DNA from: Alphaproteobacteria bacterium
GTDB lineage: Bacteria > Pseudomonadota > Alphaproteobacteria > UBA8366
Reading direction: 5' to 3'
Assembly (NCBI GenBank): GCA_028281325.1
Contig: JANQKC010000006.1
Location: 62,001 to 126,000 of the forward strand
DNA length: 64,000 bases
The notes beneath the pieces were generated by a model. The model made no database searches. It was not told the origin of the DNA and saw nothing but the letters and a program-made list of their open reading frames with translations. Shown one piece after another: positions 1-64,000 of the stretch (position 1 is the stretch's first letter; each line of letters opens with the position of its first letter). The position numbers and the translations under genes are program-made.

Positions 1-681
1 GAAACGCCGAAAGCGCCACCCGTTACGGCACGGGCCACGCAAACGCCGCCGAAGACACCGAGCGTTCCGACCATAGTGCCGCCATCGCCGACCGCGCCGA
101 AGATCGCGACGCCGACGCCACCCGTGCCGAGCGCGCCACCCGTGCCGAGCGCGCCGGCAGCGCCGAAAGTCGCGACGCCGCCGGTCGTTGCCGCCGCCAA
201 ACCCACACCCAAACCGGCACCCAAGGCAACGCCGCAATCCCTGCAACCGCGCGTACCCGCCGTCGCGCCGCCGAGCCTGCCCAAATCCGCGGCGAAATCC
301 GCCGCGGACCCAGGGACGCGGGTCGCCGCCCTGACGCCATCCAAGGCCGAGCCGCCGCAGGTGCTCAACGACGGAAAACTGTTTCGTATTCCGTTCGACG
401 CGACATCGTCCGACATCCCCGATGCCGGCCAGGGGCAGTTGGCGAAACTCGCCCAGTTGATGAAGAACGACAGCACGATCCGGGTGCAATTGCTGGGTTA
501 CGCCGGAAGCACCAAGGACTCGGCCAGCAAGGCCCGGCGGCTTTCGCTTTTCCGCGCCTTGTCGGTCCGGACCTATCTCATGAAGGAAGGTATCCGCAGC
601 ACGCGTATGGATGTACGGGCGCTTGGCAATCGCGTCGAAGACGGCACGCTCGACCGCGTCGACGCCTTGATCCGGAATTAG
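1..681 (+). CDS. OmpA-like C-terminal domain protein, 5' end outside window
   Basis: The reading frame is open from the first base, so the true start lies upstream; the GTG at 76 is probably only an internal codon. The first two fifths is a Pro/Ala/Thr/Lys-rich linker, typical of a periplasmic spacer. The last 110 or so residues look like a degenerate OmpA/MotB peptidoglycan-binding domain: they keep the helix with LSLFRALSVRTYL and the late DRVDALI segment, but the usual G-H-T-D becomes GYAG, so the diaminopimelate-binding Asp is absent. It lies 21 bases before a MotA-like gene and probably belongs to the same operon. Peptidoglycan binding is therefore doubtful. Confidence 0.75.
   Translation, partial: ETPKAPPVTARATQTPPKTPSVPTIVPPSPTAPKIATPTPPVPSAPPVPSAPAAPKVATPPVVAAAKPTPKPAPKATPQSLQPRVPAVAPPSLPKSAAKSAADPGTRVAALTPSKAEPPQVLNDGKLFRIPFDATSSDIPDAGQGQLAKLAQLMKNDSTIRVQLLGYAGSTKDSASKARRLSLFRALSVRTYLMKEGIRSTRMDVRALGNRVEDGTLDRVDALIRN
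118..153 (+). repeat. 18-bp tandem repeat, two copies
   Basis: Two identical 18-base units lie back to back and encode PPVPSA twice within the proline-rich linker. The repeat keeps frame, so it lengthens the linker in six-residue steps and could vary in copy number between strains. Confidence 0.8.
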
Positions 682-702
682 CGGACAGCCCCGGTAGATC
701 AT

Positions 703-1833
703 ATGACCAAGCCGAACCGCTACCTCACTCGCATGGTGGTGTTCCTCCTGATCGTCGCGGTGGCGGTCGGGTTCCTTTTTCCACCGCTGCGTCTCGCCTT
801 CATGGCGAATGCGGTGCTGAACGGCGTTATCCTCGGCGCGCTGCTGATCGGCATCATCCATACCTTCCGCAACGTCACGATGCTGAGCCGCGAGGTCGAG
901 TGGCTGGACGATTTCCAACGCGAAGACATGATCGCCCAGAGCGCCGCGACGCCACGCCTCCTGGCGCCGATGGCGACGATGCTGGGCGAACACAAGCCGG
1001 AACGCCTCAATCTCTCGACCATCGCGATGCGGTCGCTGCTCGACGGGATCGCGACGCGCCTGGACGAAAGCCGCGAAATCTCGCGCTATATGATCGGCCT
1101 CTTGGTGTTTCTCGGCCTGTTGGGCACGTTCTGGGGACTCCTGGGGACGGTCGATTCGATCAGCGACGTCATCAGCGGATTGACCGCCGGGACCGCCGCG
1201 TCCAGCGCCTTCGAAGAACTCAAGTCCGGCCTCAGAGCGCCGCTCGCGGGCATGGGCACCGCCTTCAGTTCGTCCTTGTTCGGTCTCGCGGGATCCTTGG
1301 TACTGGGTTTCCTCGCCCTGCAGGCGGGGCAAGCGCAGAATCGCTTCTACAACGATCTCGAAGAATGGTTGTCGGGCCAAACGAAACTCGGCCGCGGCGG
1401 CATCGGGGGCGAAGGCGATCAGCCGATCCCCGCCTATATCCAGGCCTTGCTCGAACAGACCGCCGATGGTCTCGAGAATTTGCAGCGCACGATCGCGCGG
1501 AACGAAGACAGCCGCAGCGAGGAAAACCGCCGCATGCGCGAACTGAGCGAGGCCGTCGCGACGCTCGGCGACACCATTCGGACCGAACAGAACCTCATGC
1601 TGAAACTGGCCGAGGGTCAGATGGAACTCAAGCCGGCGTTGCTCCGGCTGAGCGAGATGGGAAGCGCCGCTCAGGCGCCCCATCCCGAGCACTATCGCAC
1701 GCTCGAAGCGTTGGTCGGCCGCATTGCCGAAGAACTGGCCAACGGCCGTATTGAAACAGTTCAGGAAATCCGCTCGGAGATTCGGCTGCTCGCCCGCACG
1801 ATTGCCGCGCTCGCCGAGGAGGCCGAGCCCTAG
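703..1833 (+). CDS. MotA/TolQ/ExbB-type proton channel protein
   Basis: A 376-residue inner-membrane protein with hydrophobic segments near residues 10-28, 37-54, 130-150 and 186-207. The third segment (LLVFLGLLGTFWGLLGTV) is the hallmark helix of the MotA/TolQ/ExbB family, and the fourth is the small-residue-rich partner helix. About 160 charged residues follow, with coiled-coil character. The next gene is a MotB-like protein 9 bases downstream, so the two probably form a proton-driven stator. No flagellar gene is in view, so a cell-envelope role is more likely than motility, but this is inference. Confidence 0.85.
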   Translation: MTKPNRYLTRMVVFLLIVAVAVGFLFPPLRLAFMANAVLNGVILGALLIGIIHTFRNVTMLSREVEWLDDFQREDMIAQSAATPRLLAPMATMLGEHKPERLNLSTIAMRSLLDGIATRLDESREISRYMIGLLVFLGLLGTFWGLLGTVDSISDVISGLTAGTAASSAFEELKSGLRAPLAGMGTAFSSSLFGLAGSLVLGFLALQAGQAQNRFYNDLEEWLSGQTKLGRGGIGGEGDQPIPAYIQALLEQTADGLENLQRTIARNEDSRSEENRRMRELSEAVATLGDTIRTEQNLMLKLAEGQMELKPALLRLSEMGSAAQAPHPEHYRTLEALVGRIAEELANGRIETVQEIRSEIRLLARTIAALAEEAEP

Positions 1834-1842
1834 GCCGCCGCC

Positions 1843-3048
1843 ATGTCGCTGAACGCCCGACGCCCGCGCAACGCCCTAGACATCTGGCCCGGCTTCGTCG
1901 ACGCCCTGGCCACGTTGCTGATGGTCATCATCTTCCTGCTGATGATCTTCGTGGTGGCGCAATTCTATCTGAACGACGCCCTGCTCGGCCGCGACAAGGC
2001 GCTGGACAGCCTGAACAAACAGGTCGCCGAACTCGCCGAACTGCTCGACCTCGAACGCAAGAGCAACACCGACCTACGGCGCGATCTGGCCGAACTCTCC
2101 TCCGAACTGCAAAGCAGCTTGTCACAGCGCGACGAGATGCAATCGCAAATGACCTTCCTTGGCGAAGAACTGGCGGACGCCCGCAAGGCCGTCGAGGACG
2201 AACGCAACAAACTCGCCGAGGAACTGGCCGACGCCTACAAGGTCGTGGATGCGAACAAGGCCAAGGTCCAGATTCAACTCCGTAAGCTGGCGGCGCTGGA
2301 ACAGGACATCATCGCCTTGCAGGCGCTCAAGGAAAAGCTCGAAAAGGAACTGAGGGAAGCGAAGGCCGCCACCGAAACGCAGCGCACCGCCGTCGCGGCG
2401 GAACGAGAGATTTCCATCGCGGCCCAAGCGCAAGTGGCCTTGCTGAATCAACAGATGGCGGCCTTGCGCCAACAACTGGCGCAGCTCAACGCCGCCCTCG
2501 ACGCGTCCAAGGAAAAAGACATCGAGCAGAACGCCAAGATCGCCGATCTCGGCAAGAAGCTGAACGCCGCCCTTGCCCGCAGGGTGCAGGAACTTTCGCG
2601 CTACCGGTCCGAGTTCTTCGGCCGCTTGCGCGTCGTCCTGGGCAATCGACAGGACATCCGCGTCGTCGGCGACCGCTTCGTTTTCCAATCGGAAGTCCTG
2701 TTCGCATCGGGCTCCGCCGAACTTGGCGCCGAAGGCAAGGAACAGCTCGGCCGTCTGGCGACAACGTTGAAGTCCATCAGCAGCAGGATCCCGTCGGGCA
2801 TCAACTGGGTGCTGCGCATCGACGGCCATACGGACAATGTTCCGATCGCGACCGCCCGCTTCCCGTCGAACTGGGAGCTGTCCTCGGCGCGTGCGATTTC
2901 CGTCGTCAAATTCCTGACCGAACAGGGCATTCCGCCGAACCGGCTGGCGGCCGCCGGGTTCGGTGAATTCCACCCGCTGGAGCCGAATTCCGACGATGCC
3001 GCCCGGCTGCGCAACCGCCGGATCGAAATGAAACTGGATCAGCGCTAA
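1843..3048 (+). CDS. MotB-like OmpA-family protein with long coiled coil
   Basis: A 401-residue protein. A short cytoplasmic N-terminus leads into one membrane helix (about 16-42) containing FVDALATLLMVIIFLL; Asp20 matches the proton-binding Asp of MotB. Residues about 45-255 are heptad-rich coiled coil, much longer than in flagellar MotB. The C-terminal OmpA domain is complete: GHTDN at 328-332, the NWELSSARA helix and a final RNRRIEMKL, so it should bind peptidoglycan. It pairs with the MotA-like gene just upstream. The long stalk recalls non-flagellar stators such as ZorB, but no helicase or nuclease partner is visible. Confidence 0.87.
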   Translation: MSLNARRPRNALDIWPGFVDALATLLMVIIFLLMIFVVAQFYLNDALLGRDKALDSLNKQVAELAELLDLERKSNTDLRRDLAELSSELQSSLSQRDEMQSQMTFLGEELADARKAVEDERNKLAEELADAYKVVDANKAKVQIQLRKLAALEQDIIALQALKEKLEKELREAKAATETQRTAVAAEREISIAAQAQVALLNQQMAALRQQLAQLNAALDASKEKDIEQNAKIADLGKKLNAALARRVQELSRYRSEFFGRLRVVLGNRQDIRVVGDRFVFQSEVLFASGSAELGAEGKEQLGRLATTLKSISSRIPSGINWVLRIDGHTDNVPIATARFPSNWELSSARAISVVKFLTEQGIPPNRLAAAGFGEFHPLEPNSDDAARLRNRRIEMKLDQR

Positions 3049-3051
3049 CCG

Positions 3052-4899
3052 CTACGACCCAACGACGGCGCGGGGACCCGACGGCGGCGCATCGTCGAGC
3101 GCTTGACGCCCGGCTTCGAACTGCAACCGGGCGAGGCGGGCATAGAGACCGCCCTCGGCCAGCAATTCGGCATGCGTGCCGACGGCGACGATCTTCCCCT
3201 CATCCACCACGACGATCCGATCGGCTTTCAGCACGGTCGCCAGCCGGTGCGCGATAACGATCGTCGTCCGGTCCGCCATCAGACGGTCCAATGCCTCTTG
3301 CACCAGACGCTCGGATTCCGCGTCGAGCGCGCTGGTCGCCTCGTCGAGCAACAGCAACGACGGGTCGCGCAAGATCGCCCGGGCAATGGCAATCCGCTGC
3401 CGCTGCCCGCCGGACAGCCGAACCCCACGCTCGCCCAGCTGCGTCGCCATGCCATCCGGCATCGCGTCGATGAACTCATCCGCGGCCGCCGCCTTGACCG
3501 CAGCATCGATTTCCGCCTCGGTCGCGTCCGGCCGGCCGTACCGCACGTTATCCGTCACATCGCAGGAGAAAATGACCGGGTCCTGCGGCACGAAACCGAT
3601 CCGCCCTCGCAAGTCCGTCGGATCGGCATCCCGTATATCGACGCCGTCGACCCGGACCGCCCCATGCTGCGGCTCATAGAACCGCAGCAGAAGCTGCAAC
3701 ACGGTCGTCTTCCCCGCACCCGACGGGCCGACCAGCGCCACCGTTTCGCCCGGGGCGACGTCCAGCGAGAAATCGTCAAGCGCATTGACTTGCGGCCGCG
3801 ACGGGTACTGAAACGTGACGGACTCGAACGCGACCGCGCCCTCCGCCGGTTCCGGAAAGGCGACGGGATCGTCCGGCGCTTGGATTTCCGGTTCCGTTTC
3901 AAGCAATTCGAATAGACGTTCCGCCCCGCCGGCCGCCCGCTGCAGATCGCCCACGACCTCTGAAATCGCGCCGACGGCGCCCGCGACGACGATGGAATAG
4001 AAGACGAAAGCGGACAGGTCGCCGCCCGTCATCTCGCCGGCGATCACCGCACGCCCGCCAAGCCACAAGACGACGCCGATCGCGCCGAAGACCAACAGAA
4101 TGACGATCGCGGTCAACAGCGCCCGCGCCCGAATGCGCCGGATCGAGGTGCGAAAAGCGCTTTCGACCTGATCGCCGAACAGGTGACGGTCGACCGGCTC
4201 ATGCGTGAACGCCTGCATGATCCGGACCGCGTTCAGCGATTCGTCGGCAAAGGAGCTGACATCGGCAATGCGTTCCTGCGTCTCCTTGCTCAGACGACGG
4301 ACCATGCGGCCGATGATGATGATGGGGGCGACAACCAGCGGTACGAACAACAACACATAGCCGGTCAGGATCGGGCTGGTGAAAATCAACAACACCGTGC
4401 CGCCGATGAACAGCAGAATATTACGCAGCGCCACCGACACGGCCGAGCCGATCACCACTTGCAGCAGCGTGGTGTCGGTGGTGAGCCGGGACAACACCTC
4501 CCCGGTCCGCGTCATCTCGAAAAACCCAGGACTCAATCGAATCACATGGGCGAAAACGTCGCGCCGCAAATCCGCCACAACCCGCTCGCCGATCCAGGAC
4601 ACAAGAGAAAACCGGCTATAGGTGGCGACAGCCAGCACGACCACGGCGCCGAGCAGAACCAGCAAGGCGAAGTTCATCAATTCACCATCACCCGCCGCGA
4701 ACCCCTCGTCGATCAGAAAGCGCAGCCCCTGCCCCAACGACAACACGGTCCCCGCGGCGACCACCAGTGCCAGCACGGCCCCGGCGATCTGCAATCGGTA
4801 GGGCTTCAAATAGGCCAACAGCGGGCGCAGCACGCCGATGTTACGGCTGCTCGAACGCTGCTCGGAGGCGGATTTGTCCATGTAAGTGGAATGGCGCAA
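3052..4899 (-). CDS. MsbA-type ABC transporter, fused permease and ATPase
   Basis: About 615 residues. The N-terminal half is a six-helix exporter domain; the C-terminal half has every ATPase motif: Walker A GPSGAGKTT, signature LSGGQRQRIAIA, Walker B LLLLDEATSALD and the switch IAHR. A half-transporter of this kind forms a homodimer and exports lipids, LPS cores or drugs. The start is uncertain: AGGAG sits 7 bases before a TTG at 4899, which I favour, while the first ATG (4881) has no ribosome-binding site and a TTG at 4920 is also in frame. It is convergent with the stator genes, ending 3 bases from them. Confidence 0.87.
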   Translation of the reverse strand: MRHSTYMDKSASEQRSSSRNIGVLRPLLAYLKPYRLQIAGAVLALVVAAGTVLSLGQGLRFLIDEGFAAGDGELMNFALLVLLGAVVVLAVATYSRFSLVSWIGERVVADLRRDVFAHVIRLSPGFFEMTRTGEVLSRLTTDTTLLQVVIGSAVSVALRNILLFIGGTVLLIFTSPILTGYVLLFVPLVVAPIIIIGRMVRRLSKETQERIADVSSFADESLNAVRIMQAFTHEPVDRHLFGDQVESAFRTSIRRIRARALLTAIVILLVFGAIGVVLWLGGRAVIAGEMTGGDLSAFVFYSIVVAGAVGAISEVVGDLQRAAGGAERLFELLETEPEIQAPDDPVAFPEPAEGAVAFESVTFQYPSRPQVNALDDFSLDVAPGETVALVGPSGAGKTTVLQLLLRFYEPQHGAVRVDGVDIRDADPTDLRGRIGFVPQDPVIFSCDVTDNVRYGRPDATEAEIDAAVKAAAADEFIDAMPDGMATQLGERGVRLSGGQRQRIAIARAILRDPSLLLLDEATSALDAESERLVQEALDRLMADRTTIVIAHRLATVLKADRIVVVDEGKIVAVGTHAELLAEGGLYARLARLQFEAGRQALDDAPPSGPRAVVGS

Positions 4900-5109
4900 A
4901 GAGGAACTCCTGTGGCGCAATTTTCTTGGAACTTCCTATAGCAGGGCTTTTACCCGAGCGCCATCCGGCGATACGACGCGGCAGATCGCATCACACAAAC
5001 CGGCCTTTCGGCCCGCCACAACTTGATCGTTTACGCCCTTTGCCCTTCAATACCGTAGGTGGCCTAGATTTCTACTGGATACGGGTCGCGTTTCGGCCGC
5101 GGAGGAAAG

Positions 5110-6309
5110 ATGTCCCAGCATGCAACGGTGAGTCCCGCTACGGATGTGTCGGTGGACAGTCTTCTCGACCGGGTCCGGGACCTGTCCGAGATGATCGAGG
5201 CCTTGAGCCCCCAAATCGAAGAAGACCGCCGCCTTCCGCCGGCGCTTCTAGCCGCCCTGCATGACGCCAAGCTGTTTCGGCTGTTGTTGCCGCAGGCCTA
5301 TGGCGGCATGGAACTCAGCCCGCCCGATTTCTTCCGACTCACATCGGCGCTGGCGCAATGCGACGCAAGCACGGCCTGGTGCATCGGCCAGGCCAACGGC
5401 TGTTCGATGGCGGCGGCCTATCTCGACCCGACCGTGGCCGACAAAATTTGGGGCCAGGATCCGCACGCGGTGCTCGCCTGGGGTCCCGGCAAGGGTAAGG
5501 CCGTCGTCGAGGGAGACGGCTACCGCGTTACCGGCAACTGGTCCTTCGCCAGCGGTATGCGGCACGCCACCTGGCTCGGCGGACATGCCCCAATCGTCGA
5601 AGCGGACGCCTCGCCGCGCCTGGACGCGAACGGCAAGCCGGTCATGCGAACCATGCTGTTCCCCTCGTCCGCCGCCAAGATCACCGATATCTGGAACGTC
5701 ATGGGATTGCGCGGCACGGCGAGCGACGCCTTCTCCGTGGAGGACCTGTTCGTCCCCGCCGACCATGCCGTGTCCCGCGATACGCCGTCCGAGCGCCGCT
5801 ATGACGGGCGGCTTTATCACTTCATGACCAGCAATTTATACGCCACCGGCTTTTCCGGCGTGGCGCAGGGCATTGCCCGCGCGATGCATGCGTCCTTCAT
5901 GCAACTGGCGGCGGATAAAGCGCCGCGCAACATGCCGCATGTCCTGCGCGACAATGCGGTCGTCCAGGCCGAGGTCGCGATCGGTGAGGCGCGCCTGCAG
6001 GCAGCGCGGGCCTTCGTGCTGCGCGAAACGACGGAGATTTGGGACGAGGTTCGCAACGGCGCAGCATTGACCGACGACCATCGCGCGCGCATCCGGCTCG
6101 CGTCTACTTTCGGCATCCACGAGGCGAAGGCGGTCGCCGACGCAGCCTACGACGCCGCCGGGGCCACGGCGATCTTCAACGACAACGCCTTCGAGCGCCG
6201 GTTCCGCGACCTGCACACGGTCACGCAGCAGATGCAGGGCCGCCGGGACCACTTCCGCACGGTCGGCGCCTTCATGCTCGGTCATCCGCTGGCCCTATCC
6301 AGCGGTTGA
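5110..6309 (+). CDS. Acyl-CoA dehydrogenase-fold flavoprotein
   Basis: A 399-residue protein with the three-part acyl-CoA dehydrogenase fold: N-terminal helices with LRLLLPQAYGGMELSP-type residues, a middle beta domain (TGNWSFASG, then WNVMGLRGTASDAFSVEDLFVP) and a C-terminal helical bundle. The last part resembles the type 2 C-terminal domain of flavin-dependent hydroxylases such as HsaA, HpaB or DszC more than true dehydrogenases, and I cannot assign the usual catalytic Glu. Either an acyl-CoA dehydrogenase or a reduced-flavin monooxygenase is possible. GGAGGAAAG just before the ATG supports the start. An M20 hydrolase follows on the same strand. Confidence 0.8.
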   Translation: MSQHATVSPATDVSVDSLLDRVRDLSEMIEALSPQIEEDRRLPPALLAALHDAKLFRLLLPQAYGGMELSPPDFFRLTSALAQCDASTAWCIGQANGCSMAAAYLDPTVADKIWGQDPHAVLAWGPGKGKAVVEGDGYRVTGNWSFASGMRHATWLGGHAPIVEADASPRLDANGKPVMRTMLFPSSAAKITDIWNVMGLRGTASDAFSVEDLFVPADHAVSRDTPSERRYDGRLYHFMTSNLYATGFSGVAQGIARAMHASFMQLAADKAPRNMPHVLRDNAVVQAEVAIGEARLQAARAFVLRETTEIWDEVRNGAALTDDHRARIRLASTFGIHEAKAVADAAYDAAGATAIFNDNAFERRFRDLHTVTQQMQGRRDHFRTVGAFMLGHPLALSSG

Positions 6310-6385
6310 GGCCCGCGGCCATTCCCGGCATGATCGTCCGAATGCGCCCGCCCCTATCCAACCGCAACCGGAGTGCCGTGAAGCC

Positions 6386-7561
6386 ATGAAGATCATCGAT
6401 GAAATCGCCGCCTTTCAGGACGACATGACCGCATGGCGGCGCGACATCCATGCGCATCCGGAACTCGGCTTCGAGGAAGATCGGACGTCCGACATCGTCG
6501 CGGAGAAATTGGAAGATTTCGGGTTGGAGGTGCATCGCGGTCTCGGCAAGACCGGCGTCGTCGGCTCGCTGCGCGTCGGCAACAGCCCCAAGACGATCGG
6601 CCTGCGCGCCGACATGGACGCCTTGCCGATCGTCGAGGGCAATACCTTCGATCACAAGTCGCGCCACGAAGGCAAGATGCACGCCTGCGGCCATGACGGC
6701 CATACCACGATGCTGCTGGGCGCGGCGCGCTATCTGTCGGAGACGCGGAACTTCAACGGCTGCGTCCATTTCATTTTCCAACCGGCGGAAGAAGGGCTCG
6801 GCGGCGCCAAGGCGATGGTCGAGGAAGGGTTGTTCGAGCAGTTCCCGATGGAAGCGGTCTTCGGCATGCATAACTCACCGGGCCTGCCGACCGGCAAGTT
6901 CGCCATCCGTCCGGGACCGATGATGGCCGGCGGCGCGTTTTTCGACATCCGCATCACCGGCAACGGCGCCCATGCGGCAAGGCCGGAATCGGGCACCGAC
7001 CCGGTCGTCATCGCGGCCCAGATCACCCTGGCGCTACAGTCGATCGTGTCGCGCAACGTCAACCCGGTCGATACCGCCGTGGTCAGCATCACGCAAATCC
7101 ACGGCGGCGACGCCTATAACGTGATCCCGCATACGGCGAGCCTCAGCGGCACCGTCCGCGTCTTCCGGCGCGAGACGATGCAGTTGGTGGAGGATCGCAT
7201 GCGCGCGCTCGCCGAGGGAGTCGCCGCCGGATTCGGCGCGACCGTCGAGGTCGACTACCGCGAGGTCTTCCTGCCGCTGGTCAACACGCCGGACGAGACG
7301 GAGTTCGCCGCCGACATCGCAGCCGGCATCGTCGGCGACGACAACGTGAACCGCAACCGGTCGCTCATCATGGCGTCGGAGGATTTCAGCTACATGCTCG
7401 ACGCCTGCCCGGGGGCCTATATCAATATCGGCAATGGCGACGGCGAAGGCACCTGCATGGTCCACAATCCCGGCTACGACTTCAACGACGAGATCCTGTC
7501 CCTCGGGGCGAGCTATTGGTCGCGCCTCGTCGAAACACGCCTGGAAAAAGAAGCGCTGTAG
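6386..7561 (+). CDS. M20 family amidohydrolase (hippurate/IAA-amino acid hydrolase-like)
   Basis: A 391-residue zinc metallopeptidase-fold enzyme that should hydrolyse N-acyl amino acids. Visible motifs are HAHPELGFEE, GLRADMDALPI, MHACGHDGHTTMLLG (metal-binding Cys and His), QPAEEGLGGAKAMVEEG (catalytic Glu pair), GMHNSPGLPTG and SEDFSYML near the C-terminus. Length and motif order fit the amidohydrolase subfamily that includes HipO and plant ILR1. It has no signal peptide, so it acts in the cytoplasm. It probably shares a transcript with the flavoprotein 76 bases upstream. The exact substrate cannot be read from sequence. Confidence 0.9.
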   Translation: MKIIDEIAAFQDDMTAWRRDIHAHPELGFEEDRTSDIVAEKLEDFGLEVHRGLGKTGVVGSLRVGNSPKTIGLRADMDALPIVEGNTFDHKSRHEGKMHACGHDGHTTMLLGAARYLSETRNFNGCVHFIFQPAEEGLGGAKAMVEEGLFEQFPMEAVFGMHNSPGLPTGKFAIRPGPMMAGGAFFDIRITGNGAHAARPESGTDPVVIAAQITLALQSIVSRNVNPVDTAVVSITQIHGGDAYNVIPHTASLSGTVRVFRRETMQLVEDRMRALAEGVAAGFGATVEVDYREVFLPLVNTPDETEFAADIAAGIVGDDNVNRNRSLIMASEDFSYMLDACPGAYINIGNGDGEGTCMVHNPGYDFNDEILSLGASYWSRLVETRLEKEAL

Positions 7562-7703
7562 AGTGCGGCACGCCGGATTTCCGCCGTTTTTACACCGTTC
7601 ACGCTTCGGTTAGCGGCGTAAAAGGTCATTTATTCATTAATCATTTGGTGGCACACTGTGCCTGCCGTGCGCGTGGGGCAATCTGGCATAGAAAGTCGGC
7701 ACG

Positions 7704-8066
7704 ATGAGTTCAGCAACCGAAATCGGCGGGGTCTCCCGTCTCCTGCATGCGGGTCTATGGATCACCATCCTGGTGGTCGCCTTCTTTATGCAGGCCGTCC
7801 CGTTCCTGCTGGTGCTGACCATGTTGAATCTGGCCTTCGGCATCACCTCCGGCGTCGCGCTGATCCTCATTCCGGCGGCCGCCTTCGGGATGCTGTCCTT
7901 CGCCTGCTGGATCGCAACGCAGCGCAGCAAGAACATGCTGCCGCCGCCGCTGCGCCATGAACAGGTCTACATTTCGCCGACCGGGAAGCAGAATGGCGAC
8001 ATGAGCGCCAACCGCGTTCATGCCTGCCTGCTGCCGCATTTCAAGAAATGGCGCTGGCACACCTAG
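7704..8066 (+). CDS. Small membrane protein of unknown function
   Basis: A 120-residue protein with two hydrophobic segments at about 17-38 and 42-70 and a charged tail rich in Lys, Arg and His ending KKWRWHT. I do not recognise a family. It stands alone, 142 bases after the M20 hydrolase and convergent with the broken luciferase-like gene. Its codon choice matches its neighbours and the hydrophobic pattern is coherent, so it is probably a real gene, but there is no functional clue. Confidence 0.6.
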   Translation: MSSATEIGGVSRLLHAGLWITILVVAFFMQAVPFLLVLTMLNLAFGITSGVALILIPAAAFGMLSFACWIATQRSKNMLPPPLRHEQVYISPTGKQNGDMSANRVHACLLPHFKKWRWHT

Positions 8067-8076
8067 GCGGCTCGGC

Positions 8077-8527
8077 CTAACCCACTTTGGCAATCACCGC
8101 ATCGGCGAACGCCTCCATCCGCGCGATCGTGCGGTCCAAGGACCGGCTCTGAAAATTGAACATCAGATGGCGTAGGCCCATGGCGCCGAAGGCGTCGACG
8201 TCGTCCAGCAGATCCGCCGCCGTGCCGGTAAAGGCATGACGTTCGCCGGTATCCGCCGTCATCGCGTCCGCGCCGTAGGTCCAGTTCGCGCTGTAGGCGA
8301 GATCGATTTCACTCGGGTCGCGCCCGCCCTTTTCCGCCGCCTGCCGTAACCGGGCGAGCGCCGCCCTCGCCGTAGGGATAACGCGACGCTACGTCCTTGG
8401 ACACGACGATGTGGTCGTTGACCGTGGCGGAAGCAAAGCCGAACGCCTCGCCCTTTTCCATGATGGCCTCGATGTTGTCCCGCGTCGCGAGCGGTCCGCG
8501 CGTGGGCACCGTGAACCCGAATTTCAT
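8077..8527 (-). pseudogene. LLM-class flavin-dependent oxidoreductase, internal deletion and frameshift
   Basis: The ATG at 8527 begins a luciferase-like N-terminus (KFGFTVPTRGPLA, then DHIVV and ASRYPYGEGG). After about 55 residues the frame meets unrelated residues and a stop near 8309. From about 8361 another frame gives a good family C-terminus: LRQAAEKGGRDPSEIDLAY, FTGTAADLLDDVDAFGAMGLRHLMFNF and a final helix ending at 8077. Family members have about 290-310 residues, so roughly 150-165 are missing at a single junction that also shifts frame. It starts 13 bases after the SDR gene, so it was once part of that operon. Confidence 0.85.
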
Positions 8528-8540
8528 GCGCGCCCCGCGC

Positions 8541-9305
8541 CTACCGGTATCCGCCGCCGCCGGTCACCATCACCGTGTCGGCGACCATGAACTCGCAGGC
8601 GTCGGAGCACAGGAACTGCACCAGTTCGCCGATTTCATCGGCTCGCCCCGCGCGCTTCAACGGCACATTGGAGACCGCGGCGTCGAACATACCCTCTTCG
8701 TTGATATCCTGAAAAGCCGTGTCCACGATGGCGGGCGATACCGACAGGATGCGGATGCCCTGGTCGGCGAACTCGCGCGCCGCGCCCATCGTCAATGTGT
8801 TGACCGCGCCCTTCGACGACGCATAGTGCGGCGACTTCGCCGGACCGCCGCCCTTTGCCGCGATGCTCGCCACGTTCACGATGACGCCGAAACCCTTCTC
8901 CAGCATATGCGGGATCACTTCCTGCATGCCGTAGAAGGTGCCCTTGACGTTCAGGTCGTAGGTCTTATCCCAAAGCGCATCGTCGATCTCCAGGAACTTG
9001 GCGCGGCGAATCGCCGAGCCCGCCGAGTTGAACAGGAAATGGACCTGGCCGAATCTCTCGATGGCCGCAGCAACCATCTTCTTCACGTCAGCGCGTTGCG
9101 TGACGTCGGTAAAGACCGCGGCGCCGACACCGCCGGCCGCATCGACAGCGCTCGCCGCCTGATTCGCCGCCTGTTCGTCAATATCGGCGCACAGCACGTT
9201 CGCGCCTTCCCGTCCGAATATCTTTGCGGTGGCGAGGCCGATCCCGCTGCCCGCACCGGTGATAACGATCGTCTTTCCCTTGAAATAATCAGGCGTCTTC
9301 GGCAT
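8541..9305 (-). CDS. Short-chain dehydrogenase/reductase (SDR)
   Basis: A 254-residue classical SDR. The nucleotide-binding TGAGSGIG is near residue 17, followed by an acidic CADID after the second strand, which favours NAD(H). NSAG and the catalytic Ser of NVASIAAKG, then Tyr and Lys of YASSK, complete the active site. The C-terminal MVADTVMVTGGGGY is the usual substrate-loop end. GGGAGGA before the ATG supports the start. It precedes the remains of an LLM oxidoreductase by 13 bases, so it may have reduced or oxidised an intermediate of the same lost pathway. Confidence 0.92.
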   Translation of the reverse strand: MPKTPDYFKGKTIVITGAGSGIGLATAKIFGREGANVLCADIDEQAANQAASAVDAAGGVGAAVFTDVTQRADVKKMVAAAIERFGQVHFLFNSAGSAIRRAKFLEIDDALWDKTYDLNVKGTFYGMQEVIPHMLEKGFGVIVNVASIAAKGGGPAKSPHYASSKGAVNTLTMGAAREFADQGIRILSVSPAIVDTAFQDINEEGMFDAAVSNVPLKRAGRADEIGELVQFLCSDACEFMVADTVMVTGGGGYR

Positions 9306-9464
9306 CCGTTCCTCCCGCGATGGCTTGGCCGGATCGACGCCCGGCCTTCCTGCCAGTCTAGCAGTGCGGAACAGCGCGCGCTATTTGACGCGAACGCCCA
9401 GAACAAGAAAAACTATATCGCTCGCGACAAATCGGAATCGGCGGGACAAGATCGGGGGCTGCCG

Positions 9465-9902
9465 TTATCCGGCGGCGGCGATCTCGACAAGTTCGATTTC
9501 GAAGGTCAGGTCTTCGCCGGCCAACGGATGGTTGCCGTCGAGCGTCACCGTCGCTTCATCCACGGCGATGATGGTGACGATCAGGGTATGGCCGTCCTGC
9601 GTCTGCGCTTGAAGTTGGTTGCCGACCACCAACTCGACCTCTCCCGGCAACGCCGAACGGTCGACGGTCTCGATCGCTTCCGGCTGGCGTGGCCCATAGC
9701 CGTCGGCCGCGGCGATCTCGACGGTCGCCGTGTCGCCGATCGCCATGCCGACAACCGACGTCTCGAGCTTCGGGATGATCGTGTTCTCGCCGATCTTGAA
9801 CTGCAACGGGTCTTGCCCTCTGGACGTGCCGAACTCGGTGCCGTCCTTCAGTTTCCCGGTGTAGTGCAGGTGGACGGTATCGCCGACAGCAGCCTGTGCC
9901 AT
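9465..9902 (-). CDS. FKBP-type peptidyl-prolyl isomerase, SlyD-like
   Basis: A 145-residue cytoplasmic prolyl isomerase and chaperone. The order VHLHYTGKLKDGTEFGTS, then PLQFKIGEN and a flap domain (about 65-125), then FEIELVEI is that of SlyD. The His/Cys-rich nickel-binding tail of enterobacterial SlyD is missing; the protein ends soon after the FKBP core. The start is set by AAGGAG six bases before the ATG at 9902; an in-frame extension to 9992 lacks a site. It lies between the SDR and a CaiB gene on the same strand, with gaps of 150-190 bases, so it may have its own promoter. Confidence 0.92.
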   Translation of the reverse strand: MAQAAVGDTVHLHYTGKLKDGTEFGTSRGQDPLQFKIGENTIIPKLETSVVGMAIGDTATVEIAAADGYGPRQPEAIETVDRSALPGEVELVVGNQLQAQTQDGHTLIVTIIAVDEATVTLDGNHPLAGEDLTFEIELVEIAAAG

Positions 9903-10094
9903 GGTATGTCTCCTTGTTCGCAGCGCGCATGGACCGCGCTTCCTCTGGCGACATACCGAAGCAAGGTCGGCCGACAGAATTTTGGCCGTCAAATCGGCCG
10001 GGATCCCAATGTGGCACGGACCCTAACAGTCCTGCCGACCGTCAGCAATGAGGGAAACTCTCATCACGTTCCGCGGACGAGCGGGCGAACCGCG

Positions 10095-11231
10095 TCAGTC
10101 GAGGGCGTCGCCGATGATCTCCGCATTATGCTCACCGAGCTTCGGGGCGGCGCGGGACAGCGGCGGCCGGCGGCCGTCGATATTGATCGGCAGGCCCATG
10201 GTGCGGCAGTCGAGCCCCGGCGGCGATTGGATCATCCCGATCGCGGCGGTCTGTTCGTGCTCATCGACCTCGTGCATGTTGTGGACCGGCGAACAGGGAA
10301 TACCGGCCTCGGACAACGCGTCCAGCCATTCGCCCCGGGTCCGGGTCGCCATGATATCCGCTACATCGGCCAGCAGCGTGTCACGGTTTTCGACGCGGGC
10401 CGCATTCGTCGTGTATCTCGGATCCTCCGCCCATTCCGGGCGGCCCAACGCCGCCGCCAGTTTCGCGAACAATCGGTCGTTGGCCGCCGCAACGACCAAG
10501 GGACCGTTCTTCGTCTCGAAAGCCTGGAACACGATGAGCTGTTTGCTGCCCGTGGGATGACGCGGCGGCAGTTGGCCGGTCACGCTGTAGCGGGCAAACG
10601 CCACGGTCAGCCAACCCAGCGCGGTTTCGAACAACGACGTATCGACATCGCAGCCGCGGCCCGTCCGCTCGCGCTGCGCCAATGCGGCAAGGATACCGAT
10701 CGAGGACCACATCGCGGTGCCCTGGTCGAGTATCTGCGTGCCCATGCGGACCGGCGGGCCGCCATCCTCGCCGCTTTGGAACATCAGGCCCGAAAAGGCC
10801 TGCACGATCGGCTCGTAACCCGGGTGCATCTTCATCGGTCCCGCGCTGCCGTAGGCCCAGAGCGCGCAGACGATCAACCGCGGGCAACGCGCCCGCAACG
10901 CCTCGCCCGTCAATCCGAGCTCGCCCGCGACGCCCGGCCGCAGATTCTGCACCATGACATCGGCTTGCCCGAGATAATCCTTGAGCCAATCGAGGTGCCG
11001 CGGATCCTTGAGGTTCAAGCTGATCGACCGTTTGTTCTGGTTGACCGCGTGGAAAGAGGCAGAGGACTCGTCGACGAAGGGCGGCCCCCAGCCGCGCGCG
11101 TCGTCGCCTTTCTCCGGCCGCTCGACCTTGACCACGTCCGCCCCCAGCATGCCGAGAATCTGCCCGGTCAACGGCCCGGCAAAATTCTGGCCCAACTCAA
11201 CCACCTTGATCCCGTCGAGCGGTAAGCTCAT
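10095..11231 (-). CDS. CaiB/BaiF family CoA-transferase, Glu at the usual catalytic Asp
   Basis: A 378-residue class III CoA-transferase. The N-terminus LDGIKVVELGQNFAGPLTGQILGMLGADVVKVE and NKRSISLNLK are family hallmarks. In this family an Asp after a P-G-Y/F motif carries the acyl and CoA intermediates; here the segment is HPGYEPIVQAFSG, with Glu at residue 140. The enzyme may still work, or may bind without the classic exchange. GGAGAGG before the ATG at 11231 supports the start. No ligase or dehydrogenase is adjacent, so the substrate is unknown. Confidence 0.9.
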   Translation of the reverse strand: MSLPLDGIKVVELGQNFAGPLTGQILGMLGADVVKVERPEKGDDARGWGPPFVDESSASFHAVNQNKRSISLNLKDPRHLDWLKDYLGQADVMVQNLRPGVAGELGLTGEALRARCPRLIVCALWAYGSAGPMKMHPGYEPIVQAFSGLMFQSGEDGGPPVRMGTQILDQGTAMWSSIGILAALAQRERTGRGCDVDTSLFETALGWLTVAFARYSVTGQLPPRHPTGSKQLIVFQAFETKNGPLVVAAANDRLFAKLAAALGRPEWAEDPRYTTNAARVENRDTLLADVADIMATRTRGEWLDALSEAGIPCSPVHNMHEVDEHEQTAAIGMIQSPPGLDCRTMGLPINIDGRRPPLSRAAPKLGEHNAEIIGDALD

Positions 11232-11367
11232 GACCTCTCCCCATCGTCATTCTCTGCGGGAAAGCGATCGAACCGCACGACCGAGCCCCCGCGAACGCTC
11301 ACCCTAGAGCGTTACCGCGAGCCCGGGCAAATCGACGGCAGGTCGGTGATGGTCACCCAAACGGCCA

Positions 11368-11712
11368 TCAGGCGCGGCTGGTGAGCCCCAGAATGCCGTA
11401 CACCGCGACGACGGTCCCCACAAACGAGAGGATTCCCGCCACCACCAAGGCGAGCCAATCCAAGCTGCCGAAAAAATTATGAAAGGTCGCCTGCGTCAGG
11501 AAGGGCGCAATCACCATGATGGCGATACCAACGACAAGACCGGCGCGAATGCCGATCGCCGCCGGCTTGCCCCGAAAGCCGTGACGGCGGCTGACGGCAA
11601 CCACGAACAGCAAAACCAGCACGCCGATGATGACGACCGCGGCCCAAAGCATGGGAGACCCCATCAACTCTTCCAGGATCGCCCATAAATTCGACAGTGT
11701 AATTTCCTTCAT
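11368..11712 (-). CDS. Small membrane protein next to SQR (DUF5368-like)
   Basis: A 114-residue protein with three hydrophobic segments at about 20-40, 53-70 and 80-105, starting MKEITLSNLW. Length and layout fit the small alphaproteobacterial DUF5368 proteins as I remember them; I have not confirmed this. The start is fixed by GGAGGAAGAG just before the ATG at 11712. It begins 11 bases after the sulfide:quinone oxidoreductase stop, so the two are probably cotranscribed. It might anchor or assist the quinone reductase at the membrane, which is inference from position alone. Confidence 0.75.
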   Translation of the reverse strand: MKEITLSNLWAILEELMGSPMLWAAVVIIGVLVLLFVVAVSRRHGFRGKPAAIGIRAGLVVGIAIMVIAPFLTQATFHNFFGSLDWLALVVAGILSFVGTVVAVYGILGLTSRA

Positions 11713-11723
11713 CTCTTCCTCCC

Positions 11724-13049
11724 TCAGGCGAGGCCGCGCAGCATCGCCGTATATGTCGCCTTCAAAACCTTTTCCTTGATCACCCAGGGCACCCAATGCT
11801 CCGTCAGCGGATCGATAAAGGGAAAGGACGGCGTCATGCGGTTTTCGTAGTCGAACTCCACCAGCATCGCCTGGCCGATCTTGGTGATCAGCGGGCAGGA
11901 GGTATAGCCGTTATAGACCGCCGTTCCCTCTTTGCCGCCGATCGCGGCGACGAGATGATCGACCGCCACCGGCGTCTGCCATTTGACGCTCGCTGCGGTC
12001 TTTCCCTTCGGCACGCCGTTGATATCGCCGACGCCGAAGACATTCGGGAACCGCAGATGCCGAAGCGATTTCTTGTCCACTTCGATCCATCCATCCGCGG
12101 CGAACGGTCCGTCTTGCCAGGGCAGGGGACTGTTGCGTACCGCGTCGGGCGCGCGCATCGGCGGGATCAGATTGATGAAATCCCATTTCAGCTCGACCGG
12201 CCCCGTCGGCGTTTCGAAGGTGGCGATGTGTTTCGCCGGATCGATCTTGGTCAGCACATGGCTGTCGTTGATCTTGATGTCCTGCCGCTGGAAAAGCTCC
12301 AGAAGCTTCGTGTTGACCGGCGGCACGCTGAACAACGATTTGTTATGCGCGTTGTAGAGGATTTCCGTCTTCGATCGCGTACCGGCCCGCCGCAGGTGAT
12401 CGTCCGCCAGGAAAGTCTGCTTGATCGGCGCGCCGGCGCATTTCATTTCCGTCGCCGGCCGCCCGAACAGGCCGACGCCGCCGGTTTCCATGAATCCCTG
12501 CAGCGCCTGCCAGGACGCCGCCGCTGCGGACGCGCCGGCATAAACGCTGGCGATGCCCTCGCGGCCGATCAGCGACTGCTCCATCCCTTCGACCGCACCG
12601 TAATCGAGCACTAGACCTGTCGTGACGACGAGAAAATCATAGGGCAGCGCCGTGCCCTTTTCCGTCACCACCTTGTTCCCGGCAGGGTCGAACTCCTGCA
12701 CCCGCTCTTGCACCCATCGGACGCCGGACGGCAGATAATCCGCCGTCTCGAGCGTGACATATTGGGCCGACTTGAGACCCGCGCCGACCAGGGTGAAACC
12801 CGGCTGATAGAAATGGTTGGACCGGGGCTCGACCACAATGATCTCCGCCCCCTCAAGCCGGCGCGACAGCCGCGCGGCCGTCGCCAATCCCGCCGCCCCG
12901 CCGCCGGCGACGACGACACGCGCCTTGGTCTCTACCGGCGCGGCCCGGCCCTCCTTCGGCGCAACCGCCGCGATACCCATCCCCCCGACCCCCGCCAGAA
13001 AGGCCCGCCGGTCGACGGTGATTCCATCTCCAATCAAACTCTTCGCCAT
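11724..13049 (-). CDS. sqr: Sulfide:quinone oxidoreductase, type II
   Basis: A 441-residue FAD enzyme that would oxidise sulfide to polysulfide or persulfide and pass electrons to quinone. The N-terminus has a twin-arginine-like RRAFLAG followed by a hydrophobic stretch, so export to the periplasmic face is possible, which is unusual for SQR. The FAD motif VVVAGGGAAGLATAARL follows at 45-61. The two catalytic cysteines of the mitochondrial-type enzymes are recognisable: Cys204 in MKCAGAPIKQ and Cys385 in YTSCPLITK. GAGGAGGGG before the ATG at 13049 marks the start. A small membrane gene follows in the same operon, and an FNR-like palindrome lies upstream. Confidence 0.87.
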   Translation of the reverse strand: MAKSLIGDGITVDRRAFLAGVGGMGIAAVAPKEGRAAPVETKARVVVAGGGAAGLATAARLSRRLEGAEIIVVEPRSNHFYQPGFTLVGAGLKSAQYVTLETADYLPSGVRWVQERVQEFDPAGNKVVTEKGTALPYDFLVVTTGLVLDYGAVEGMEQSLIGREGIASVYAGASAAAASWQALQGFMETGGVGLFGRPATEMKCAGAPIKQTFLADDHLRRAGTRSKTEILYNAHNKSLFSVPPVNTKLLELFQRQDIKINDSHVLTKIDPAKHIATFETPTGPVELKWDFINLIPPMRAPDAVRNSPLPWQDGPFAADGWIEVDKKSLRHLRFPNVFGVGDINGVPKGKTAASVKWQTPVAVDHLVAAIGGKEGTAVYNGYTSCPLITKIGQAMLVEFDYENRMTPSFPFIDPLTEHWVPWVIKEKVLKATYTAMLRGLA

Positions 13050-13076
13050 GTTATCCCCTCCTCTAGGCAAGCAGGA

Positions 13077-13082
13077 AGGATA
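13077..13082 (-). promoter_or_regulatory. Predicted -10 box of the SQR promoter
   Basis: TATCCT on the minus strand. Transcription from about 13070 would leave a 20-base leader with the strong ribosome-binding site. No -35 box stands at normal distance (TTGACA occurs but only 11 bases away), as expected if an activator at the palindrome upstream replaces it. Confidence 0.45.
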
Positions 13083-13103
13083 CCACCGGGCGTTGTCAAT
13101 GGA

Positions 13104-13119
13104 ATTGAGCTAGCTCAAT
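13104..13119 (-). promoter_or_regulatory. 16-bp perfect palindrome, FNR/CRP-like site upstream of SQR
   Basis: ATTGAGCTAGCTCAAT is a perfect palindrome with the TTGA-N6-TCAA core of FNR-family sites (consensus TTGAT-N4-ATCAA). Its centre at 13111.5 lies 41.5 bases upstream of the predicted start at 13070, the classic class II activator spacing. An oxygen-, redox- or sulfur-responsive CRP/FNR regulator is the natural candidate; no such gene is in the window. Confidence 0.6.
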
Positions 13120-13246
13120 ATCCCGCGCATCCCGTTCGCAGCCGTCACGATGGCGCAATAGCGGAGACTGAAAAAGTTCGGCTTCCACCAACGGATGGAA
13201 GCCGATGCTGTATCTCCAGGCCCAAGGAAGCCACCGTCGACCGGCA

Positions 13247-13513
13247 TCAACCGCCTTCGAGTTTCGGGATGAAGAAGACCTCGCTGCCTTCGCGGACCGG
13301 CTGGACGTAGTTGCCGGACTCGTGGATTTCACCGTCTATGGCGACGGTCGTTTCTTCTTCGAGATGTTCGGCCAGACCCGGGTACTGCGCATCGAGCGCC
13401 TTGATGACGCCGCGCAGATTCCGGGCCTGAATCTCGAACTCTTTCTTGCCGTCCGTGTACAGATGGCTCAGCCCGTCCGTGAAAACGACGCGTACGGTGA
13501 CGTCGCCCTCCAT
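13247..13513 (-). CDS. MoaD/ThiS-like small beta-grasp protein
   Basis: An 88-residue protein beginning MEGDVTVRVVFTDGLSHLY, followed by a helix LRGVIKALDAQYPGLAEHL and ending VREGSEVFFIPKLEGG. The fold pattern and the exposed Gly-Gly end are those of ubiquitin-like sulfur carriers (MoaD, ThiS), which are adenylated and thiocarboxylated at the last Gly. It begins 3 bases after the stop of the molybdenum hydroxylase large subunit and so is translated with it. It may deliver sulfur for the cofactor, or be a specialised MoaD; no MoaE or activating E1 enzyme is in the window. Confidence 0.85.
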   Translation of the reverse strand: MEGDVTVRVVFTDGLSHLYTDGKKEFEIQARNLRGVIKALDAQYPGLAEHLEEETTVAIDGEIHESGNYVQPVREGSEVFFIPKLEGG

Positions 13514-13516
13514 GAC

Positions 13517-15796
13517 CTAAAGCTCGCCCCCGTCACGGTGGTCGAGCGCTTCCAGCAGTTTCGGCGGCGACATCGGCAACGAGTCCATCCGCCGCCCCAC
13601 GGCGTTGGCGATCGCGTTTCCGATCGCCGCCATCGTCGGGCAAATGTTGACCTCGCCGACGCCCTTCACACCGAACGGATGGTTCGGGTTCGGCACCTCG
13701 ACGACGATCGTCTCGATAAACGGCAGGTCCGAGGCGACCGGCACGCGATAGTCGAGGAACCCGGCGTTGGAGAGCCGGCCCTTGTCGTCGTAGATATATT
13801 CCTCGTTCAACGCCCAGCCGATGCCCTGGACGACGCCGCCCTGCATCTGGCCCTCGACATAGCCCTTATGGATCGCTCGGCCCGCATCCTGCGCGCAGAC
13901 CGCCCGCAGGATCGTCACCTTGCCGGTATCGGGATCGACCTCCACGTCGACGAACTGGGTGCAGAAACCGGGGGCCTGGCCGCCGGCGGCGACCGAATTC
14001 GACGTGCCGATCGGCCCGCCGGTCGCGGCCGCCTTGGCAGCGATGTCCGCCAACGACAGCGGATCGAAATCGCCCACGTTGCTGCTGGCCGGACGGGCAT
14101 GCCCGTCCTCCCAGACCACCGCATCCACATCGACGTCCCAGATGATCGCGGCGCGCGCGCGCAAATCCTCGATCACCTTTTCGCACGCGCCGATCACCGC
14201 CATGCCGCTGGCATAGGTCACCCGCGACCCGCCGGTGACATGCGTGTAAGGCACCGACGTGGTGTCGTTCACCGTGGCGCGGACCTGATCGTATTCGATG
14301 CCTAGCGTTTCGGCCGCCATAATCGCCATCGAGGCGCGCGACCCGCCGATATCGGGGCTGCCGGTGGCGACGACGACGGTGCCGTCGGCGTTGACGTATA
14401 CCGTCGCGCCGGACTCGCCAGCACCATTGAACCAATAGCCGGACGCGACGCCCCGTCCCTGATTCGGTCCCAGTTCCGCCTTGTAGCCGGGATGCTCCAG
14501 GATCGCATCGACGGTCTCGCTATAGCCTTCGTGGGCCAGCTTCGGTCCGGCGATGGTCTGCGTGCCGATATGGGCGGCGTTCTTTTGCCGGAACTCCAGC
14601 GGGTCCATGCCGATCTTCTTGGCCAGGATATCCAGCGTGCTTTCCGCCGCGAAATTCGAGATCGGCGATCCCGGCGCGCGGTAGGCCGCCGCCTTCGGGC
14701 GGTTCGATACGACATCGAAGCCTTCGGCCCGCTGGTTGGGAATGTCGTAAGGCGCAAAGGCGCACATGCAGGCGTTCATCACCGGCGATCCCGGGAAGGC
14801 GCCGGACTGGAACTTAAAGACGCCCTGGGCCGCCGTGATCGTGCCGTCCTTCTTGGCGCCGACCTTGACCCACATGGACGCACCGGAGGTCGGCCCGGTC
14901 GCCCGGAACACCTCGTCACGCCCCATGGCGAGCCGCACCGGCGCGCCGGCCTTCTTCGACAGCACCATGGCGACCGGCTCCAGATAGACGACCGTCTTGC
15001 CGCCGAATCCGCCGCCGATCTCGGCGGGATTGACTTTCAGGTTGCCGAGCTTCATGCCGACGATCTTCGCCGTCAGATTGCGGACGACGAAATGGCCCTG
15101 GCTCGCGCTCCACAACTCGCCTTGTCCATCGGGGTCGTAGCGGGCGAGACAGGCGTGCGGCTCGATATAGCCCTGATGCACCGGCTTGGTCTTGTATTCA
15201 CCCTCGACGATCTCGTCCGCTTCCGCGAAGCCCGCGTCGATATCGCCGATTTCGAAAACGACATTACGCGCCACGTTGGACGGCTTGGTCGGGGCCGGCT
15301 CGACGCCGCGCGTGATCATGTCCTCGAACAGCAGCGGCGCGTCTTCGGCCATCGCTTCGTCGACATCGATGACATGCGGCAGGACTTCGTAGTCGACCTC
15401 GATCAGCGAGATCGCCTCGGCGGCAATCGCCGCGCTCGTCGCGGCGACGGCGGCGACGGCGTGCCCGTCATACAGCACCTTTTCGCGCGCCATGATGTTC
15501 CGGGTGATATGCCAGAAGTTGACCTGGACGCGGGCCGGACCGACATAGGCGAAATTCTGATCCGGGAAATCCGCGGCGGTCATCACCGCCTTCACGCCGG
15601 GCAGGGCCTCGGCCTTGGACGTATCGATCGACTTGATAAGCGCATGCGCGTGCGGGCTGCGCAGGATCTTGCCATGCAACGTGCCGGGAAGCGTGAAATC
15701 GTTGCCGAATTTCGCGACACCGGTCACCTTCGGCACACCGTCCGGACGAATAGGAGCGGTGCCGACGAACTTATATGGACTCTTAATCTCGTTCAT
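13517..15796 (-). CDS. Molybdenum hydroxylase large subunit (xanthine dehydrogenase/CoxL family)
   Basis: A 759-residue molybdopterin cytosine dinucleotide-binding subunit of the xanthine oxidase family. Residues about 20-125 are the hammerhead domain. Next come the cofactor-contacting EIGGGFGGK, the AYRAPGSPISNFAAE segment (active-site loop) and, near the end, GVKGVGEVNICP with the catalytic Glu. The AYRAPG form resembles hydroxylases of aromatic or heterocyclic substrates rather than CO dehydrogenase, whose loop carries a Cys. The iron-sulfur and FAD subunits that normally accompany it are not within this window. A MoaD-like gene follows immediately. Confidence 0.9.
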   Translation of the reverse strand: MNEIKSPYKFVGTAPIRPDGVPKVTGVAKFGNDFTLPGTLHGKILRSPHAHALIKSIDTSKAEALPGVKAVMTAADFPDQNFAYVGPARVQVNFWHITRNIMAREKVLYDGHAVAAVAATSAAIAAEAISLIEVDYEVLPHVIDVDEAMAEDAPLLFEDMITRGVEPAPTKPSNVARNVVFEIGDIDAGFAEADEIVEGEYKTKPVHQGYIEPHACLARYDPDGQGELWSASQGHFVVRNLTAKIVGMKLGNLKVNPAEIGGGFGGKTVVYLEPVAMVLSKKAGAPVRLAMGRDEVFRATGPTSGASMWVKVGAKKDGTITAAQGVFKFQSGAFPGSPVMNACMCAFAPYDIPNQRAEGFDVVSNRPKAAAYRAPGSPISNFAAESTLDILAKKIGMDPLEFRQKNAAHIGTQTIAGPKLAHEGYSETVDAILEHPGYKAELGPNQGRGVASGYWFNGAGESGATVYVNADGTVVVATGSPDIGGSRASMAIMAAETLGIEYDQVRATVNDTTSVPYTHVTGGSRVTYASGMAVIGACEKVIEDLRARAAIIWDVDVDAVVWEDGHARPASSNVGDFDPLSLADIAAKAAATGGPIGTSNSVAAGGQAPGFCTQFVDVEVDPDTGKVTILRAVCAQDAGRAIHKGYVEGQMQGGVVQGIGWALNEEYIYDDKGRLSNAGFLDYRVPVASDLPFIETIVVEVPNPNHPFGVKGVGEVNICPTMAAIGNAIANAVGRRMDSLPMSPPKLLEALDHRDGGEL

Positions 15797-16016
15797 TTGA
15801 AGACCCTTTCACAGCGGCGCGCTTTCCCCAAAATCCGGTGCATTTTCGGAGGAAACCGGGCAATCACGCTGACCGCTTTCACCCGTTCGGCCGCGTTACG
15901 CCCGAAGGCGTCCGATCCGACCGAATGAGATGGATTGATTCGCTTAGTCCCAAGTCTAGCGTCGGGGGAAATATCGACGCAAGTTGTAATACCATGACGC
16001 CCGCGACCGGGCGACC

Positions 16017-17243
16017 TCAGATAACTGATTTAGCCCTGAGATCGGCGATTTCCACATCGCTTAGGCCCAGTAATCGGCGATAAACGGCCTCGTTGTCCCC
16101 GCCCAGCACCGGGCCGGGCCGATAAACCGCGCCGGGGGTGCGCGAGAAGCGCGGCGTGACGGCCTGCATCCGCACCGCGCCCAATTCCGGGTCACTCACC
16201 CGGACGAGCATGCCGGAAGCCTGGACCTGCGGATCGGCGAACAGATCGTCGATGGTCCTCACCCGCGCCGCGCTCACCTCGGCGGCGTCGAGTTGGGCGC
16301 AGGCGTCATCCGCGTCATGGGCTGCGAACCACTTCCCGATGATGGCGTCGAGGGCGTCGTGATTCGCAAGCCGCCCGGTATTGGCGGCAAACCGGGGATC
16401 CTCGATCAGATCGGACCGGCCGATCGCCCTCGCAAGCCGTTCGAACACGCTTTGGGTGCTGGCGGCCAACGTGCACCATTGGCCGTCGCGCGTCCGGTAG
16501 ACGTTTCCCGGCGCGGCATAGGGGTTGCGGTTGCCGCTGCGCCGCCGCACCTCGCCGAGTTGGTCGTATTCGATCGCGAGGAAATCGAGGATGCGGAACA
16601 TGGATTCGAACAACGAGACGGCGACCACCTGGCCCGGTGCGTCCGGATTTTCCTTGCGTTCCAGCAGAGCGGTCAGGATGCCGAGCGCCCCGAACAGTCC
16701 GGTGACGGAATCGGCGATGGGATAACCGGCATGGACCGGCGCGCCGTCGGCCGGGCCGCAAAGCGACAGGAAGCCGGACATGGCGTCGGCAACGCGCGCG
16801 AACCCCGGTTTCCCGGCGTAGGGGCCTTCCTGACCGAAGGCGCTGACCCGCAGGATCGTGAGTTTCGGGTTGGCCTCCCACAGGGTTTCGGGCGACAAGC
16901 CCCAGCGCTCCATTGTGCCGGGCCGGAAATTCTCGACCAACACGTCGCACTCCGCCGCCAAGCGCTTGACCAGATCGGCACCCTCGGGCGTCCGCAGGTC
17001 CAGGGTGATGCCTTGTTTGTTCCGGTTGACCACCTTCGCCCAGAGCGAGACGCCGTCCTTGTGCGGCCGCAAGGCGCGCAGCCCGTCGCCCTTGCCCGGC
17101 ATTTCGACCTTCAACACCTCCGCCCCGAAATCGGCAAGCAGCCCGGCGGCCAACGGTCCCGCGATGATCGTCGCGAGATCGAGGACACGAATATGCCGCA
17201 GCGGCCCTTGCCGTTCCGGTTCCCCTGGTTGCTCGGATGTCAT
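16017..17243 (-). CDS. CaiB/BaiF family CoA-transferase, catalytic Asp replaced by Ala
   Basis: A 408-residue class III CoA-transferase-like protein. RHIRVLDLATIIAGPLAAGLLADFGAEVLKVE and NRNKQGITLDLRTPEG are typical. Where active members have P-G-Y/F-D, this one has KPGFARVADAMSGF, with Ala149 at the nucleophile position. Related subfamilies also lack the Asp, so it may use another mechanism or only bind CoA esters. The start is set by AGGGAGGGG before the ATG at 17243; longer in-frame starts lack such a site. It is divergent from the dioxygenase gene at 17407, leaving a 163-base promoter region. Confidence 0.88.
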   Translation of the reverse strand: MTSEQPGEPERQGPLRHIRVLDLATIIAGPLAAGLLADFGAEVLKVEMPGKGDGLRALRPHKDGVSLWAKVVNRNKQGITLDLRTPEGADLVKRLAAECDVLVENFRPGTMERWGLSPETLWEANPKLTILRVSAFGQEGPYAGKPGFARVADAMSGFLSLCGPADGAPVHAGYPIADSVTGLFGALGILTALLERKENPDAPGQVVAVSLFESMFRILDFLAIEYDQLGEVRRRSGNRNPYAAPGNVYRTRDGQWCTLAASTQSVFERLARAIGRSDLIEDPRFAANTGRLANHDALDAIIGKWFAAHDADDACAQLDAAEVSAARVRTIDDLFADPQVQASGMLVRVSDPELGAVRMQAVTPRFSRTPGAVYRPGPVLGGDNEAVYRRLLGLSDVEIADLRAKSVI

Positions 17244-17330
17244 GGTGTCCCCTCCCTGTTCTGCATCGACCGGGCGGCAGCCTAGACGGCGCCGGACGGG
17301 ATGGATAGTCCCATCGATACGTGCCGTTTT

Positions 17331-17360
17331 TTGCGGCCGTTCCCGGGTTTGGCCTATAAA
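17331..17360 (+). promoter_or_regulatory. Predicted promoter for the dioxygenase-LLM pair
   Basis: TTGCGG, 18 bases, then TATAAA. A start near 17367 gives a 40-base leader before the ATG at 17407. It faces away from the CaiB gene. Confidence 0.4.
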
Positions 17361-17406
17361 TGATCCCAATTATCCGACATGCAAACCAAGAACGAGGCAC
17401 GCTCCC

Positions 17407-18438
17407 ATGCCTGAAATCCTGCGCCAGCCCGTCACCGGGCCGTCGGTCTGGAAAGGTTCCGACTTCATCAACGACGATTCGTGGATCTTTCAGCTTACCG
17501 ACAGCGATCTGCGGGAGTTGAACACCGCCACGCATGCATTGAAGGGCCGGGGCCTGAAGCCGCTGGAATTCACCAAAGACGACTTCCCGCTGCCCACGCT
17601 CGGCCCCAAGATCGAAAAGATCCTGCACGAGGTCGAATATGGCCGGGGCTTCGTGTTGATGCGCGGGTTGAACGTCGACGACTACGATCTCGACACCTTG
17701 AAAGTGCTCTATTGGGGCCTGGGCACGCATCTGGGCGAGATCATTTCCCAGAATTCGCAAGGCGACCTGCTGGGCGCGGTCACCGATTTCGAGGACGGCA
17801 AATACGCCGGCGGCGGCTACTACGAGGAGAACGTGCGCGGCCACCGCACCAACGCCTTCCTGCGGCCGCACAGCGACAGCTCCGATGTGGTCGGCCTGAT
17901 GTGCGTGCGCCCCGCCAAGACCGGCGGGTTCAGCATGGTCAGCAACTCGATGGCGATCTACAACGAGATCTTGGCGAACCGGCCTGAATTCATAGAACCG
18001 CTGACGTCGGGCTTCCACTTCGACCTGATCGGCAAGGGCACCAAGGCGATCGAGGTCAGCAACAGCAAGGTTCCGGTCTTCAGCTATTTCGAAGGCATTC
18101 TGAGCTGCCGGTTCAACAAGAAGCAGATCGAACTGGGCGCGGAGAAGTCCGGCATTCCCTTGACGCAACTGCAGCAGGACGCGATCGACTATGTCCGCGA
18201 ACTCTCGGTCCGGGAAGACTTCCTGCTGCACATGGATTTCCAGCCGGGCGACATCCAGCTTCTGAACAACCATTGCACGCTGCATTCGCGCACAGCCTAT
18301 GAGGATTACGACGATCCGGCGAAGAAGCGGTTTTTGTTGCGGCTTTGGGTTAACATTCCGAACGGGCGGCCGCTCGCGCCGGAATTCGCCGACCGCCTGA
18401 ACACCGGCGGCCGGGGCGGCGTGACGAAACGCTACTGA
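17407..18438 (+). CDS. TauD/TfdA-like Fe(II)/2-oxoglutarate dioxygenase
   Basis: A 343-residue enzyme of the TauD/clavaminate synthase superfamily. The iron-binding HxD is in LRPHSDSSDVVGLM, the distal His in NNHCTLHSRTAYEDY and the 2-oxoglutarate-binding Arg in KKRFLLRLWVN. RGFVLMRGLNVDDYDLD near residue 80 is the usual N-terminal signature. Proteins of this branch are often annotated generically; the substrate may be an organic acid, but the sequence does not say which. An LLM flavoprotein follows 33 bases downstream, and the two probably form an operon. Confidence 0.87.
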   Translation: MPEILRQPVTGPSVWKGSDFINDDSWIFQLTDSDLRELNTATHALKGRGLKPLEFTKDDFPLPTLGPKIEKILHEVEYGRGFVLMRGLNVDDYDLDTLKVLYWGLGTHLGEIISQNSQGDLLGAVTDFEDGKYAGGGYYEENVRGHRTNAFLRPHSDSSDVVGLMCVRPAKTGGFSMVSNSMAIYNEILANRPEFIEPLTSGFHFDLIGKGTKAIEVSNSKVPVFSYFEGILSCRFNKKQIELGAEKSGIPLTQLQQDAIDYVRELSVREDFLLHMDFQPGDIQLLNNHCTLHSRTAYEDYDDPAKKRFLLRLWVNIPNGRPLAPEFADRLNTGGRGGVTKRY

Positions 18439-18471
18439 CGATCACGCCAACATCGCGGGGAGCATACACAA

Positions 18472-19404
18472 ATGGGAATCGGCGTTGGACTGGGTCTCGC
18501 GAATTTCCCGTTTTCGACCGTCGACGCCTTCTGGCGCTGGGTGGATCTCTGCGAAGACACCGGCATCGACTCGCTGTGGCAGACCGACCGCGTGCTGTCG
18601 TCGCAGCCTTTCCTCGACTGCATGAGCGTGATGGCGGCGCTGGCCGGGCGCACACGGCGGCTCAAGTTCGGCATGAACGTGGCCTCGGTGCCGCAGCGCG
18701 ACCCCATCGTGCTGGCCAAGGAATGCGCGACCATCGACGTGCTCAGCAACGGCCGCCTGCTCCCCGCCTTCGGCGTCGGCAGCAAGACCAATCCCTACTG
18801 GCGGGTGACCGGGAACGAGTTCAGGGGCAGCGGGGCCAAGGCCGAGGAAGGCATGGAGATCATCGCCCGCCTGTGGCGTGAGGAGAAGGTGACCTTCCAC
18901 GGCAAATTCTATCAGGTGACCGACGCGACCATCTCACCCCGCCCCGTACAGAAGAACCTGCCGCTGTGGATCGGCGGGTCGAGCAAGCCGGCGATCCGCC
19001 GCACCGCCCGCCTCGGCACCGGCTGGCAGGCGGGCAACGAAACGCCGGCGGAAGTCGGCCCGGTCGTCGCCGCGATCAAGGAAAAGGCGAAGGAATACGG
19101 CCGAAGCATCGACGAGGATCATTTCGGCACCGGCTTCCACTACCGCTTCGGATCGTGGGACGAGGAGGTTTCGGGTCGCTACGCGGAATCCTACCAGCGG
19201 CGCGCGCCGAACAAGGACCCGCGCCACCATATGGCGATCGGCGGCGCGGAAGACATCATCCACCGCATCAAGGAATTCGCCGACGCCGGCATCTACAAGT
19301 TCATCCTGCGCCCGATCGGCACGGAAGACGACGACATCCTGGAACAGACGCGCCTGCTGTCGGAACAGGTTCTCCCCGCGGTGCAGGGCAAGAAGAGCCT
19401 GTGA
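18472..19404 (+). CDS. LLM-class flavin-dependent oxidoreductase
   Basis: A 310-residue luciferase-like monooxygenase or F420/FMN reductase with the TIM-barrel pattern: GLGLANFPF at the N-terminus, WQTDRVLSSQPFLDCMSVMAALAGRTRRLKFGMNV, RDPIVLAKECATIDVLSNGR and LWIGGSSKPAIRRTARLGTGW. GGGGAG lies 10 bases before the ATG. It follows the TauD-like dioxygenase, so two oxygenases may act in sequence on one compound. FMN versus F420 use cannot be decided from sequence. Confidence 0.9.
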   Translation: MGIGVGLGLANFPFSTVDAFWRWVDLCEDTGIDSLWQTDRVLSSQPFLDCMSVMAALAGRTRRLKFGMNVASVPQRDPIVLAKECATIDVLSNGRLLPAFGVGSKTNPYWRVTGNEFRGSGAKAEEGMEIIARLWREEKVTFHGKFYQVTDATISPRPVQKNLPLWIGGSSKPAIRRTARLGTGWQAGNETPAEVGPVVAAIKEKAKEYGRSIDEDHFGTGFHYRFGSWDEEVSGRYAESYQRRAPNKDPRHHMAIGGAEDIIHRIKEFADAGIYKFILRPIGTEDDDILEQTRLLSEQVLPAVQGKKSL

Positions 19405-19424
19405 AAGGGTAGCCGGCGTCTCGC

Positions 19425-20306
19425 CTACGCCAGGTGTTTCTTGAAGAAGTCCATCGTCCGATCCCAGGACAACTTGGCCGCCGCTTCGTCGTAGCGCGGG
19501 GTCGAATTGTTGTGGAAACCGTGCCGGGTGCCGGGATAGGTGTGCATCGTGAAGTCCACCTTGTTGGCCTTCAGCGCCGCTTCGTAATCCGACCGCGTGG
19601 CGTTCACCTTCGGGTCGTTCTCCGCATAGTGGATCAGCATCGACGCCCGGATTTTTTCGACATCCGCCGTCTTCGGCGCGCGACCGTAATAGGGCGCCCC
19701 GGCGTCGAGTTCGGTTCCCAGCACGACGGCGATGTGGTTGGTCGTCGCCCCACCCCAACAGAATCCCGTCACGCCCAACGTATTGGTTGACAGCCCATGC
19801 CATTTCACGAACCGCGCGCTGTTGACCATGTCCTGCTTCAATTCCGACTGTTTGAGCTGCTTCTGCATCGCGCGCCCATCGTCGTCGTTACCGGGATAGC
19901 CGCCAGCCGGATACAACCCATCCGGCGCCAACGCCAGGAAGCCCTCGGTCGCGGCCCGACGCGCCACGTCCTCGATATATGGGTTCAGGCCCCGGTTCTC
20001 GTGAATGACCAGGACCGATGGGAACGGTCCCTCGCCGCGCGGCGCCACCAGATACCCGCGCATCGTGCCGGACGTGCCGCCGGGCGACGGATACTTGACG
20101 TAGCGCGCCTTGATCCGCTCGTCGGTGAAGGAGATCGTTTGCGCCGCGGCGTAGTTCGGCAGCAGGCTCTGCGCCATCGTCAGCGCCGAGACACCGCCAA
20201 CCGTGATCACCGCCGCCTTGCGAAAGAACGCACGCCGGTCGATACGACCGTGGCAATAGTCGTCGTACAGGTCGTAAATCCGCGGATCGATTTCTTTTCC
20301 GGTCAT
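19425..20306 (-). CDS. Dienelactone hydrolase family protein with Tat signal
   Basis: A 293-residue alpha/beta hydrolase. The N-terminus carries DRRAFFRKAAVITVGGVSALTMA, a clear twin-arginine export signal with cleavage probably near NYAAA, so it acts in the periplasm. The mature part has VLVIHENRGLNPYIEDVARR, the nucleophile loop GFCWGG with Cys as in dienelactone hydrolases, HYAENDPKVN with the acid and GTRHGFHNN with the His. GGGAGG before the ATG at 20306 supports the start. It is convergent with the LLM gene. Confidence 0.9.
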   Translation of the reverse strand: MTGKEIDPRIYDLYDDYCHGRIDRRAFFRKAAVITVGGVSALTMAQSLLPNYAAAQTISFTDERIKARYVKYPSPGGTSGTMRGYLVAPRGEGPFPSVLVIHENRGLNPYIEDVARRAATEGFLALAPDGLYPAGGYPGNDDDGRAMQKQLKQSELKQDMVNSARFVKWHGLSTNTLGVTGFCWGGATTNHIAVVLGTELDAGAPYYGRAPKTADVEKIRASMLIHYAENDPKVNATRSDYEAALKANKVDFTMHTYPGTRHGFHNNSTPRYDEAAAKLSWDRTMDFFKKHLA

Positions 20307-20581
20307 CGCCCATCCTCCCAATGATGGAAAAACCAGGTCCGTGCCGATAATTGGACACTTTTCTCCGTCGCAGCGCAGCAAAAGATTTCGTGAAGTCCCG
20401 GAACGTTCGCCACCCGGGCGCAAGATTGCGGCGTTGTAATCGCTACACCACGCCGATCAGGACAGCGCAGAACAGGCGTCGGCACTTGCTTCGCCTCTGG
20501 ATCGACCTCGATCCGTCCATCGCACGGTCGCTAGATCCGGTCTTCGCCGCCGAGAACAGCACCGGCCCGCGCGCCGGCAAC

Positions 20582-21310
20582 CTAACTTGGCGCGGCGACC
20601 GCCAACCGGCCGGTCACGCCGTGTTTCTCGATCATGTCGGCGACCAAGCCCGACGCCTTGCAGTCCTCCACGAAGTCGCAGAGATAGGGGATCGCCGCGG
20701 TGTTGGTCTTCAGCGTGCCGATCGCCTGCTGCACCTCGGCGAACTTGCCGTCGAGAATCCGCGTACCGGGCATTTTCTCCAGGTCGTCCATCTGACCCGG
20801 TTTCAATCCGGCCAGGGCATCGATCTTCTCCGCCATGAAGCGTTCCTTCGCTTCCTCGGCCTTATCGGTGGTGATCAGCGTCGCGTTCTTCACGTTGCGG
20901 GCAAGCCACAAACCGTAGGCCGCCTCGCCGCGCACGATGATCGTGTTGCCGTCGCGGTCGACTTCGTCGGCATGCTTCAGCGGCGACTCCTCATGCACCA
21001 TGTAGGTCGCCTCGATCTCGGCATAGGCCGCAGTGAAGGCCATCTTCTCCATCCGCTGCGGTTCCGCGCCCACATTACCGATGTCCCATTCGTCCTTGCC
21101 CGCGGCGGCGACCACGAGGCCGGGCGATTCGTACGGCACAAAGGCGACGTCGACCCCCAACCGCCGGGCGAGTTCCGCCCCCATGTCGGGCGAAACGCCG
21201 GTCGGATCGCCCGACGGCGACTTGCCCGTGACGAGCAGGAAATTGCCCATGTTGACCCCGACGCGCAGGACACCGTTTGGGGCGAGTTCTTTGACCACTT
21301 GTTCGGACAT
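20582..21310 (-). CDS. Family 3 solute-binding-like protein without signal peptide
   Basis: A 242-residue protein. NGVLRVGVNMGNFLLVTG, DPTGVSPDMGAELARRLGV and AGKDEWDIGNVGAEPQR are the opening of amino-acid-type periplasmic binding proteins (SBP_bac_3). It begins MSEQVVKELAP with no hydrophobic leader, and the GGGAG seven bases before the ATG at 21310 supports this start; the longer in-frame TTG/GTG region upstream also encodes no signal. No permease or ATPase is adjacent. It may be a cytoplasmic sensor or enzyme that reused the fold. Confidence 0.8.
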   Translation of the reverse strand: MSEQVVKELAPNGVLRVGVNMGNFLLVTGKSPSGDPTGVSPDMGAELARRLGVDVAFVPYESPGLVVAAAGKDEWDIGNVGAEPQRMEKMAFTAAYAEIEATYMVHEESPLKHADEVDRDGNTIIVRGEAAYGLWLARNVKNATLITTDKAEEAKERFMAEKIDALAGLKPGQMDDLEKMPGTRILDGKFAEVQQAIGTLKTNTAAIPYLCDFVEDCKASGLVADMIEKHGVTGRLAVAAPS

Positions 21311-21437
21311 AAGGGCGTCTCCCAATGCAGTTGATTTTCGTTGGCGGCTATGGCCGTGGCTCCAAGACGGATGCAGCACGTTTGTAACCGTTTAGGGCGA
21401 GCAGCATCAAACCGGTGGCCGCCACTCGCCCCGACCG

Positions 21438-21857
21438 CTAGCCTTTCGGCGGCGCCATGTCTTTCGGGTCCGACTTGTGCACCCGCCGCGTCATGAAGGT
21501 GCCGAGCCCGGCCGCACATACATTTCCCGTGCCGTCGACGATTTCGCAGCGCACCACCGCCGACCGCGACCCCGCGCGGATGACGTCCGCGGTGCCGGTC
21601 AGCCGGTCGCCCTTGGCGGCGGCCAGATAGTTCACCTTCATCTCCAGCGTCGCCATCGGCCGCTTGCGGGTATCGTAATTCCCGCCGGACGCCGCCGTCG
21701 CCATTACCACGTCGACCAGCGATGCGATCACGCCACCCTGCACGACGCCGCGCAGATTGCGCATCTCCTCGCGCACCGGCATGCCGACGACGGCGTGGCC
21801 GTCCTCCATCACCTCATACTCGACGCCCATCCATTTCCGAAAGCCTTCATCCGGCAT
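21438..21857 (-). CDS. PaaI-type hotdog thioesterase
   Basis: A 139-residue hotdog-fold protein. HAVVGMPVREEMRNLRGVVQGGVIASLVDVVMATAAS is the PaaI family signature, with the G-G-x-x-A-x-x-D helix that contains the catalytic acid. Such enzymes cleave acyl- or aryl-CoA esters in the cytoplasm. GGAG six bases upstream supports the ATG at 21857. It lies upstream of the binding-protein gene and downstream of the dioxygenase at 21909 on the same strand. Confidence 0.88.
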   Translation of the reverse strand: MPDEGFRKWMGVEYEVMEDGHAVVGMPVREEMRNLRGVVQGGVIASLVDVVMATAASGGNYDTRKRPMATLEMKVNYLAAAKGDRLTGTADVIRAGSRSAVVRCEIVDGTGNVCAAGLGTFMTRRVHKSDPKDMAPPKG

Positions 21858-21908
21858 GTTGCGCTCCTTCTTTTTCTTGTGCCGGTCGGCACGGGTTGTC
21901 GTTCGGTC

Positions 21909-22778
21909 CTATTCGTCCATGCTCGAACCCGCGCCTTTCACGCGCGTCTGCCGCATGTACCGGCGGTACTTATCCGCGTCATAACCGCCGCCGCGGTGGA
22001 CGAGACACCGGTTGTCCCAGATCACCAGGTCGCCCGGCTGCCATGCGTGCGAATAGACGTGGTCGTCCTGCGTCGCCCGGTCCAGCAGATCGTCGAGCAG
22101 GGCGCGGCTATCCTCGAAACTCCAGCCGACGATCGATTTGGCGTGCGAGCCGACGAAGATGTTCTTCGCCCCGGTGCGCGGATTGCGGCGCACGAGCTTC
22201 TGCTTCACCGGCGGCAACGACGCCGCATGCGACGGCGTCACGGCGTCGGGCCCGACCTTGGAACGGGAAAAGACGTAATCGTGTTCGGCGATCAGCGGAT
22301 CGATCCTTTCCTGCTCGTCCTTCGAGAGACGACTGTAGGCGGCGCGGCCGCTGGCGAATTCGGTCCGCCCGCCTTCCGCCGGAACCTCGTAGGCGCACAT
22401 GATCGAGACGTAGGTCGGCACCTTCTGAAACGACGAATCCGAATGCCACAAGTTGTTGCCCGTCTGGAACCGTGTCCGCTTGTGCGAATTGTCGAGCGCC
22501 TTGCCGTCCTGCATCACGTTGCCGATGGTGCCGAAAAACTCGATCACGCCTTCCTGGCCCAGCTTCACGTGACTCGGTTCCGGTTCGCCGAGCGCCTTCG
22601 TGACCGCAAGCTGATGTTCATCATCAAACGGCTGGTCGGGAAAGTGCAGGAACGAATACGCGTCGATCGCAGCGCGGATTTCCTCGATGATATCGTCGTT
22701 CATCGGTTCGCGAAGATCGACACCGGTCACGCGGGCGCCGAAATCCGGATGAATTTTCTCAATCGTCAACGCGGCCAT
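21909..22778 (-). CDS. TauD/TfdA family taurine dioxygenase-like enzyme
   Basis: A 289-residue Fe(II)/2-oxoglutarate dioxygenase closer to TauD and TfdA than the one at 17407. GARVTGVDLREPMNDDIIEEIRAAI opens it; the metal-binding pair is in LWHSDSSFQKVP, the distal His in NRCLVHRGGGYD and the oxoglutarate Arg in YRRYMRQTRV. Family members hydroxylate sulfonates or aryloxyacetates to release sulfite or phenols. CGGAGA just before the ATG at 22778 fixes the start. No sulfonate transporter is adjacent. Confidence 0.9.
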   Translation of the reverse strand: MAALTIEKIHPDFGARVTGVDLREPMNDDIIEEIRAAIDAYSFLHFPDQPFDDEHQLAVTKALGEPEPSHVKLGQEGVIEFFGTIGNVMQDGKALDNSHKRTRFQTGNNLWHSDSSFQKVPTYVSIMCAYEVPAEGGRTEFASGRAAYSRLSKDEQERIDPLIAEHDYVFSRSKVGPDAVTPSHAASLPPVKQKLVRRNPRTGAKNIFVGSHAKSIVGWSFEDSRALLDDLLDRATQDDHVYSHAWQPGDLVIWDNRCLVHRGGGYDADKYRRYMRQTRVKGAGSSMDE

Positions 22779-22857
22779 GGATTTTCTCCGGAGACTGTCA
22801 GGATACCGATTCAAGCATCAAACGCGCGGCACGCCAAGTCGGCGCGATAACCCGGAT

Positions 22858-23880
22858 CTAGCCCGACGGCTCACCCAACTTGACCAACTGCTTGCCGAAA
22901 TTCTCGCTGGTCAGCAACCGCAGGAACGCGGCCGGCATGGCCTCGATCCCTTCCATCACGTCCTCGCGGAACTTGAGCCGGCCCTCGCCGTGCCACGCCG
23001 CGAGTTGCCGGATGCCTTCATCGAAGCGATCGACGTAGTCGCTGACGAGAAACCCTTCCATGCGAGCGCGGTTGATCAGCAGTTGCCGGTGATGGCGCAA
23101 GCCGATATCCGGCTGGTCGAACCTGTCGGACAAAGAAACCATGCCGCAGATGATAATCCGCGCCTTCATCGCCAGATTCTGCATCGCGGCGTCGTGAATC
23201 GGGCCACCGGTGTTGTCGAAATAGATATCGATGCCGGACGGACACATCTCCGCCACGGCCGCGCCCAGGTCCTCGGACTCGCGATAGTTGACGCCGCCGT
23301 CATAGCCGATCTCGCGGCACCACTCGAGCTTGGCCGCGCTGCTGGCGACGGCGATGGCGCGGCAGCCCATGATCTTGGCGATCTGCCCGACCACCTGTCC
23401 GACCGCCCCCGACGCGGCGGAGACCAGCACCGTCTCCCCCGGCTTAGGCTTGCCCAAGTCGAGCAAAGCGAAATAGGCGGTCAGCCCGGGCATGCCGAGA
23501 TAGCTGACAGCGCTCTGGATCGGCGCGATCGACGGGTCGACACGGCGCAGATGCTCGCCCTTCAGCACCGGGTATTCCTGCCAGCCGAAACCCATGCTCT
23601 CGACGATATCGCCGGGCTTGAAATCGGGATGCTTGGAGGCGATCACCTCGCCGACCCCGCCGCCGCGCATGACATGCCCCAGTTCCACACTGGCCGCGTA
23701 GTTTTTCGCGGGGCTGATCCGCCCCCGCATATACGGGTCGACCGACAAGTATAGCGAGCGGATCAAGACCTGACCGTCGCGCGGGTCCCGCAACGGCGCT
23801 TCCTCCAGCCGCCAGTCGGACTCGGCCGGCATGCCTTTCGGATAATTGACAAGAACCCAGCGTCGGTTCGTATCGGTCAC
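22858..23880 (-). CDS. NADP-dependent medium-chain reductase (CurA/PTGR1-like)
   Basis: A 340-residue zinc-free medium-chain dehydrogenase/reductase. RRWVLVNYPKGMPAESDWRLEE, DPYMRGRI and the nucleotide-binding SAASGAVGQVVGQIAK match the leukotriene B4 dehydrogenase/curcumin reductase group, which reduces alpha,beta-unsaturated ketones with NADPH. The start is a GTG at 23880 placed by AGGA five bases upstream; the in-frame ATG further up (23988) overlaps the divergent gene's leader and lacks a site. Confidence 0.9.
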   Translation of the reverse strand: MTDTNRRWVLVNYPKGMPAESDWRLEEAPLRDPRDGQVLIRSLYLSVDPYMRGRISPAKNYAASVELGHVMRGGGVGEVIASKHPDFKPGDIVESMGFGWQEYPVLKGEHLRRVDPSIAPIQSAVSYLGMPGLTAYFALLDLGKPKPGETVLVSAASGAVGQVVGQIAKIMGCRAIAVASSAAKLEWCREIGYDGGVNYRESEDLGAAVAEMCPSGIDIYFDNTGGPIHDAAMQNLAMKARIIICGMVSLSDRFDQPDIGLRHHRQLLINRARMEGFLVSDYVDRFDEGIRQLAAWHGEGRLKFREDVMEGIEAMPAAFLRLLTSENFGKQLVKLGEPSG

Positions 23881-23990
23881 GGCGTTCCTCTTTTCATGGA
23901 ATTGATCTACATAGCATCCTAACCGTAGGACACACGGTTGGCGAACGTCCCCCGATCCCTCCGCATCGCAACAAATAACAGAACGCATCC

Positions 23991-24428
23991 ATGCGAAAAT
24001 TCGTTGAGAGAATAAAACTCGTCATCCAGATCGCGAAGATGTGGAGTCAGGCGCTGGAGTTGACCGCCCGAGAGAGCTTCAGCGAGGCCCTAAGGGTCGT
24101 GCGGGAGATGGAGGCGCTGGGCGCATCGCGGCCCGAGCTGACACTGCTCAAGGGGGTGTTGCTTTTCAGGGTGGGAGACTACGAGGATGCGCTGGAGATG
24201 CTGATCGTCGCGCATATAAGGATTTCGCGAGACACGGCGCTCGCCCCCCCGAACGACAGGTATTTAATGTGTTACGCATCGGTCTGGGGGGAGAAAGCCT
24301 TGCGGTCGGTGGGGCGCGAGGTCGAGACTCCCTTCGTCATCGATTTTCGCGAGGTTCCGTTGAAACTCGTCGCGCGGACCTACAAGCAGAAATTTCCCCT
24401 TCGCGAACACCCCGATTGGTCGGCATAG
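23991..24428 (+). CDS. Hypothetical helical protein, TPR-like
   Basis: A 145-residue protein, all helical in appearance. The segment SFSEALRVVREMEALGASRPELTLLKGVLLFRVGDYEDALEMLIVAHIR looks like a pair of tetratricopeptide helices. No signal peptide or membrane segment is seen. I do not recognise a family. It is divergent from the reductase (110-base gap) and convergent with the phosphatase. Its base composition is somewhat lower in GC and it contains runs such as CCCCCCC in the coding part, so it may be a recent arrival. Confidence 0.6.
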   Translation: MRKFVERIKLVIQIAKMWSQALELTARESFSEALRVVREMEALGASRPELTLLKGVLLFRVGDYEDALEMLIVAHIRISRDTALAPPNDRYLMCYASVWGEKALRSVGREVETPFVIDFREVPLKLVARTYKQKFPLREHPDWSA

Positions 24429-24443
24429 ACCGACCGGAAAATT

Positions 24444-25037
24444 TCAGTCGCCCGCGTCGATCTTCGCGATCTCGCCGTCTTCCAGCAGGTAGAAGGCGTC
24501 CTGCGGCTGTTCCAGGACCATCAATTCCTGCGGGTCGAGGCCGGCATAGGCGCCGCGGAGGATACGGCCCACGCCGCCGTGGGACACCACGATAAGCGGC
24601 TTTCGGTCGGACAACGCCGCCAGCCAGTCCGCGATCCGTGCATGGGCCATCGCATAGCTCTCGCCGTCGGGTGGCACATAGTCCCATTTGTTCGCGCGAA
24701 GCGCCGTCAAGGCGCCGGGAAACTGCGTCTCGATCTCCGCCGCCGTGAGCCCGTCCCAATCGCCCCAGGTCACCTCGCGCAACGCCGCGTCGAAACGGCA
24801 GTTCCCGTAATCGAACCCGGTTTCCTCGCAGATCAGCGCCGCGGTCTGCCGGCATCGGCCAAGCGGGCTTACCGCCATATGGCAACTCGCCGGATCACCG
24901 ATATAGTCGCGCAAGGCGCGGCCGACCCGCTGCGCCTGTTCCACGCCGGCCCGGGTCAACGGCGAGTCGAGGCCGCCCTGGTTGCGGCCCTCGCGGTTCC
25001 ACATGGTTTCCCCATGGCGAACGAGATAAATGCGCAA
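24444..25037 (-). CDS. Histidine phosphatase family protein (phosphoglycerate mutase-like)
   Basis: A 197-residue branch-one histidine phosphatase. The catalytic RHGET follows directly after the start (MRIYLVRHGET), with the family RNQGGLDSPLTRAGVEQAQ, the Arg of SPLGRCRQTA, the Glu of LREVTWGDWDG and a second His in VVSHGG. The start must be the TTG at 25037, because the core motif begins within eight residues and no ATG lies upstream nearby. The family includes phosphoglycerate mutases, cobalamin phosphatase and others, and the substrate is not evident. Confidence 0.88.
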   Translation of the reverse strand: MRIYLVRHGETMWNREGRNQGGLDSPLTRAGVEQAQRVGRALRDYIGDPASCHMAVSPLGRCRQTAALICEETGFDYGNCRFDAALREVTWGDWDGLTAAEIETQFPGALTALRANKWDYVPPDGESYAMAHARIADWLAALSDRKPLIVVSHGGVGRILRGAYAGLDPQELMVLEQPQDAFYLLEDGEIAKIDAGD

Positions 25038-25146
25038 GGTGAGAGACCCTTCCTGCTTGATCGACTATCTCTGAACCGAACGGTCGGGAGTGTAGCCTGA
25101 TTCGGTGACGGGTGAACCTGCCGGGCCCGCCGAACACGGCGACGGC

Positions 25147-25174
25147 TTGACTTTCGAATTTATTTCCATATATT
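25147..25174 (+). promoter_or_regulatory. Predicted arsR promoter, leaderless
   Basis: TTGACT, 16 bases, then TATATT. A start seven bases beyond the -10 box falls on or next to the arsR ATG at 25182, so the mRNA would have almost no leader. No Shine-Dalgarno sequence precedes that ATG, which agrees. Confidence 0.6.
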
Positions 25175-25188
25175 TGGAAATATGGAAA
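25162..25188 (+). promoter_or_regulatory. Nested palindromes, predicted ArsR operator
   Basis: Two interlocking inverted repeats. ATTTCCA/TGGAAAT (25162-25168 and 25175-25181, 6-base spacer) overlaps TTTCCATAT/ATATGGAAA (25163-25171 and 25180-25188, 8-base spacer). Both are perfect, cover the -10 box and run into the start codon. Such a site fits autorepression by the dimeric ArsR encoded just downstream. Confidence 0.7.
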
Positions 25189-25535
25189 CGAATGATGCCG
25201 TCACCGCACTGTCAGCGCTTGCCCAGGAAACCCGCCTGCAGATTTTCCGCTGGCTCGTGGAACGCGGTCCGCGCGGCGCGCCGGCCGGTGAGATCGCCGA
25301 TGAAATGGGCTTGCCGGGCGCCACCCTGTCCTTCCATTTGAGCCAGTTGAAACAGGCGGGCCTGTTGTCCTGCGTGCGCGACGGGCGCTCGCTGATCTAT
25401 TCGGCGAACTATCCGGCAATGACCGATCTGATGGCCTATTTGACCGAGAATTGCTGCCGCGGCGACGAGACCGCCTGCGGCCCAACCCCTTCCGACGCCG
25501 CCATCGTGGCGGCGGACGCGACCCAAGGAGACTGA
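25182..25535 (+). CDS. arsR: ArsR family metalloregulator
   Basis: A 117-residue winged-helix repressor. ALAQETRLQIFRWLVERGP opens the domain, the recognition helix is GATLSFHLSQLKQAGLLSCVRDGRSLIYS, and the C-terminal part carries Cys91-Cys92 and Cys99 (ENCCRGDETAC), resembling the C-terminal arsenite site of Acidithiobacillus-type ArsR. Binding trivalent arsenic should release it from DNA. The nested palindromes over its own start support autoregulation. arsI follows 4 bases later, so the target is an organoarsenical resistance operon. Confidence 0.9.
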   Translation: METNDAVTALSALAQETRLQIFRWLVERGPRGAPAGEIADEMGLPGATLSFHLSQLKQAGLLSCVRDGRSLIYSANYPAMTDLMAYLTENCCRGDETACGPTPSDAAIVAADATQGD

Positions 25536-25539
25536 CCCC

Positions 25540-25989
25540 ATGAAACGCCTGCATGTCCATGTGACGGTAAAAGACCTCGACGAATCGATCGGCTTCTATT
25601 CGACGCTGTTCGGATCCACACCGACGGTCACGGAATCCGACTACGCCAAATGGATGCTCGACGATCCAAGCGTCAACTTCGCGATCTCCGAACGCTGCGG
25701 CGTGACGCCGGGCCTGAGCCATCTGGGCATTCAGGTCGACGAAGAGAGTGAGCTGTCGGAGCTGGCCGACCGTCTCGAGGAGGCCGGGCGGCCCATCGTC
25801 GAGCAAAAATCGGCGCAGTGCTGCTATGCCGAGGGCGACAAGGCGTGGATTTCCGACCCGCAGGACATTGCCTGGGAAACCTTCCGCACCTTCGGGCAGA
25901 TCACCGTGTATGGCGAAGACCGGGTGAAGCGCGAGGCGTTGTCGGCGGACGAATCGACCGCCTGCTGCCCGCAAACGACGGAACTATAG
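25540..25989 (+). CDS. arsI: ArsI-like C-As lyase (VOC fold)
   Basis: A 149-residue vicinal-oxygen-chelate enzyme. RLHVHVTVKDLDESIGFYSTLFG opens the first beta-alpha-beta module. SAQCCYAEGDKAWISDP contains the vicinal cysteine pair (94-95) by which ArsI and CadI hold trivalent organoarsenicals, and His61 and the Glu of WETFRTFG fit as iron ligands. The expected reaction is Fe(II)- and oxygen-dependent removal of the methyl or aryl group, giving arsenite. The tail ends in another Cys pair (STACCPQTTEL). No arsenite pump is adjacent, so efflux must be encoded elsewhere. Confidence 0.85.
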   Translation: MKRLHVHVTVKDLDESIGFYSTLFGSTPTVTESDYAKWMLDDPSVNFAISERCGVTPGLSHLGIQVDEESELSELADRLEEAGRPIVEQKSAQCCYAEGDKAWISDPQDIAWETFRTFGQITVYGEDRVKREALSADESTACCPQTTEL

Positions 25990-26028
25990 ACCCGGTGCCC
26001 GGGTGGGGCCGCGGGGGCGCAAGAAACC

Positions 26029-26057
26029 TTGCAAACCCCCGCCACCTCGGCTATACA
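26029..26057 (+). promoter_or_regulatory. Predicted rpmE promoter
   Basis: TTGCAA, 17 bases, then TATACA. The expected start near 26064 leaves a 20-base leader containing GGAG. It lies 40 bases after arsI, so rpmE is probably transcribed independently. Confidence 0.5.
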
Positions 26058-26083
26058 GCCGCCCGAGCTTTGGAGCCTGAATG

Positions 26084-26308
26084 ATGAAAAAAGACGCCCA
26101 TCCGGATTATCACGAGATCACGGTCCAGTTGACCGACGGCACCAGCTACAAGACGTTTTCGACCTGGGGCAAGCCCGGCGATACGCTGAAGCTGGAAATC
26201 GACCCGAAGTCGCACCCGGCGTGGACCGGCGTGCACCGCTTGGTCGATAGCGGCGGCCAGTTGGCCAAGTTCAACAAGCGGTTCGAGGGTTTCGGCCTGA
26301 AATCCTGA
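26084..26308 (+). CDS. rpmE: 50S ribosomal protein L31
   Basis: A 74-residue ribosomal protein: [24 protein letters not shown], then the conserved [19 protein letters not shown] and FNKRFEGFG. It lacks the zinc-binding cysteines of other L31 types, as is usual in alphaproteobacteria. Two ATGs are adjacent (26081, 26084); the second matches the family N-terminus and stands 8 bases from GGAG. A strong terminator follows, so it forms a single-gene unit. Confidence 0.97.
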
Positions 26309-26330
26309 CGATTCGTCCGCTGAAACGACG

Positions 26331-26355
26331 AAAGGCGCCTTTAGGCGCCTTTTTT
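26331..26355 (+). terminator. Rho-independent terminator after rpmE
   Basis: A 9-base stem (AAAGGCGCC with GGCGCCTTT) closes a TTTA loop and runs into six T residues. It ends 22 bases before the convergent rcdA stop; as the stem is flanked by A and T runs it may work in both directions. Confidence 0.9.
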
Positions 26356-26377
26356 GATGCCGGACTCCCGATGTTTC

Positions 26378-26782
26378 TTAGTCGGCAGCGGCAAGCTGCT
26401 GATCCAAGCGGTTGATCCGCAGATACAGATCGTGGCTGCGCTCCAACAAACGGCGAAGCTGGATCGGCAGGATGTCATAGTCGGCACGCCCACGGTCGAG
26501 GCACATTTTCTGCCCGCCCAGGCGATAGGTGTGTTTCGCCGCCTGTTCCGGTGTCATTTCCTCCAGATAGACGGCTTTCTGCGTCAACAGCCAAGCCATG
26601 ACCTGGGTCAGACGGGTGGTCAGCCGCATCGTCTCGACGCTGATGACCATCTGATATGCTTGACTGGCGTTCTTGCGAACCTCCGGAACCTTGGTCCCGA
26701 TATAGTCGCGAGACTCGATCAAGAGATCATACGCCTCCTCATAGGTTGTCTCGAGCAAGAATGCCGATTGCGCCTTTTGCAC
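26378..26782 (-). CDS. rcdA: RcdA-like protease adaptor (DUF1465)
   Basis: A 134-residue helical protein of the DUF1465 family, which contains Caulobacter RcdA, an adaptor that with CpdR and PopA brings CtrA to ClpXP at the G1-S transition. SAFLLETTYEEAYDLLIESRDYI and YQMVISVETMRLTTRLTQVMAWLLTQKAV are the conserved helices. The likely start is a GTG at 26782, with GGGAG 10 bases upstream. It is convergent with rpmE. Its presence implies CtrA-type cell-cycle control, though outside Caulobacter the targets may differ. Confidence 0.85.
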   Translation of the reverse strand: MQKAQSAFLLETTYEEAYDLLIESRDYIGTKVPEVRKNASQAYQMVISVETMRLTTRLTQVMAWLLTQKAVYLEEMTPEQAAKHTYRLGGQKMCLDRGRADYDILPIQLRRLLERSHDLYLRINRLDQQLAAAD

Positions 26783-26980
26783 GGGCCGGCGTCTCCCTTG
26801 TTACACGGTGTCCCTGGGGTCTTTCGGGCGGATTTCTCCGTCCGCGCCCTTACTCGTAAGTATAAAGCCTGCGGTGCGGGGGTGAACCACTAAGCTTTTA
26901 TTATTATTAGTTAATCAAATCCGGCCGTCACACGGAATTAAGCGCTATCCCTTTGGTACGAGAGGCGGAATCGCCGATAT

Positions 26981-27009
26981 CTTGACAAGCGCGGCACGCA
27001 TTCCCACGT
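26981..27009 (+). promoter_or_regulatory. Predicted sigma-32 (RpoH) promoter of hsp20
   Basis: CTTGACA, then CCCACGT after a 16-base gap measured from CTTGAC. This fits the alphaproteobacterial heat-shock consensus (CTTG, then CCCATNT-like). A start near 27016 gives a leader of about 100 bases before hsp20. Confidence 0.5.
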
Positions 27010-27076
27010 AACTTCTGTCACCCGATGCCCAATGCGGGTCGGGCGGCATTTGAACCGGAGTTCGGCCATTTGGCGG

Positions 27077-27106
27077 CTCCTTAATCCCGTATCGCTTGCA
27101 AGGAGG
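27077..27106 (+). promoter_or_regulatory. Candidate RNA thermometer masking the hsp20 ribosome-binding site
   Basis: CTCCTT (27077-27082) is fully complementary to AAGGAG (27100-27105), the ribosome-binding site of hsp20, with a 17-base loop between them. Pairing would hide the site at low temperature. Small heat-shock genes in alphaproteobacteria often carry ROSE-type thermometers, so this is plausible, but the short stem might also be chance. Confidence 0.4.
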
Positions 27107-27114
27107 ATATGGCA

Positions 27115-27576
27115 ATGCGTAGGTACGATTTTTCACCCCTTTTCCGCAGCTCCGTTGGGTTCGACCATCTGGCTCGGGTTCTCGATAACGTTTCCGGCGA
27201 ACAGGCCACCGGTTACCCGCCCTACAATATCGAGAAGACCGGCGACGATTCCTACCGGGTCACCATGGCGGTCGCCGGATTCGGGGAAAACGACATCGAC
27301 ATCAGAACCCAGGACAACAAGCTCGTGATCGCCGGCCGCGTCGAGAAGAGCGAGGACGACGAGTCCCGCGCCTTCCTGCACCGCGGCATCGCCGAACGGG
27401 CCTTCGAGCGCACCTTCAGCCTCGCCGACCACGTCAAGGTCTCGACGGCGTCGCTTGAGAACGGGCTTCTGCATGTCGAACTCGTCCGCGAGGTGCCAGA
27501 GGCCATGAAGCCCCGCACCATCGCGATCACCACCGGCAAGGGCAAGACGGCCAAGATCGAGAAGAAGGCCGCCTAA
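27115..27576 (+). CDS. Hsp20/alpha-crystallin family small heat-shock protein
   Basis: A 153-residue chaperone close to IbpA/HspA: MRRYDFSPLFRSSVGFDHL at the N-terminus, an alpha-crystallin domain (about 35-125) with YPPYNIEKTGDDSYRVTMAVAGF and a late ASLENGLLHVELVREVPE. It should hold unfolding proteins in oligomers. The start is the second in-frame ATG (27115): AGGAGG is 8 bases from it but only 2 from the ATG at 27109, and the family begins here. A heat-shock-type promoter and a possible thermometer lie upstream and a terminator downstream. Confidence 0.94.
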   Translation: MRRYDFSPLFRSSVGFDHLARVLDNVSGEQATGYPPYNIEKTGDDSYRVTMAVAGFGENDIDIRTQDNKLVIAGRVEKSEDDESRAFLHRGIAERAFERTFSLADHVKVSTASLENGLLHVELVREVPEAMKPRTIAITTGKGKTAKIEKKAA

Positions 27577-27604
27577 CCTTGACCCGGCAAACGTCCTAAC
27601 CGTT

Positions 27605-27638
27605 AACGCGCCCCGCATCGTCGGGGCGCGTTTCGTTT
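27605..27638 (+). terminator. Rho-independent terminator after hsp20
   Basis: ACGCGCCCCG and CGGGGCGCGT form a perfect 10-base stem (11 with the flanking A-T pair) around a six-base loop, followed by a T-rich tail. It stands between convergent hsp20 and the thioesterase gene. Confidence 0.88.
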
Positions 27639-27660
27639 GAGCGCCGTGACCCGTCGCGGA

Positions 27661-28107
27661 CTAGCAGTCTTCGGGCACGATCAATGTCGCCATCACCGCC
27701 CGTACCGGATCGGGAATCCGGACCGGCCGCCGGTTCTCGCGGTCCACATAGACATGAATGAAATGACCGATGGCAGCGGCGTCGGGATCGTGCTTGCGGA
27801 ACAATCCGACTTCATAGGTCACGCTGGAATTACCCAGCTTCGCGATCCGCAGGCCCGCCTCGACCACCTCGGGAAAGGCCAGTTCCTTGAGGAATTGGCA
27901 TTTGGTCTCGACGACGATGCCGAAGATTTCACCGACGGCGTAGTCGAGCACGCCATGCTCCATGAGATGCCCGTTCACCGCCGTGTCGAAGTAGGAATAG
28001 TAGACGACGTTGTTGACATGGCCGTAGACGTCGTTGTCCATCCAGCGGGTCGGAATGGCGCGGAAATGCGGGTAATGTCCGCGCTCCTTGGGGTCGGAAC
28101 TGCTCAC
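27661..28107 (-). CDS. YbgC/FadM-type acyl-CoA thioesterase
   Basis: A 148-residue hotdog thioesterase. TRWMDNDVYGHVNNVVYYSYFDTAVN contains the catalytic Asp in the expected place. It would cleave cytoplasmic acyl-CoA. The start is a GTG at 28107 that overlaps the stop of the upstream hydrolase (GTGA), with AGGAGA eight bases before it, so translation is coupled. Pairing with an alpha/beta hydrolase suggests they work on related esters. Confidence 0.9.
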   Translation of the reverse strand: MSSSDPKERGHYPHFRAIPTRWMDNDVYGHVNNVVYYSYFDTAVNGHLMEHGVLDYAVGEIFGIVVETKCQFLKELAFPEVVEAGLRIAKLGNSSVTYEVGLFRKHDPDAAAIGHFIHVYVDRENRRPVRIPDPVRAVMATLIVPEDC

Positions 28108-28883
28108 GATCTGGTCTCCTGCACGGCCAACAACGCCTCGACGCAGGCGCCCGGCGCTTCAAGCATCATCATATGCCCGGTTTCCGACAATACGGTCCGG
28201 CCGGCGTCCTTGGCCGCGTGAAGCAACGGCTCCGCCTTATCGGGCGGCGTCATCCGGTCCTCTTCCCCCAACACCAGCAGCATCGGACAGGCAACGTCCG
28301 ACGCCATCGCTTCCGCATCGCGATAAGCGTTGCAGGCCGCGAAATCCGCATACAACGCCCCCGCCGGCGCGCCGGTCACGCAAGCCGCGACCTGCGGCCC
28401 CACATCCCCTTGCGCAGCCCGACCGATCCCCCATTTCGCGATCAACGCCGCGGCTTTGGGATCGTTCGCTTGCGCCATCGCCAGGAGATCCGGATGAACC
28501 GGCATCTGCGACGCTACACCCATCAGCACCGCCGCGGAGACCGCTTGCGGATGCCGGGCCGCCAGGTCGAGGACGACTAGGGCCCCCATCGAATGCCCCA
28601 CGGCGACGACGGGCGCTTTGCCCAGTTCATCGATTGCATCGGCCAGCCAATCCGCCATCTCGCCGATCGTACAGAGCGGGGCGCCGGCGCTCCCTCCATG
28701 GCCCGGCAGATCAACCGCCAGCCAGGGCCGCCCGGCCGCCGTAAGCGCATTTGTTATCGGGGTCCAGACCGTGTGGTCCATCCCGGCGCCATGCAGGAAC
28801 AGCGTGACCGGCGCGTTCGTGCCGGTGTTCGGCACAACGCCTGCTATGCGGACGTTCTGGCCGCGGACGGATACATTTTCCAT
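28104..28883 (-). CDS. Alpha/beta hydrolase
   Basis: A 259-residue alpha/beta hydrolase. VTLFLHGAGMDHTVW holds the oxyanion-hole His-Gly, VAVGHSMGALV the nucleophile Ser, ALGEEDRMTPP-type residues the acid (LVLGEEDRMTPPDKAE) and SETGHMMMLEAP the His. No signal peptide. It overlaps the thioesterase by four bases and is first in a two-gene operon. The substrate is not evident; carboxylesters, lactones or thioesters are all possible. Confidence 0.9.
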   Translation of the reverse strand: MENVSVRGQNVRIAGVVPNTGTNAPVTLFLHGAGMDHTVWTPITNALTAAGRPWLAVDLPGHGGSAGAPLCTIGEMADWLADAIDELGKAPVVAVGHSMGALVVLDLAARHPQAVSAAVLMGVASQMPVHPDLLAMAQANDPKAAALIAKWGIGRAAQGDVGPQVAACVTGAPAGALYADFAACNAYRDAEAMASDVACPMLLVLGEEDRMTPPDKAEPLLHAAKDAGRTVLSETGHMMMLEAPGACVEALLAVQETRS

Positions 28884-28974
28884 GTCTCACCGCTTCGGAC
28901 TTTTGCAGACTGCGTCACCGCGGCGACAGTATCGACAGCGCGACGGCGGCTCAATGGTGCGGGATGATCTGCGG

Positions 28975-29003
28975 AAAAAAAAGCCGAGCCCAGAGGGCTC
29001 GGC
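28975..29003 (-). terminator. Rho-independent terminator on the minus strand
   Basis: GCCGAGCCC and GGGCTCGGC form a perfect 9-base stem with a 3-base loop; read on the minus strand it is followed by eight T residues. It lies 92 bases before the hydrolase start and about 250 bases after the DUF1192 stop, so it ends either a long 3' tail or a separate small RNA. Confidence 0.92.
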
Positions 29004-29100
29004 AAGAGACAGGGAGGTATCAAGTACTAAGTGGATCCGAGAGACCCACGTGAGGCACTTAAGTGGCACAAGTGTGCTGGCCCTGTTATCGCCTCAAACC
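28975..29100 (-). ncRNA. Candidate structured small RNA
   Basis: No gene fits this stretch, yet it ends in a strong terminator and folds on paper. Helices on the minus strand: ACAGGG (29081-29086) with CCCTGT (29009-29014) closing the whole; GCAC-ACTT-GTGC; TAAGTG (29056-29061) with CACTTA (29028-29033); GGGTC with GATCC inside it. An unpaired CCTCCC just before the closing strand resembles the anti-Shine-Dalgarno loops of alphaproteobacterial trans-acting sRNAs. The 5' end near 29100 is a guess. It could instead be the 3' untranslated part of the DUF1192 mRNA. Confidence 0.45.
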
Positions 29101-29256
29101 CCTAACAAAATGTTAACGGCTCGCGCACCGGCAAGATTTTCATAACTATTTGATTTTACGACTATTTATCGGTCAAACCGTCTTTCAGAACGGCCCTCGC
29201 GCCGATGGAAACGCCGGAATTTAGCGTTTATTCGCGGCGGCCAGCGTCCGGCCCGC
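29101..29256. other. Intergenic, no gene seen
   Basis: The stretch between the small-RNA candidate and DUF1192 is relatively AT-rich in its middle (29130-29175). A short inverted repeat TAACA/TGTTA lies at 29103-29116. A promoter for the small RNA should be here, but I cannot point to a convincing pair of boxes. Confidence 0.4.
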
Positions 29257-29439
29257 CTATCTCTTGAAAACGTCCTCGGCCGCGCTGCGATGATCCTTCT
29301 TGGCGGCGATTTCCGCCCGCGCCCGCTCGATCTCGGCTTCCATTTCGGCGATGTAATCCTCCAGAGCGTCGATGGACATCACTTCCAGGTCTTTCGGTTT
29401 CTTCCGCTGGGTTCGCGGTTCAAGATCCTGTTCTTCCAT
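29257..29439 (-). CDS. DUF1192 family small protein
   Basis: A 60-residue protein: a charged head with RTQRKKPKDLEVMSIDALEDYI and a coiled-coil helix AEMEAEIERARAEIAAKKDHRSAAEDVFK. The final K-K-x-x-R-S-A-A-E-x-x-F-K is the DUF1192 signature. GGAGGAA precedes the ATG at 29439. As in other alphaproteobacteria, it neighbours an NADPH:quinone oxidoreductase and the DUF1013 gene. Function is unknown. Confidence 0.88.
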   Translation of the reverse strand: MEEQDLEPRTQRKKPKDLEVMSIDALEDYIAEMEAEIERARAEIAAKKDHRSAAEDVFKR

Positions 29440-29549
29440 GATTTCCTCCGTCGAATCGCGCTGCCGTCTTGCAAGTGTGGTGGCTAGCGGCTAGACCTGC
29501 AACCCTGCTTTCACAAATTCATATCGACCAGGACTCCAGGTAATCCCTC

Positions 29550-30545
29550 ATGACCTTGCCGGATTCAATGACCGTTATCGAAGTGCCCGAAGCGGGCGAC
29601 GCGGACGCCATGACCGTGGGCACGCGCCCGGTGCCGACGCCGGGCCCGAAGGACGTACTGATCAAGGTTGCGGCCGCCGGCGTCAATCGGCCGGACGTGT
29701 TCCAACGCGCGGGCGCCTATCCGCCGCCGCCGGGCGCGACCGATCTGCTGGGCCTGGAAGTCGCCGGAACGGTGGCCGTGGTCGGCGACGCCGTCACCGA
29801 TTGGCGTGTCGGCGACGATGTCTGCGCCCTCACCCCGGGCGGTGGATATGCGGAATACTGCATCACCCCGGCGGCCCACTGCCTGCCGGTGCCCAAGGGA
29901 TACGACATGGTGCAGGCAGGGTCGCTGCCGGAAACCTTCTTTACGGTCTGGCACAACGTGTTCCAACGGGGCGGCCTGCAGGCGGGCGAGACCTTTCTGG
30001 TCCACGGCGGGTCGAGCGGGATCGGAACCACGGCGATCCAGCTCGCCAAGCAGTTCGGCGCAACGGTGATCACCACCGCCGGCAGCGCAGAGAAATGTAA
30101 AGCGTGCGAAGAGCTCGGCGCCGATCTCGCGATCAACTACCGCGAACAGGACTGGCCCGCCGTCGTCAAGGAATTCGCCGGCAAGAAAGGGGTCGACCTG
30201 ATCCTCGACATGGTCGGCGGCGACTACGTCCAGAAGAATCTGAGCTGCCTCGCCTGGGACGGGCGCATCGTCAATATCGCCTTTCTGAAAGGCTCCAAGG
30301 TCGAGGTCAATCTGGCGCTGTTCATGATCAAGCGGCAAACGATGACCGCGTCGACGCTGCGGCCGCAATCGGACGAGGCCAAGGCGGTGATGGCGCGGGA
30401 GCTGCGCGAAAAGGTCTGGCCGCTGCTCGACGAGGGCAAGATCCGCTCGATGGTCTACAAGACCTTCCCGTTGGCCGAGGTCTCGGACGCGCATCGGCTG
30501 ATGGAATCCAGCGCCCATATCGGCAAAATCATGCTGACCGTATGA
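29550..30545 (+). CDS. NAD(P)H-quinone oxidoreductase (zeta-crystallin/PIG3 family)
   Basis: A 331-residue medium-chain reductase without zinc ligands. AAGVNRPDVFQRAGAYPPPPGATDLLGLEVAGTV is typical of the PIG3 branch; the NADPH-binding loop is HGGSSGIGTTAIQLAKQFGA, and the second conserved part is GVDLILDMVGGDYVQKNLSCLAWDGRIV. It reduces quinones by one electron. It is divergent from DUF1192 and followed by trcR 142 bases later, a conserved alphaproteobacterial arrangement. Confidence 0.93.
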   Translation: MTLPDSMTVIEVPEAGDADAMTVGTRPVPTPGPKDVLIKVAAAGVNRPDVFQRAGAYPPPPGATDLLGLEVAGTVAVVGDAVTDWRVGDDVCALTPGGGYAEYCITPAAHCLPVPKGYDMVQAGSLPETFFTVWHNVFQRGGLQAGETFLVHGGSSGIGTTAIQLAKQFGATVITTAGSAEKCKACEELGADLAINYREQDWPAVVKEFAGKKGVDLILDMVGGDYVQKNLSCLAWDGRIVNIAFLKGSKVEVNLALFMIKRQTMTASTLRPQSDEAKAVMARELREKVWPLLDEGKIRSMVYKTFPLAEVSDAHRLMESSAHIGKIMLTV

Positions 30546-30687
30546 AAACCCTAGAAAATCAAAGCAAGATCACCACTTGCGGTCCGCCAAGCACGACCGC
30601 ATATTACACTCTCTGGCGCAATCAAACGGCGCGTATCGGCCGATCCGACCGTGTTCCGGACGGCGAAACCGTCTTTTGGGGGACTTC

Positions 30688-31365
30688 ATGAATAAACCAT
30701 TGATGCCAAAGGCGACTGCCGTATGGCTCGTCGAGAACACCGCCCTGACATTCGACCAAATCGCCGATTTCTGCGGTCTTCACATGCTTGAAGTCCAGGC
30801 GATCGCCGACGAGGAAGTCGCCATCGGCATGCAGGGGATGGACCCGATCGTCAACGGCCAGGTCACCAAGGAAGAAATTGAGCGTTGCGAAGGCGATCCC
30901 AGCGCCCGCCTCGCCATGTTGAAATCCGACATTCCGCAGCCCACGGCGCGCGGCACCGGGCCGCGATACACGCCCCTGTCGAAACGCCAGGACAAGCCGG
31001 ACGCCATCGCCTGGCTGTTGCGGCATTATCCCGAGCTGTCCGACGCGCAGATCGGCCGCCTGATCGGCACCACCAAGCCGACGATCAATGCGGTCCGCGA
31101 CCGGACCCATTGGAATTCGCCGAACCTGCGGCCGCGCAGCCCGGTGGAATTGGGCCTCAGCAAGCACGAAGATCTCAGCCTTGCGCTGGAAAAGGCGCAG
31201 AAGGCGGCGGCCCGCAAGGCCAAGCGCGAAGGAAAGCAGGCGCCGACGCCGAGCCAATTCCCACCGGCCGGGGAAGGCGCGGAGCCGAAGCCGGAGTTGT
31301 CCGGAGTCGAGCCGCAGTCCGATACGGCGGTGCCGCAGAATCCGTTCCACAACACCACGGATTGA
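30688..31365 (+). CDS. trcR: TrcR-type cell-cycle regulator (DUF1013)
   Basis: A 225-residue DUF1013 protein. KATAVWLVENTALTFDQIADFCGLHMLEVQAIAD is a helix-turn-helix-like N-terminal region, and DAIAWLLRHYPELSDAQIGRLIGTTKPTINAVRDRTHWN is a second. The last 60 residues are Lys-, Ala- and Pro-rich and probably unstructured. Members are conserved throughout alphaproteobacteria and annotated as cell-cycle transcription regulators. The start at 30688 follows GGGGGA; longer in-frame codons upstream do not match the family. Confidence 0.87.
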   Translation: MNKPLMPKATAVWLVENTALTFDQIADFCGLHMLEVQAIADEEVAIGMQGMDPIVNGQVTKEEIERCEGDPSARLAMLKSDIPQPTARGTGPRYTPLSKRQDKPDAIAWLLRHYPELSDAQIGRLIGTTKPTINAVRDRTHWNSPNLRPRSPVELGLSKHEDLSLALEKAQKAAARKAKREGKQAPTPSQFPPAGEGAEPKPELSGVEPQSDTAVPQNPFHNTTD

Positions 31366-31403
31366 TCGATCGTTCGGCTGCCGCGGGAAAACCGATGTCC
31401 CGT

Positions 31404-33305
31404 TCAGGTCCGCGCGTAGCCGACGGTCTTCAGCGCGCCTTCGATCTCGTCCAGGATGACCGGGTCGTCGATGGTGGCCGGCATGTTATAGGCCTCGGAA
31501 TCGGCGATCTTCTGCATCGTGCCGCGTAGGATCTTGCCCGACCGCGTCTTCGGCAGACGGTCGACGACCGTGACCGTCTTGAGCGCCGCGACCGGACCGA
31601 TTTCCTGGCGCACCAGTTTGATCGCCTCGTCGATGATGTCCTTCTCGTCGCGCGCGACGCCGGCGTTGAGCACCAGGAAGCCGAGCGGCAACTGCCCCTT
31701 GAGCTGATCCGCAACGCCGATCACGGCGCATTCCGCCACATCCGGGTGCGACGCCAACACTTCCTCGATCGCCCCCGTCGACAACCGATGCCCCGCCACG
31801 TTGATAACGTCGTCGGTGCGGGTCATGACGAAGATGTAATCGTCCTCGTCCATATACCCGGCATCGCCGGTTTTATAGTAACCGGGAAACTCGGCCATGT
31901 AGGACTCGATGTACCGGTCCGACGCATTCCATAGATTCGGGAAGCCGGAGGGCGGCAACGGCAGCTTGACGCAGATCGCCCCCATCTCGCCGCGCGGCAC
32001 TTCCGAACCGTCGTTGTCGAGGATCTGCACGTCGTAGCCCGGCGCGGCCCGCGTCGGCGAGCCGGCCTTGACCGGCAACATCTCGATACCGATGCAGTTG
32101 GCCCCGATCGACCAACCGGTTTCCGTCTGCCACCAGTGATCGATCACCGGTACTTTCAGGTTGTTCTCGGCCCAATGCAGCGTATCGGGATCGGTCCGCT
32201 CCCCCGCCAGGAACAGCGTGCGGAAACGGCTGAGGTCATAGTCCTTGATCAGCTTGCCGTCCGGGTCCTCCCGCTTGATCGCGCGGAACGCGGTCGGCGC
32301 GGTGAACATCACGCTCACTTTATGGTCCGAGATCACGCGCCAGAACACGCCGGCGTCGGGCGTACCGACCGGCTTGCCCTCGAACAGGATCGTCGTGCTG
32401 CCATGGAACAGCGGCGCGTAGACGATATAGGAATGCCCGACGACCCAGCCGACATCCGACGCCGCCCAATAGACTTCTCCGGGCTCGACGCCGTAGATAT
32501 TCTTCATCGACCATTTCAGGGCGACGATATGCCCGCCGGTATCGCGGATGACGCCCTTGGGCTTACCGGTCGTGCCCGAGGTATAGAGGATGTAGAGCGG
32601 ATCGGTCGCCTTGACCGGCACGCAATCCGCGGGGCTGGCGGCGGCCACCGCGTCCCGCCAATCCACATCCCGGCCCGCCACCGGCGCCACCGGGTGCTGT
32701 TCGCGCTGCAACAAAACGACCCGATCGATCTTGTGTTTCGCCAGGTCGATCGCCTCGGACACCATCGGCATGTATTCGACGATGCGGCCGGGCTCGATGC
32801 CGCATGTGGCGGTGACGATCAGCTTGGCTTCGGAATCGTCGATCCGGGTCGCGAGCTCCTGCGGCGCGAACCCGCCGAACACGACGCAGTGGACCGCGCC
32901 GATCCGCGCGCAGGCGAGCATGGCGATCGCCGCCTCGGGCACCATCGGCATATACACGATCACCCGGTCCCCATAGGCGACGCCCTGCGCCCGCAGGACG
33001 CCGGCGAAGCGCGCGACCTGATCCTGCAACTCTGCATAGGTGATCTTGCGCTGCACGCCGCCGGTGATCGGGCTGTCGTAGATGATCGCGTTCTGATCGG
33101 CGCGGCCACCCTCCACATGGCGGTCGACCGCGTTGTAGCAGGTGTTGGTCTCCGCGCCAGGGAACCATCGATAGAAGGGCGGATTGCTGTCGTCCAGCAC
33201 CTTGTCCCAGCGCTTGTACCAATGCACGTCCTCGGCCGCCTCGGCCCAAAACCCCTCGGGATCGTTTAAGGAACGGGTGTAGATTTCATCGAATTTACCG
33301 GTCAT
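31404..33305 (-). CDS. prpE: Propionyl-CoA synthetase-like acyl-CoA synthetase
   Basis: A 633-residue AMP-forming ligase: propionate (or acetate), ATP and CoA give the acyl-CoA. Core motifs are YILYTSGTTGKPKGVIRDTGG (P-loop), VIDHWWQTETGWSIG, YYKTGDAGYMDEDDYIFVMTRTDDVINVAGHRLSTGAIEE and KTRSGKILRGTM, with the Lys that is acetylated in this family. The N-terminal EDVHWYKRWDKVLDDSNPPFYRWFPGAETNTCYNAVDRH matches PrpE better than Acs. It is divergent from another acyl-CoA synthetase. Confidence 0.92.
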   Translation of the reverse strand: MTGKFDEIYTRSLNDPEGFWAEAAEDVHWYKRWDKVLDDSNPPFYRWFPGAETNTCYNAVDRHVEGGRADQNAIIYDSPITGGVQRKITYAELQDQVARFAGVLRAQGVAYGDRVIVYMPMVPEAAIAMLACARIGAVHCVVFGGFAPQELATRIDDSEAKLIVTATCGIEPGRIVEYMPMVSEAIDLAKHKIDRVVLLQREQHPVAPVAGRDVDWRDAVAAASPADCVPVKATDPLYILYTSGTTGKPKGVIRDTGGHIVALKWSMKNIYGVEPGEVYWAASDVGWVVGHSYIVYAPLFHGSTTILFEGKPVGTPDAGVFWRVISDHKVSVMFTAPTAFRAIKREDPDGKLIKDYDLSRFRTLFLAGERTDPDTLHWAENNLKVPVIDHWWQTETGWSIGANCIGIEMLPVKAGSPTRAAPGYDVQILDNDGSEVPRGEMGAICVKLPLPPSGFPNLWNASDRYIESYMAEFPGYYKTGDAGYMDEDDYIFVMTRTDDVINVAGHRLSTGAIEEVLASHPDVAECAVIGVADQLKGQLPLGFLVLNAGVARDEKDIIDEAIKLVRQEIGPVAALKTVTVVDRLPKTRSGKILRGTMQKIADSEAYNMPATIDDPVILDEIEGALKTVGYART

Positions 33306-33524
33306 GACCGACCACCTTTTTTGAAGCTCATCAACCCTGCCGCCCGGCCCGTGCGCGGGGTCGTTTTCAGCCGCCCCGCCCTACGCTGCGCTGCCGCCGG
33401 CGCATGCACGAACGAATATAGGATGCGCGCGGCCTTTGCAAAACACCAGCCGCATCCCGCATAGTGCGCAAGACGCAACCGGAGCGCGGAGAAACCGCGC
33501 CCATCGACCGTGGGAGTATCCGCC

Positions 33525-35168
33525 ATGACCCGGACGAAGGCCGGGACGATGACCGGCAACCCGTACGACACCGATCTCGACAAGACCGGCGCGAATTTCA
33601 TGCCGTTGTCGCCGCTGACCTTCATTCGGCGGGCCGCGGCGGTGTACCCCAACCGGGACGCCGTCATCCATGGCGATTGGCGGATCACCTGGTCCGAGGC
33701 CTATGGCCGCGCGCGGCGGTTGGCAAGCGCCCTGCAACGACGCGGCATCGGCAAGAACGATACCGTCGCGGTCATGGCGCCCAATGTGCCCGCGATCTAC
33801 GACGCGCATTACGGCGTACCAATGGCGGGCGCGGTGTTGAACACGCTGAACGTGCGGCTCGACGCGGAGACCATCGCCTTCACGCTGGATCACGCCAAGG
33901 CCAAGGCGCTGGTCACCGACCGCGAATTCTCGCCGACGATCAAGGCGGCGCTCGACAAATGCCAATCACCCCCATTGGTCATCGACATCGACGACCCGGT
34001 GGCCAACGGCGGCGACCTGCTCGGCGATATCGTTTACGAGGATTTTCTGGCGGAAGGCGATCCCGCCTTCGACTGGTCGCTGCCGGACGACGAATGGGAC
34101 GCGATCTCGCTGAACTACACGTCGGGCACCACGGGCAATCCGAAGGGCGTCGTCTACCATCACCGCGGCGCCTACCTGCTGGCGCTCGGCAATATCCTCG
34201 CCTGGAACATGCCGGTGCATGCGACCTATCTGTGGACGCTGCCGATGTTTCACTGCAACGGCTGGTGCTTCCCATGGACCTTGGCCGCGAACGGCGGCAC
34301 CAGCGTCTGCGCGCGCCGGGTCGAACCGGCGGCGATCTTCGATGCGATCGCCGACGAAGGCGTCACGCATTTCTGCGGCGCGCCCGTCGTGCTCAACATG
34401 GTGATCAATGCCAAGACGGAAGAACGCCGCCCCCTGCCGCGCACGGTCGAGGTGATGACCGCCGCCGCGCCGCCGCCGCCCGCCGTGCTGCAGCGGATGG
34501 AGGAGGACGGCTTCCACATCACCCATGTCTACGGGCTGACCGAAACCTACGGCCCGTCCGTGGTCTGCGCCTGGAATGAGGACTGGGACGACCTTCCGGC
34601 CGCCGCGCGGGCGCAGAAGAAATCACGCCAAGGCGTGCCCTACGCCGTGCTCGAAGACCTCATGATCGCCGACCCCGAGACCCTGGAGCCGGTCGACCGC
34701 AACGGCGAGGACCTGGGCGAAGTGTTCATGCGCGGCAACGTGGTGATGAAGGGTTATCTCAAGAATCCGGCCGCCACCGATGAGGCTTTTGCCGGCGGCT
34801 GGTTCCGTACCGGCGACTTGGGGGTCTGGGACCGAGACGGCTATATCGCGCTGCGCGACCGGTCGAAGGACATCATCATCTCGGGCGGCGAGAACATCTC
34901 GACCATCGAAGTCGAAAGCGCGCTCTACCGCCACCCGAAGGTGCTGGAAGCCGCCGTCGTCGCCAAACCCGACGACCATTGGGGCGAAGTGCCCTGCGCC
35001 TTCGTCACCCTAAAGGACGGCGAGGACGCGACCGAACAGGAAATCATCGACTTCTGCCGCGACGTCATGGCGCATTTCAAATGCCCGAAACAGGTCGTAT
35101 TCGGACCGCTGCCGAAAACGTCGACCGGCAAGGTGCAAAAATTCGTGCTGCGGGATCGAGTCGCGTAA
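33525..35168 (+). CDS. Medium-chain/3-methylmercaptopropionate-type acyl-CoA ligase
   Basis: A 547-residue AMP-forming ligase. LNYTSGTTGNPKGVVYHHRGAYL is the P-loop, LPMFHCNGWCFPWTLAANGGT and VYGLTETYGPSV line the acyl pocket, and DRSKDIIISGGENISTIEVE and KTSTGKVQKF close the C-terminal domain. The overall pattern is that of the DmdB/AlkK group, which takes short to medium acids including methylmercaptopropionate. GGGAG eight bases before the ATG at 33525 is better placed than for the GTG at 33510. A VOC gene follows 25 bases later. Confidence 0.92.
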   Translation: MTRTKAGTMTGNPYDTDLDKTGANFMPLSPLTFIRRAAAVYPNRDAVIHGDWRITWSEAYGRARRLASALQRRGIGKNDTVAVMAPNVPAIYDAHYGVPMAGAVLNTLNVRLDAETIAFTLDHAKAKALVTDREFSPTIKAALDKCQSPPLVIDIDDPVANGGDLLGDIVYEDFLAEGDPAFDWSLPDDEWDAISLNYTSGTTGNPKGVVYHHRGAYLLALGNILAWNMPVHATYLWTLPMFHCNGWCFPWTLAANGGTSVCARRVEPAAIFDAIADEGVTHFCGAPVVLNMVINAKTEERRPLPRTVEVMTAAAPPPPAVLQRMEEDGFHITHVYGLTETYGPSVVCAWNEDWDDLPAAARAQKKSRQGVPYAVLEDLMIADPETLEPVDRNGEDLGEVFMRGNVVMKGYLKNPAATDEAFAGGWFRTGDLGVWDRDGYIALRDRSKDIIISGGENISTIEVESALYRHPKVLEAAVVAKPDDHWGEVPCAFVTLKDGEDATEQEIIDFCRDVMAHFKCPKQVVFGPLPKTSTGKVQKFVLRDRVA

Positions 35169-35193
35169 ACCTTAAGACAAAGGACAGGGACGG

Positions 35194-35595
35194 ATGACCG
35201 GCAAAATTGGGCCTTGCAGTCCCTTCTTCATCGTTGCCGACGTGCCGAAGGCGCTCGATCATTATGTCGCAAATCTCGGATTCGAATGCCGATTTACGTC
35301 GCCCAATCCGGATCCGTTTTTCGCCATCGTCGGACGCGACGCAGCTCAGATCATGCTGAAAGCCATCGCCGACACTGTGCCGCCGTTACCGAATCCGCAA
35401 CGGCATGAGTGGGCGCCGTGGGACGCCTTCATCCACACACCCAATCCAGATGCGCTCGCCCTCGAATTCAAGGATCGACATGTGCTTTTCCGCCGCCCAT
35501 TGGGTGATACGGACGGCCAGTTGCGGGGTTTTGAGGTCGAGGACCCTGACGGATATGTCTGCTTTTTTGGACGGCCCACCACGACCTCAGCCTAA
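35194..35595 (+). CDS. VOC family protein (glyoxalase/bleomycin resistance fold)
   Basis: A 133-residue protein. PCSPFFIVADVPKALDHYVANLGFECRF opens the first module, and GFEVEDPDGYVCFFGRP with a Glu metal ligand closes the second. The metal site and partner are not decided by sequence. It follows the acyl-CoA ligase closely and is convergent with a CaiB gene. The codon choice is less GC-rich than in the ligase. Confidence 0.85.
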   Translation: MTGKIGPCSPFFIVADVPKALDHYVANLGFECRFTSPNPDPFFAIVGRDAAQIMLKAIADTVPPLPNPQRHEWAPWDAFIHTPNPDALALEFKDRHVLFRRPLGDTDGQLRGFEVEDPDGYVCFFGRPTTTSA

Positions 35596-35604
35596 GCTGT
35601 TTTC

Positions 35605-36804
35605 TCAGTCTTCACCGCCGGCCGTCGCGCCGCTCTTCACCATCGCGGCGATCTCCGCGTCCGAATAGCCGACCTCGCGCAAGAGGTCCGCGCTGTGCTC
35701 GCCATGCGCCGGCGCGGGCCGTGACTGACCGCCGGGGCTGGCCGCGAAGCGGATGGGGATGTCGGGAATCGTGAGCGGCCCCTCGGTCGGATGCGTCGCA
35801 TGCTGAAAGTAGCCGACCGCTTTCAGGTGCGGATCGTCCGGCAGGTCTTCAAAGGCGTAGATCGGACCGCACGGCACGTCGGCCGTCTCCAGGGCGTCGC
35901 GCAGCGCCTCGGTCTCCCATTCGATGACGATGCCGGCCAGCGTGCGGTAGAACTCGTCCGCGTTCTGATAGCGCACCGCCGGATCGGTCACGCGTGGATC
36001 GGCGGCCAGATCGTCCCGTCCGACCGCGGTGAAGAAATTGACCCAATGCTTGGTCGATCCCGGCAGGATGCACAGATATCCGTCCTTGGTCTTGAAGGGT
36101 TTCCGGTTGGGCAGTTTGGCGCGGCTGTAGCCCGCGGGGCCGATGGGCGGGTCGTAGATCCTATCGGCCCAATGTTCCATCAGGTTGAAGTGGACATTGG
36201 ATTCGAACATCGGCACCTCAACCGCCTGCGCCTCGCCCGTGCGCTCGCGATGCAGCAGCGCGGCGATCACCGCCTGTACCACATACAGTCCGGTCGTCTT
36301 GTCGCAATTCATCGCCGGCATCAACCGCGCGTCGTCGGTGATCCAGGACAGGTTCGACGCGGTGCCGCACAGGCCCTGGATGATGTCGTCATAGGCCGGG
36401 CGCGCCGCATAGGGACCGTCCTGCCGGAAGCCGTAGGCGCCGCAATAGATCAGCTTGGGATTGACCGCGCGGCATTCCTCATAGCCCAGACCCAACCGGC
36501 CCATCGCCTGCGGCCGGATCGAATAGAGCAACACGTCGGCGTCCTTGAGCAGCCGCAGCAGGGCGTCGCGGCCCGCCGGCTGTTTCAGGTCGAGCATGAC
36601 GCTGCGCTTGTTCTTGTTCAGGTTCATGTAGATCGAGCCCATGCCCGGCGTCTTGCCCTGCGCATAGTTGCGGGTCTGGTCGCCCGCCGGCGATTCGATC
36701 TTGATCACGTCCGCGCCCATCTCGCCCATCATCATCGACGCCATCGGCCCCATGATGACCGTGGTCATGTCGATGATGCGATACCCGGAAAGCGGCCCGG
36801 TCAT
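35605..36804 (-). CDS. CaiB/BaiF family CoA-transferase, tandem copy B
   Basis: A 399-residue class III CoA-transferase. It has YRIIDMTTVIMGPMASMMMGEMGADVIKIE, NLNKNKRSVMLDLK and the catalytic Asp139 in ARPAYDDIIQGLCG. The protein is clearly a paralogue of the next gene upstream (36845), sharing spacing and most motifs. GGAGA before the ATG at 36804 sets the start, 40 bases after the upstream stop. The two may form a hetero-oligomer or use different donors. Confidence 0.92.
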   Translation of the reverse strand: MTGPLSGYRIIDMTTVIMGPMASMMMGEMGADVIKIESPAGDQTRNYAQGKTPGMGSIYMNLNKNKRSVMLDLKQPAGRDALLRLLKDADVLLYSIRPQAMGRLGLGYEECRAVNPKLIYCGAYGFRQDGPYAARPAYDDIIQGLCGTASNLSWITDDARLMPAMNCDKTTGLYVVQAVIAALLHRERTGEAQAVEVPMFESNVHFNLMEHWADRIYDPPIGPAGYSRAKLPNRKPFKTKDGYLCILPGSTKHWVNFFTAVGRDDLAADPRVTDPAVRYQNADEFYRTLAGIVIEWETEALRDALETADVPCGPIYAFEDLPDDPHLKAVGYFQHATHPTEGPLTIPDIPIRFAASPGGQSRPAPAHGEHSADLLREVGYSDAEIAAMVKSGATAGGED

Positions 36805-36844
36805 GTCGTGGTCTCCTCATCGCGTTCTTGCATTGGCGAGGAAT

Positions 36845-38050
36845 TCAGTCGTCTTCGTCGACGGTGCGCGTTACGCCGTCCTGCACCATCATCGTAATCT
36901 CATCGTCCGACAGACCCGCCTCGCGCAGCAGTTCGACACTGTGCTCGCCGAGACGCGGTGCGTGGCGGTCGATGCCGCCGGGCGACTTCGAAAAGGCCGT
37001 GGGTACGCCGGCAAGAACGATGCGCCCCTCGGTCGGATGGTCGATGGTCTCGAAAAAGCCGGTCGCCTTGAGCTGCGGGTCCTCGAACAGATCTTCGAGC
37101 CGGTTCACCGCGCCGGCCGGAATATCCGCGTCGTCGAGCGCCGCCAGCAGGTCCCGAGTGGTCCAGTCGGCCACAGCGGCCGCCACCATCCGGTAGAGTT
37201 CGTCGACGGACTCGCTCCGTTTCGCGGCGTCGGTGATGCGGGAATCGTCGACCATGTCGTCCCGGCCGATCATGCGGAAGAAGTTCCGCCAGTGCCGCAA
37301 GGTGTAGGGCAGCATGCAAACATGCCCGTCCTTGGTCGCGAACGGCCGGCGGAACGGCGCCTTCGACCGGGCATAGCCCGGTTCGCCGAGCGGCGGATCG
37401 AACAACATGCCGGCCGCGTGTTCGAGCATGTTGAACCCGACCATACTTTCCAGCATGGGCACCTCGACATGCTGTCCCTCGCCCGTGCGCTCCCTGTGGA
37501 GCAACGCCATGGTGATCGCATAGACGAGATGGACGCCGACGATCTTGTCGACGATCGAGGATGGAATGTAACGCGGCTCGCCGGTCGTGAAGGTTTGGGT
37601 TGCGACAAGTCCGGACAGGCCCTGGATGATATCGTCGTACGCCGCCTTGCCCGAATACGGGCCGCCCGGCCGGAACCCCAGGGCGCCGGCGTAAACGATC
37701 TTCGGGTTGACGGCGCGGCAGTCATCGTAGCCGAGGCCGAGCCGCTCCATCGCTTCGGGCCGAACCGAGTAGACCAGGACATCCGCGGATTTCACAAGCC
37801 GCAACAGCGCGTCGCGCCCGGCGGGCTTCTTGAGGTCGAGCACCAAGCTCCGCTTGTTCCGGTTGGCGTTCAGGAACACCGTGCCCATGCCACGGTGCCG
37901 CGCGGGCTGAATATCGCGGGTGATGTCGCCGTCCGGCGCTTCGATCTTGATAACGTCAGCGCCGTTGTCGCCGAGAATCTGCGTCGCAAGAGGCCCGAGG
38001 AAAACGGACGTCAAATCAAGGATGCGGTATCCCGCAAGCGAACCGGGCAT
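36845..38050 (-). CDS. CaiB/BaiF family CoA-transferase, tandem copy A
   Basis: A 401-residue class III CoA-transferase: YRILDLTSVFLGPLATQILGDNGADVIKIE, NANRNKRSLVLDLKKPAGRDALLRL and catalytic Asp139 in GKAAYDDIIQGLSG. It probably moves CoA between an acyl-CoA donor and a carboxylic acid. No clear ribosome-binding site precedes the ATG at 38050. It is first of a two-gene unit with its paralogue at 35605. Confidence 0.92.
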   Translation of the reverse strand: MPGSLAGYRILDLTSVFLGPLATQILGDNGADVIKIEAPDGDITRDIQPARHRGMGTVFLNANRNKRSLVLDLKKPAGRDALLRLVKSADVLVYSVRPEAMERLGLGYDDCRAVNPKIVYAGALGFRPGGPYSGKAAYDDIIQGLSGLVATQTFTTGEPRYIPSSIVDKIVGVHLVYAITMALLHRERTGEGQHVEVPMLESMVGFNMLEHAAGMLFDPPLGEPGYARSKAPFRRPFATKDGHVCMLPYTLRHWRNFFRMIGRDDMVDDSRITDAAKRSESVDELYRMVAAAVADWTTRDLLAALDDADIPAGAVNRLEDLFEDPQLKATGFFETIDHPTEGRIVLAGVPTAFSKSPGGIDRHAPRLGEHSVELLREAGLSDDEITMMVQDGVTRTVDEDD

Positions 38051-38189
38051 GGGAAGCTACCATTCAAGAGAAGGCCCGAAAGTACCGCCGGGGCCGTGGG
38101 ATCGGCGTGAAATCGGACAAATATCTCTTTTCCCTCCACCGGCGTCAAACCGGCGCAGGCCGCTTCGTCATGCATGCGGCGAATGGGGC

Positions 38190-38399
38190 CTATTCGGTCC
38201 CGTGAAGCTCCGCCAGTTGGTCTTTGACCGCGAGTTTCTTCCGCTTAAGGTCTGAAATTTCCAAAGAATCCGGTAAGGGTCTCGCTTCCGCCTCGCGGAG
38301 GGCGGCATCGAGATCGCAATGCTGCTGCTCTAGATTATGTATTTGATCTTTAAGAGAAACGTCCCCGTTTGCGTTGCTTGCCGTCATCGTGTTGGACAT
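38190..38399 (-). CDS. DUF465 (YdcH-like) small coiled-coil protein
   Basis: A 69-residue protein with helix LKDQIHNLEQQHCDLDAALREAEA and the DUF465 end ISDLKRKKLAVKDQLAEL. The start at 38399 is set by GGAGGT four bases upstream; the GTG at 38411 overlaps that site. A second member lies at 40283. Function is unknown. Confidence 0.87.
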   Translation of the reverse strand: MSNTMTASNANGDVSLKDQIHNLEQQHCDLDAALREAEARPLPDSLEISDLKRKKLAVKDQLAELHGTE

Positions 38400-38528
38400 A
38401 TACACCTCCACTTTACCGTGAATGTTTCAACTACCCCACTGCACCGCCCACCACGGCTGCCGATCATGGTATCGCGAGACGAAGGGCTTGTCACCACGGG
38501 TGAAGGGGAGGATTTCAGCCACGCCCGC

Positions 38529-39080
38529 CTATCCGGCCGCCACCGACCCCGCCCGGAAACACCCCGCCAGGACGGTTTCGCAATCGGCCTCGTCCGCCGG
38601 CTCCGCCGAGACACCGATTTCATCGAAATAACGCCTGATGTTCCGATCCGCGCGGGCCACCGCAAGCACACTTAAGTCCATTTTTTCCTTGGTATTATTT
38701 GTCATCATGTAGAGGAAGTCTTGCTGCTGGCGCTCGCTGTCGAGTTCGATCCGCTTGACCTGCGAACGCAACGATTCCACCGCGCCCGCGTCCATTCCCG
38801 GGAAACCCGATTTCATGTTGCGCCGCACATCGCGCAACGGCCGGACCACCTGCTCGCGCCAATCCACCGTCGCCTCCACCACCGTCGCGACCTCTCCCGT
38901 TTCGATCGCCGAGTCGCGCACCGCCCCCAGCCAGCAAAAGTAGAAGAAAAGATTTACATCCACGCCATGTCGGTCCTGCAGACGCAGGCATGCCGCCGCC
39001 ACGCCATCGACCCGGTAGGCCGAAACGGAAAAGTCCCAAAAGGGGTTTTTCGTCGGGCTATCCGTTGAGTCTTCGGTCAT
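38529..39080 (-). CDS. TIGR02444 (DUF2390) family protein
   Basis: A 183-residue protein. NPFWDFSVSAYRVDGVAAACLRLQDRHGVDVNLFFYFCWLGA is the conserved N-terminus of the TIGR02444 family; the rest is helical with no catalytic motif known to me. Its ATG overlaps the phosphofructokinase stop (ATGA), with GGGGGA upstream, so it is translationally coupled to pfk. Function is unknown. Confidence 0.85.
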   Translation of the reverse strand: MTEDSTDSPTKNPFWDFSVSAYRVDGVAAACLRLQDRHGVDVNLFFYFCWLGAVRDSAIETGEVATVVEATVDWREQVVRPLRDVRRNMKSGFPGMDAGAVESLRSQVKRIELDSERQQQDFLYMMTNNTKEKMDLSVLAVARADRNIRRYFDEIGVSAEPADEADCETVLAGCFRAGSVAAG

Positions 39081-40162
39081 TGATCCCCCAGGGAGATATC
39101 CAGCGCACGCGCGGTCGCCACGATCGGGCCGTCGATATCCACCACATGCGGCTCCGCGGTCGCATCGGCCAAGGGCACGTCGATCAGGCCGCGATTGCGC
39201 CAGCCGACCATCCGATCGAATTTCCCCGCCGCCAAGAGATTCACCGCGTGCACGCCGAAGGCCGAAGCCATCAGCCGTTCGCGGGCGTCGGGCGTGCCGC
39301 CGCGCTGGATGTGGCCCAGCACCGTCACGCGGATTTCCGCATCGGTGAGACCGGACAACCGGTCGGCGATATAATGCCCGATTCCGCCGTAGCGACGCTT
39401 TTCCTCGCCTTTCACCGTCACCGGATCGCCGCTTTCCGTTTTGACCGCCTCGGCGACGACCACCAGCGAGAAATTGCGTCCGCGGCGGCGGACCTCCTCG
39501 ATCTTCCGCGCCACATGCTCCAACGCATAGGGAATTTCGGGGATCAGGATCACGTCGGCGCCACCGGCGATCCCCGCGACGATGGCGATGTGACCGGCAT
39601 CGCGGCCCATGACCTCCAGGATCATCACCCGGTTGTGGCTCGCCGCGGTCGGTTGCAGGCTGTCGAGCGCGGCGGTCGCGGCCTGCACCGCGGTATCGTA
39701 ACCGATCGATACCTCGGTTTCGCCGACATCGTTATCGATGGTCTTGGGAATGCAGACCAGATTGATCCCGCCTTGCTGCGCCAGCCGCCGCAGGATCGCC
39801 TGGCTGCCGTCGCCGCCGATGCCGATGAGCGCGTCCAAGCCAAGCTCGTTGTATCCGTCGATGACCTCCTCCGACCGGTCAACGACCGAGCCGTCCGGCA
39901 TCGGATAGGCGAAGGGGTCGCCGCGATTGGTGCTGCCCAGGATCGTGCCGCCGCGGCGCAGCAACGTGCCATCGAACTCCGCCACCGTCAGGGGGCGCGC
40001 GCGCACCGGCCGGTCCATCAACCCCTGGGTCCCCTGCTCGATGCCGACGACCTCACACCCGAATCCAAGCACGGCGCGATGCACAACGGCGCGCAGGACC
40101 GCATTGAGTCCTGCGCAATCGCCACCGCTGGTCAGCACCCCGATGCGTTTGATGTCACTCAC
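39077..40162 (-). CDS. 6-phosphofructokinase with mixed ATP/PPi signature
   Basis: About 361 residues. It phosphorylates fructose 6-phosphate in glycolysis. RIGVLTSGGDCAGLNA, IGIGGDGSQAILRRL, IPKTIDNDV and MGRDAGHIAI are the core motifs. GGDG is the form usual in ATP enzymes, while Lys in PKTIDND is usual in pyrophosphate enzymes (ATP enzymes have Gly), so the donor is ambiguous. I favour a GTG start at 40162 with AAGGGGGTGAGG upstream; the ATG at 40201 would add 13 residues and has a weak site. It heads an operon with the TIGR02444 gene. Confidence 0.9.
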   Translation of the reverse strand: MSDIKRIGVLTSGGDCAGLNAVLRAVVHRAVLGFGCEVVGIEQGTQGLMDRPVRARPLTVAEFDGTLLRRGGTILGSTNRGDPFAYPMPDGSVVDRSEEVIDGYNELGLDALIGIGGDGSQAILRRLAQQGGINLVCIPKTIDNDVGETEVSIGYDTAVQAATAALDSLQPTAASHNRVMILEVMGRDAGHIAIVAGIAGGADVILIPEIPYALEHVARKIEEVRRRGRNFSLVVVAEAVKTESGDPVTVKGEEKRRYGGIGHYIADRLSGLTDAEIRVTVLGHIQRGGTPDARERLMASAFGVHAVNLLAAGKFDRMVGWRNRGLIDVPLADATAEPHVVDIDGPIVATARALDISLGDQ

Positions 40163-40282
40163 CCTCACCCCCTTGGATTGCGCCTGAAACGGTTCGGACA
40201 TCCTGGCGCAGAGGAAGCCCCCAAAGCCACGATTATTTTGTTACAATGTCGGCCGGATCGGATCAGGCGGCGTCCTCATTCA

Positions 40283-40483
40283 ATGAGCAAACAAGAAACC
40301 ATTCGAAAGCAGCTGGAAGAGCTCAAACTCGAGCATCGCGATCTGGACGACGCCATCGCCCGGGTGCTCGAAAACCCGCCTTACGATCAATTGAAGGTGC
40401 AGCGGTTGAAGAAGCGGAAGCTCGTCCTGAAGGACGAGATCAGCCGGCTCGAGGATCTGTTGCTGCCCGACATCATCGCCTGA
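40283..40483 (+). CDS. DUF465 (YdcH-like) small coiled-coil protein, second copy
   Basis: A 66-residue protein: MSKQETIRKQLEELKLEHRDLDD, then YDQLKVQRLKKRKLVLKDEISRLEDLLLPDIIA. The L-K-x-x-K-L-x-L-K-D-E-I pattern is the DUF465 signature. It is divergent from pfk with an 80-base gap. It shares its fold with the protein at 38190 but is not closely identical. Confidence 0.88.
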   Translation: MSKQETIRKQLEELKLEHRDLDDAIARVLENPPYDQLKVQRLKKRKLVLKDEISRLEDLLLPDIIA

Positions 40484-40585
40484 GGCCTTTTCCGCGACAG
40501 GACGGCACCCCCAAGGGCATCGGCGACGGCGGTCGAGACGCCGGGCAGGCGGATACAGGGCGGCCGCCAAGGAGGCGCGATCCGC

Positions 40586-40613
40586 TTGCACCGTTGGGGA
40601 CGCAACCTATAAT
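40586..40613 (+). promoter_or_regulatory. Predicted purEK promoter
   Basis: TTGCAC, 16 bases, then a perfect TATAAT. The start near 40620 gives a leader of about 40 bases. I see no PurR-like or riboswitch motif in the leader. Confidence 0.65.
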
Positions 40614-40660
40614 GCGCCGCCTCACACAGGAACGCCGCTTAACAAGGAAAGACGTGCGCC

Positions 40661-41152
40661 ATGGCCGACGCACCGCTGGTCGGAATCATTATGGGGAGTC
40701 AGTCTGACTGGCCGACCATGCAACACGCCGCCGAGACGCTTGAGAGCCTGGGCGTGCCGTTCGAGACGCGCATCGTCTCCGCGCACCGCACGCCGAAGCG
40801 GCTGGTCGAGTATGCCGAAGGCGCGCGCGGCCGCGGCCTCAAGGCGGTGATCGCGGGGGCCGGTGGGGCGGCGCATCTGCCGGGCATGACGGCGGCGATG
40901 ACGCCCGTACCCGTGTTCGGCGTGCCGATCGAGAGCAAGGCGCTCAGCGGCATGGACAGCCTGTTGTCCATCGTTCAGATGCCCGCGGGCGTTCCCGTCG
41001 GCACCCTGGCGATCGGGCGCGCCGGCGCCGTCAACGCGGGACTGCTGGCGGCAGCGGTGGTCGCCCTGTCCGACCCGGCGGTGGCCAAGGCGCTGGACGA
41101 GTGGCGCGCCGATCAGACGGCTTCCGTGGCCGACAGGCCGGCAGACGACTGA
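40661..41152 (+). CDS. purE: N5-carboxyaminoimidazole ribonucleotide mutase
   Basis: A 163-residue class I PurE that converts N5-CAIR to CAIR in purine synthesis. [24 protein letters not shown] and [26 protein letters not shown] are the family motifs, and the His of SAHRTP is catalytic. It is followed two bases later by purK, its pathway partner, and preceded by a strong promoter. Confidence 0.97.
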
Positions 41153-41154
41153 CA

Positions 41155-42252
41155 ATGGCTGACGACGCCAGGCAACGCCTCGACCCCGGCTCGACGATCG
41201 GCATCCTCGGCGATGGCCAGCTCGGCCGGATGATCGCGCTTGCCGCCGCGCGCCTCGGATATCGCTGCCACACCTTCGCCGACCGCCCGGACAGCCCCGC
41301 CGCGCAGGTCTGCGCCGCGTCGACCGTGGCCGATTACGGCGACCACCAGGCGCTGGACAGCTTTGCCGCCGCGGTGGATGTGGTCACGCTTGAATTCGAG
41401 AACGTACCCGAGGCTTCGGTCCGCTATCTCTCAGAGCGCGTCCCTGTCCGGCCCGGGCCGGAAGTGCTCGCCGTCGCGCAGGACCGGCTGCTCGAAAAGA
41501 ACTTCCTCAACGGCGTCGGCATCCTGACGGCGCCGTACGCCCACGTCACCGATCTGCCGTCGCTGGAAAAAGCGGTGGACGCCATCGGCCGGCCCTGCGT
41601 CCTCAAGACCGCGCAGTTCGGTTATGACGGCAAGGGGCAAATCCTGATCGACGGCGACTCCAGCCTCGCCCAGGTCTTTCGGCAAATCAATTCCAAGCAC
41701 ACCGTGCTCGAAGGCTGGATCGACTACGCCCTGGAAATTTCCGTCATCGTGGCGCATGGCCTGACGGGCGAGACGGTCTCCTACATCCCCGTCGAGAACC
41801 GGCACGTCAACCACATCCTCGATACGACGATCGCCCCGGCCGGCGTGTCGCCCGGCATCGCCGCGAAGGCCGGCGAAATCGCCCGCCGCGCGGCCGAGGA
41901 ACTCGGCGTGGTCGGGCTGCTTGCCGTCGAGATGTTCGTGACCTGGGATGGCGACGTCTTGGTCAACGAGGTCGCCCCTCGACCGCATAATTCGGGGCAT
42001 TGGACGATCGACGCCTGCGCCATCAGCCAGTTTCAGCAGCTCGTCCGGGCGATCTGCGGGTTACCGCTGGGATCGACCGACCGGCATTCGGACGCGGTGA
42101 TGAAGAATTTGATCGGGGCCGAGATAGAAGGCTGGCGGGACGTGCTCGGCGAGCCGGGCGCACGACTGCATCTTTACGGCAAGTCGGAAATTCGCGAGGG
42201 CCGCAAGATGGGCCACATCACGCGGCTGTCCCCGCGCAAGGACGAAGCCTAG
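41155..42252 (+). CDS. purK: N5-carboxyaminoimidazole ribonucleotide synthase
   Basis: A 365-residue ATP-grasp enzyme making N5-CAIR from AIR, bicarbonate and ATP. TIGILGDGQLGRMIALAAARLGY, the ATP-grasp core (CVLKTAQFGYDGKGQ, VLVNEVAPRPHNSGHWTIDAC) and LYGKSEIREGRKMGHI are all present. It starts two bases after the purE stop, so the pair is translated together. Its last four bases overlap the convergent COQ9 gene. Confidence 0.97.
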   Translation: MADDARQRLDPGSTIGILGDGQLGRMIALAAARLGYRCHTFADRPDSPAAQVCAASTVADYGDHQALDSFAAAVDVVTLEFENVPEASVRYLSERVPVRPGPEVLAVAQDRLLEKNFLNGVGILTAPYAHVTDLPSLEKAVDAIGRPCVLKTAQFGYDGKGQILIDGDSSLAQVFRQINSKHTVLEGWIDYALEISVIVAHGLTGETVSYIPVENRHVNHILDTTIAPAGVSPGIAAKAGEIARRAAEELGVVGLLAVEMFVTWDGDVLVNEVAPRPHNSGHWTIDACAISQFQQLVRAICGLPLGSTDRHSDAVMKNLIGAEIEGWRDVLGEPGARLHLYGKSEIREGRKMGHITRLSPRKDEA

Positions 42253-42908
42253 ACCCCGCTCCTCGAATAACTACGGTCGCCCGGCCGGCACAGGCGCGCC
42301 GGGTTGGGCAGCCGATCGATGGCCGACCTCAAACGACCCGTCAATTTCGGAATGCGCATGACGTCAGCGATGCGGCGATCGAGAAATGCCCAGGTGTCGG
42401 TCCCGTCGTCCGATTTATCGTCGAGCCAATACAGCACCGTCGAACTGTAGACGCCGGCAAGCAGGCTTCGCTTGCTATAGAAATTCCAATCCGTCGACGT
42501 ATCGCCCGCCGCAACCCACATGGCATCCACCGTGCGATAAAGGCATTTGCCACCAAGGAGCACGTTGGACGGCAACGCCAACACGGCCAAGGCCCGGCGG
42601 ACCGCTTCGCGGTGCGGCGCAGCCTGTTCCAACCGCACCCGGACGGCGGTGGCGATCCGTTCCCGGATCTTCATCGCCTTGATGTCACGACGGTCCAACT
42701 CGGCAAGCATGCGCCGGTCCGCCCAATCGCTGTAATGCGCCACCATATCGGCGGCGCCGTAGGGAAAGGCGCGCGCCGCATCGGCCCGCGCCAGGCCGAG
42801 ATCCGCCGCCGCCCGTCGCGCCGCCCGCGGCGTCCATCCATCGAAAGGGACATGCGGCAAGGCCGCCTCGACAATCTCGTCCCGCAAAGTCATCAGGTCG
42901 TCGGTCAT
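42249..42908 (-). CDS. COQ9 family ubiquinone-biosynthesis protein
   Basis: A 219-residue protein. The N-terminal part (LRDEIVEAALPHVPFDGWTPRAARRAAADLGL) is a TetR-like helical bundle, and the C-terminal part with TSTDWNFYSKRSLLAGVYSSTVLYWLDDKS is the lipid-binding COQ9 domain that presents ubiquinone precursors to the hydroxylase. Its ATG overlaps the def stop by four bases, so the two are coupled. Confidence 0.93.
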   Translation of the reverse strand: MTDDLMTLRDEIVEAALPHVPFDGWTPRAARRAAADLGLARADAARAFPYGAADMVAHYSDWADRRMLAELDRRDIKAMKIRERIATAVRVRLEQAAPHREAVRRALAVLALPSNVLLGGKCLYRTVDAMWVAAGDTSTDWNFYSKRSLLAGVYSSTVLYWLDDKSDDGTDTWAFLDRRIADVMRIPKLTGRLRSAIDRLPNPARLCRPGDRSYSRSGV

Positions 42909-43498
42909 GACGCTTCCGCCTCCATGTCGTCGACATCCTCATCTTCCACGGCGCCCGGCGCGCCGTGTTTCATCTCCTCGCGGAACATCAACAGCGACAG
43001 ATCGGTCATGCGCTGCGGATATAGAATACCGTCGAGGTGATCGCATTCGTGTTGCACCACGCGGGCATGGAATCCCTCGGCGATGCGGTCGATCGGCGCA
43101 CCGCCCAGCGTCACGCCCCGGTAGCGGATTTTCGTGAACCGGGGCACCGCCCCGACCAGACCCGGCACCGATAGGCACCCTTCCCAGCCCATGTCCTGTT
43201 CCTCGGTCAGCGGCTCGATCACCGGATTCATCAAGATGGTCAACGGGACGCTGGAATCCTCATCGCCGGCGTCGGATCCTTCGTCCGACTCCTCCCGGTC
43301 GGCCGGGACGTGGAAAATCACCAGCCGCAACGGCACATGGACCTGCGGCGCGGCCAAACCGGCGCCGTCGGCGTCGTCCATGGTTTCGACCATATCCCGC
43401 ACCAAGGTCTGAATTTCCGGCGCCGTAGGGTCCGGAACCGGCGATGCGGGCGCACGCAGCACCGGATGGCCCATTCGGGCTATTTTTAGGATTGCCAT
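42905..43498 (-). CDS. def: Peptide deformylase with acidic insert
   Basis: A 197-residue metalloenzyme that removes formyl groups from new proteins. The three motifs are intact: GAGLAAPQ (45-52), EGCLS (106-110) and HECDH (150-154), giving Cys108, His150 and His154 as metal ligands with Glu151 catalytic. Odd features are an acidic insert at about 68-83 (REESDEGSDAGDEDSS) and an acidic C-terminal tail (VEDEDVDDMEAEAS). The ATG at 43498 matches the family start. No fmt gene is adjacent; COQ9 follows instead. Confidence 0.95.
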   Translation of the reverse strand: MAILKIARMGHPVLRAPASPVPDPTAPEIQTLVRDMVETMDDADGAGLAAPQVHVPLRLVIFHVPADREESDEGSDAGDEDSSVPLTILMNPVIEPLTEEQDMGWEGCLSVPGLVGAVPRFTKIRYRGVTLGGAPIDRIAEGFHARVVQHECDHLDGILYPQRMTDLSLLMFREEMKHGAPGAVEDEDVDDMEAEAS

Positions 43499-43559
43499 GG
43501 CGGTAATATGGGGTTTCACTACGACGTGGTAAAGCGCGGAAAGAAGGGTAAAGCGTCCC

Positions 43560-43588
43560 TTCACATCGCCAATTGGCTATGCTATAAG
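43560..43588 (+). promoter_or_regulatory. Predicted rpsU promoter
   Basis: TTCACA, 17 bases, then TATAAG. The expected start near 43595 gives a leader of about 77 bases to the proposed start at 43672. It lies in the divergent region between def and rpsU. Confidence 0.6.
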
Positions 43589-43657
43589 CCGCGCGCCCTT
43601 GACGACTCGTCGGGGCAACACCCGAACCCATGCTGAATGGCCGCCGAAGGGGCGGAC

Positions 43658-43674
43658 AAGGAGTTTGTGTCATC
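43658..43674 (+). promoter_or_regulatory. rpsU ribosome-binding site and proposed AUC start codon
   Basis: AAGGAG (43658-43663) stands 8 bases before ATC (43672), which is in frame with S21. The only nearby GTG (43667) is out of frame and meets a stop after five codons. The in-frame ATG at 43630 has no ribosome-binding site and would add 14 unusual residues. This site therefore points to initiation at ATC. Confidence 0.55.
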
Positions 43675-43878
43675 GTTAACGTAGTAGTCCGGGACAATAA
43701 CGTCGATCAGGCGCTCAAGGCCCTGAAGAAGAAGATGCAGCGCGAAGGCGTCTTCCGGGAAATGAAGCTTCGTCGTGCGTACGAGAAGCCGTCCGAGCGC
43801 AAGGCCCGCGAAAAGGCCGAGGCCGTGCGGCGTCATCGCAAGCTGTTGCGCAAACGGTTGGACCGCGAGGGCTACTAG
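43672..43878 (+). CDS. rpsU: 30S ribosomal protein S21, apparent ATC start
   Basis: A 68-residue ribosomal protein if initiated at ATC: (M)[34 protein letters not shown] and so on, ending RKRLDREGY. The N-terminus [15 protein letters not shown] is what related S21 proteins show, which agrees with the ribosome-binding site and not with the longer ATG version from 43630. S21 helps mRNA binding during initiation. A rare start codon would place it under IF3 control, like infC. A sequencing error in the start codon is the main alternative. Confidence 0.9.
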
Positions 43879-44001
43879 CCCGAACCGACCGCGGCGACCA
43901 CGGACGGCGCCGCAACACCGCCTGCCCTACCCGCCCGATTAACCCTGCCCTCACACAAGCGTGACTTGCCGGCATTCTGACCTCTGGCCAGACTGGTTGG
44001 C

Positions 44002-44976
44002 ATGCAGCGCTTTCCTCTTGTCGCCCTGATCCTGCTGGGTGGCCTTACCGCGGCCGCCGCAAACCCCGACTCATGGCGTTACGAGTGGCCGAAGACGGAT
44101 TTCGCCCAGAAATCCGTCGAATTCCATGAAATCCTCTCCGGCGGACCGCCGAAAGACGGCATTCCCGCAATCGACGATCCGACATTCAAGCCGGTCGTGG
44201 AAATCGACGATATCAAAGACACCGAGCCGGTCATCGGCCTCACGATCAACGGTGAAACCAAGGCCTATCCGCTGCGCATCCTGATGTGGCACGAGATCGT
44301 CAACGACGAACTCGGCGGCGTTCCCGTGTCGGTTACCTTCTGTCCGCTGTGTAACGCCGCGATAGTGTTCGACCGCCGGCTCGGCAGCACGGTTTACGAT
44401 TTCGGCACCACCGGAAAACTGCGCCGGTCCGACCTGATCATGTACGACCGGCAGACGGAAAGCTGGTGGCAGCAGTTTCTGGGCCAGGGCATCGTGGGAT
44501 CGATGACCGGGAAAACCCTCAAAGCGCTGCCGGCACGGCTCGAATCCTGGGCGAAATTCAAGGCCCGCGCGCCGAAAGGCATGGTTCTGGTGCCTAATGA
44601 TCCGGGGCTCCGCGCCTATGGCATGAACCCCTATCGCGGATACGACTCCTTGCCTCGGCCCTTCCTCTACAATGGCGAGATGCCGGACGGCATTCCCCCG
44701 CTGTCGCGCGTGGTATCGCTGGAGAAAAAGGACCAAGCCTGGAGCCTGGACTATCTCAAGCGCCATCGCGAGGTCCGTCTCAAGGACAAAACCGTCATTC
44801 GTTGGGAACCCGGCCAGAATTCAGCGCTGGACACCACCGTCATCGCAGACGGCAAGGACGTCGGCAACGTCACCGTTCAACGCATGACCGACAGCGGTTT
44901 GATCGATATCCCCTATTTCGTGGATTTTGCCTTCGCGTTTCACGCGTTCAAACCAGAATCTCACATCTATAAGTAG
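44002..44976 (+). CDS. DUF3179 family exported protein
   Basis: A 324-residue protein. A short signal peptide (MQRFPLVALILLGGLTAAAA) directs it to the periplasm. GETKAYPLRILMWHEIVND, VSVTFCPLCNAAIVFDR with a C-P-L-C pair and FGTTGKLRRSDLIMYDRQTESWWQQFLG are the DUF3179 core. Function is unknown; the Cys pair suggests metal or redox chemistry. It stands alone after rpsU. Confidence 0.92.
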   Translation: MQRFPLVALILLGGLTAAAANPDSWRYEWPKTDFAQKSVEFHEILSGGPPKDGIPAIDDPTFKPVVEIDDIKDTEPVIGLTINGETKAYPLRILMWHEIVNDELGGVPVSVTFCPLCNAAIVFDRRLGSTVYDFGTTGKLRRSDLIMYDRQTESWWQQFLGQGIVGSMTGKTLKALPARLESWAKFKARAPKGMVLVPNDPGLRAYGMNPYRGYDSLPRPFLYNGEMPDGIPPLSRVVSLEKKDQAWSLDYLKRHREVRLKDKTVIRWEPGQNSALDTTVIADGKDVGNVTVQRMTDSGLIDIPYFVDFAFAFHAFKPESHIYK

Positions 44977-45022
44977 TAATTTCTTAACAATTTCGCCGCC
45001 AAACTCGGTATGCATCCGCTGC

Positions 45023-45041
45023 AATGCTGCAATGCAGCATT
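45023..45041. promoter_or_regulatory. Inverted repeat upstream of small ORF
   Basis: AATGCTGCA and TGCAGCATT are perfect arms around one base, 75 bases upstream of the small gene at 45116. The flanking sequence repeats CTGCAATG. It could be an operator or a hairpin in a leader. A TATAAC at 45072-45077 might be a -10 box. Confidence 0.4.
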
Positions 45042-45115
45042 CGGTCTGCAAAAAAGGCGGTTACCTGCCATATAACATCTAGACATTTCGTAAAATTTTA
45101 TCGATGGAGAGAGCA

Positions 45116-45289
45116 ATGGCTCGCCCCAACAAAACTCAAACTGGCCGTCGTAACTTCTTCGCCACTTTAGGTCGAGCAGTCGACGCACATCTCGAATTCG
45201 AGCGTCTGAACAACATGAGCGACGAATCCCTCGCCGCCCTGAACCTGACGCGCGACCAGATTCCGCAGCATATCATCGCCCGCCTCTAA
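45116..45289 (+). CDS. Small DUF1127-like protein
   Basis: A 57-residue basic protein. The end LNNMSDESLAALNLTRDQIPQHIIARL resembles the DUF1127 pattern (L-x-x-L-S-D-x-x-L-x-x-x-x-L-T-R-x-x-I), a family of tiny proteins linked to RNA and phosphate or carbon regulation in alphaproteobacteria. The assignment is tentative. GGAGAG seven bases before the ATG at 45116 supports the start. It has a long, AT-rich leader and is convergent with pntB. Confidence 0.65.
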   Translation: MARPNKTQTGRRNFFATLGRAVDAHLEFERLNNMSDESLAALNLTRDQIPQHIIARL

Positions 45290-45352
45290 GGCCGGCCTGC
45301 CGCCGCGCGCCGCGCGGTTGGCTTTGCTGTGGGATGGCAGAGGATTCCGATC

Positions 45353-46744
45353 CTATTCGAGCGCCTTGACGACGTCTTCGCACATCGCCTTGGCGTCGCC
45401 CAACAGCATCATCGTATTGTCCCGGAAGAACAGCTCGTTCTCGACCCCGGCATAGCCGGACCCTAACGACCGCTTCACGAACAGCACGGTGCCCGCCTTC
45501 TCGACGTCGAGGATCGGCATACCGTAAATCGGACTCTGCGGATCGGTCTTGGCCGCCGGGTTCGTCACGTCGTTGGCCCCGATCACGAAGGCCACGTCGG
45601 CACCGGCGAAATCGCGGTTGATTTCTTCCAGTTCCAACACCTCGTCATACGGCACATTGGCCTCGGCCAACAGCACGTTCATATGACCCGGCATCCGCCC
45701 GGCGACAGGATGGATGGCGTAGCGCACGGAAATGCCCTCGGCTTTCAACAAGTCCGCCATTTCGCGCAACGCGTGCTGCGCCTGCGCAACCGCCATGCCG
45801 TATCCCGGCACGATGATCACGCTGCCGGCATTCTTCATGATGAACGCGGCGTCGTCGGCACTGCCGGTCCGCACGTTCCGATCCTGCATCGCCGCCGCGT
45901 CGGGCGCGGCCGACTCGCCGCCGAATCCGCCCAGGATGACGCTGATGAACGACCGGTTCATGCCCTTGCACATGATGTAGCTGAGGATCGCGCCGGACGA
46001 CCCCACGAGCGCCCCGGTGATGATCAACGCGGTGTTGCCGAGCGTGAAGCCGATGCCGCAGGCGGCCCATCCCGAATAGCTGTTCAGCATCGAGACCACG
46101 ACAGGCATGTCCGCGCCGCCGATCGGGATAATGATCAGCACGCCGAGCACCAGCGACAACAACACGATCGTCCAGAACAGGCCGGGGCCCTGGTCCAGAC
46201 AGATCCAGACAACCAGCACGACCAATAGGATGCCCAGAAGGGCGTTCAGCGGATGCTGGCCGGGAAAGACGATCGGCGCGCCGCTCATGATCCCCTGCAG
46301 CTTTCCGAAGGCAATGATCGACCCGGTAAAGGTGATCGCGCCGATCGCCGTGCCGATGCTCATTTCGATGAGGCTGGTGGCGGGGATAAGACCGTAACTG
46401 CCCAGGCCGTAGGCCGACGGCTGGAAGAAGGCCGCGGCGGCGACGAACACGGCGGCGAGGCCGACAAGACTGTGGAAGGCCGCGACGAGCTGCGGCAGCG
46501 CGGTCATCTGGATTCTGAGCGCGACGACGGTCCCGATCGTGCCGCCGATCAAAACGCCCAGGATGATCATCGAGAAACTCAACACGCCCGGCGCGGCCAG
46601 GGTGGTCACGACCGCGATCACCATGCCGACGATGCCGTAGACATTGCCGGCCCGTGCGGTATCCGGCGACGACAGACCGCGCAGCGCCATGATGAAACAG
46701 ATGCTGGCGATCAAATAGGCAAAGGCCGAAAAATTCTCACTCAT
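45353..46744 (-). CDS. pntB: NAD(P) transhydrogenase subunit beta
   Basis: A 463-residue protein with about nine membrane helices (domain II) and a C-terminal NADP(H)-binding domain III: VIIVPGYGMAVAQAQHALREMADLL, then AIHPVAGRMPGHMNVLLAEANVPYD and VIGANDVTNPAAKTDPQSPIYGMPIL. The complex moves hydride from NADH to NADP+ as protons enter. It is third in the pntAA-pntAB-pntB operon, the split arrangement known from Rhodospirillum rubrum. Confidence 0.97.
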   Translation of the reverse strand: MSENFSAFAYLIASICFIMALRGLSSPDTARAGNVYGIVGMVIAVVTTLAAPGVLSFSMIILGVLIGGTIGTVVALRIQMTALPQLVAAFHSLVGLAAVFVAAAAFFQPSAYGLGSYGLIPATSLIEMSIGTAIGAITFTGSIIAFGKLQGIMSGAPIVFPGQHPLNALLGILLVVLVVWICLDQGPGLFWTIVLLSLVLGVLIIIPIGGADMPVVVSMLNSYSGWAACGIGFTLGNTALIITGALVGSSGAILSYIMCKGMNRSFISVILGGFGGESAAPDAAAMQDRNVRTGSADDAAFIMKNAGSVIIVPGYGMAVAQAQHALREMADLLKAEGISVRYAIHPVAGRMPGHMNVLLAEANVPYDEVLELEEINRDFAGADVAFVIGANDVTNPAAKTDPQSPIYGMPILDVEKAGTVLFVKRSLGSGYAGVENELFFRDNTMMLLGDAKAMCEDVVKALE

Positions 46745-46762
46745 AACGCGTCCGCCGCTCCG

Positions 46763-47173
46763 TTAGCTCTTCGGTTTCTTCTTGAACATCTGAAGCATGC
46801 GTTGCGTCACGATGAAACCGCCGAAAATGTTGACCGACGCCAGGACGACCGCGATGAAGCCGAAGACCTTGGACAGGCTCATATCCGCCGGGCCGGCGGC
46901 GATCAGCGCGCCCACGATGATCACCGACGAAATCGCGTTGGTCACGCCCATCAGGGGCGAATGCAGCGCCGGCGTCACGTTCCAGACCACGTAGTAGCCG
47001 ACGAACACCGCCAGCGCGAAGATCGTGAACATGAAGATGAAGGGTTCGCCGCCGCTGGCCGCCGTGGTCGCGCTGCGCACGGCCTGCTCCAACAGGGCGT
47101 CGGCTTGCCCGGAGAGTTCCGCCGCCCGGCGCGAAAGCTCCTCGGCTTTCTGAATGAGGTCCTGGCCTTGCAT
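46763..47173 (-). CDS. pntAB: NAD(P) transhydrogenase subunit alpha, membrane part
   Basis: A 136-residue protein. An N-terminal amphipathic helix (about 1-40) leads to three or four membrane segments: [40 protein letters not shown] and [25 protein letters not shown]. It corresponds to the C-terminal membrane segment of single-chain PntA. It starts 5 bases after pntAA and ends 18 bases before pntB. Confidence 0.95.
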
Positions 47174-47178
47174 CCGAA

Positions 47179-48453
47179 TCAGTCTCCTTTCGCCTTGGCG
47201 TCGGCGGCGTCCGCGCCGTCATCGGTCGCGCTCCCTGCCTCGGCGTCTTCCGCTTTGTCGTCGTCCCCTGCCGCATCCTCGGCGTTGTCCGCGGCGTCCT
47301 CCTGCTTCTGCTGGGTCAGCAACGGATGGACGATCTTGCCGTCCTTCGTGACCAGCGTGCCGTTGACCACCTCATCCTCCAGGTCGATCTTCAGCGACTT
47401 CGTTTCCTCGTCGATCATCGGCGTCAGGAAATTGAGCAGGTTTTTCGCGAACAACTTGCTGGCGTCTTCGGCAACGCGGCCCGGCACGTTGACATGCCCG
47501 ACGATCTTGACCCCGTGTTTCGTCACGATCTTGCCCGGCGTCGACCCGGCGCAGTTGCCGCCGGCTTCGACGGCCAGATCGACGACCACCGATCCCGGCT
47601 TCATCGATTTGAGCATATCCTCGTCGACCAAACGCGGCGCGGGCCGGCCCGGGATCAAGGCGGTGCAGATCACGATATCCTGCTTGGCGATGGTCTCGGC
47701 GATCAACGCCGCCTGTTTGGCCTTATAGGCGTCGCTCATTTCCTTGGCGTAGCCGCCTTCGGTCTGCGCCTGCGTGAATTCCTCGTCCTCGACCGCGACG
47801 AAGCTCGCGCCGAGCGATTCCACCTGCTCCTTCGTGGCGGGGCGTACGTCGGTGGCCGACACGATCGCGCCCAAGCGCCGCGCCGTCGCAATGGCCTGCA
47901 ACCCGGCGACGCCGACGCCCATGACGAACACGCGGGCCGGCGGGACGGTTCCCGCCGCGGTCATCATCATGGGAAAGGCGCGGCCGAATTCCGTCGCCGC
48001 GTCGAGCACCGATTTGTAGCCGGCCAAGTTCGATTGCGACGACAGGATGTCCATCGACTGGGCGCGCGATATCCGCGGCATCAGCTCCATGGCGAAACCC
48101 GTCACGCCGGCCTTGGCCATCGCGTCGACGAAGTCGGCATCCGTCAGCGCATTCATTTGGCAACAGAGCGCCTGCCCACTGGCGAAGTCGGCCAACTCGA
48201 CCTGACGTTCGCCCTCGATCATGGGACGACGGACCTTCAGGACAACATCCGCATCCTTCAGCGCCGCCTTGGCCGTCGCCGCAATGCTGGCGCCCGCGTC
48301 CTTGAACGCTGCGTCGGGAATCGACGCGCCCTTGCCGGCCGCTTTTTCGACGACGACCTCGGCGCCAAGACCGCAAAACTTCTTGACCGTTTCCGGCGAC
48401 GCGGCCACGCGCGTTTCGTTCGGCCACAGTTCTTTCAGTACCGCAATCTTCAT
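47179..48453 (-). CDS. pntAA: NAD(P) transhydrogenase subunit alpha, NAD-binding part
   Basis: A 424-residue soluble domain [27 protein letters not shown] is the alanine dehydrogenase-like opening, [27 protein letters not shown] is the NAD site and [16 protein letters not shown] is the mobile loop. The last 50 residues are a low-complexity Asp/Ala/Glu tail, longer than in R. rubrum, perhaps a linker to the membrane subunit. It heads the operon. Confidence 0.96.
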
Positions 48454-48578
48454 TCTGGCCCGCCCGGATAAGAGTTCTTGTCAACCACGTCCCCAGTAAA
48501 CCAAGCGATATGCCAGCAAAGACGCCGCTTGCCAAGGTTCTAAATGGATTTGCACGAGGATTTCATCGGTCTTTCCGA

Positions 48579-50114
48579 TTACACAGGCGCGATCTGTTCC
48601 AGCGGCTCCTTCCGCCGAGGCGGCAAGTTTTCCCGTAAGTCGGCCACCAGATCATCCCGCAGCGGCCGCCGCGCCGGATCGTCCCAAAGGTTCCGCCACT
48701 GCAGCGGATCCTCGGCCAAATCGTATAGCTCGCCCTCGGTGCCGTCGTAGAAGTTGCTTGCCTCGTAGACGGTGCAGACGAAGCCATCCCGGTACAGGCT
48801 GCGCAGGTAAATCCCCGCGTCGCCGAAGTCGCTATCCCATTCGGTGATCACGCGTTCGCGGGTGTTGTCGGGCTCGACCGGCAGCGTCCGGCCCTGCATC
48901 GCACCGGGCGTTCCCACGCCGGCGATTTCGCAGAAGGTCGGCGCGAGGTCCACATGCCCTACCGGGTCTTGCAGTTCGGCCGGCGCGATCCCCGCCGACG
49001 GCGCGGGCCGCCAGATCAACGGCACCCGCATCAGGGCGTCCACATGATACGGCCCCTTGAACAGCATACCGAAATCGCCCTGCATCTCGCCGTGATCCGT
49101 GGTGTACAGCACGTCGGTGTCGTCGTCCCAGCCGCGGCGCGCGATCGACGCCATCACCCGACCGCAGGCCTCGTCGATCAGCTCGTTCTCCACATGGACC
49201 ATCGCGTTGACCTCGCGAATCTGGTCCTCGGTCAGGTCGCAGGGCCGGAAGCTGGGCGGAACCTCGAAATTGTACTGCCCGCGCCCCTCGTACCATTCGA
49301 GCCAGTGCCGCGGCTTCTGCGCCAGGATTTCCGCCGTTTTCTCGCGCGAACCGGGGTAACCGGCCGGCAAGTCTAGGTCGCGCCAGTTCACGCGGGACAA
49401 TTCCGACTGCGGCGGGTCCCAGGGATGATGCGGATCGGGGAAGCTCAGCCACAGGAACCAGTCCTCCTCCGCATCCAGCGAGTCGAGCCAGGCGATCGCG
49501 CGGTCGGCCACCCAATCGGTGTGATACTGCTCGCGCGGGATCGGGTTGAACCAGACCTGCGGCGCGCCGCAGTCGCCGCCCCCTCGGCCGCTGACCTGCT
49601 TGTCGGCGGTCACGTATTCGAAGAAGCCGTCGACCGCCTCGGGGTAGTTCTCCTTCAGCCACTTCGGATAGTGGTACAGGCTGCGCCCTTCGCGCCCGGT
49701 ATGCGCGGCGAGTTCCATGCGCTCGAACCCGCGGTGCGGCCCGGTCGTGTCCCGCGTCGCGGCCCAATTCTCGAAGAAGGACCCGTTCGGATCGGACGAG
49801 GGTTCGAAATGCGCCTTGCCGATCAACGCCGTGCGGTACCCGCCCTCCTCGCGCAACGTCGCCGCCACGTCCGGCCCGTCGAGCGGCAGCGGGATGCCGT
49901 TGGTGATGACGCCGTGCGTGCCGACATACTGCCCGGTCAACATCGTCGACCGCGCCGGCATGCAGACCGTGTTCTGGTTATGCGCCCGGTGATAGTTGAT
50001 ACCGGCGGCCGCCAGCCCATCGATCACCGGCGTCCGTGCAACCGTCCCGCCGTTGCAGCCGAGCGCGTCATAGCGCTGCTGATCGGTGGTGATGAACAGA
50101 ATCTTGCGGCCCAT
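48579..50114 (-). CDS. Type I sulfatase
   Basis: A 511-residue arylsulfatase-family enzyme. ILFITTDQQRYDALGCNGG holds the metal-binding Asp pair, and CMPARSTMLTGQYVGTHG is the C-x-P-x-R site whose Cys becomes formylglycine. TTDHGEMQGDFGMLFKGPYHVDALMRVPLIW supplies further metal ligands. No signal peptide is seen, so it is probably cytoplasmic, like choline sulfatases; phosphonate monoester hydrolase activity is an alternative. GGAGG six bases before the ATG at 50114 fixes the start. No maturase gene is in the window. Confidence 0.92.
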   Translation of the reverse strand: MGRKILFITTDQQRYDALGCNGGTVARTPVIDGLAAAGINYHRAHNQNTVCMPARSTMLTGQYVGTHGVITNGIPLPLDGPDVAATLREEGGYRTALIGKAHFEPSSDPNGSFFENWAATRDTTGPHRGFERMELAAHTGREGRSLYHYPKWLKENYPEAVDGFFEYVTADKQVSGRGGGDCGAPQVWFNPIPREQYHTDWVADRAIAWLDSLDAEEDWFLWLSFPDPHHPWDPPQSELSRVNWRDLDLPAGYPGSREKTAEILAQKPRHWLEWYEGRGQYNFEVPPSFRPCDLTEDQIREVNAMVHVENELIDEACGRVMASIARRGWDDDTDVLYTTDHGEMQGDFGMLFKGPYHVDALMRVPLIWRPAPSAGIAPAELQDPVGHVDLAPTFCEIAGVGTPGAMQGRTLPVEPDNTRERVITEWDSDFGDAGIYLRSLYRDGFVCTVYEASNFYDGTEGELYDLAEDPLQWRNLWDDPARRPLRDDLVADLRENLPPRRKEPLEQIAPV

Positions 50115-50296
50115 GCCACGCCTCCCCGAATTTTTATTGTGTGAGGAGTATAGCCGCCGAGCCGAATCCGGCAACGCGGCGGCCGTTGAGAAAACAGGAA
50201 TTTGCTTGATTGCAGATCACCCCAACGGGAAAACAACTTAGCGTTATTTTTGCGTCAGCGGACCACCATATTTCTGCTTCCACCCTCCCGGCCCCA

Positions 50297-51097
50297 ATGC
50301 ACCCACCAACCGACACGCGCGTCACGCCAACGCCGAAGCGGCCATCGACCAAGGCACCCGCGTTTACGAAAGGAACGACCCTCATCCGAGGATCGGACGT
50401 GCTGTTGATTGGCACACTCAGCGTGTGCTGTGTGGCCGCGATAGGATTCGGTCTCCTTTTCGTGTTTTTGTCCCTGCACTATCTGGGAATGTACGACTCA
50501 ATCGATACGGCGTTCGACGGTGATTGGGTCGAATACGTTTTCATGATCGGCTTGTACGGCAGCATGCTGATAGCCGTGCATGGCATGATCGTGATGCGTC
50601 GATCGATCGATTGGCGCGGTCTCGGTCTCCGCGCATTCAATTTTCGTCAGATCAGACACATCCTGATCTTGGTCGGGCTTTACTGGATCGTAATGATCGG
50701 CAGCAGCCTCACCGGCGTCGTTTCGCCGCTCGAACAACTCATTGTGCCCACGCAGCTGAACGCGATCACCGTCATAACCATGTTGATCGTTTTCGGTCCT
50801 TTAACCGCCGTGGCCGAAGAGGTCTTTTTTCGCGGTTTAATTCATCGCTGGATACGGCAACGTCTTGCCGCTGGCCATGGCAGTCTCGCGAGCGCGGCCG
50901 TGTTTTCGCTTGCACATTTTTACTTCATCGATCCCGGCGGATCATCGGGTATCAACGCGACAATCTTTGCAGCGTTATTTGGGCTTCTCGCGGCACATCT
51001 CTACGAGAGGACAAGCTCCTTGTGGCCAGGCATCGCAGTTCATGGCTGCCACAATATGATCTTTGTCACCATCAGCATCATCAAGAGTCTGGGGTGA
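50297..51097 (+). CDS. CPBP family intramembrane glutamic endopeptidase
   Basis: About 266 residues with six to eight membrane helices. The active-site motif EEVFFRG in TAVAEEVFFRGLIHRWI, the later AAVFSLAHFYFIDP with its His, and VHGCHNMIF mark the CPBP (Rce1-like) family. Bacterial members mature peptides or confer immunity. The start is unclear: the ATG at 50297 has no good ribosome-binding site and a TTG at 50210 is also in frame. Base composition is visibly lower in GC than the neighbours, a hint of transfer. Confidence 0.85.
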   Translation: MHPPTDTRVTPTPKRPSTKAPAFTKGTTLIRGSDVLLIGTLSVCCVAAIGFGLLFVFLSLHYLGMYDSIDTAFDGDWVEYVFMIGLYGSMLIAVHGMIVMRRSIDWRGLGLRAFNFRQIRHILILVGLYWIVMIGSSLTGVVSPLEQLIVPTQLNAITVITMLIVFGPLTAVAEEVFFRGLIHRWIRQRLAAGHGSLASAAVFSLAHFYFIDPGGSSGINATIFAALFGLLAAHLYERTSSLWPGIAVHGCHNMIFVTISIIKSLG

Positions 51098-51115
51098 GGC
51101 GCAGCGTTACCCAAC

Positions 51116-52462
51116 CTATTCCGGTAACGGCACGCCCGCGGCGGTCAGCGCCGCGCTTTGGCGCTCGGCCAACGCCCCTTCCTCGAAATCGTCGATCAGG
51201 TCGTGGAACATGCGGTGCCAGTTGATCTCCGCCTTCAGATGCATGAAGACCGAGCCGAGGCCGATGGCCGCGCGGTCCATGAAGACGAATTCGCGCGGTG
51301 GGGTCACGCCGCCCAGCGCCCTTAGTTCCCGCTGGACCCGGCTCGCGACCTGAGCGCCGTAGAGCCCGCTTTCGGATTCCTGGATGCGCGCGACCTCGTC
51401 CTTCAGCAGCGGCGCGTAGACGAACTCCGCCCAGATATTCAGAACGTCGATCACCTCCTTGCGCAGGTCGGAGAAGCCCCAGGTCTCGTAGGCATGCACC
51501 GCCAGGTCATGGTCGCCGTCGCGCAGTGCCCGGTACAGATCGATCACGCCGCGGACAAAATGCGGCGGAAAGACCCGGACGCAGCCGAAATCCAACAGAT
51601 TGACCCCATAATCCGGGCGGATGCTGTAGTTGCCGAGATGCGGATCGCCGTGGATCACCCCGTAGTAGTAGAACGGCACATACCAGCCGTGGAACATGCT
51701 CTTCGCGATAGCGTTGCGAACATCGGCGTCGGCTTCCTTGAAATCCATCAGCGGCCGTCCGTCGAGCCAAGTCATGGTCAGCAGCCGGTCGGTGCTCAAA
51801 GCGTCGATGCCGTCCGGCACATGCACATCCGGCTGATCCGCCAGCATCGCGGCGTAAAGCGCCATATGCCGCCGCTCCAACCCGTAATCGAGTTCCTCGC
51901 GCAGCCGGGCCGATATTTCCGCATGGATCTGCTTCGTCGTGATCGCCTTGTCGCTGCGTTCGTAAACCGAAAAGACGAGCGAGAGTTGGTTGAGATCCGC
52001 CTCCACCGCGGACCCCATATCCGGATACTGCAGCTTGCAGGCCAACGCCTGCCCTTCCAGGGATTTCGCCTTGTGCACCTGCCCCAACGACGCGGCGTGC
52101 GCCGCCACCCGGTCGAAGGACGCGAAATGCGAGCGCCAGTCCGGCCCCAGCTCCGCCGCCATGCGCCGCCGCACGAAGGGCCAGCCCATCGCCGGGGCAT
52201 GGGCCTGGAGCTGCTTCAATTCTTCGACATATTCCGCCGGCAGGGCGTCGGGGATCGTCGCCATAAGCTGCGCCACCTTCATCAGCGGCCCCTTGAGGCC
52301 TCCCAGCGCCGCCGTCAGATCCTGCGCGTGCTGGCCCTTGTCCAGTTCGAACCCCAGATAGCGCGAACCCGCAAGCCGCGCCGCCAGACCGCCCACCGCC
52401 GTGCCGACGCGCGCGTATCGCCGCACCCGCCCCGAAACCGAATTGTCGTCGTTTTCCGCCAT
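51116..52462 (-). CDS. ABC1/UbiB-type atypical kinase
   Basis: A 448-residue protein-kinase-like protein. The family K-x-G-Q motif is here LMKVAQLM (KVAQ); the Ala-rich loop is AAHAASLGQVHKA, the Lys is in LACKLQYP, the catalytic loop is VIHGDPHLGN and the metal loop LLDFG. Members (UbiB, COQ8, AarF) support ubiquinone synthesis as ATPases. The Gly-to-Ala change in the K-x-G-Q motif is unusual. It is not in an operon with COQ9, which is 8 kb away. Confidence 0.88.
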   Translation of the reverse strand: MAENDDNSVSGRVRRYARVGTAVGGLAARLAGSRYLGFELDKGQHAQDLTAALGGLKGPLMKVAQLMATIPDALPAEYVEELKQLQAHAPAMGWPFVRRRMAAELGPDWRSHFASFDRVAAHAASLGQVHKAKSLEGQALACKLQYPDMGSAVEADLNQLSLVFSVYERSDKAITTKQIHAEISARLREELDYGLERRHMALYAAMLADQPDVHVPDGIDALSTDRLLTMTWLDGRPLMDFKEADADVRNAIAKSMFHGWYVPFYYYGVIHGDPHLGNYSIRPDYGVNLLDFGCVRVFPPHFVRGVIDLYRALRDGDHDLAVHAYETWGFSDLRKEVIDVLNIWAEFVYAPLLKDEVARIQESESGLYGAQVASRVQRELRALGGVTPPREFVFMDRAAIGLGSVFMHLKAEINWHRMFHDLIDDFEEGALAERQSAALTAAGVPLPE

Positions 52463-52522
52463 GGAAGGATAGATAGTCCTCGGGGGGCCTATTTGCTACT
52501 CTCCGCCGGCAAAGGGGGTTTG

Positions 52523-53353
52523 ATGGCGATAACGCTCAACCCGGGTGGCGACGCCCGGATCAAGTTGCTGTACGACCGCGATGCGGGGTATGCACGGCTC
52601 CACACCGTGTGCCAGCAAAACTTTCAGCGCCCGGCAACCGGCGGCACAAGCTACCTGTCCCGCGACGGGATGGAGAAGATATCGGTTCTCCCCCCGGAAG
52701 ACTGCGCCGTGCTGCGCCAAATGATCGACCTCAGATCGCCCTTCTTGTCCAACAGGCTCTATCTGCGCGCGCTGCTGGAAAAAGTCTTTACCAATACCGT
52801 CGACAACAGGATTACCGATTATTTCGGCAGCGAGTATCTGCCGCTGTGGTGCCGAACCTACCGGAACGACCCGGGCGGCGAACAAGGCGTGTCCTTTCGG
52901 TGGCATTGCGACGGCGGCCCCAGCAAACACCTCAAGCTGCTGCTCTACCTGAACGGCAGCGACGAGCACGGCGGCAACACCCAGTTTCTGAACCGGGACA
53001 CGACCGACGCCTTCAAGGGCATCGGCTATGTTTTTTGCGACATACGGGAGCGTATCGGCGACCTGTCGGCGCTGAGCCGCGAGCACGACATCCCCTATCA
53101 GCCCCTGCGCGCGCGGCTTGCCGAAGGCGACGCGATCTTGTTCGAACCGGCCAACATTCTGCATAAGGGTGTGTGGCCGACAAAAGGGCCGCGCTACCTG
53201 ATTCAGATTTGCATCGTCCCAAGCCCGGTCCCCTGGCGCGACGCCTGCAGCCGATTTGCCATCCCACGCGACAACAACGATTGGCCTTGCGTGGACCGAA
53301 ACTGGCCGGCGAAGACTGCCGCGGACGCACAGCCTCTAACGTCGGAAGGATAA
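52523..53353 (+). CDS. 2-oxoglutarate/Fe(II)-dependent oxygenase-like protein
   Basis: A 276-residue protein with a double-stranded beta-helix signature: VSFRWHCDGGPSKHLKLLLYLNGSDEHGGNTQFL gives the HxD iron pair, and ILFEPANILHKGVWPTKGPRYLIQICIVPS gives the distal His and the oxoglutarate Arg. AAGGGGG stands before the ATG. It resembles phytanoyl or prolyl hydroxylase-type oxygenases with no closer assignment. The next gene, a methyltransferase, starts 5 bases later; its ribosome-binding site overlaps this stop, so they are coupled. Confidence 0.8.
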   Translation: MAITLNPGGDARIKLLYDRDAGYARLHTVCQQNFQRPATGGTSYLSRDGMEKISVLPPEDCAVLRQMIDLRSPFLSNRLYLRALLEKVFTNTVDNRITDYFGSEYLPLWCRTYRNDPGGEQGVSFRWHCDGGPSKHLKLLLYLNGSDEHGGNTQFLNRDTTDAFKGIGYVFCDIRERIGDLSALSREHDIPYQPLRARLAEGDAILFEPANILHKGVWPTKGPRYLIQICIVPSPVPWRDACSRFAIPRDNNDWPCVDRNWPAKTAADAQPLTSEG

Positions 53354-53358
53354 CCACG

Positions 53359-54183
53359 ATGACCGACAAACCCGCCGGCGGAAAGGTGCCCCGGAAGCTT
53401 AATCTCACGCAGGAGGAGTCGAAACAAATCATCGCTCATATCCAATCGAATTCCGCCGACTTGCTTCAGATTCCGACGGTGCGGGCGCTGTTGGCGAAGT
53501 CGCGCTTCGAAAGGGTGGAGGCTGAGGCGCTCGAAACGCTAGCCGACACCGGCGACGCGGTTCGATCGCATGCACTTACGCACAACCTGAATAGCTTACG
53601 TCGCATGGAAGCCATCGAACGTCCTTCCATTCTTGTTTATCCGTTACGCGGCATCGAATATGTCGTCCGCAACGCCCAGACCTTGAAGGTCTTAACCGTC
53701 GGACCGCGCACGGAATCGGAAATCTTCTCGCTGATTGCAGCCGGATTCGCCGCCGAAAACATCACAGGGCTCGACCTGATCTCCTATTCCGATTTTGTGC
53801 AAGTCGGCGATATGCACGCCATGCCGTTCGACGACGACAGCTTCGATATTGTCATCGTCGGATGGGTGCTAGCCTACAGTTCCGACAATCAGACCGCCGC
53901 CGACGAAGCGGTCCGCGTCGCGAAACCGGGCGGCATCATCGCCGTCGGCTGCGTCGCGGAGATAGAAGGGCATCCCGGCGAAGAACAAGCGGCAAACGCC
54001 ATCGGCGGCATTTCCGTGGCCGCACCGGATGGCAATACGGCCGTCTCGCGGTTTTTCAGTTCGGATCAATTGATGCGGTTGTTCGAGGGCAAGATCGATA
54101 CAGTGTACTTTCGCCAAGATCCGCACCCGGCAATGGCGCAGGAGCGCACCAACGTGACGCTGGTCTTCCGGCTCAAGCGCTAG
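53359..54183 (+). CDS. SAM-dependent methyltransferase-like protein
   Basis: A 274-residue protein with a helical N-terminal half and a class I methyltransferase C-terminal half. LKVLTVGPRTESEIFSLIAAGF stands for motif I (VGPRTE instead of G-x-G-x-G), followed by ITGLDLISYSDFVQVGDMHAMPFDDDSFDIVIVGWVLAYSSD and VRVAKPGGIIAVG. The altered motif I suggests a divergent SAM site. GGAAGGA before the ATG at 53359 fixes the start. It works with the oxygenase upstream, perhaps tailoring a glycan or small molecule, but this is inference. Confidence 0.8.
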   Translation: MTDKPAGGKVPRKLNLTQEESKQIIAHIQSNSADLLQIPTVRALLAKSRFERVEAEALETLADTGDAVRSHALTHNLNSLRRMEAIERPSILVYPLRGIEYVVRNAQTLKVLTVGPRTESEIFSLIAAGFAAENITGLDLISYSDFVQVGDMHAMPFDDDSFDIVIVGWVLAYSSDNQTAADEAVRVAKPGGIIAVGCVAEIEGHPGEEQAANAIGGISVAAPDGNTAVSRFFSSDQLMRLFEGKIDTVYFRQDPHPAMAQERTNVTLVFRLKR

Positions 54184-54201
54184 AGCGCATCAAGACCCCG
54201 C

Positions 54202-55458
54202 TTAAAACAACGGCCGCACCGGCGCATAGGGCGCCATGTCCAATCCCGGATCGCGGCCCGCGACCAGATCGGCAATGATACGGCCGGTGGGCGGCGCCAT
54301 CGTCATGCCCAGATGGCTGTGCCCGAAGGCGAAATAGACCGACTCATGCTTCGGCGACTTCCCGATCACCGGCACGTTGTCCGGCGTCGACGGCCGGGGG
54401 CCCATCCAGATGCTCTTTTCCTCGATCGACAGGCCCGGCAGCGCCGCTTGCGCCAAGGGCAGCAAGGACCGAATGCGCCGGTAGTCCGGCGGCGCATCGA
54501 CACTCGCCAACTCGACGAGGGCGGTCATGCGAATGCCGCTCTCATGCTGCGACAAGGAGAATTTGCGTTCCGCCAGTTGAACGTAATTGCCGACCGATTT
54601 TTCCGGTGTCGGCAGCATCACGTGATAGCCCCGCTCGGCATCCAGCACGACCTTCGCGCCGAGCTGACGCGCCAGCTTGCCCGACCGCGCGCCCGCCGCC
54701 ACCACCACCAGGTCCGCCTCGTGCCGGCCGGCGTCGGTAACGACCACGGGCTTGCCGTCGGCGTTCACGTCGACGCGGTCGGCCCGTTCCTGCAAGAGCG
54801 TACCGCCACGATCGACAACCGACTTGGCCACGGTCTCGACCAACCGGCCCGGGTTCTTGATATGACGCGAGTCCGGCATCATCACGCCATGACGGAACAA
54901 GGGTGCCAAATTCGGTTCCGCATCCCGAATGTCGTCGGGCGTGAGAACCTGATAGCGGCAACCGCAACGGTCCATCATTTCCCGCTCGAAGGCGTTCCCC
55001 TCGAAGGCTGCATCGGTCTCGAAGACCTTGAGCGTACCGGCGGACCGGATCAGTTCGCCGCAACCCGTCTCCTGAATCAGCGCGTCATACGCACTCAGGA
55101 CGTGACGGAAAATCTCCATCGTGGCGAGGCAGTTGCGCTCGACCCGGTCACGCTTCGAGTTGGCAAGGAAGCCGACCAGCCATGGCAGCAGCCGCGGCAC
55201 ATACCGCCAGCGCAACACCAGCGGACTGGTCGGGTCCACCAGCATCTTGGGAATGCGCTTCACGAGGCCCGGTTGCGCCGACGGCATCACGCCGCTCTGG
55301 CTGATCAACCCGGCATTGCCGAAGGACGCGCCGGTGCCGGGCGCATTCGGATCGACGATCGTCACGGCGTGCCCGTCGCGCTGCAGGAAATGCGCACAAC
55401 TCGCGCCGACCATGCCAGCGCCGATGACGAATACTCGCTTTGCCGCTTGTTCGTTCAT
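54202..55458 (-). CDS. FAD-dependent D-amino acid dehydrogenase-like (DadA family), copy B
   Basis: A 418-residue FAD oxidoreductase of the DAO/DadA family. RVFVIGAGMVGASCAHFLQRDGHAVTIVD is the FAD motif, DLVVVAAGARSGKLARQLG the second flavin contact, and WMGPRPSTPDNVPVIGKSP and FGHSHLGMTMAPPTGRIIADL the conserved C-terminal part. It oxidises D-amino acids to oxo acids and feeds electrons to the chain. Its ATG overlaps the stop of its paralogue upstream by four bases. Confidence 0.92.
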   Translation of the reverse strand: MNEQAAKRVFVIGAGMVGASCAHFLQRDGHAVTIVDPNAPGTGASFGNAGLISQSGVMPSAQPGLVKRIPKMLVDPTSPLVLRWRYVPRLLPWLVGFLANSKRDRVERNCLATMEIFRHVLSAYDALIQETGCGELIRSAGTLKVFETDAAFEGNAFEREMMDRCGCRYQVLTPDDIRDAEPNLAPLFRHGVMMPDSRHIKNPGRLVETVAKSVVDRGGTLLQERADRVDVNADGKPVVVTDAGRHEADLVVVAAGARSGKLARQLGAKVVLDAERGYHVMLPTPEKSVGNYVQLAERKFSLSQHESGIRMTALVELASVDAPPDYRRIRSLLPLAQAALPGLSIEEKSIWMGPRPSTPDNVPVIGKSPKHESVYFAFGHSHLGMTMAPPTGRIIADLVAGRDPGLDMAPYAPVRPLF

Positions 55459-56711
55459 CGCGTCACCGCATAACGGGATAGGTCGATACCCGGATCGCGG
55501 CCCGCCACGAGGTCCGCAATGACACGGCCGCTGATCGGCCCCAAGGTCATGCCGATATGGCCGCCCCCGAAGGCACAGTACACATTGTCCGTACCGGGCG
55601 CCGGGCCGAGGATAGGCACCGAGGTGGGCGTCGACGGCCGGAAGCCGAGCCAGGCGCTTTGTTCCGTTTCGTCCAGATTTCGAACGGCGCGGGCCGCACG
55701 GCTCACCATCCGGCGCGCCCGGGTATAGTCCGGCGGCGTCTCGGTCCCCGCCAACTCGACGCCCGTCGTCAGCCGCATCCCATGCGCCATCGGTGACAGG
55801 AACATCGTGTCCTGGGCGATCAGGACCGGCCGGTTCAGCCCCGGGTCGGGCTGCGGCAGCATGATGTGATAGCCCCGCTCTGCATCCAGCAAGACGCTGT
55901 GCCCGATCTGCTTCAGGAAGGTGTTCGACCAGGCCCCGGCGCTGATGACCAGGATATCAAAATCGTGCGCGGTGTCGTCGCAGACCAGCCGGCGTGGCAC
56001 GCCGTCGACGCGCTCGATCCGATCGACCGGCTGCTTCAGGATCGTCCCGCCCTGGGCGACGAAGGCCTGATGCAACGCCGTGACCAGATCGCCCGGATGC
56101 GAAATCGCGCCGTTGCCGGGAATGAAATAGCCATGCTTGAAGATCGGCTGCAGGCCGGGTTCCATCTGACGAATCTCGTCCTCCGACAGGATATCGAATG
56201 TCCGCCCGCAGGTGCGCATCAGGTCGATCGTCCACTGCGCGTTTTGCCACGCCGCATCCGACTCCCACACAGCCATCGACCCGATCTCGCGCACGAAACC
56301 GTTGGTGCCGGTATCGGACAACATCACGCGATATGTGTCATAGGCGTGATCCAGAAGCACCGCCTTCGCCTTGGCGTTCGCCTCGATGCGCGCCGGCATG
56401 CCGTTGCGGAGCAAGCTCAACAGCCAGGGCGTAATGCGCGGAAGATAGCGCCACCGCACCGACAACGGGCCGTATGGGTCCAACAGCATCTTCGGGACCC
56501 GCATGAGGATATCCGGCGTCGCCGTCGGCACCACGCTGCCCGTGCTGATGACGCCGGAATTGCCCGACGACGTTCCCGTGCCCGGATCGCCGGGATCGAA
56601 AACGGTGACGTCGTGACCGTCCTTGCGCAAAAAATGAGCGGTGCTGATACCCGTGATGCCGCCGCCGATCACACCGATGCGGCGCGGTGATACGTCTTCC
56701 GATGTCGACAT
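55455..56711 (-). CDS. FAD-dependent D-amino acid dehydrogenase-like (DadA family), copy A
   Basis: A 418-residue paralogue of the next gene. RIGVIGGGITGISTAHFLRKDGHDVTVFDP, DILVISAGAWSNTFLKQIGHSV and WLGFRPSTPTSVPILGPAP match the DadA family, and the two copies align nearly end to end. A GGGAGG lies 12 bases before the ATG at 56711. It follows an alpha/beta hydrolase by 26 bases, so the operon order is hydrolase, copy A, copy B. A heteromeric enzyme or division of substrates is possible. Confidence 0.92.
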   Translation of the reverse strand: MSTSEDVSPRRIGVIGGGITGISTAHFLRKDGHDVTVFDPGDPGTGTSSGNSGVISTGSVVPTATPDILMRVPKMLLDPYGPLSVRWRYLPRITPWLLSLLRNGMPARIEANAKAKAVLLDHAYDTYRVMLSDTGTNGFVREIGSMAVWESDAAWQNAQWTIDLMRTCGRTFDILSEDEIRQMEPGLQPIFKHGYFIPGNGAISHPGDLVTALHQAFVAQGGTILKQPVDRIERVDGVPRRLVCDDTAHDFDILVISAGAWSNTFLKQIGHSVLLDAERGYHIMLPQPDPGLNRPVLIAQDTMFLSPMAHGMRLTTGVELAGTETPPDYTRARRMVSRAARAVRNLDETEQSAWLGFRPSTPTSVPILGPAPGTDNVYCAFGGGHIGMTLGPISGRVIADLVAGRDPGIDLSRYAVTR

Positions 56712-56737
56712 TGTTCGGCCGATCCTCCCGGCCGATA

Positions 56738-57547
56738 CTAAAGCCCGTTTCGGTGCAACCAGTCCAGAACCGATTCCGCGGCGTGCTCCCACTCGGCGTC
56801 GAGCATCATCAAATGCCCTATGCCCTCCAAAATGTGCGGCGTCGCTCCCATGCGGCGGGCCGTTGCGCGTACGAAGGCGGACGGGATCAGTTCATCGTCC
56901 GCCGCGCCCAGAACGTGGATCGGCGCCGACAACGGCATGTCGAACGCCGGCAAGTCGCCCCCATACATATCCATCATCGCCCGCGTCGATTCCGGCCCCA
57001 TCTTCGCGAGGAACCCGAGGGCGGTCTGGCGCTGCATATGGGACGAGAACAAAGCGTCCTGCATGATCGAGGGCGATCCCCAATTGCCGCCCATCGCCTG
57101 CACCGATCCGATGTTGAACGCCGCCGCCGGATTCCAGATTGCCAGCGACAAGCCCGGCCCGGCCAAGCCGTTCGGCGGCACGGACGCCATCAAGGCAACG
57201 CCTGGGAGCGCCGAGTCGGCGAGACAATGCTGCGCCACGAACCCACCCATCGAATGCCCGATCAAAACCGGCGGGCGTTGCATCGTTTCAATGATCGACA
57301 AGACATCATCCGCATAGTCCTGAATGGACCAGCTTTGGATCGTATCCTGCCCGTAGCTGCCGCCATGCCCGCGCAAGCTGACCGCATGCGCCACATAGCC
57401 GCGCTCCGCGAACCACGGCAGGAAATGCGCATCCCAACACCACGCGCCGGCAAAAGCGCCATGCACGAAGAGCAGCGGCGTGGACGTCGCGCGTCCGACC
57501 GGCCAACGTGTCAGAAGCTCCAATCCGGCTTCGAAAGTGCGCGTCAT
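56738..57547 (-). CDS. Alpha/beta hydrolase
   Basis: A 269-residue alpha/beta hydrolase. TPLLFVHGAFAGAWCWDAHFLPWFAERGYVAHAVSLRGHGGS holds the oxyanion region; VLIGHSMGGFVAQH the nucleophile Ser; GAADDELIPS the acid; and GIGHLMMLDAEWEHAAE the His. It has no signal peptide. It begins the operon with the two DadA-like genes, which suggests it hydrolyses an N-acyl or ester derivative of their substrate. This link is inferred from position. Confidence 0.9.
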   Translation of the reverse strand: MTRTFEAGLELLTRWPVGRATSTPLLFVHGAFAGAWCWDAHFLPWFAERGYVAHAVSLRGHGGSYGQDTIQSWSIQDYADDVLSIIETMQRPPVLIGHSMGGFVAQHCLADSALPGVALMASVPPNGLAGPGLSLAIWNPAAAFNIGSVQAMGGNWGSPSIMQDALFSSHMQRQTALGFLAKMGPESTRAMMDMYGGDLPAFDMPLSAPIHVLGAADDELIPSAFVRATARRMGATPHILEGIGHLMMLDAEWEHAAESVLDWLHRNGL

Positions 57548-57989
57548 GCGGCAATCCAGATGGCGCACGACGCGACAACGCGGGAACACAGGCGCAAGAT
57601 AGTGAAAAAGTCCATTCGAACCTTATATGGTCATCAAAGCCCCGGCGGGGGCGAGAGGGTCATATCGCAAAACTGCGCCTGTCGCCACTGCAGGAATCGC
57701 CACTGCATCAAACGATGGAACATCAAGGAAATTTCTTGGAATTTACTGGCTGATGAATATTCGATCCCCAAACTTAAATAATAAACAAATATAAAAATCA
57801 ATCTATTCTCAATGAAAGAAATTTAATTCAACACAATGCCACACACTTCTTTTTTTGATTTAATCGCACTACAATATCTCCACGTCCGCATAGCGTCTTG
57901 GTCGCGATGCGACTTCACCGTGGTAAGGGAACAACGACCGAACGGCCCGTGACAAAACCAAATGGGCCCAATGGGGGATACTGCAAAAG
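57548..57989. other. Long AT-rich intergenic region before acyl-CoA ligase
   Basis: A 442-base divergent gap without a gene. Its middle (about 57740-57880) is strikingly AT-rich for this chromosome. A TACAAT at 57870-57875 could be a -10 box for the ligase, with a weak -35. An 11-base direct repeat lies at 57682-57707. No open frame with sensible codon use or RNA gene was found. Confidence 0.55.
57682..57707 (+). repeat. 11-bp direct repeat
   Basis: TCGCCACTGCA occurs twice (57682-57692 and 57697-57707) with four bases between, a 15-base period. It may be a regulator site array or chance. Confidence 0.5.
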
Positions 57990-59789
57990 ATGGACTATGC
58001 GGACATTCGCAATCTACCGACCCTGTTCTTCGATCGGGCGGAGGCGTTCGGCGATCGGCCGTTTCTATGGCACAAGAAAGACGACATTTGGCACCCACAG
58101 ACGTGGCGCGAGGTTGCCGACACGGTGACGGCGCTGGCCAACGGCCTGCGCGCCGTGGGAATCGCCAGCGGCGATCGGGTAGCCTTGGTATCGGAAAACC
58201 GGCCGGAATGGCTGATCGCGGATTTGGCGATCATGTCGCTCGGCGCGATCGCCGTCCCCGCCTACACAACGAACACGGTCGCCGATCACCTGCATGTGCT
58301 GTCGGACAGCGGCAGCGTTGCCGCCATCGTGTCGACGCCGGCCTTGGCGGAAACGGTGGTGCCGGCGGCAAGCCAATCGCCCGATACGCAAACGGTGATA
58401 TCCATCGAGTCGCTGACGCAACCGGCGCCCGACGGTCTCCGCTGCCTCGACTGGAACGACGTCATCGACAATGGCCGCGCCGCGGGCGGCGATCTCGAAA
58501 ACGATATCCTGAAGATCGAGCGGTCCAGCACCTGCTGCCTGATCTACACGTCGGGCACGTCCGGCAAGCCAAAGGGCGTCATGCTCAGCCACGGCGCCAT
58601 CCTCTGCAACTGCATGGGCGCCCATTACTTCCTGCAAGACCTGCCCGGCTTCGAACAGGACACCGAAATCTTCCTGTCCTTCCTGCCGTTGTCGCATTCC
58701 TACGAGCACAGCGCCGGACAGTTCTTTCCGATGTCGATCGGCGCGCATATCTACTACGCCGAAGGGATCGACAAACTGACGTCGAACATCGCGGAAGTGC
58801 GGCCGACGATCATGACCGCGGTGCCCCGGTTGTACGAAACGATGCATAACCGCGTCCGCCGCGGCGTCGAACGCGCCGGCGGCCTGAAACAAAAGCTGTT
58901 CGAACGCGCCGTCGCGCTTGGCCGCAAATCCTACGAAGCGCCGGGCACTCTATCCATCAACGAAAAGCTTACGAACTGCCTGCTCGATGTTCTCGTCCGC
59001 AAGAAAGTAAAGGACCGGTTCGGCGGCCGGCTCAAGACATTCGTGTCCGGCGGCGCGCCGCTGAATTACGACATCGGCGTCTTCTTTACGGCGCTGGGCC
59101 TGCGTATTCTGCAAGGGTATGGCCAGACCGAAGCCGCCCCGGTCGTCAGCTGCAACCCCTTTTCCCTCAACAAACTGCAAACCGTCGGTCCGCCGCTCCA
59201 CGGCGTCAAAGTCCGGATTGCCGAGGACGGCGAAATCCTCGTGCAGGGCGAATTGGTGATGCAGGGATATTGGAACAATCCGGAGGCGACGTCGGAAACG
59301 ATTCGCGACGGCTGGCTGCATACCGGTGACATCGGTGAGATCGACGAAGACGGATACATCCGAATCACCGACCGAAAGAAAGACATCATCGTCAATTCCG
59401 GCGGCGACAACCTATCGCCCGCCCGTGTCGAGGGCATTCTGACCGCGGAACCCGAAATCGGGCAAGCCATGGTTTATGGCGACCGACGGCCCCATCTGGT
59501 GGCGCTGGTCGTGCCCGACCCGGACTTCCTGATCGAGTGGTCGAAGGACAACGCCAAGTCCGGCGACCTTACGGACCTGGCCGGCGATTCCGACCTGCAT
59601 AAGGCGCTGCAGGACGTGATGGACCGGGTCAATGACAAGCTATCGGTCATCGAACGGATCCGGCGCATCAAGATCGCTCCGGAGGCGTTCACCATCGAGA
59701 ATGAGATGATGACACCGACCATGAAACTCCGGCGTCATGTTGTTAAAGAAGCCTATGGCGAGGCGTTGGAGCAGCTTTACGGTCATTGA
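57990..59789 (+). CDS. Long-chain fatty acid--CoA ligase (FadD15-type)
   Basis: A 599-residue AMP-forming ligase. CCLIYTSGTSGKPKGVMLSHGAILCN is the P-loop, FLSFLPLSHSYEH follows, RILQGYGQTEAAPVVSCNP is the adenine region and GWLHTGDIGEIDEDGYIRITDRKKDIIVNSGGDNLSPARVE and KLRRHVVKEAY finish the C-terminal domain. The long insert between the core motifs (FSLNKLQTVGPPLHGVKVRI) fits long-chain acyl or bulky acid ligases. The ATG at 57990 has only a distant GGGGG. Confidence 0.92.
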   Translation: MDYADIRNLPTLFFDRAEAFGDRPFLWHKKDDIWHPQTWREVADTVTALANGLRAVGIASGDRVALVSENRPEWLIADLAIMSLGAIAVPAYTTNTVADHLHVLSDSGSVAAIVSTPALAETVVPAASQSPDTQTVISIESLTQPAPDGLRCLDWNDVIDNGRAAGGDLENDILKIERSSTCCLIYTSGTSGKPKGVMLSHGAILCNCMGAHYFLQDLPGFEQDTEIFLSFLPLSHSYEHSAGQFFPMSIGAHIYYAEGIDKLTSNIAEVRPTIMTAVPRLYETMHNRVRRGVERAGGLKQKLFERAVALGRKSYEAPGTLSINEKLTNCLLDVLVRKKVKDRFGGRLKTFVSGGAPLNYDIGVFFTALGLRILQGYGQTEAAPVVSCNPFSLNKLQTVGPPLHGVKVRIAEDGEILVQGELVMQGYWNNPEATSETIRDGWLHTGDIGEIDEDGYIRITDRKKDIIVNSGGDNLSPARVEGILTAEPEIGQAMVYGDRRPHLVALVVPDPDFLIEWSKDNAKSGDLTDLAGDSDLHKALQDVMDRVNDKLSVIERIRRIKIAPEAFTIENEMMTPTMKLRRHVVKEAYGEALEQLYGH

Positions 59790-59881
59790 GCGAAGACGCA
59801 GCGAACTGAGGGGGAAGGTTCGGCATACGGTCTTAGGAAAGCCGTGGTTCGACGTATGCCCACACTGTCCTGCGAGTGGAA

Positions 59882-60448
59882 ATGAGACGAATCCTTCCCG
59901 CCCTTGTCCTGGCCGCAAGTCTGCTGGCGGCCTCCGGGCCGGCGATCGCCGAGCGACCGGCCCAACCTAACCGAGAAAGCGCGCAGCCGAGGTCCGACCG
60001 GGTGCTGTTGCAGCAGATCAAGACGCGCATGCTCGATGCCCGCGCCGGGTTCTTCGCCGACATCAGCATCGATGTCATCGGTGGGGACGTTTTGCTAAGC
60101 GGGCGCGTCTCCGACCCGAAAGACAAGCGGCGCGCATCCGCCCTGGTCCGCAGCGTGCCCGGCACCCAAACGGTGATCAACGAGATTCATGTCGGGAAAG
60201 CCGCGACGATGCGCCAAGCCATCGACGATCTGAATATCGAGCGGCGGGTCAAGACATCCCTGGTCGGCGTGTTCGGCACGCACATGCCGCGCCTGAGCTA
60301 TCGGGTCACGGACGGCATCGTCTATGTGTTCGGTCACGCAACGTCGGAATGGGAACACAACCGAGCGCTTGCCGTCGTCAAAAAAGTAAAGGGCGTCAAG
60401 AAGGTCATCGATCGCCTCCGGATCGTACCGAATGGCGCGACGCGTTAA
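59882..60448 (+). CDS. Periplasmic double BON-domain protein
   Basis: A 188-residue protein. The N-terminus (MRRILPALVLAASLLAASGPAIA) is a signal peptide, so it is exported. Two BON domains follow: about 40-105 (LLQQIKTRMLDA, VLLSGRVSDPKDKRRASALVRSVPGTQTVINEI) and 115-185 (RVKTSLVGVFG, VYVFGHATSEWEHNRALAVVKKVKGVKKVIDRL). BON proteins such as OsmY and DolP bind phospholipid and protect the envelope. A GTG at 59876 is an alternative start. Confidence 0.9.
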   Translation: MRRILPALVLAASLLAASGPAIAERPAQPNRESAQPRSDRVLLQQIKTRMLDARAGFFADISIDVIGGDVLLSGRVSDPKDKRRASALVRSVPGTQTVINEIHVGKAATMRQAIDDLNIERRVKTSLVGVFGTHMPRLSYRVTDGIVYVFGHATSEWEHNRALAVVKKVKGVKKVIDRLRIVPNGATR

Positions 60449-60508
60449 CGAACGCATCCGATCCATTCCGGCCAACCGAATCACTTTCGCCCCCTACGGA
60501 CGACAACC

Positions 60509-61489
60509 CTAAAGCCCGTGGTAGTCGCGGTACCAATCGATGAATTTCGGCAAACCGATATCGATGGGCGTCTGCGGGGTGAATCCGAAATCCCGCTGCG
60601 TATCCGAGATATCCGCACAGGTCTCCTTCACATCCCCCGGCTGCATCGGCGCATGCTCGATCTGCGCCTTCTTGCCGATTGTCGATTCGATGATCTCGAC
60701 GAACCGGATCAACTGTTCCGAGCGATTGTTGCCGATGTTGTAGACACGATGCGGCGCCGTCTCGCCATCGTCGGCGGGCGGCTTGTCGAGACAACTGACC
60801 ACCCCGTTCACGATGTCATCGATATAGGTGAAGTCCCGCATCATATCGCCGTTGTTGAACAAGCGGACCGGCTTCCCCTCGTAGATCGCCTTGGTGAAGA
60901 TATACGCCGCCATATCCGGGCGTCCCCAGGGACCATACACGGTGAAGAAGCGCAGCCCCGTGGACGGCATACGGTAGAGATGGCTGTAGCAGTGCGAGAT
61001 ATGCTCGTCCGATTTCTTGGTCGCCGCGTAGAGCGATATTGGCGTGTCGGTCCGATCGGCCGTGGAAAACGGCACCTTCTTGTTGCCGCCGTAGACGGAA
61101 GACGAGCTGGCGTAGACAAGGTGGTCGAGTCGATCGAGATGCCGGCAAAACTCCAATATGACGAGATGGCCGAGCAGGTTAGAGTGGAGGTAAGCGAACG
61201 GATTTTCCAGGGAATAGCGAACCCCCGCTTGCGCGGCGAGATGCACGACGCGGGTAATCTCCGGATGTTGCGACGCCAAAGCCTCCATGGCGCTGCGATC
61301 GGCGATATCCGAATGCTCGAAGGAAAAGGCGTTATGCCGCAACAAGTTGTCCCGGCGCGCCTCCTTCAGGCTCACTTCGTAGTAATCGTTAAGGTTGTCG
61401 AGACCGATCACCCGCTCGCCGCGCGCCAACAAGGCGTGGGCGACATGGAACCCGATAAAACCGGCCGCGCCGGTTACTAGAACAGACAT
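60509..61489 (-). CDS. NAD-dependent epimerase (UDP-glucuronate 4-epimerase-like)
   Basis: A 326-residue extended SDR. VLVTGAAGFIGFHVAHALLARGERVIGLDNLNDYY is the NAD site, LVYASSSSVYGGNKKVPF and YAATKK give the catalytic Ser, Tyr and Lys, and FFTVYGPWGRPDMAAYIFTKAI is characteristic of UDP-glucuronate 4-epimerases. The product would be UDP-galacturonate for envelope polysaccharide. GGAG seven bases before the ATG at 61489 fixes the start. No glycosyltransferases are nearby. Confidence 0.92.
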   Translation of the reverse strand: MSVLVTGAAGFIGFHVAHALLARGERVIGLDNLNDYYEVSLKEARRDNLLRHNAFSFEHSDIADRSAMEALASQHPEITRVVHLAAQAGVRYSLENPFAYLHSNLLGHLVILEFCRHLDRLDHLVYASSSSVYGGNKKVPFSTADRTDTPISLYAATKKSDEHISHCYSHLYRMPSTGLRFFTVYGPWGRPDMAAYIFTKAIYEGKPVRLFNNGDMMRDFTYIDDIVNGVVSCLDKPPADDGETAPHRVYNIGNNRSEQLIRFVEIIESTIGKKAQIEHAPMQPGDVKETCADISDTQRDFGFTPQTPIDIGLPKFIDWYRDYHGL

Positions 61490-61746
61490 GCATATGCTCC
61501 GCAGTTTGCGCCGTCCCCATATAGCGTGGCTTTGACTCAGTTTCACGCCCTGGATGCCCTGCCGGACGCGACGGAAAGGCCGGAACGCGCAATATCACAA
61601 CTTCGGCGGCAACCGCGACGCAATAAATCTCTCTCCGTTAGACACAGCTCGTTGCTTTATTGCAAAGTGTGACACCGTCACCATTACCGTTTGAAATCAT
61701 CGCCGTGCTCATTACTTTTTTACTACCGGGAGGGTAAGGTCCGGGA
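61490..61746. other. Divergent promoter region
   Basis: This 257-base gap separates the epimerase and the indolepyruvate oxidoreductase gene. It contains an inverted repeat GTGAC-ACC-GTCAC (61669-61681) near 65 bases before the latter and a ribosome-binding site GGGAGGG (61728-61734). No gene is seen. Confidence 0.5.
61669..61681. promoter_or_regulatory. Short inverted repeat before the indolepyruvate oxidoreductase gene
   Basis: GTGAC and GTCAC, 3-base spacer. The place fits an operator, but the arms are short and might be chance. Confidence 0.3.
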
Positions 61747-64000
61747 ATGACGATATCGGCGGTAACGCTCGACGATAAATATGCGCTTGAAAGCGGTCGG
61801 GTCTTTTTGACCGGCACGCAAGCGCTGGTCCGACTGCCGATGATGCAGCGTCGGCGGGACGAGGCGGCGGGCCTGAACACGGGCTGTTTCATCTCCGGTT
61901 ATCGCGGATCACCGCTTGGCGCGCTCGACCAGCAGCTTTGGCAGGCGCGCGAGTTCCTCAAGAAACACAACATCGAGTTCCAACCGGGCGTCAACGAAGA
62001 CCTGGCCGTCACATCGATCTGGGGATCGCAGCAGCTCGGCCTCTTCCCCGGCGCGACGGTCGACGGCGTCTATGGCATGTTCTACGGGAAAGGCCCCGGC
62101 ATCGATCGGTCCGGCGACGCGTTGCGGCACGCCAACCTTGCCGGCACCGCGGCGAATGGCGGCGTCTTGCTGCTCGCCGGCGACGACCACACCTCCAAAT
62201 CTTCCACCACCGCGCATCAGACCGAATACGGCTTCGTCGACACGATGATCCCGGTGCTGAACCCGTCCGGCGTACAGGAATTCCTGGATATGGGTTTGTT
62301 CGGCTGGGCGATGTCGCGTTATTCGGGCTGCTGGGTCGCCTTCAAGGTGGTGGCGGAAACGGTCGATACCTCCGCATCCGTCTACGTCGACCCGCACCGC
62401 ATCGACATCAAGCTTCCCGAAGACTTCGACATGCCGCCGGGCGGGCTGAACATCCGCTGGCCGGACGGCTGGCTGGAACAGGAAGAGCGGCTGCATCACC
62501 ACAAGATCTACGCGGCGCTCGCCTTCGCGCGGGCGAACAACCTGAACCGCCCCGTCATCGACGGGCCGAAACGGCGCATCGGCATCGTGACCTGCGGCAA
62601 GTCCTATCTCGACGTGCGGCAGGCGCTGGAAGACCTCGGCATCGACGAGACTTACGCTCAGGACATCGGGCTTTCCATCTTCAAGGTCGGCATGACCTGG
62701 CCGCTGGAACGCGACGGAATCCGCGAGTTCGCCGAGGGGCTTGAGGAAATCCTCGTGATCGAGGAGAAGCGCGCCCTCATCGAAAACCAGCTCAAGGAGC
62801 AACTGTACAATTGGCGGGCCGACGTCCGGCCCGTCGTCGTCGGCAAGTTCGACGAAAACCGCAACTTCATCCTGCCGTCGAACGGCGAACTGACGCCCGG
62901 GCGAATCGCGCAGGTGATCGCCGACCGGCTGAAGCGTTTCCATACCAGCCCGCGGATCGAAGAGCGCGTCGCGTTCCTGAAGGAACAGGAGCGCACCCTC
63001 AAGGGACGCGATCCGAGCGTGTTGCGGACGCCGTACTTCTGCTCCGGCTGTCCGCACAACACCTCCACAAAGGTCCCGGAGGGAAGCCGCGCGCTCGCCG
63101 GAATCGGCTGCCACTACATGGCGCAATGGATGGACCGCGACACCGACACCTATACCCATATGGGTGCCGAAGGCGTGACCTGGGTCGGCCAGGCGCCGTT
63201 CACCGAGACCGACCACGTGTTCGTCAACCTCGGGGACGGCACCTATTACCATTCCGGCATCCTCGCGATTCGGATGGCCGTCGCGTCGGGCGTCAAGGTT
63301 ACCTACAAGATCCTTTTCAACGATGCGGTCGCGATGACCGGCGGCCAACCCGTGGACGGGCCGCTGACGGTCCCGCGCATCACCCAGCAACTGCACGGCG
63401 AAGGCGTCGACACCATCGTCGTCGTGACCGATGAACCGGATAAATACGATCGCAAGGCCGACTTTGCCGCGGGCGTTACCGTCCATCACCGGGACGACCT
63501 CGACGCGGTCCAACGCAAGCTGCGGGAGACGCCCGGCGTCACCGTCATGATCTACGACCAGACCTGTGCCGCGGAAAAACGGCGGCGGCGGAAGCGCGGC
63601 CTCTATCCGGACCCGCCCAAACGCGCCTTCATCAACGAACTGGTCTGCGAAGGGTGCGGCGACTGTTCGGCCAAATCGAACTGCCTGTCGGTCGTTCCGG
63701 TCGAAACCGAATACGGCCGCAAGCGTAAAATCGACCAATCGAGCTGCAACAAGGACTTTTCCTGCGTCAACGGCTTTTGCCCCAGCTTCGTGACCGTGCA
63801 TGGCGGCGCGCCCAGGAAAGGCAAGCGCCGCGGCGGAGACGGCGCGCAGCCCGATATCTTCGAAGCCCTTCCCGACCCCAAGCTGCCATCCATCGACAAG
63901 CCCTACGGCATCCTCGTGACCGGCGTCGGCGGCACCGGCGTCGTCACGATCGGCGCCCTGCTGGGCATGGCCGCGCATATCGAAGGCAAAGGGTGTTCGA
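61747..64000 (+). CDS. Indolepyruvate:ferredoxin oxidoreductase, fused subunits, 3' end outside window
   Basis: The frame stays open to the right edge, giving 751 residues; fused family members have about 1150. It oxidatively decarboxylates indolepyruvate or other aryl or branched oxo acids to acyl-CoA, reducing ferredoxin. SGYRGSPLGALDQQLW opens the pyrimidine domain, LGDGTYYHSGILAIRMAVASGVKVTYKILFNDAVAMTGGQ is the thiamine diphosphate site, CEGCGDC, NC and CNKDFSCVNGFCP hold iron-sulfur clusters, and ILVTGVGGTGVVTIGALLGMAAH opens the gamma domain. The ATG follows GGGAGGG by 12 bases. Confidence 0.95.
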   Translation, partial: MTISAVTLDDKYALESGRVFLTGTQALVRLPMMQRRRDEAAGLNTGCFISGYRGSPLGALDQQLWQAREFLKKHNIEFQPGVNEDLAVTSIWGSQQLGLFPGATVDGVYGMFYGKGPGIDRSGDALRHANLAGTAANGGVLLLAGDDHTSKSSTTAHQTEYGFVDTMIPVLNPSGVQEFLDMGLFGWAMSRYSGCWVAFKVVAETVDTSASVYVDPHRIDIKLPEDFDMPPGGLNIRWPDGWLEQEERLHHHKIYAALAFARANNLNRPVIDGPKRRIGIVTCGKSYLDVRQALEDLGIDETYAQDIGLSIFKVGMTWPLERDGIREFAEGLEEILVIEEKRALIENQLKEQLYNWRADVRPVVVGKFDENRNFILPSNGELTPGRIAQVIADRLKRFHTSPRIEERVAFLKEQERTLKGRDPSVLRTPYFCSGCPHNTSTKVPEGSRALAGIGCHYMAQWMDRDTDTYTHMGAEGVTWVGQAPFTETDHVFVNLGDGTYYHSGILAIRMAVASGVKVTYKILFNDAVAMTGGQPVDGPLTVPRITQQLHGEGVDTIVVVTDEPDKYDRKADFAAGVTVHHRDDLDAVQRKLRETPGVTVMIYDQTCAAEKRRRRKRGLYPDPPKRAFINELVCEGCGDCSAKSNCLSVVPVETEYGRKRKIDQSSCNKDFSCVNGFCPSFVTVHGGAPRKGKRRGGDGAQPDIFEALPDPKLPSIDKPYGILVTGVGGTGVVTIGALLGMAAHIEGKGCS

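Follow-up and report, generated by a model that had tools for sequence, protein, structure and literature searches.

A predicted small RNA downstream of DUF1192 in an alphaproteobacterium: a probable divergent relative of BjrC1505 with an anti-Shine-Dalgarno linker and a candidate CtrA site

RNAs of the Rfam family BjrC1505 (RF02356) have a DUF1192 gene just upstream and consist of hairpins, a linker that contains the anti-Shine-Dalgarno sequence CCUCCCUGU, and a terminator. SmelC671 of the Rhizobiales, with its conserved CUCCCUGU single-stranded domain, may be the same family as BjrC1505; the accessible text describes neither a CtrA box nor a sponge for SmelC671 or ReC71 (PMC3927594). The alphaR8 sRNAs MmgR and SisA-D also have a CCUCCCU anti-Shine-Dalgarno core before the terminator, but according to the accessible part of the source they carry the 10-mer UUUCCUCCCU, and the siblings have unrelated promoters (PMC12559287). 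The nearest described case to the one presented here is the sponging of SisA-D by CrfA in Caulobacter. CrfA pairs with the alphaR8 core, in which it resembles the neighbouring RNA that we predict in relatives of our locus, but a single CrfA serves four siblings encoded at separate loci; the partner described here is the next one downstream of its sRNA (PMC12559287, as excerpted). SorX (RF02784) and SorY (RF02651) of Rhodobacter share ACCUCCCUGU before the terminator with our RNA. CcnA of Caulobacter differs, being described in the accessible text as a 182-nt RNA from the replication-origin region that uses a CCCC loop on the ctrA and gcrA leaders (PMC8959179). Two other RNAs were set aside as matches on the basis of partial texts: PmaR, which is described as working without an anti-Shine-Dalgarno region (PMC6234868), and GspR, which is described as conserved within Sinorhizobium/Ensifer and as lacking a known promoter signature (PMC5928217).

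The window (the whole 64,000-nucleotide stretch of DNA that was analysed) encodes an RNA that is probably a divergent BjrC1505-type anti-Shine-Dalgarno sRNA, as judged from its sequence and position, and not an Rfam-defined member. The family is already catalogued (Rfam BjrC1505, perhaps SmelC671). A CtrA box ahead of these RNAs and a linked antisense partner are apparently undescribed features; the accessible portions of the literature searched, with subscription papers mostly outside it, contained no report of a CtrA box, linked sponge, inducer or partner for the BjrC1505/SmelC671 family. The box and a covarying neighbour suggest when the sRNA would be made and what would turn it off.

Structure and conservation of the RNA

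The predicted sRNA is about 104 nt long and lies on the minus strand at 28975-29078, with an inferred 5' end (+/- 3 nt). This assignment rests on a full-length match to a profile model of relatives (R1, below), identity with a sister genome, and the fold. The original prediction had placed an RNA at 28975-29100; the sRNA body itself is shorter, about 29078-28975. Folding of the minus strand from 29080 to 28975 gave a small hairpin (GCAC-ACTT-GTGC, 29066-29077) and a longer hairpin with an interrupted stem (29020-29062), both present in the MFE and centroid structures. These are followed by a single-stranded 16-nt linker (29004-29019), with CCUCCCUGU at 29009-29017 (DNA form CCTCCCTGT), and by an intrinsic terminator (stem-loop 28983-29003) whose stem has nine pairs, eight of them G-C, and runs into eight T (28982-28975). 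The strong minus-strand terminator that had been predicted was therefore borne out. So was the absence of genes from the region, which holds merely overlapping mechanical open reading frames, none of them convincing as a gene. The exposed CCTCCC was also present and predicted to be unpaired (probability 0.98), but in the linker before the terminator and not in a hairpin loop.

The fold was more stable than expected from dinucleotide composition. The free energy of 28975-29080 was -40.9 kcal/mol compared with -24.0 +/- 3.0 kcal/mol for dinucleotide shuffles (z -5.6, none of 200 as good). About half of the folding energy came from the terminator, and with the terminator removed z was -2.8, with one of 200 shuffles as good. 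Among the 50 loci that we folded, CUCCCU was unpaired in 42 and was preceded on its 5' side by at least two hairpins in 38. RNAalifold, applied to aligned relatives, retained terminator pairs only and gave no compensatory changes for the 5' helices.

The RNA was invariant between the two genomes of the genus. We compared the window with the sister genome (G001, MAG OFTM110) and found that all 106 bases of 28975-29080 were identical and that a single base is inserted close to the T run. Identity was 88% in the DUF1192 coding region, 71% across the 140 bp that separate DUF1192 from the CtrA-type box, and 80% in the downstream flank as far as the next start codon. An invariant RNA between diverged flanks is the pattern expected of selection on the RNA. 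The original prediction had named conservation limited to the terminator as the outcome that would count against it; instead, the whole body was invariant and orthologues occupied the same place in other families. A DNA similarity search of 59 genomes (E 0.01) matched four, of which the sister alone aligned along the full length, so a sequence search alone would have suggested a genus-specific RNA.

Orthologues and family assignment

The same anatomy was found downstream of DUF1192 in many relatives. In the window, the DUF1192 gene (PF06698; 29257-29439, minus) is a conserved neighbour directly upstream on the same strand, with about 180 bp from its stop codon to the predicted 5' end of the sRNA. 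On the other side lie an alpha/beta hydrolase gene (28104-28883, minus), in the slot that holds an antisense partner RNA in many relatives, and a thioesterase-superfamily gene (27661-28107, minus), the next conserved neighbour downstream. The gene trcR (PF06242, named in Pfam Transcriptional cell cycle regulator TrcR; 30688-31365, plus) is 1.6 kb off. DUF1192 was detected in 36 of the 42 genomes of the order. The anatomy recurred downstream of it in three other genomes of the window's family (G003, G010 and G005), and was found also in five f4 genomes (G013, G016, G018, G027 and G030) and two f2 genomes (G022 and G039). In G022, DUF1192 was not detected and a dehydrogenase gene is just upstream of the sRNA instead. 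The thioesterase gene lies beyond the sRNA in several orthologous loci, and carriers of the RNA include Dongia deserti and Fodinicurvata fenggangensis.

We built the model R1 from 34 relatives, excluding the window's genus. In A2, 34 of 36 candidates were used (L083 was not located and L071 was left out); the set of 36 omitted the window's genus, L059, L063, L070, L074, L076 and L086. R1 is mainly a sequence model because it includes promoter columns and only six base pairs. The window gave a full-length match to it (model positions 1-153) at 28975-29132, scoring 32.3 bits with an E value of 2.6e-6 for 64 kb, and this locus was its top match genome-wide (E 2e-4). Matches at E 0.01 occurred in 37 of the 42 genomes of the order and were full-length in 30 by our own count of the table. 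The partial matches are probably other sRNAs.

Several orthologues have features of their own. MAG Dino_bin58 (L102) carries tandem BjrC1505-type sRNAs (4145-4302 and 4361-4518, minus; 101.9 and 96.7 bits). The f2 orthologues L014 and L015 have two successive CCTCCC before the terminator, the extra one about 15 nt ahead (oriented positions 1480 and 1487). They also have sub-threshold matches to ROSE-type thermometers (L014 284-378, 32.5 bits; L015 2690-2764, 27.9 bits) near a neighbouring HSP20 gene. In L015 a short-chain dehydrogenase gene (584-1366), 3-hydroxybutyrate dehydrogenase-like by eye, sits next to DUF1192 on the upstream side of the sRNA, and a similar gene, also judged by eye, is downstream of DUF1192 in L044, L052, L055 and L056. 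This neighbour in several f2 genomes drew our attention because the alphaR8 sRNA MmgR acts on polyhydroxybutyrate storage.

The RNA scored below the Rfam thresholds but resembles RF02356 in place and architecture. No family reached its gathering threshold anywhere in the 64-kb window. The best sub-threshold scores were those of SorX (23.8 bits), SorY (21.6), BjrC1505 (21.3), sbrA (20.7) and suhB (20.5), and the alignments of SorX, SorY and BjrC1505 to the window have CCUCCCUGU and the terminator in common. These scores compare with gathering thresholds of 46.6 for SorX, 111 for SorY and 50 for RF02356. Syntenic relatives scored higher against RF02356 (L014 37.9, L015 35.0 and L020 29.0 bits). 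A search of 289 genomes of the class with RF02356 gave a match at E 0.01 in 43, with 13 over threshold; DUF1192 was upstream on the same strand in 12 of these 13 loci, and the thirteenth is near a contig end. Because the Rfam model extends over the part that contains the box in relatives, the transcript of the reference species may begin further upstream. The window has the RF02356-type place, hairpins, unpaired CCUCCCUGU and terminator, and the full-length similarity to R1. It differs from BjrC1505 in a linker that is changed after CCUGU (CUCUUGCC), in the absence of an adjoining antisense partner, and in its score under the gathering threshold. The RNA is therefore related to a described family and does not represent a new kind; the original prediction had recognised no family. 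Its broader suggestion of a trans-acting sRNA of alphaproteobacterial type is still the best reading, given the whole-body conservation and the same-place orthologues, although it missed the family link, misplaced the loop and included a long-range helix that is probably not real (below).

The CtrA-type box and the origin of the transcript

A CtrA-type box is present upstream of the RNA in the window and in most related loci. The site in the window is TTAACA-TTTTG-TTAG (TTAA-N7-TTAG; 29102-29116, minus). Its sequence, TTAACATTTTGTTAG, differs in the last base from TTAA-N7-TTAA and makes it a candidate CtrA site. The CtrA consensus used in a published study is TAA-N7-TTAAC, and sites with other spacings are described in its accessible text as low-affinity in Caulobacter (PMC3616915). 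In 33 of 55 loci, TTAR-N7-TTAR lay in the 85 bp preceding the RNA (shuffles: mean 1.1, maximum 4), a count that is partly selected, as one locus search demanded a box-like pair with a spacing of 6-8 and R1 holds promoter columns, and that includes one duplicate (L128/L081, both without a box). Among the rows not selected for a box (25 from RF02356 and 11 found by synteny or seed pattern), 24 of 36 had it. Other spacings, from 2 to 13, were found in 0-5 loci each, and only N7 was enriched. A CtrA orthologue (73% identity to the query sequence) is encoded in both genomes of the genus. From these sequences, the sRNA seems to be switched on by CtrA.

The long-range ACAGGG/CCCTGT closing helix of the original prediction is probably promoter DNA and not a real RNA helix. 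A predicted -10-like element, GATAAC (29085-29090, minus), is placed 11 bp behind TTAACATTTTGTTAG; it was picked by its position relative to the box, and G022 has TATAAC at the matching place and the sister GATAAA. A sigma-70 consensus scan of 28880-29560 gave no promoter and did not pick up GATAAC. The 5' arm of the helix (29086-29081) overlaps this element (29090-29085), reads AAAGGG in the sister, and paired only when upstream DNA was included in the fold. For these reasons, and from the spacing of the box, we set the 5' end near 29078 and took the helix as promoter sequence. In addition, CCTCCCTGT ends in the CCCTGT arm, which makes the closing helix and an exposed CCTCCC mutually exclusive; the helix would bury CCUCCC.

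We considered whether the RNA could belong to the DUF1192 transcript as 3' UTR plus terminator, yielding no more than a processed 3'-UTR RNA and lacking its own promoter. DUF1192 is on the same strand about 180 bp before the predicted 5' end, and the negative sigma-70 scan is consistent with this reading. However, the box is positioned and spaced as in a CtrA promoter in most loci, DUF1192 and the RNA are separated by another gene in L015 and by 1.3-2.4 kb in f3 genomes, and the 140 bp from DUF1192 to the box are 71% identical to the sister compared with 100% for the RNA. We regard this origin as unlikely. Even less probable is a terminator accompanied by chance structure only: the terminator does supply about half of the folding energy, but the z of -2.8 without it, the identity of 106 of 106 bases and the syntenic relatives make this a very improbable account.

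Membership in the alphaR8 (suhB/MmgR) family, like SisA-D, is also improbable, though less so than chance structure. Both RNAs have CCUCCCU before the terminator, the orthologues in G003 and G010 have UUUCCUCCCU (in G003, AUUUCCUCCCU), and suhB scored 20.5 bits at the window RNA. This score is below the gathering threshold of suhB (RF00519; 41 bits), and a separate true suhB copy with 64.5 bits lies elsewhere in the same genome. The window has AUACCUCCCU and not the 10-mer given in the accessible text (PMC12559287), and its RNA has two 5' hairpins and a DUF1192 neighbour, not an FGase gene.

The predicted neighbouring antisense RNA and the proposed mechanism

Many relatives have an antisense of the sRNA linker just downstream of the sRNA terminator. 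The linker and antisense are CCUGUCCAACUUG with CAAGUUGGACAGG in f4, L015 and L097 (close in G005 and L014), CCUGUCUAACUUGC with GCAAGUUAGACAGG in L122, L123 and L137, CCUGUGCAACUUGCC with GGCAAGUUGCACAGG in L138, CCUGUAAAACUCGCC with GGCGAGUUUUACAGG in L170, and CCUGUUAAACUCG with CGAGUUUAACAGG in L142; the seed listing gave none for L114 and L151. Using a shuffled-sequence control (p <= 0.01 and z <= -2.5), we found that 29 of 57 downstream stretches passed, compared with 1 of 59 upstream stretches and, for the opposite strand, 1 of 57; the same RNAs occur in two collections (L128=L081, L186=L105, L187=L097 and L188=L110), which leaves 26 of 54 distinct loci. For 18 representatives, hand-chosen at about one per clade from 28 partner-positive loci, the summed energy of true pairs was -528.8 kcal/mol; swapped pairs averaged -426.5 kcal/mol, and none of 20,000 permutations reached the value of the true pairs. 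Only 6 of these 18 paired better with their own partner than with the 17 others, because similar seeds are common to many clades. Beyond the antisense come a spacer and then a strong hairpin, in many cases with a T run, so that the RNAs would measure roughly 55-85 nt at most loci; in f4 the terminator of the neighbour RNA is further on. TTGAC-like promoter elements ahead of the antisense were noticed by eye. The covariation with the linker suggests that the neighbour RNA is apparently a linked sponge.

The window's genus has apparently lost this partner. We found no linker antisense in the 260 nt downstream of the window RNA (p 0.565; p 0.49), and no adjoining antisense in the window's genome (G000), G001, G003 or G010. 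The only matches to the pattern GAGACAGG-N0-4-GAGGT in G000 and G001 were on the strand opposite the sRNA itself. In f13 and f124 genomes that lack the partner, a search for a sponge at a remote site gave 12 pattern matches, five on the strand opposite the sRNA and seven without sponge anatomy. The linkers of G000, G001, G003 and G010 are altered after CCUCCCU (CCUGUCUCUUGCC in the window versus CCUGUCUAACUUGCC in L122), and CCUCCCU is kept. This fits a division in which CCUCCCU would serve mRNA targets and the remaining linker the partner. As a counter-case, the partner-less L062, L072 and L102 retain the AAC part, and a remote partner was not found in those tested.

Based on these results, we think it quite probable that the locus encodes a trans-acting BjrC1505-type sRNA of roughly 104 nt that is driven by CtrA, acts by anti-Shine-Dalgarno pairing, and lacks, in the window's genus, the putative sponge of its relatives. 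Conservation, synteny, architecture and the CtrA-type box were computed; CtrA drive, Hfq and target pairing we infer. CtrA would activate transcription from about 29078, and the sRNA would probably be bound by Hfq, as proposed because it ends in U8 and resembles Hfq-bound sRNAs. The CCUCCCUGU(C) / CCUCCCUGUC segment would then pair with purine-rich ribosome-binding sites (GACAGGGAGG) and reduce translation of target mRNAs, plausibly for transport and metabolism. In relatives, the adjacent second small RNA, antisense to the linker, would sponge the sRNA; in the window's genus this partner would have been lost and the part of the linker used only by the partner changed.

We lean, with less assurance, toward the wider proposal that across much of the Alphaproteobacteria the anti-Shine-Dalgarno sRNA downstream of DUF1192 is directly controlled by CtrA and has its own adjacent sponge, separately promoted and terminated and coevolving with it, which the window's genus lost. 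If true, the cell cycle would be linked to translation through an sRNA/anti-sRNA module, of which the window's genus would be a natural sponge-less version, and the retention of an adjacent sponge in different families would offer a compact case of sRNA/anti-sRNA coevolution.

Candidate targets were sought with the pattern ACAGGGAGG before ATG, which gave 12 matches in G000 and 9 in G001; these are leads and weak evidence because the pattern includes ordinary Shine-Dalgarno sequence, and the reversed-pattern control was not a fair one. The pattern lies 3-12 nt ahead of ATG at three genes common to both genomes. One encodes a TctC-like receptor, whose Pfam score of 23.5 bits falls short of the cut-off of 27; the other two encode a rhodanese and an FAA hydrolase. 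In G000 only, the pattern also matched at a gene for a DctP-type receptor.

Two other sRNAs were seen in the window's genome. The true suhB/MmgR (alphaR8) sRNA is at G000:C32:16108-16150 (minus, L009), with 64.5 bits against a gathering threshold of 41. A second RNA with CCTCCCTGT plus terminator (L005, G000:C26:89119-89170, minus; also L003 and L021) has a fixed hairpin, ACGTCTCCCAGACGT; in three genomes of the order it comes after a LysR-type gene. Many of the partial R1 matches (positions 104-153) may be this LysR-linked RNA, which adjoins an apparent molybdopterin sulfoxide reductase gene in two of the three genomes (names assigned by eye).
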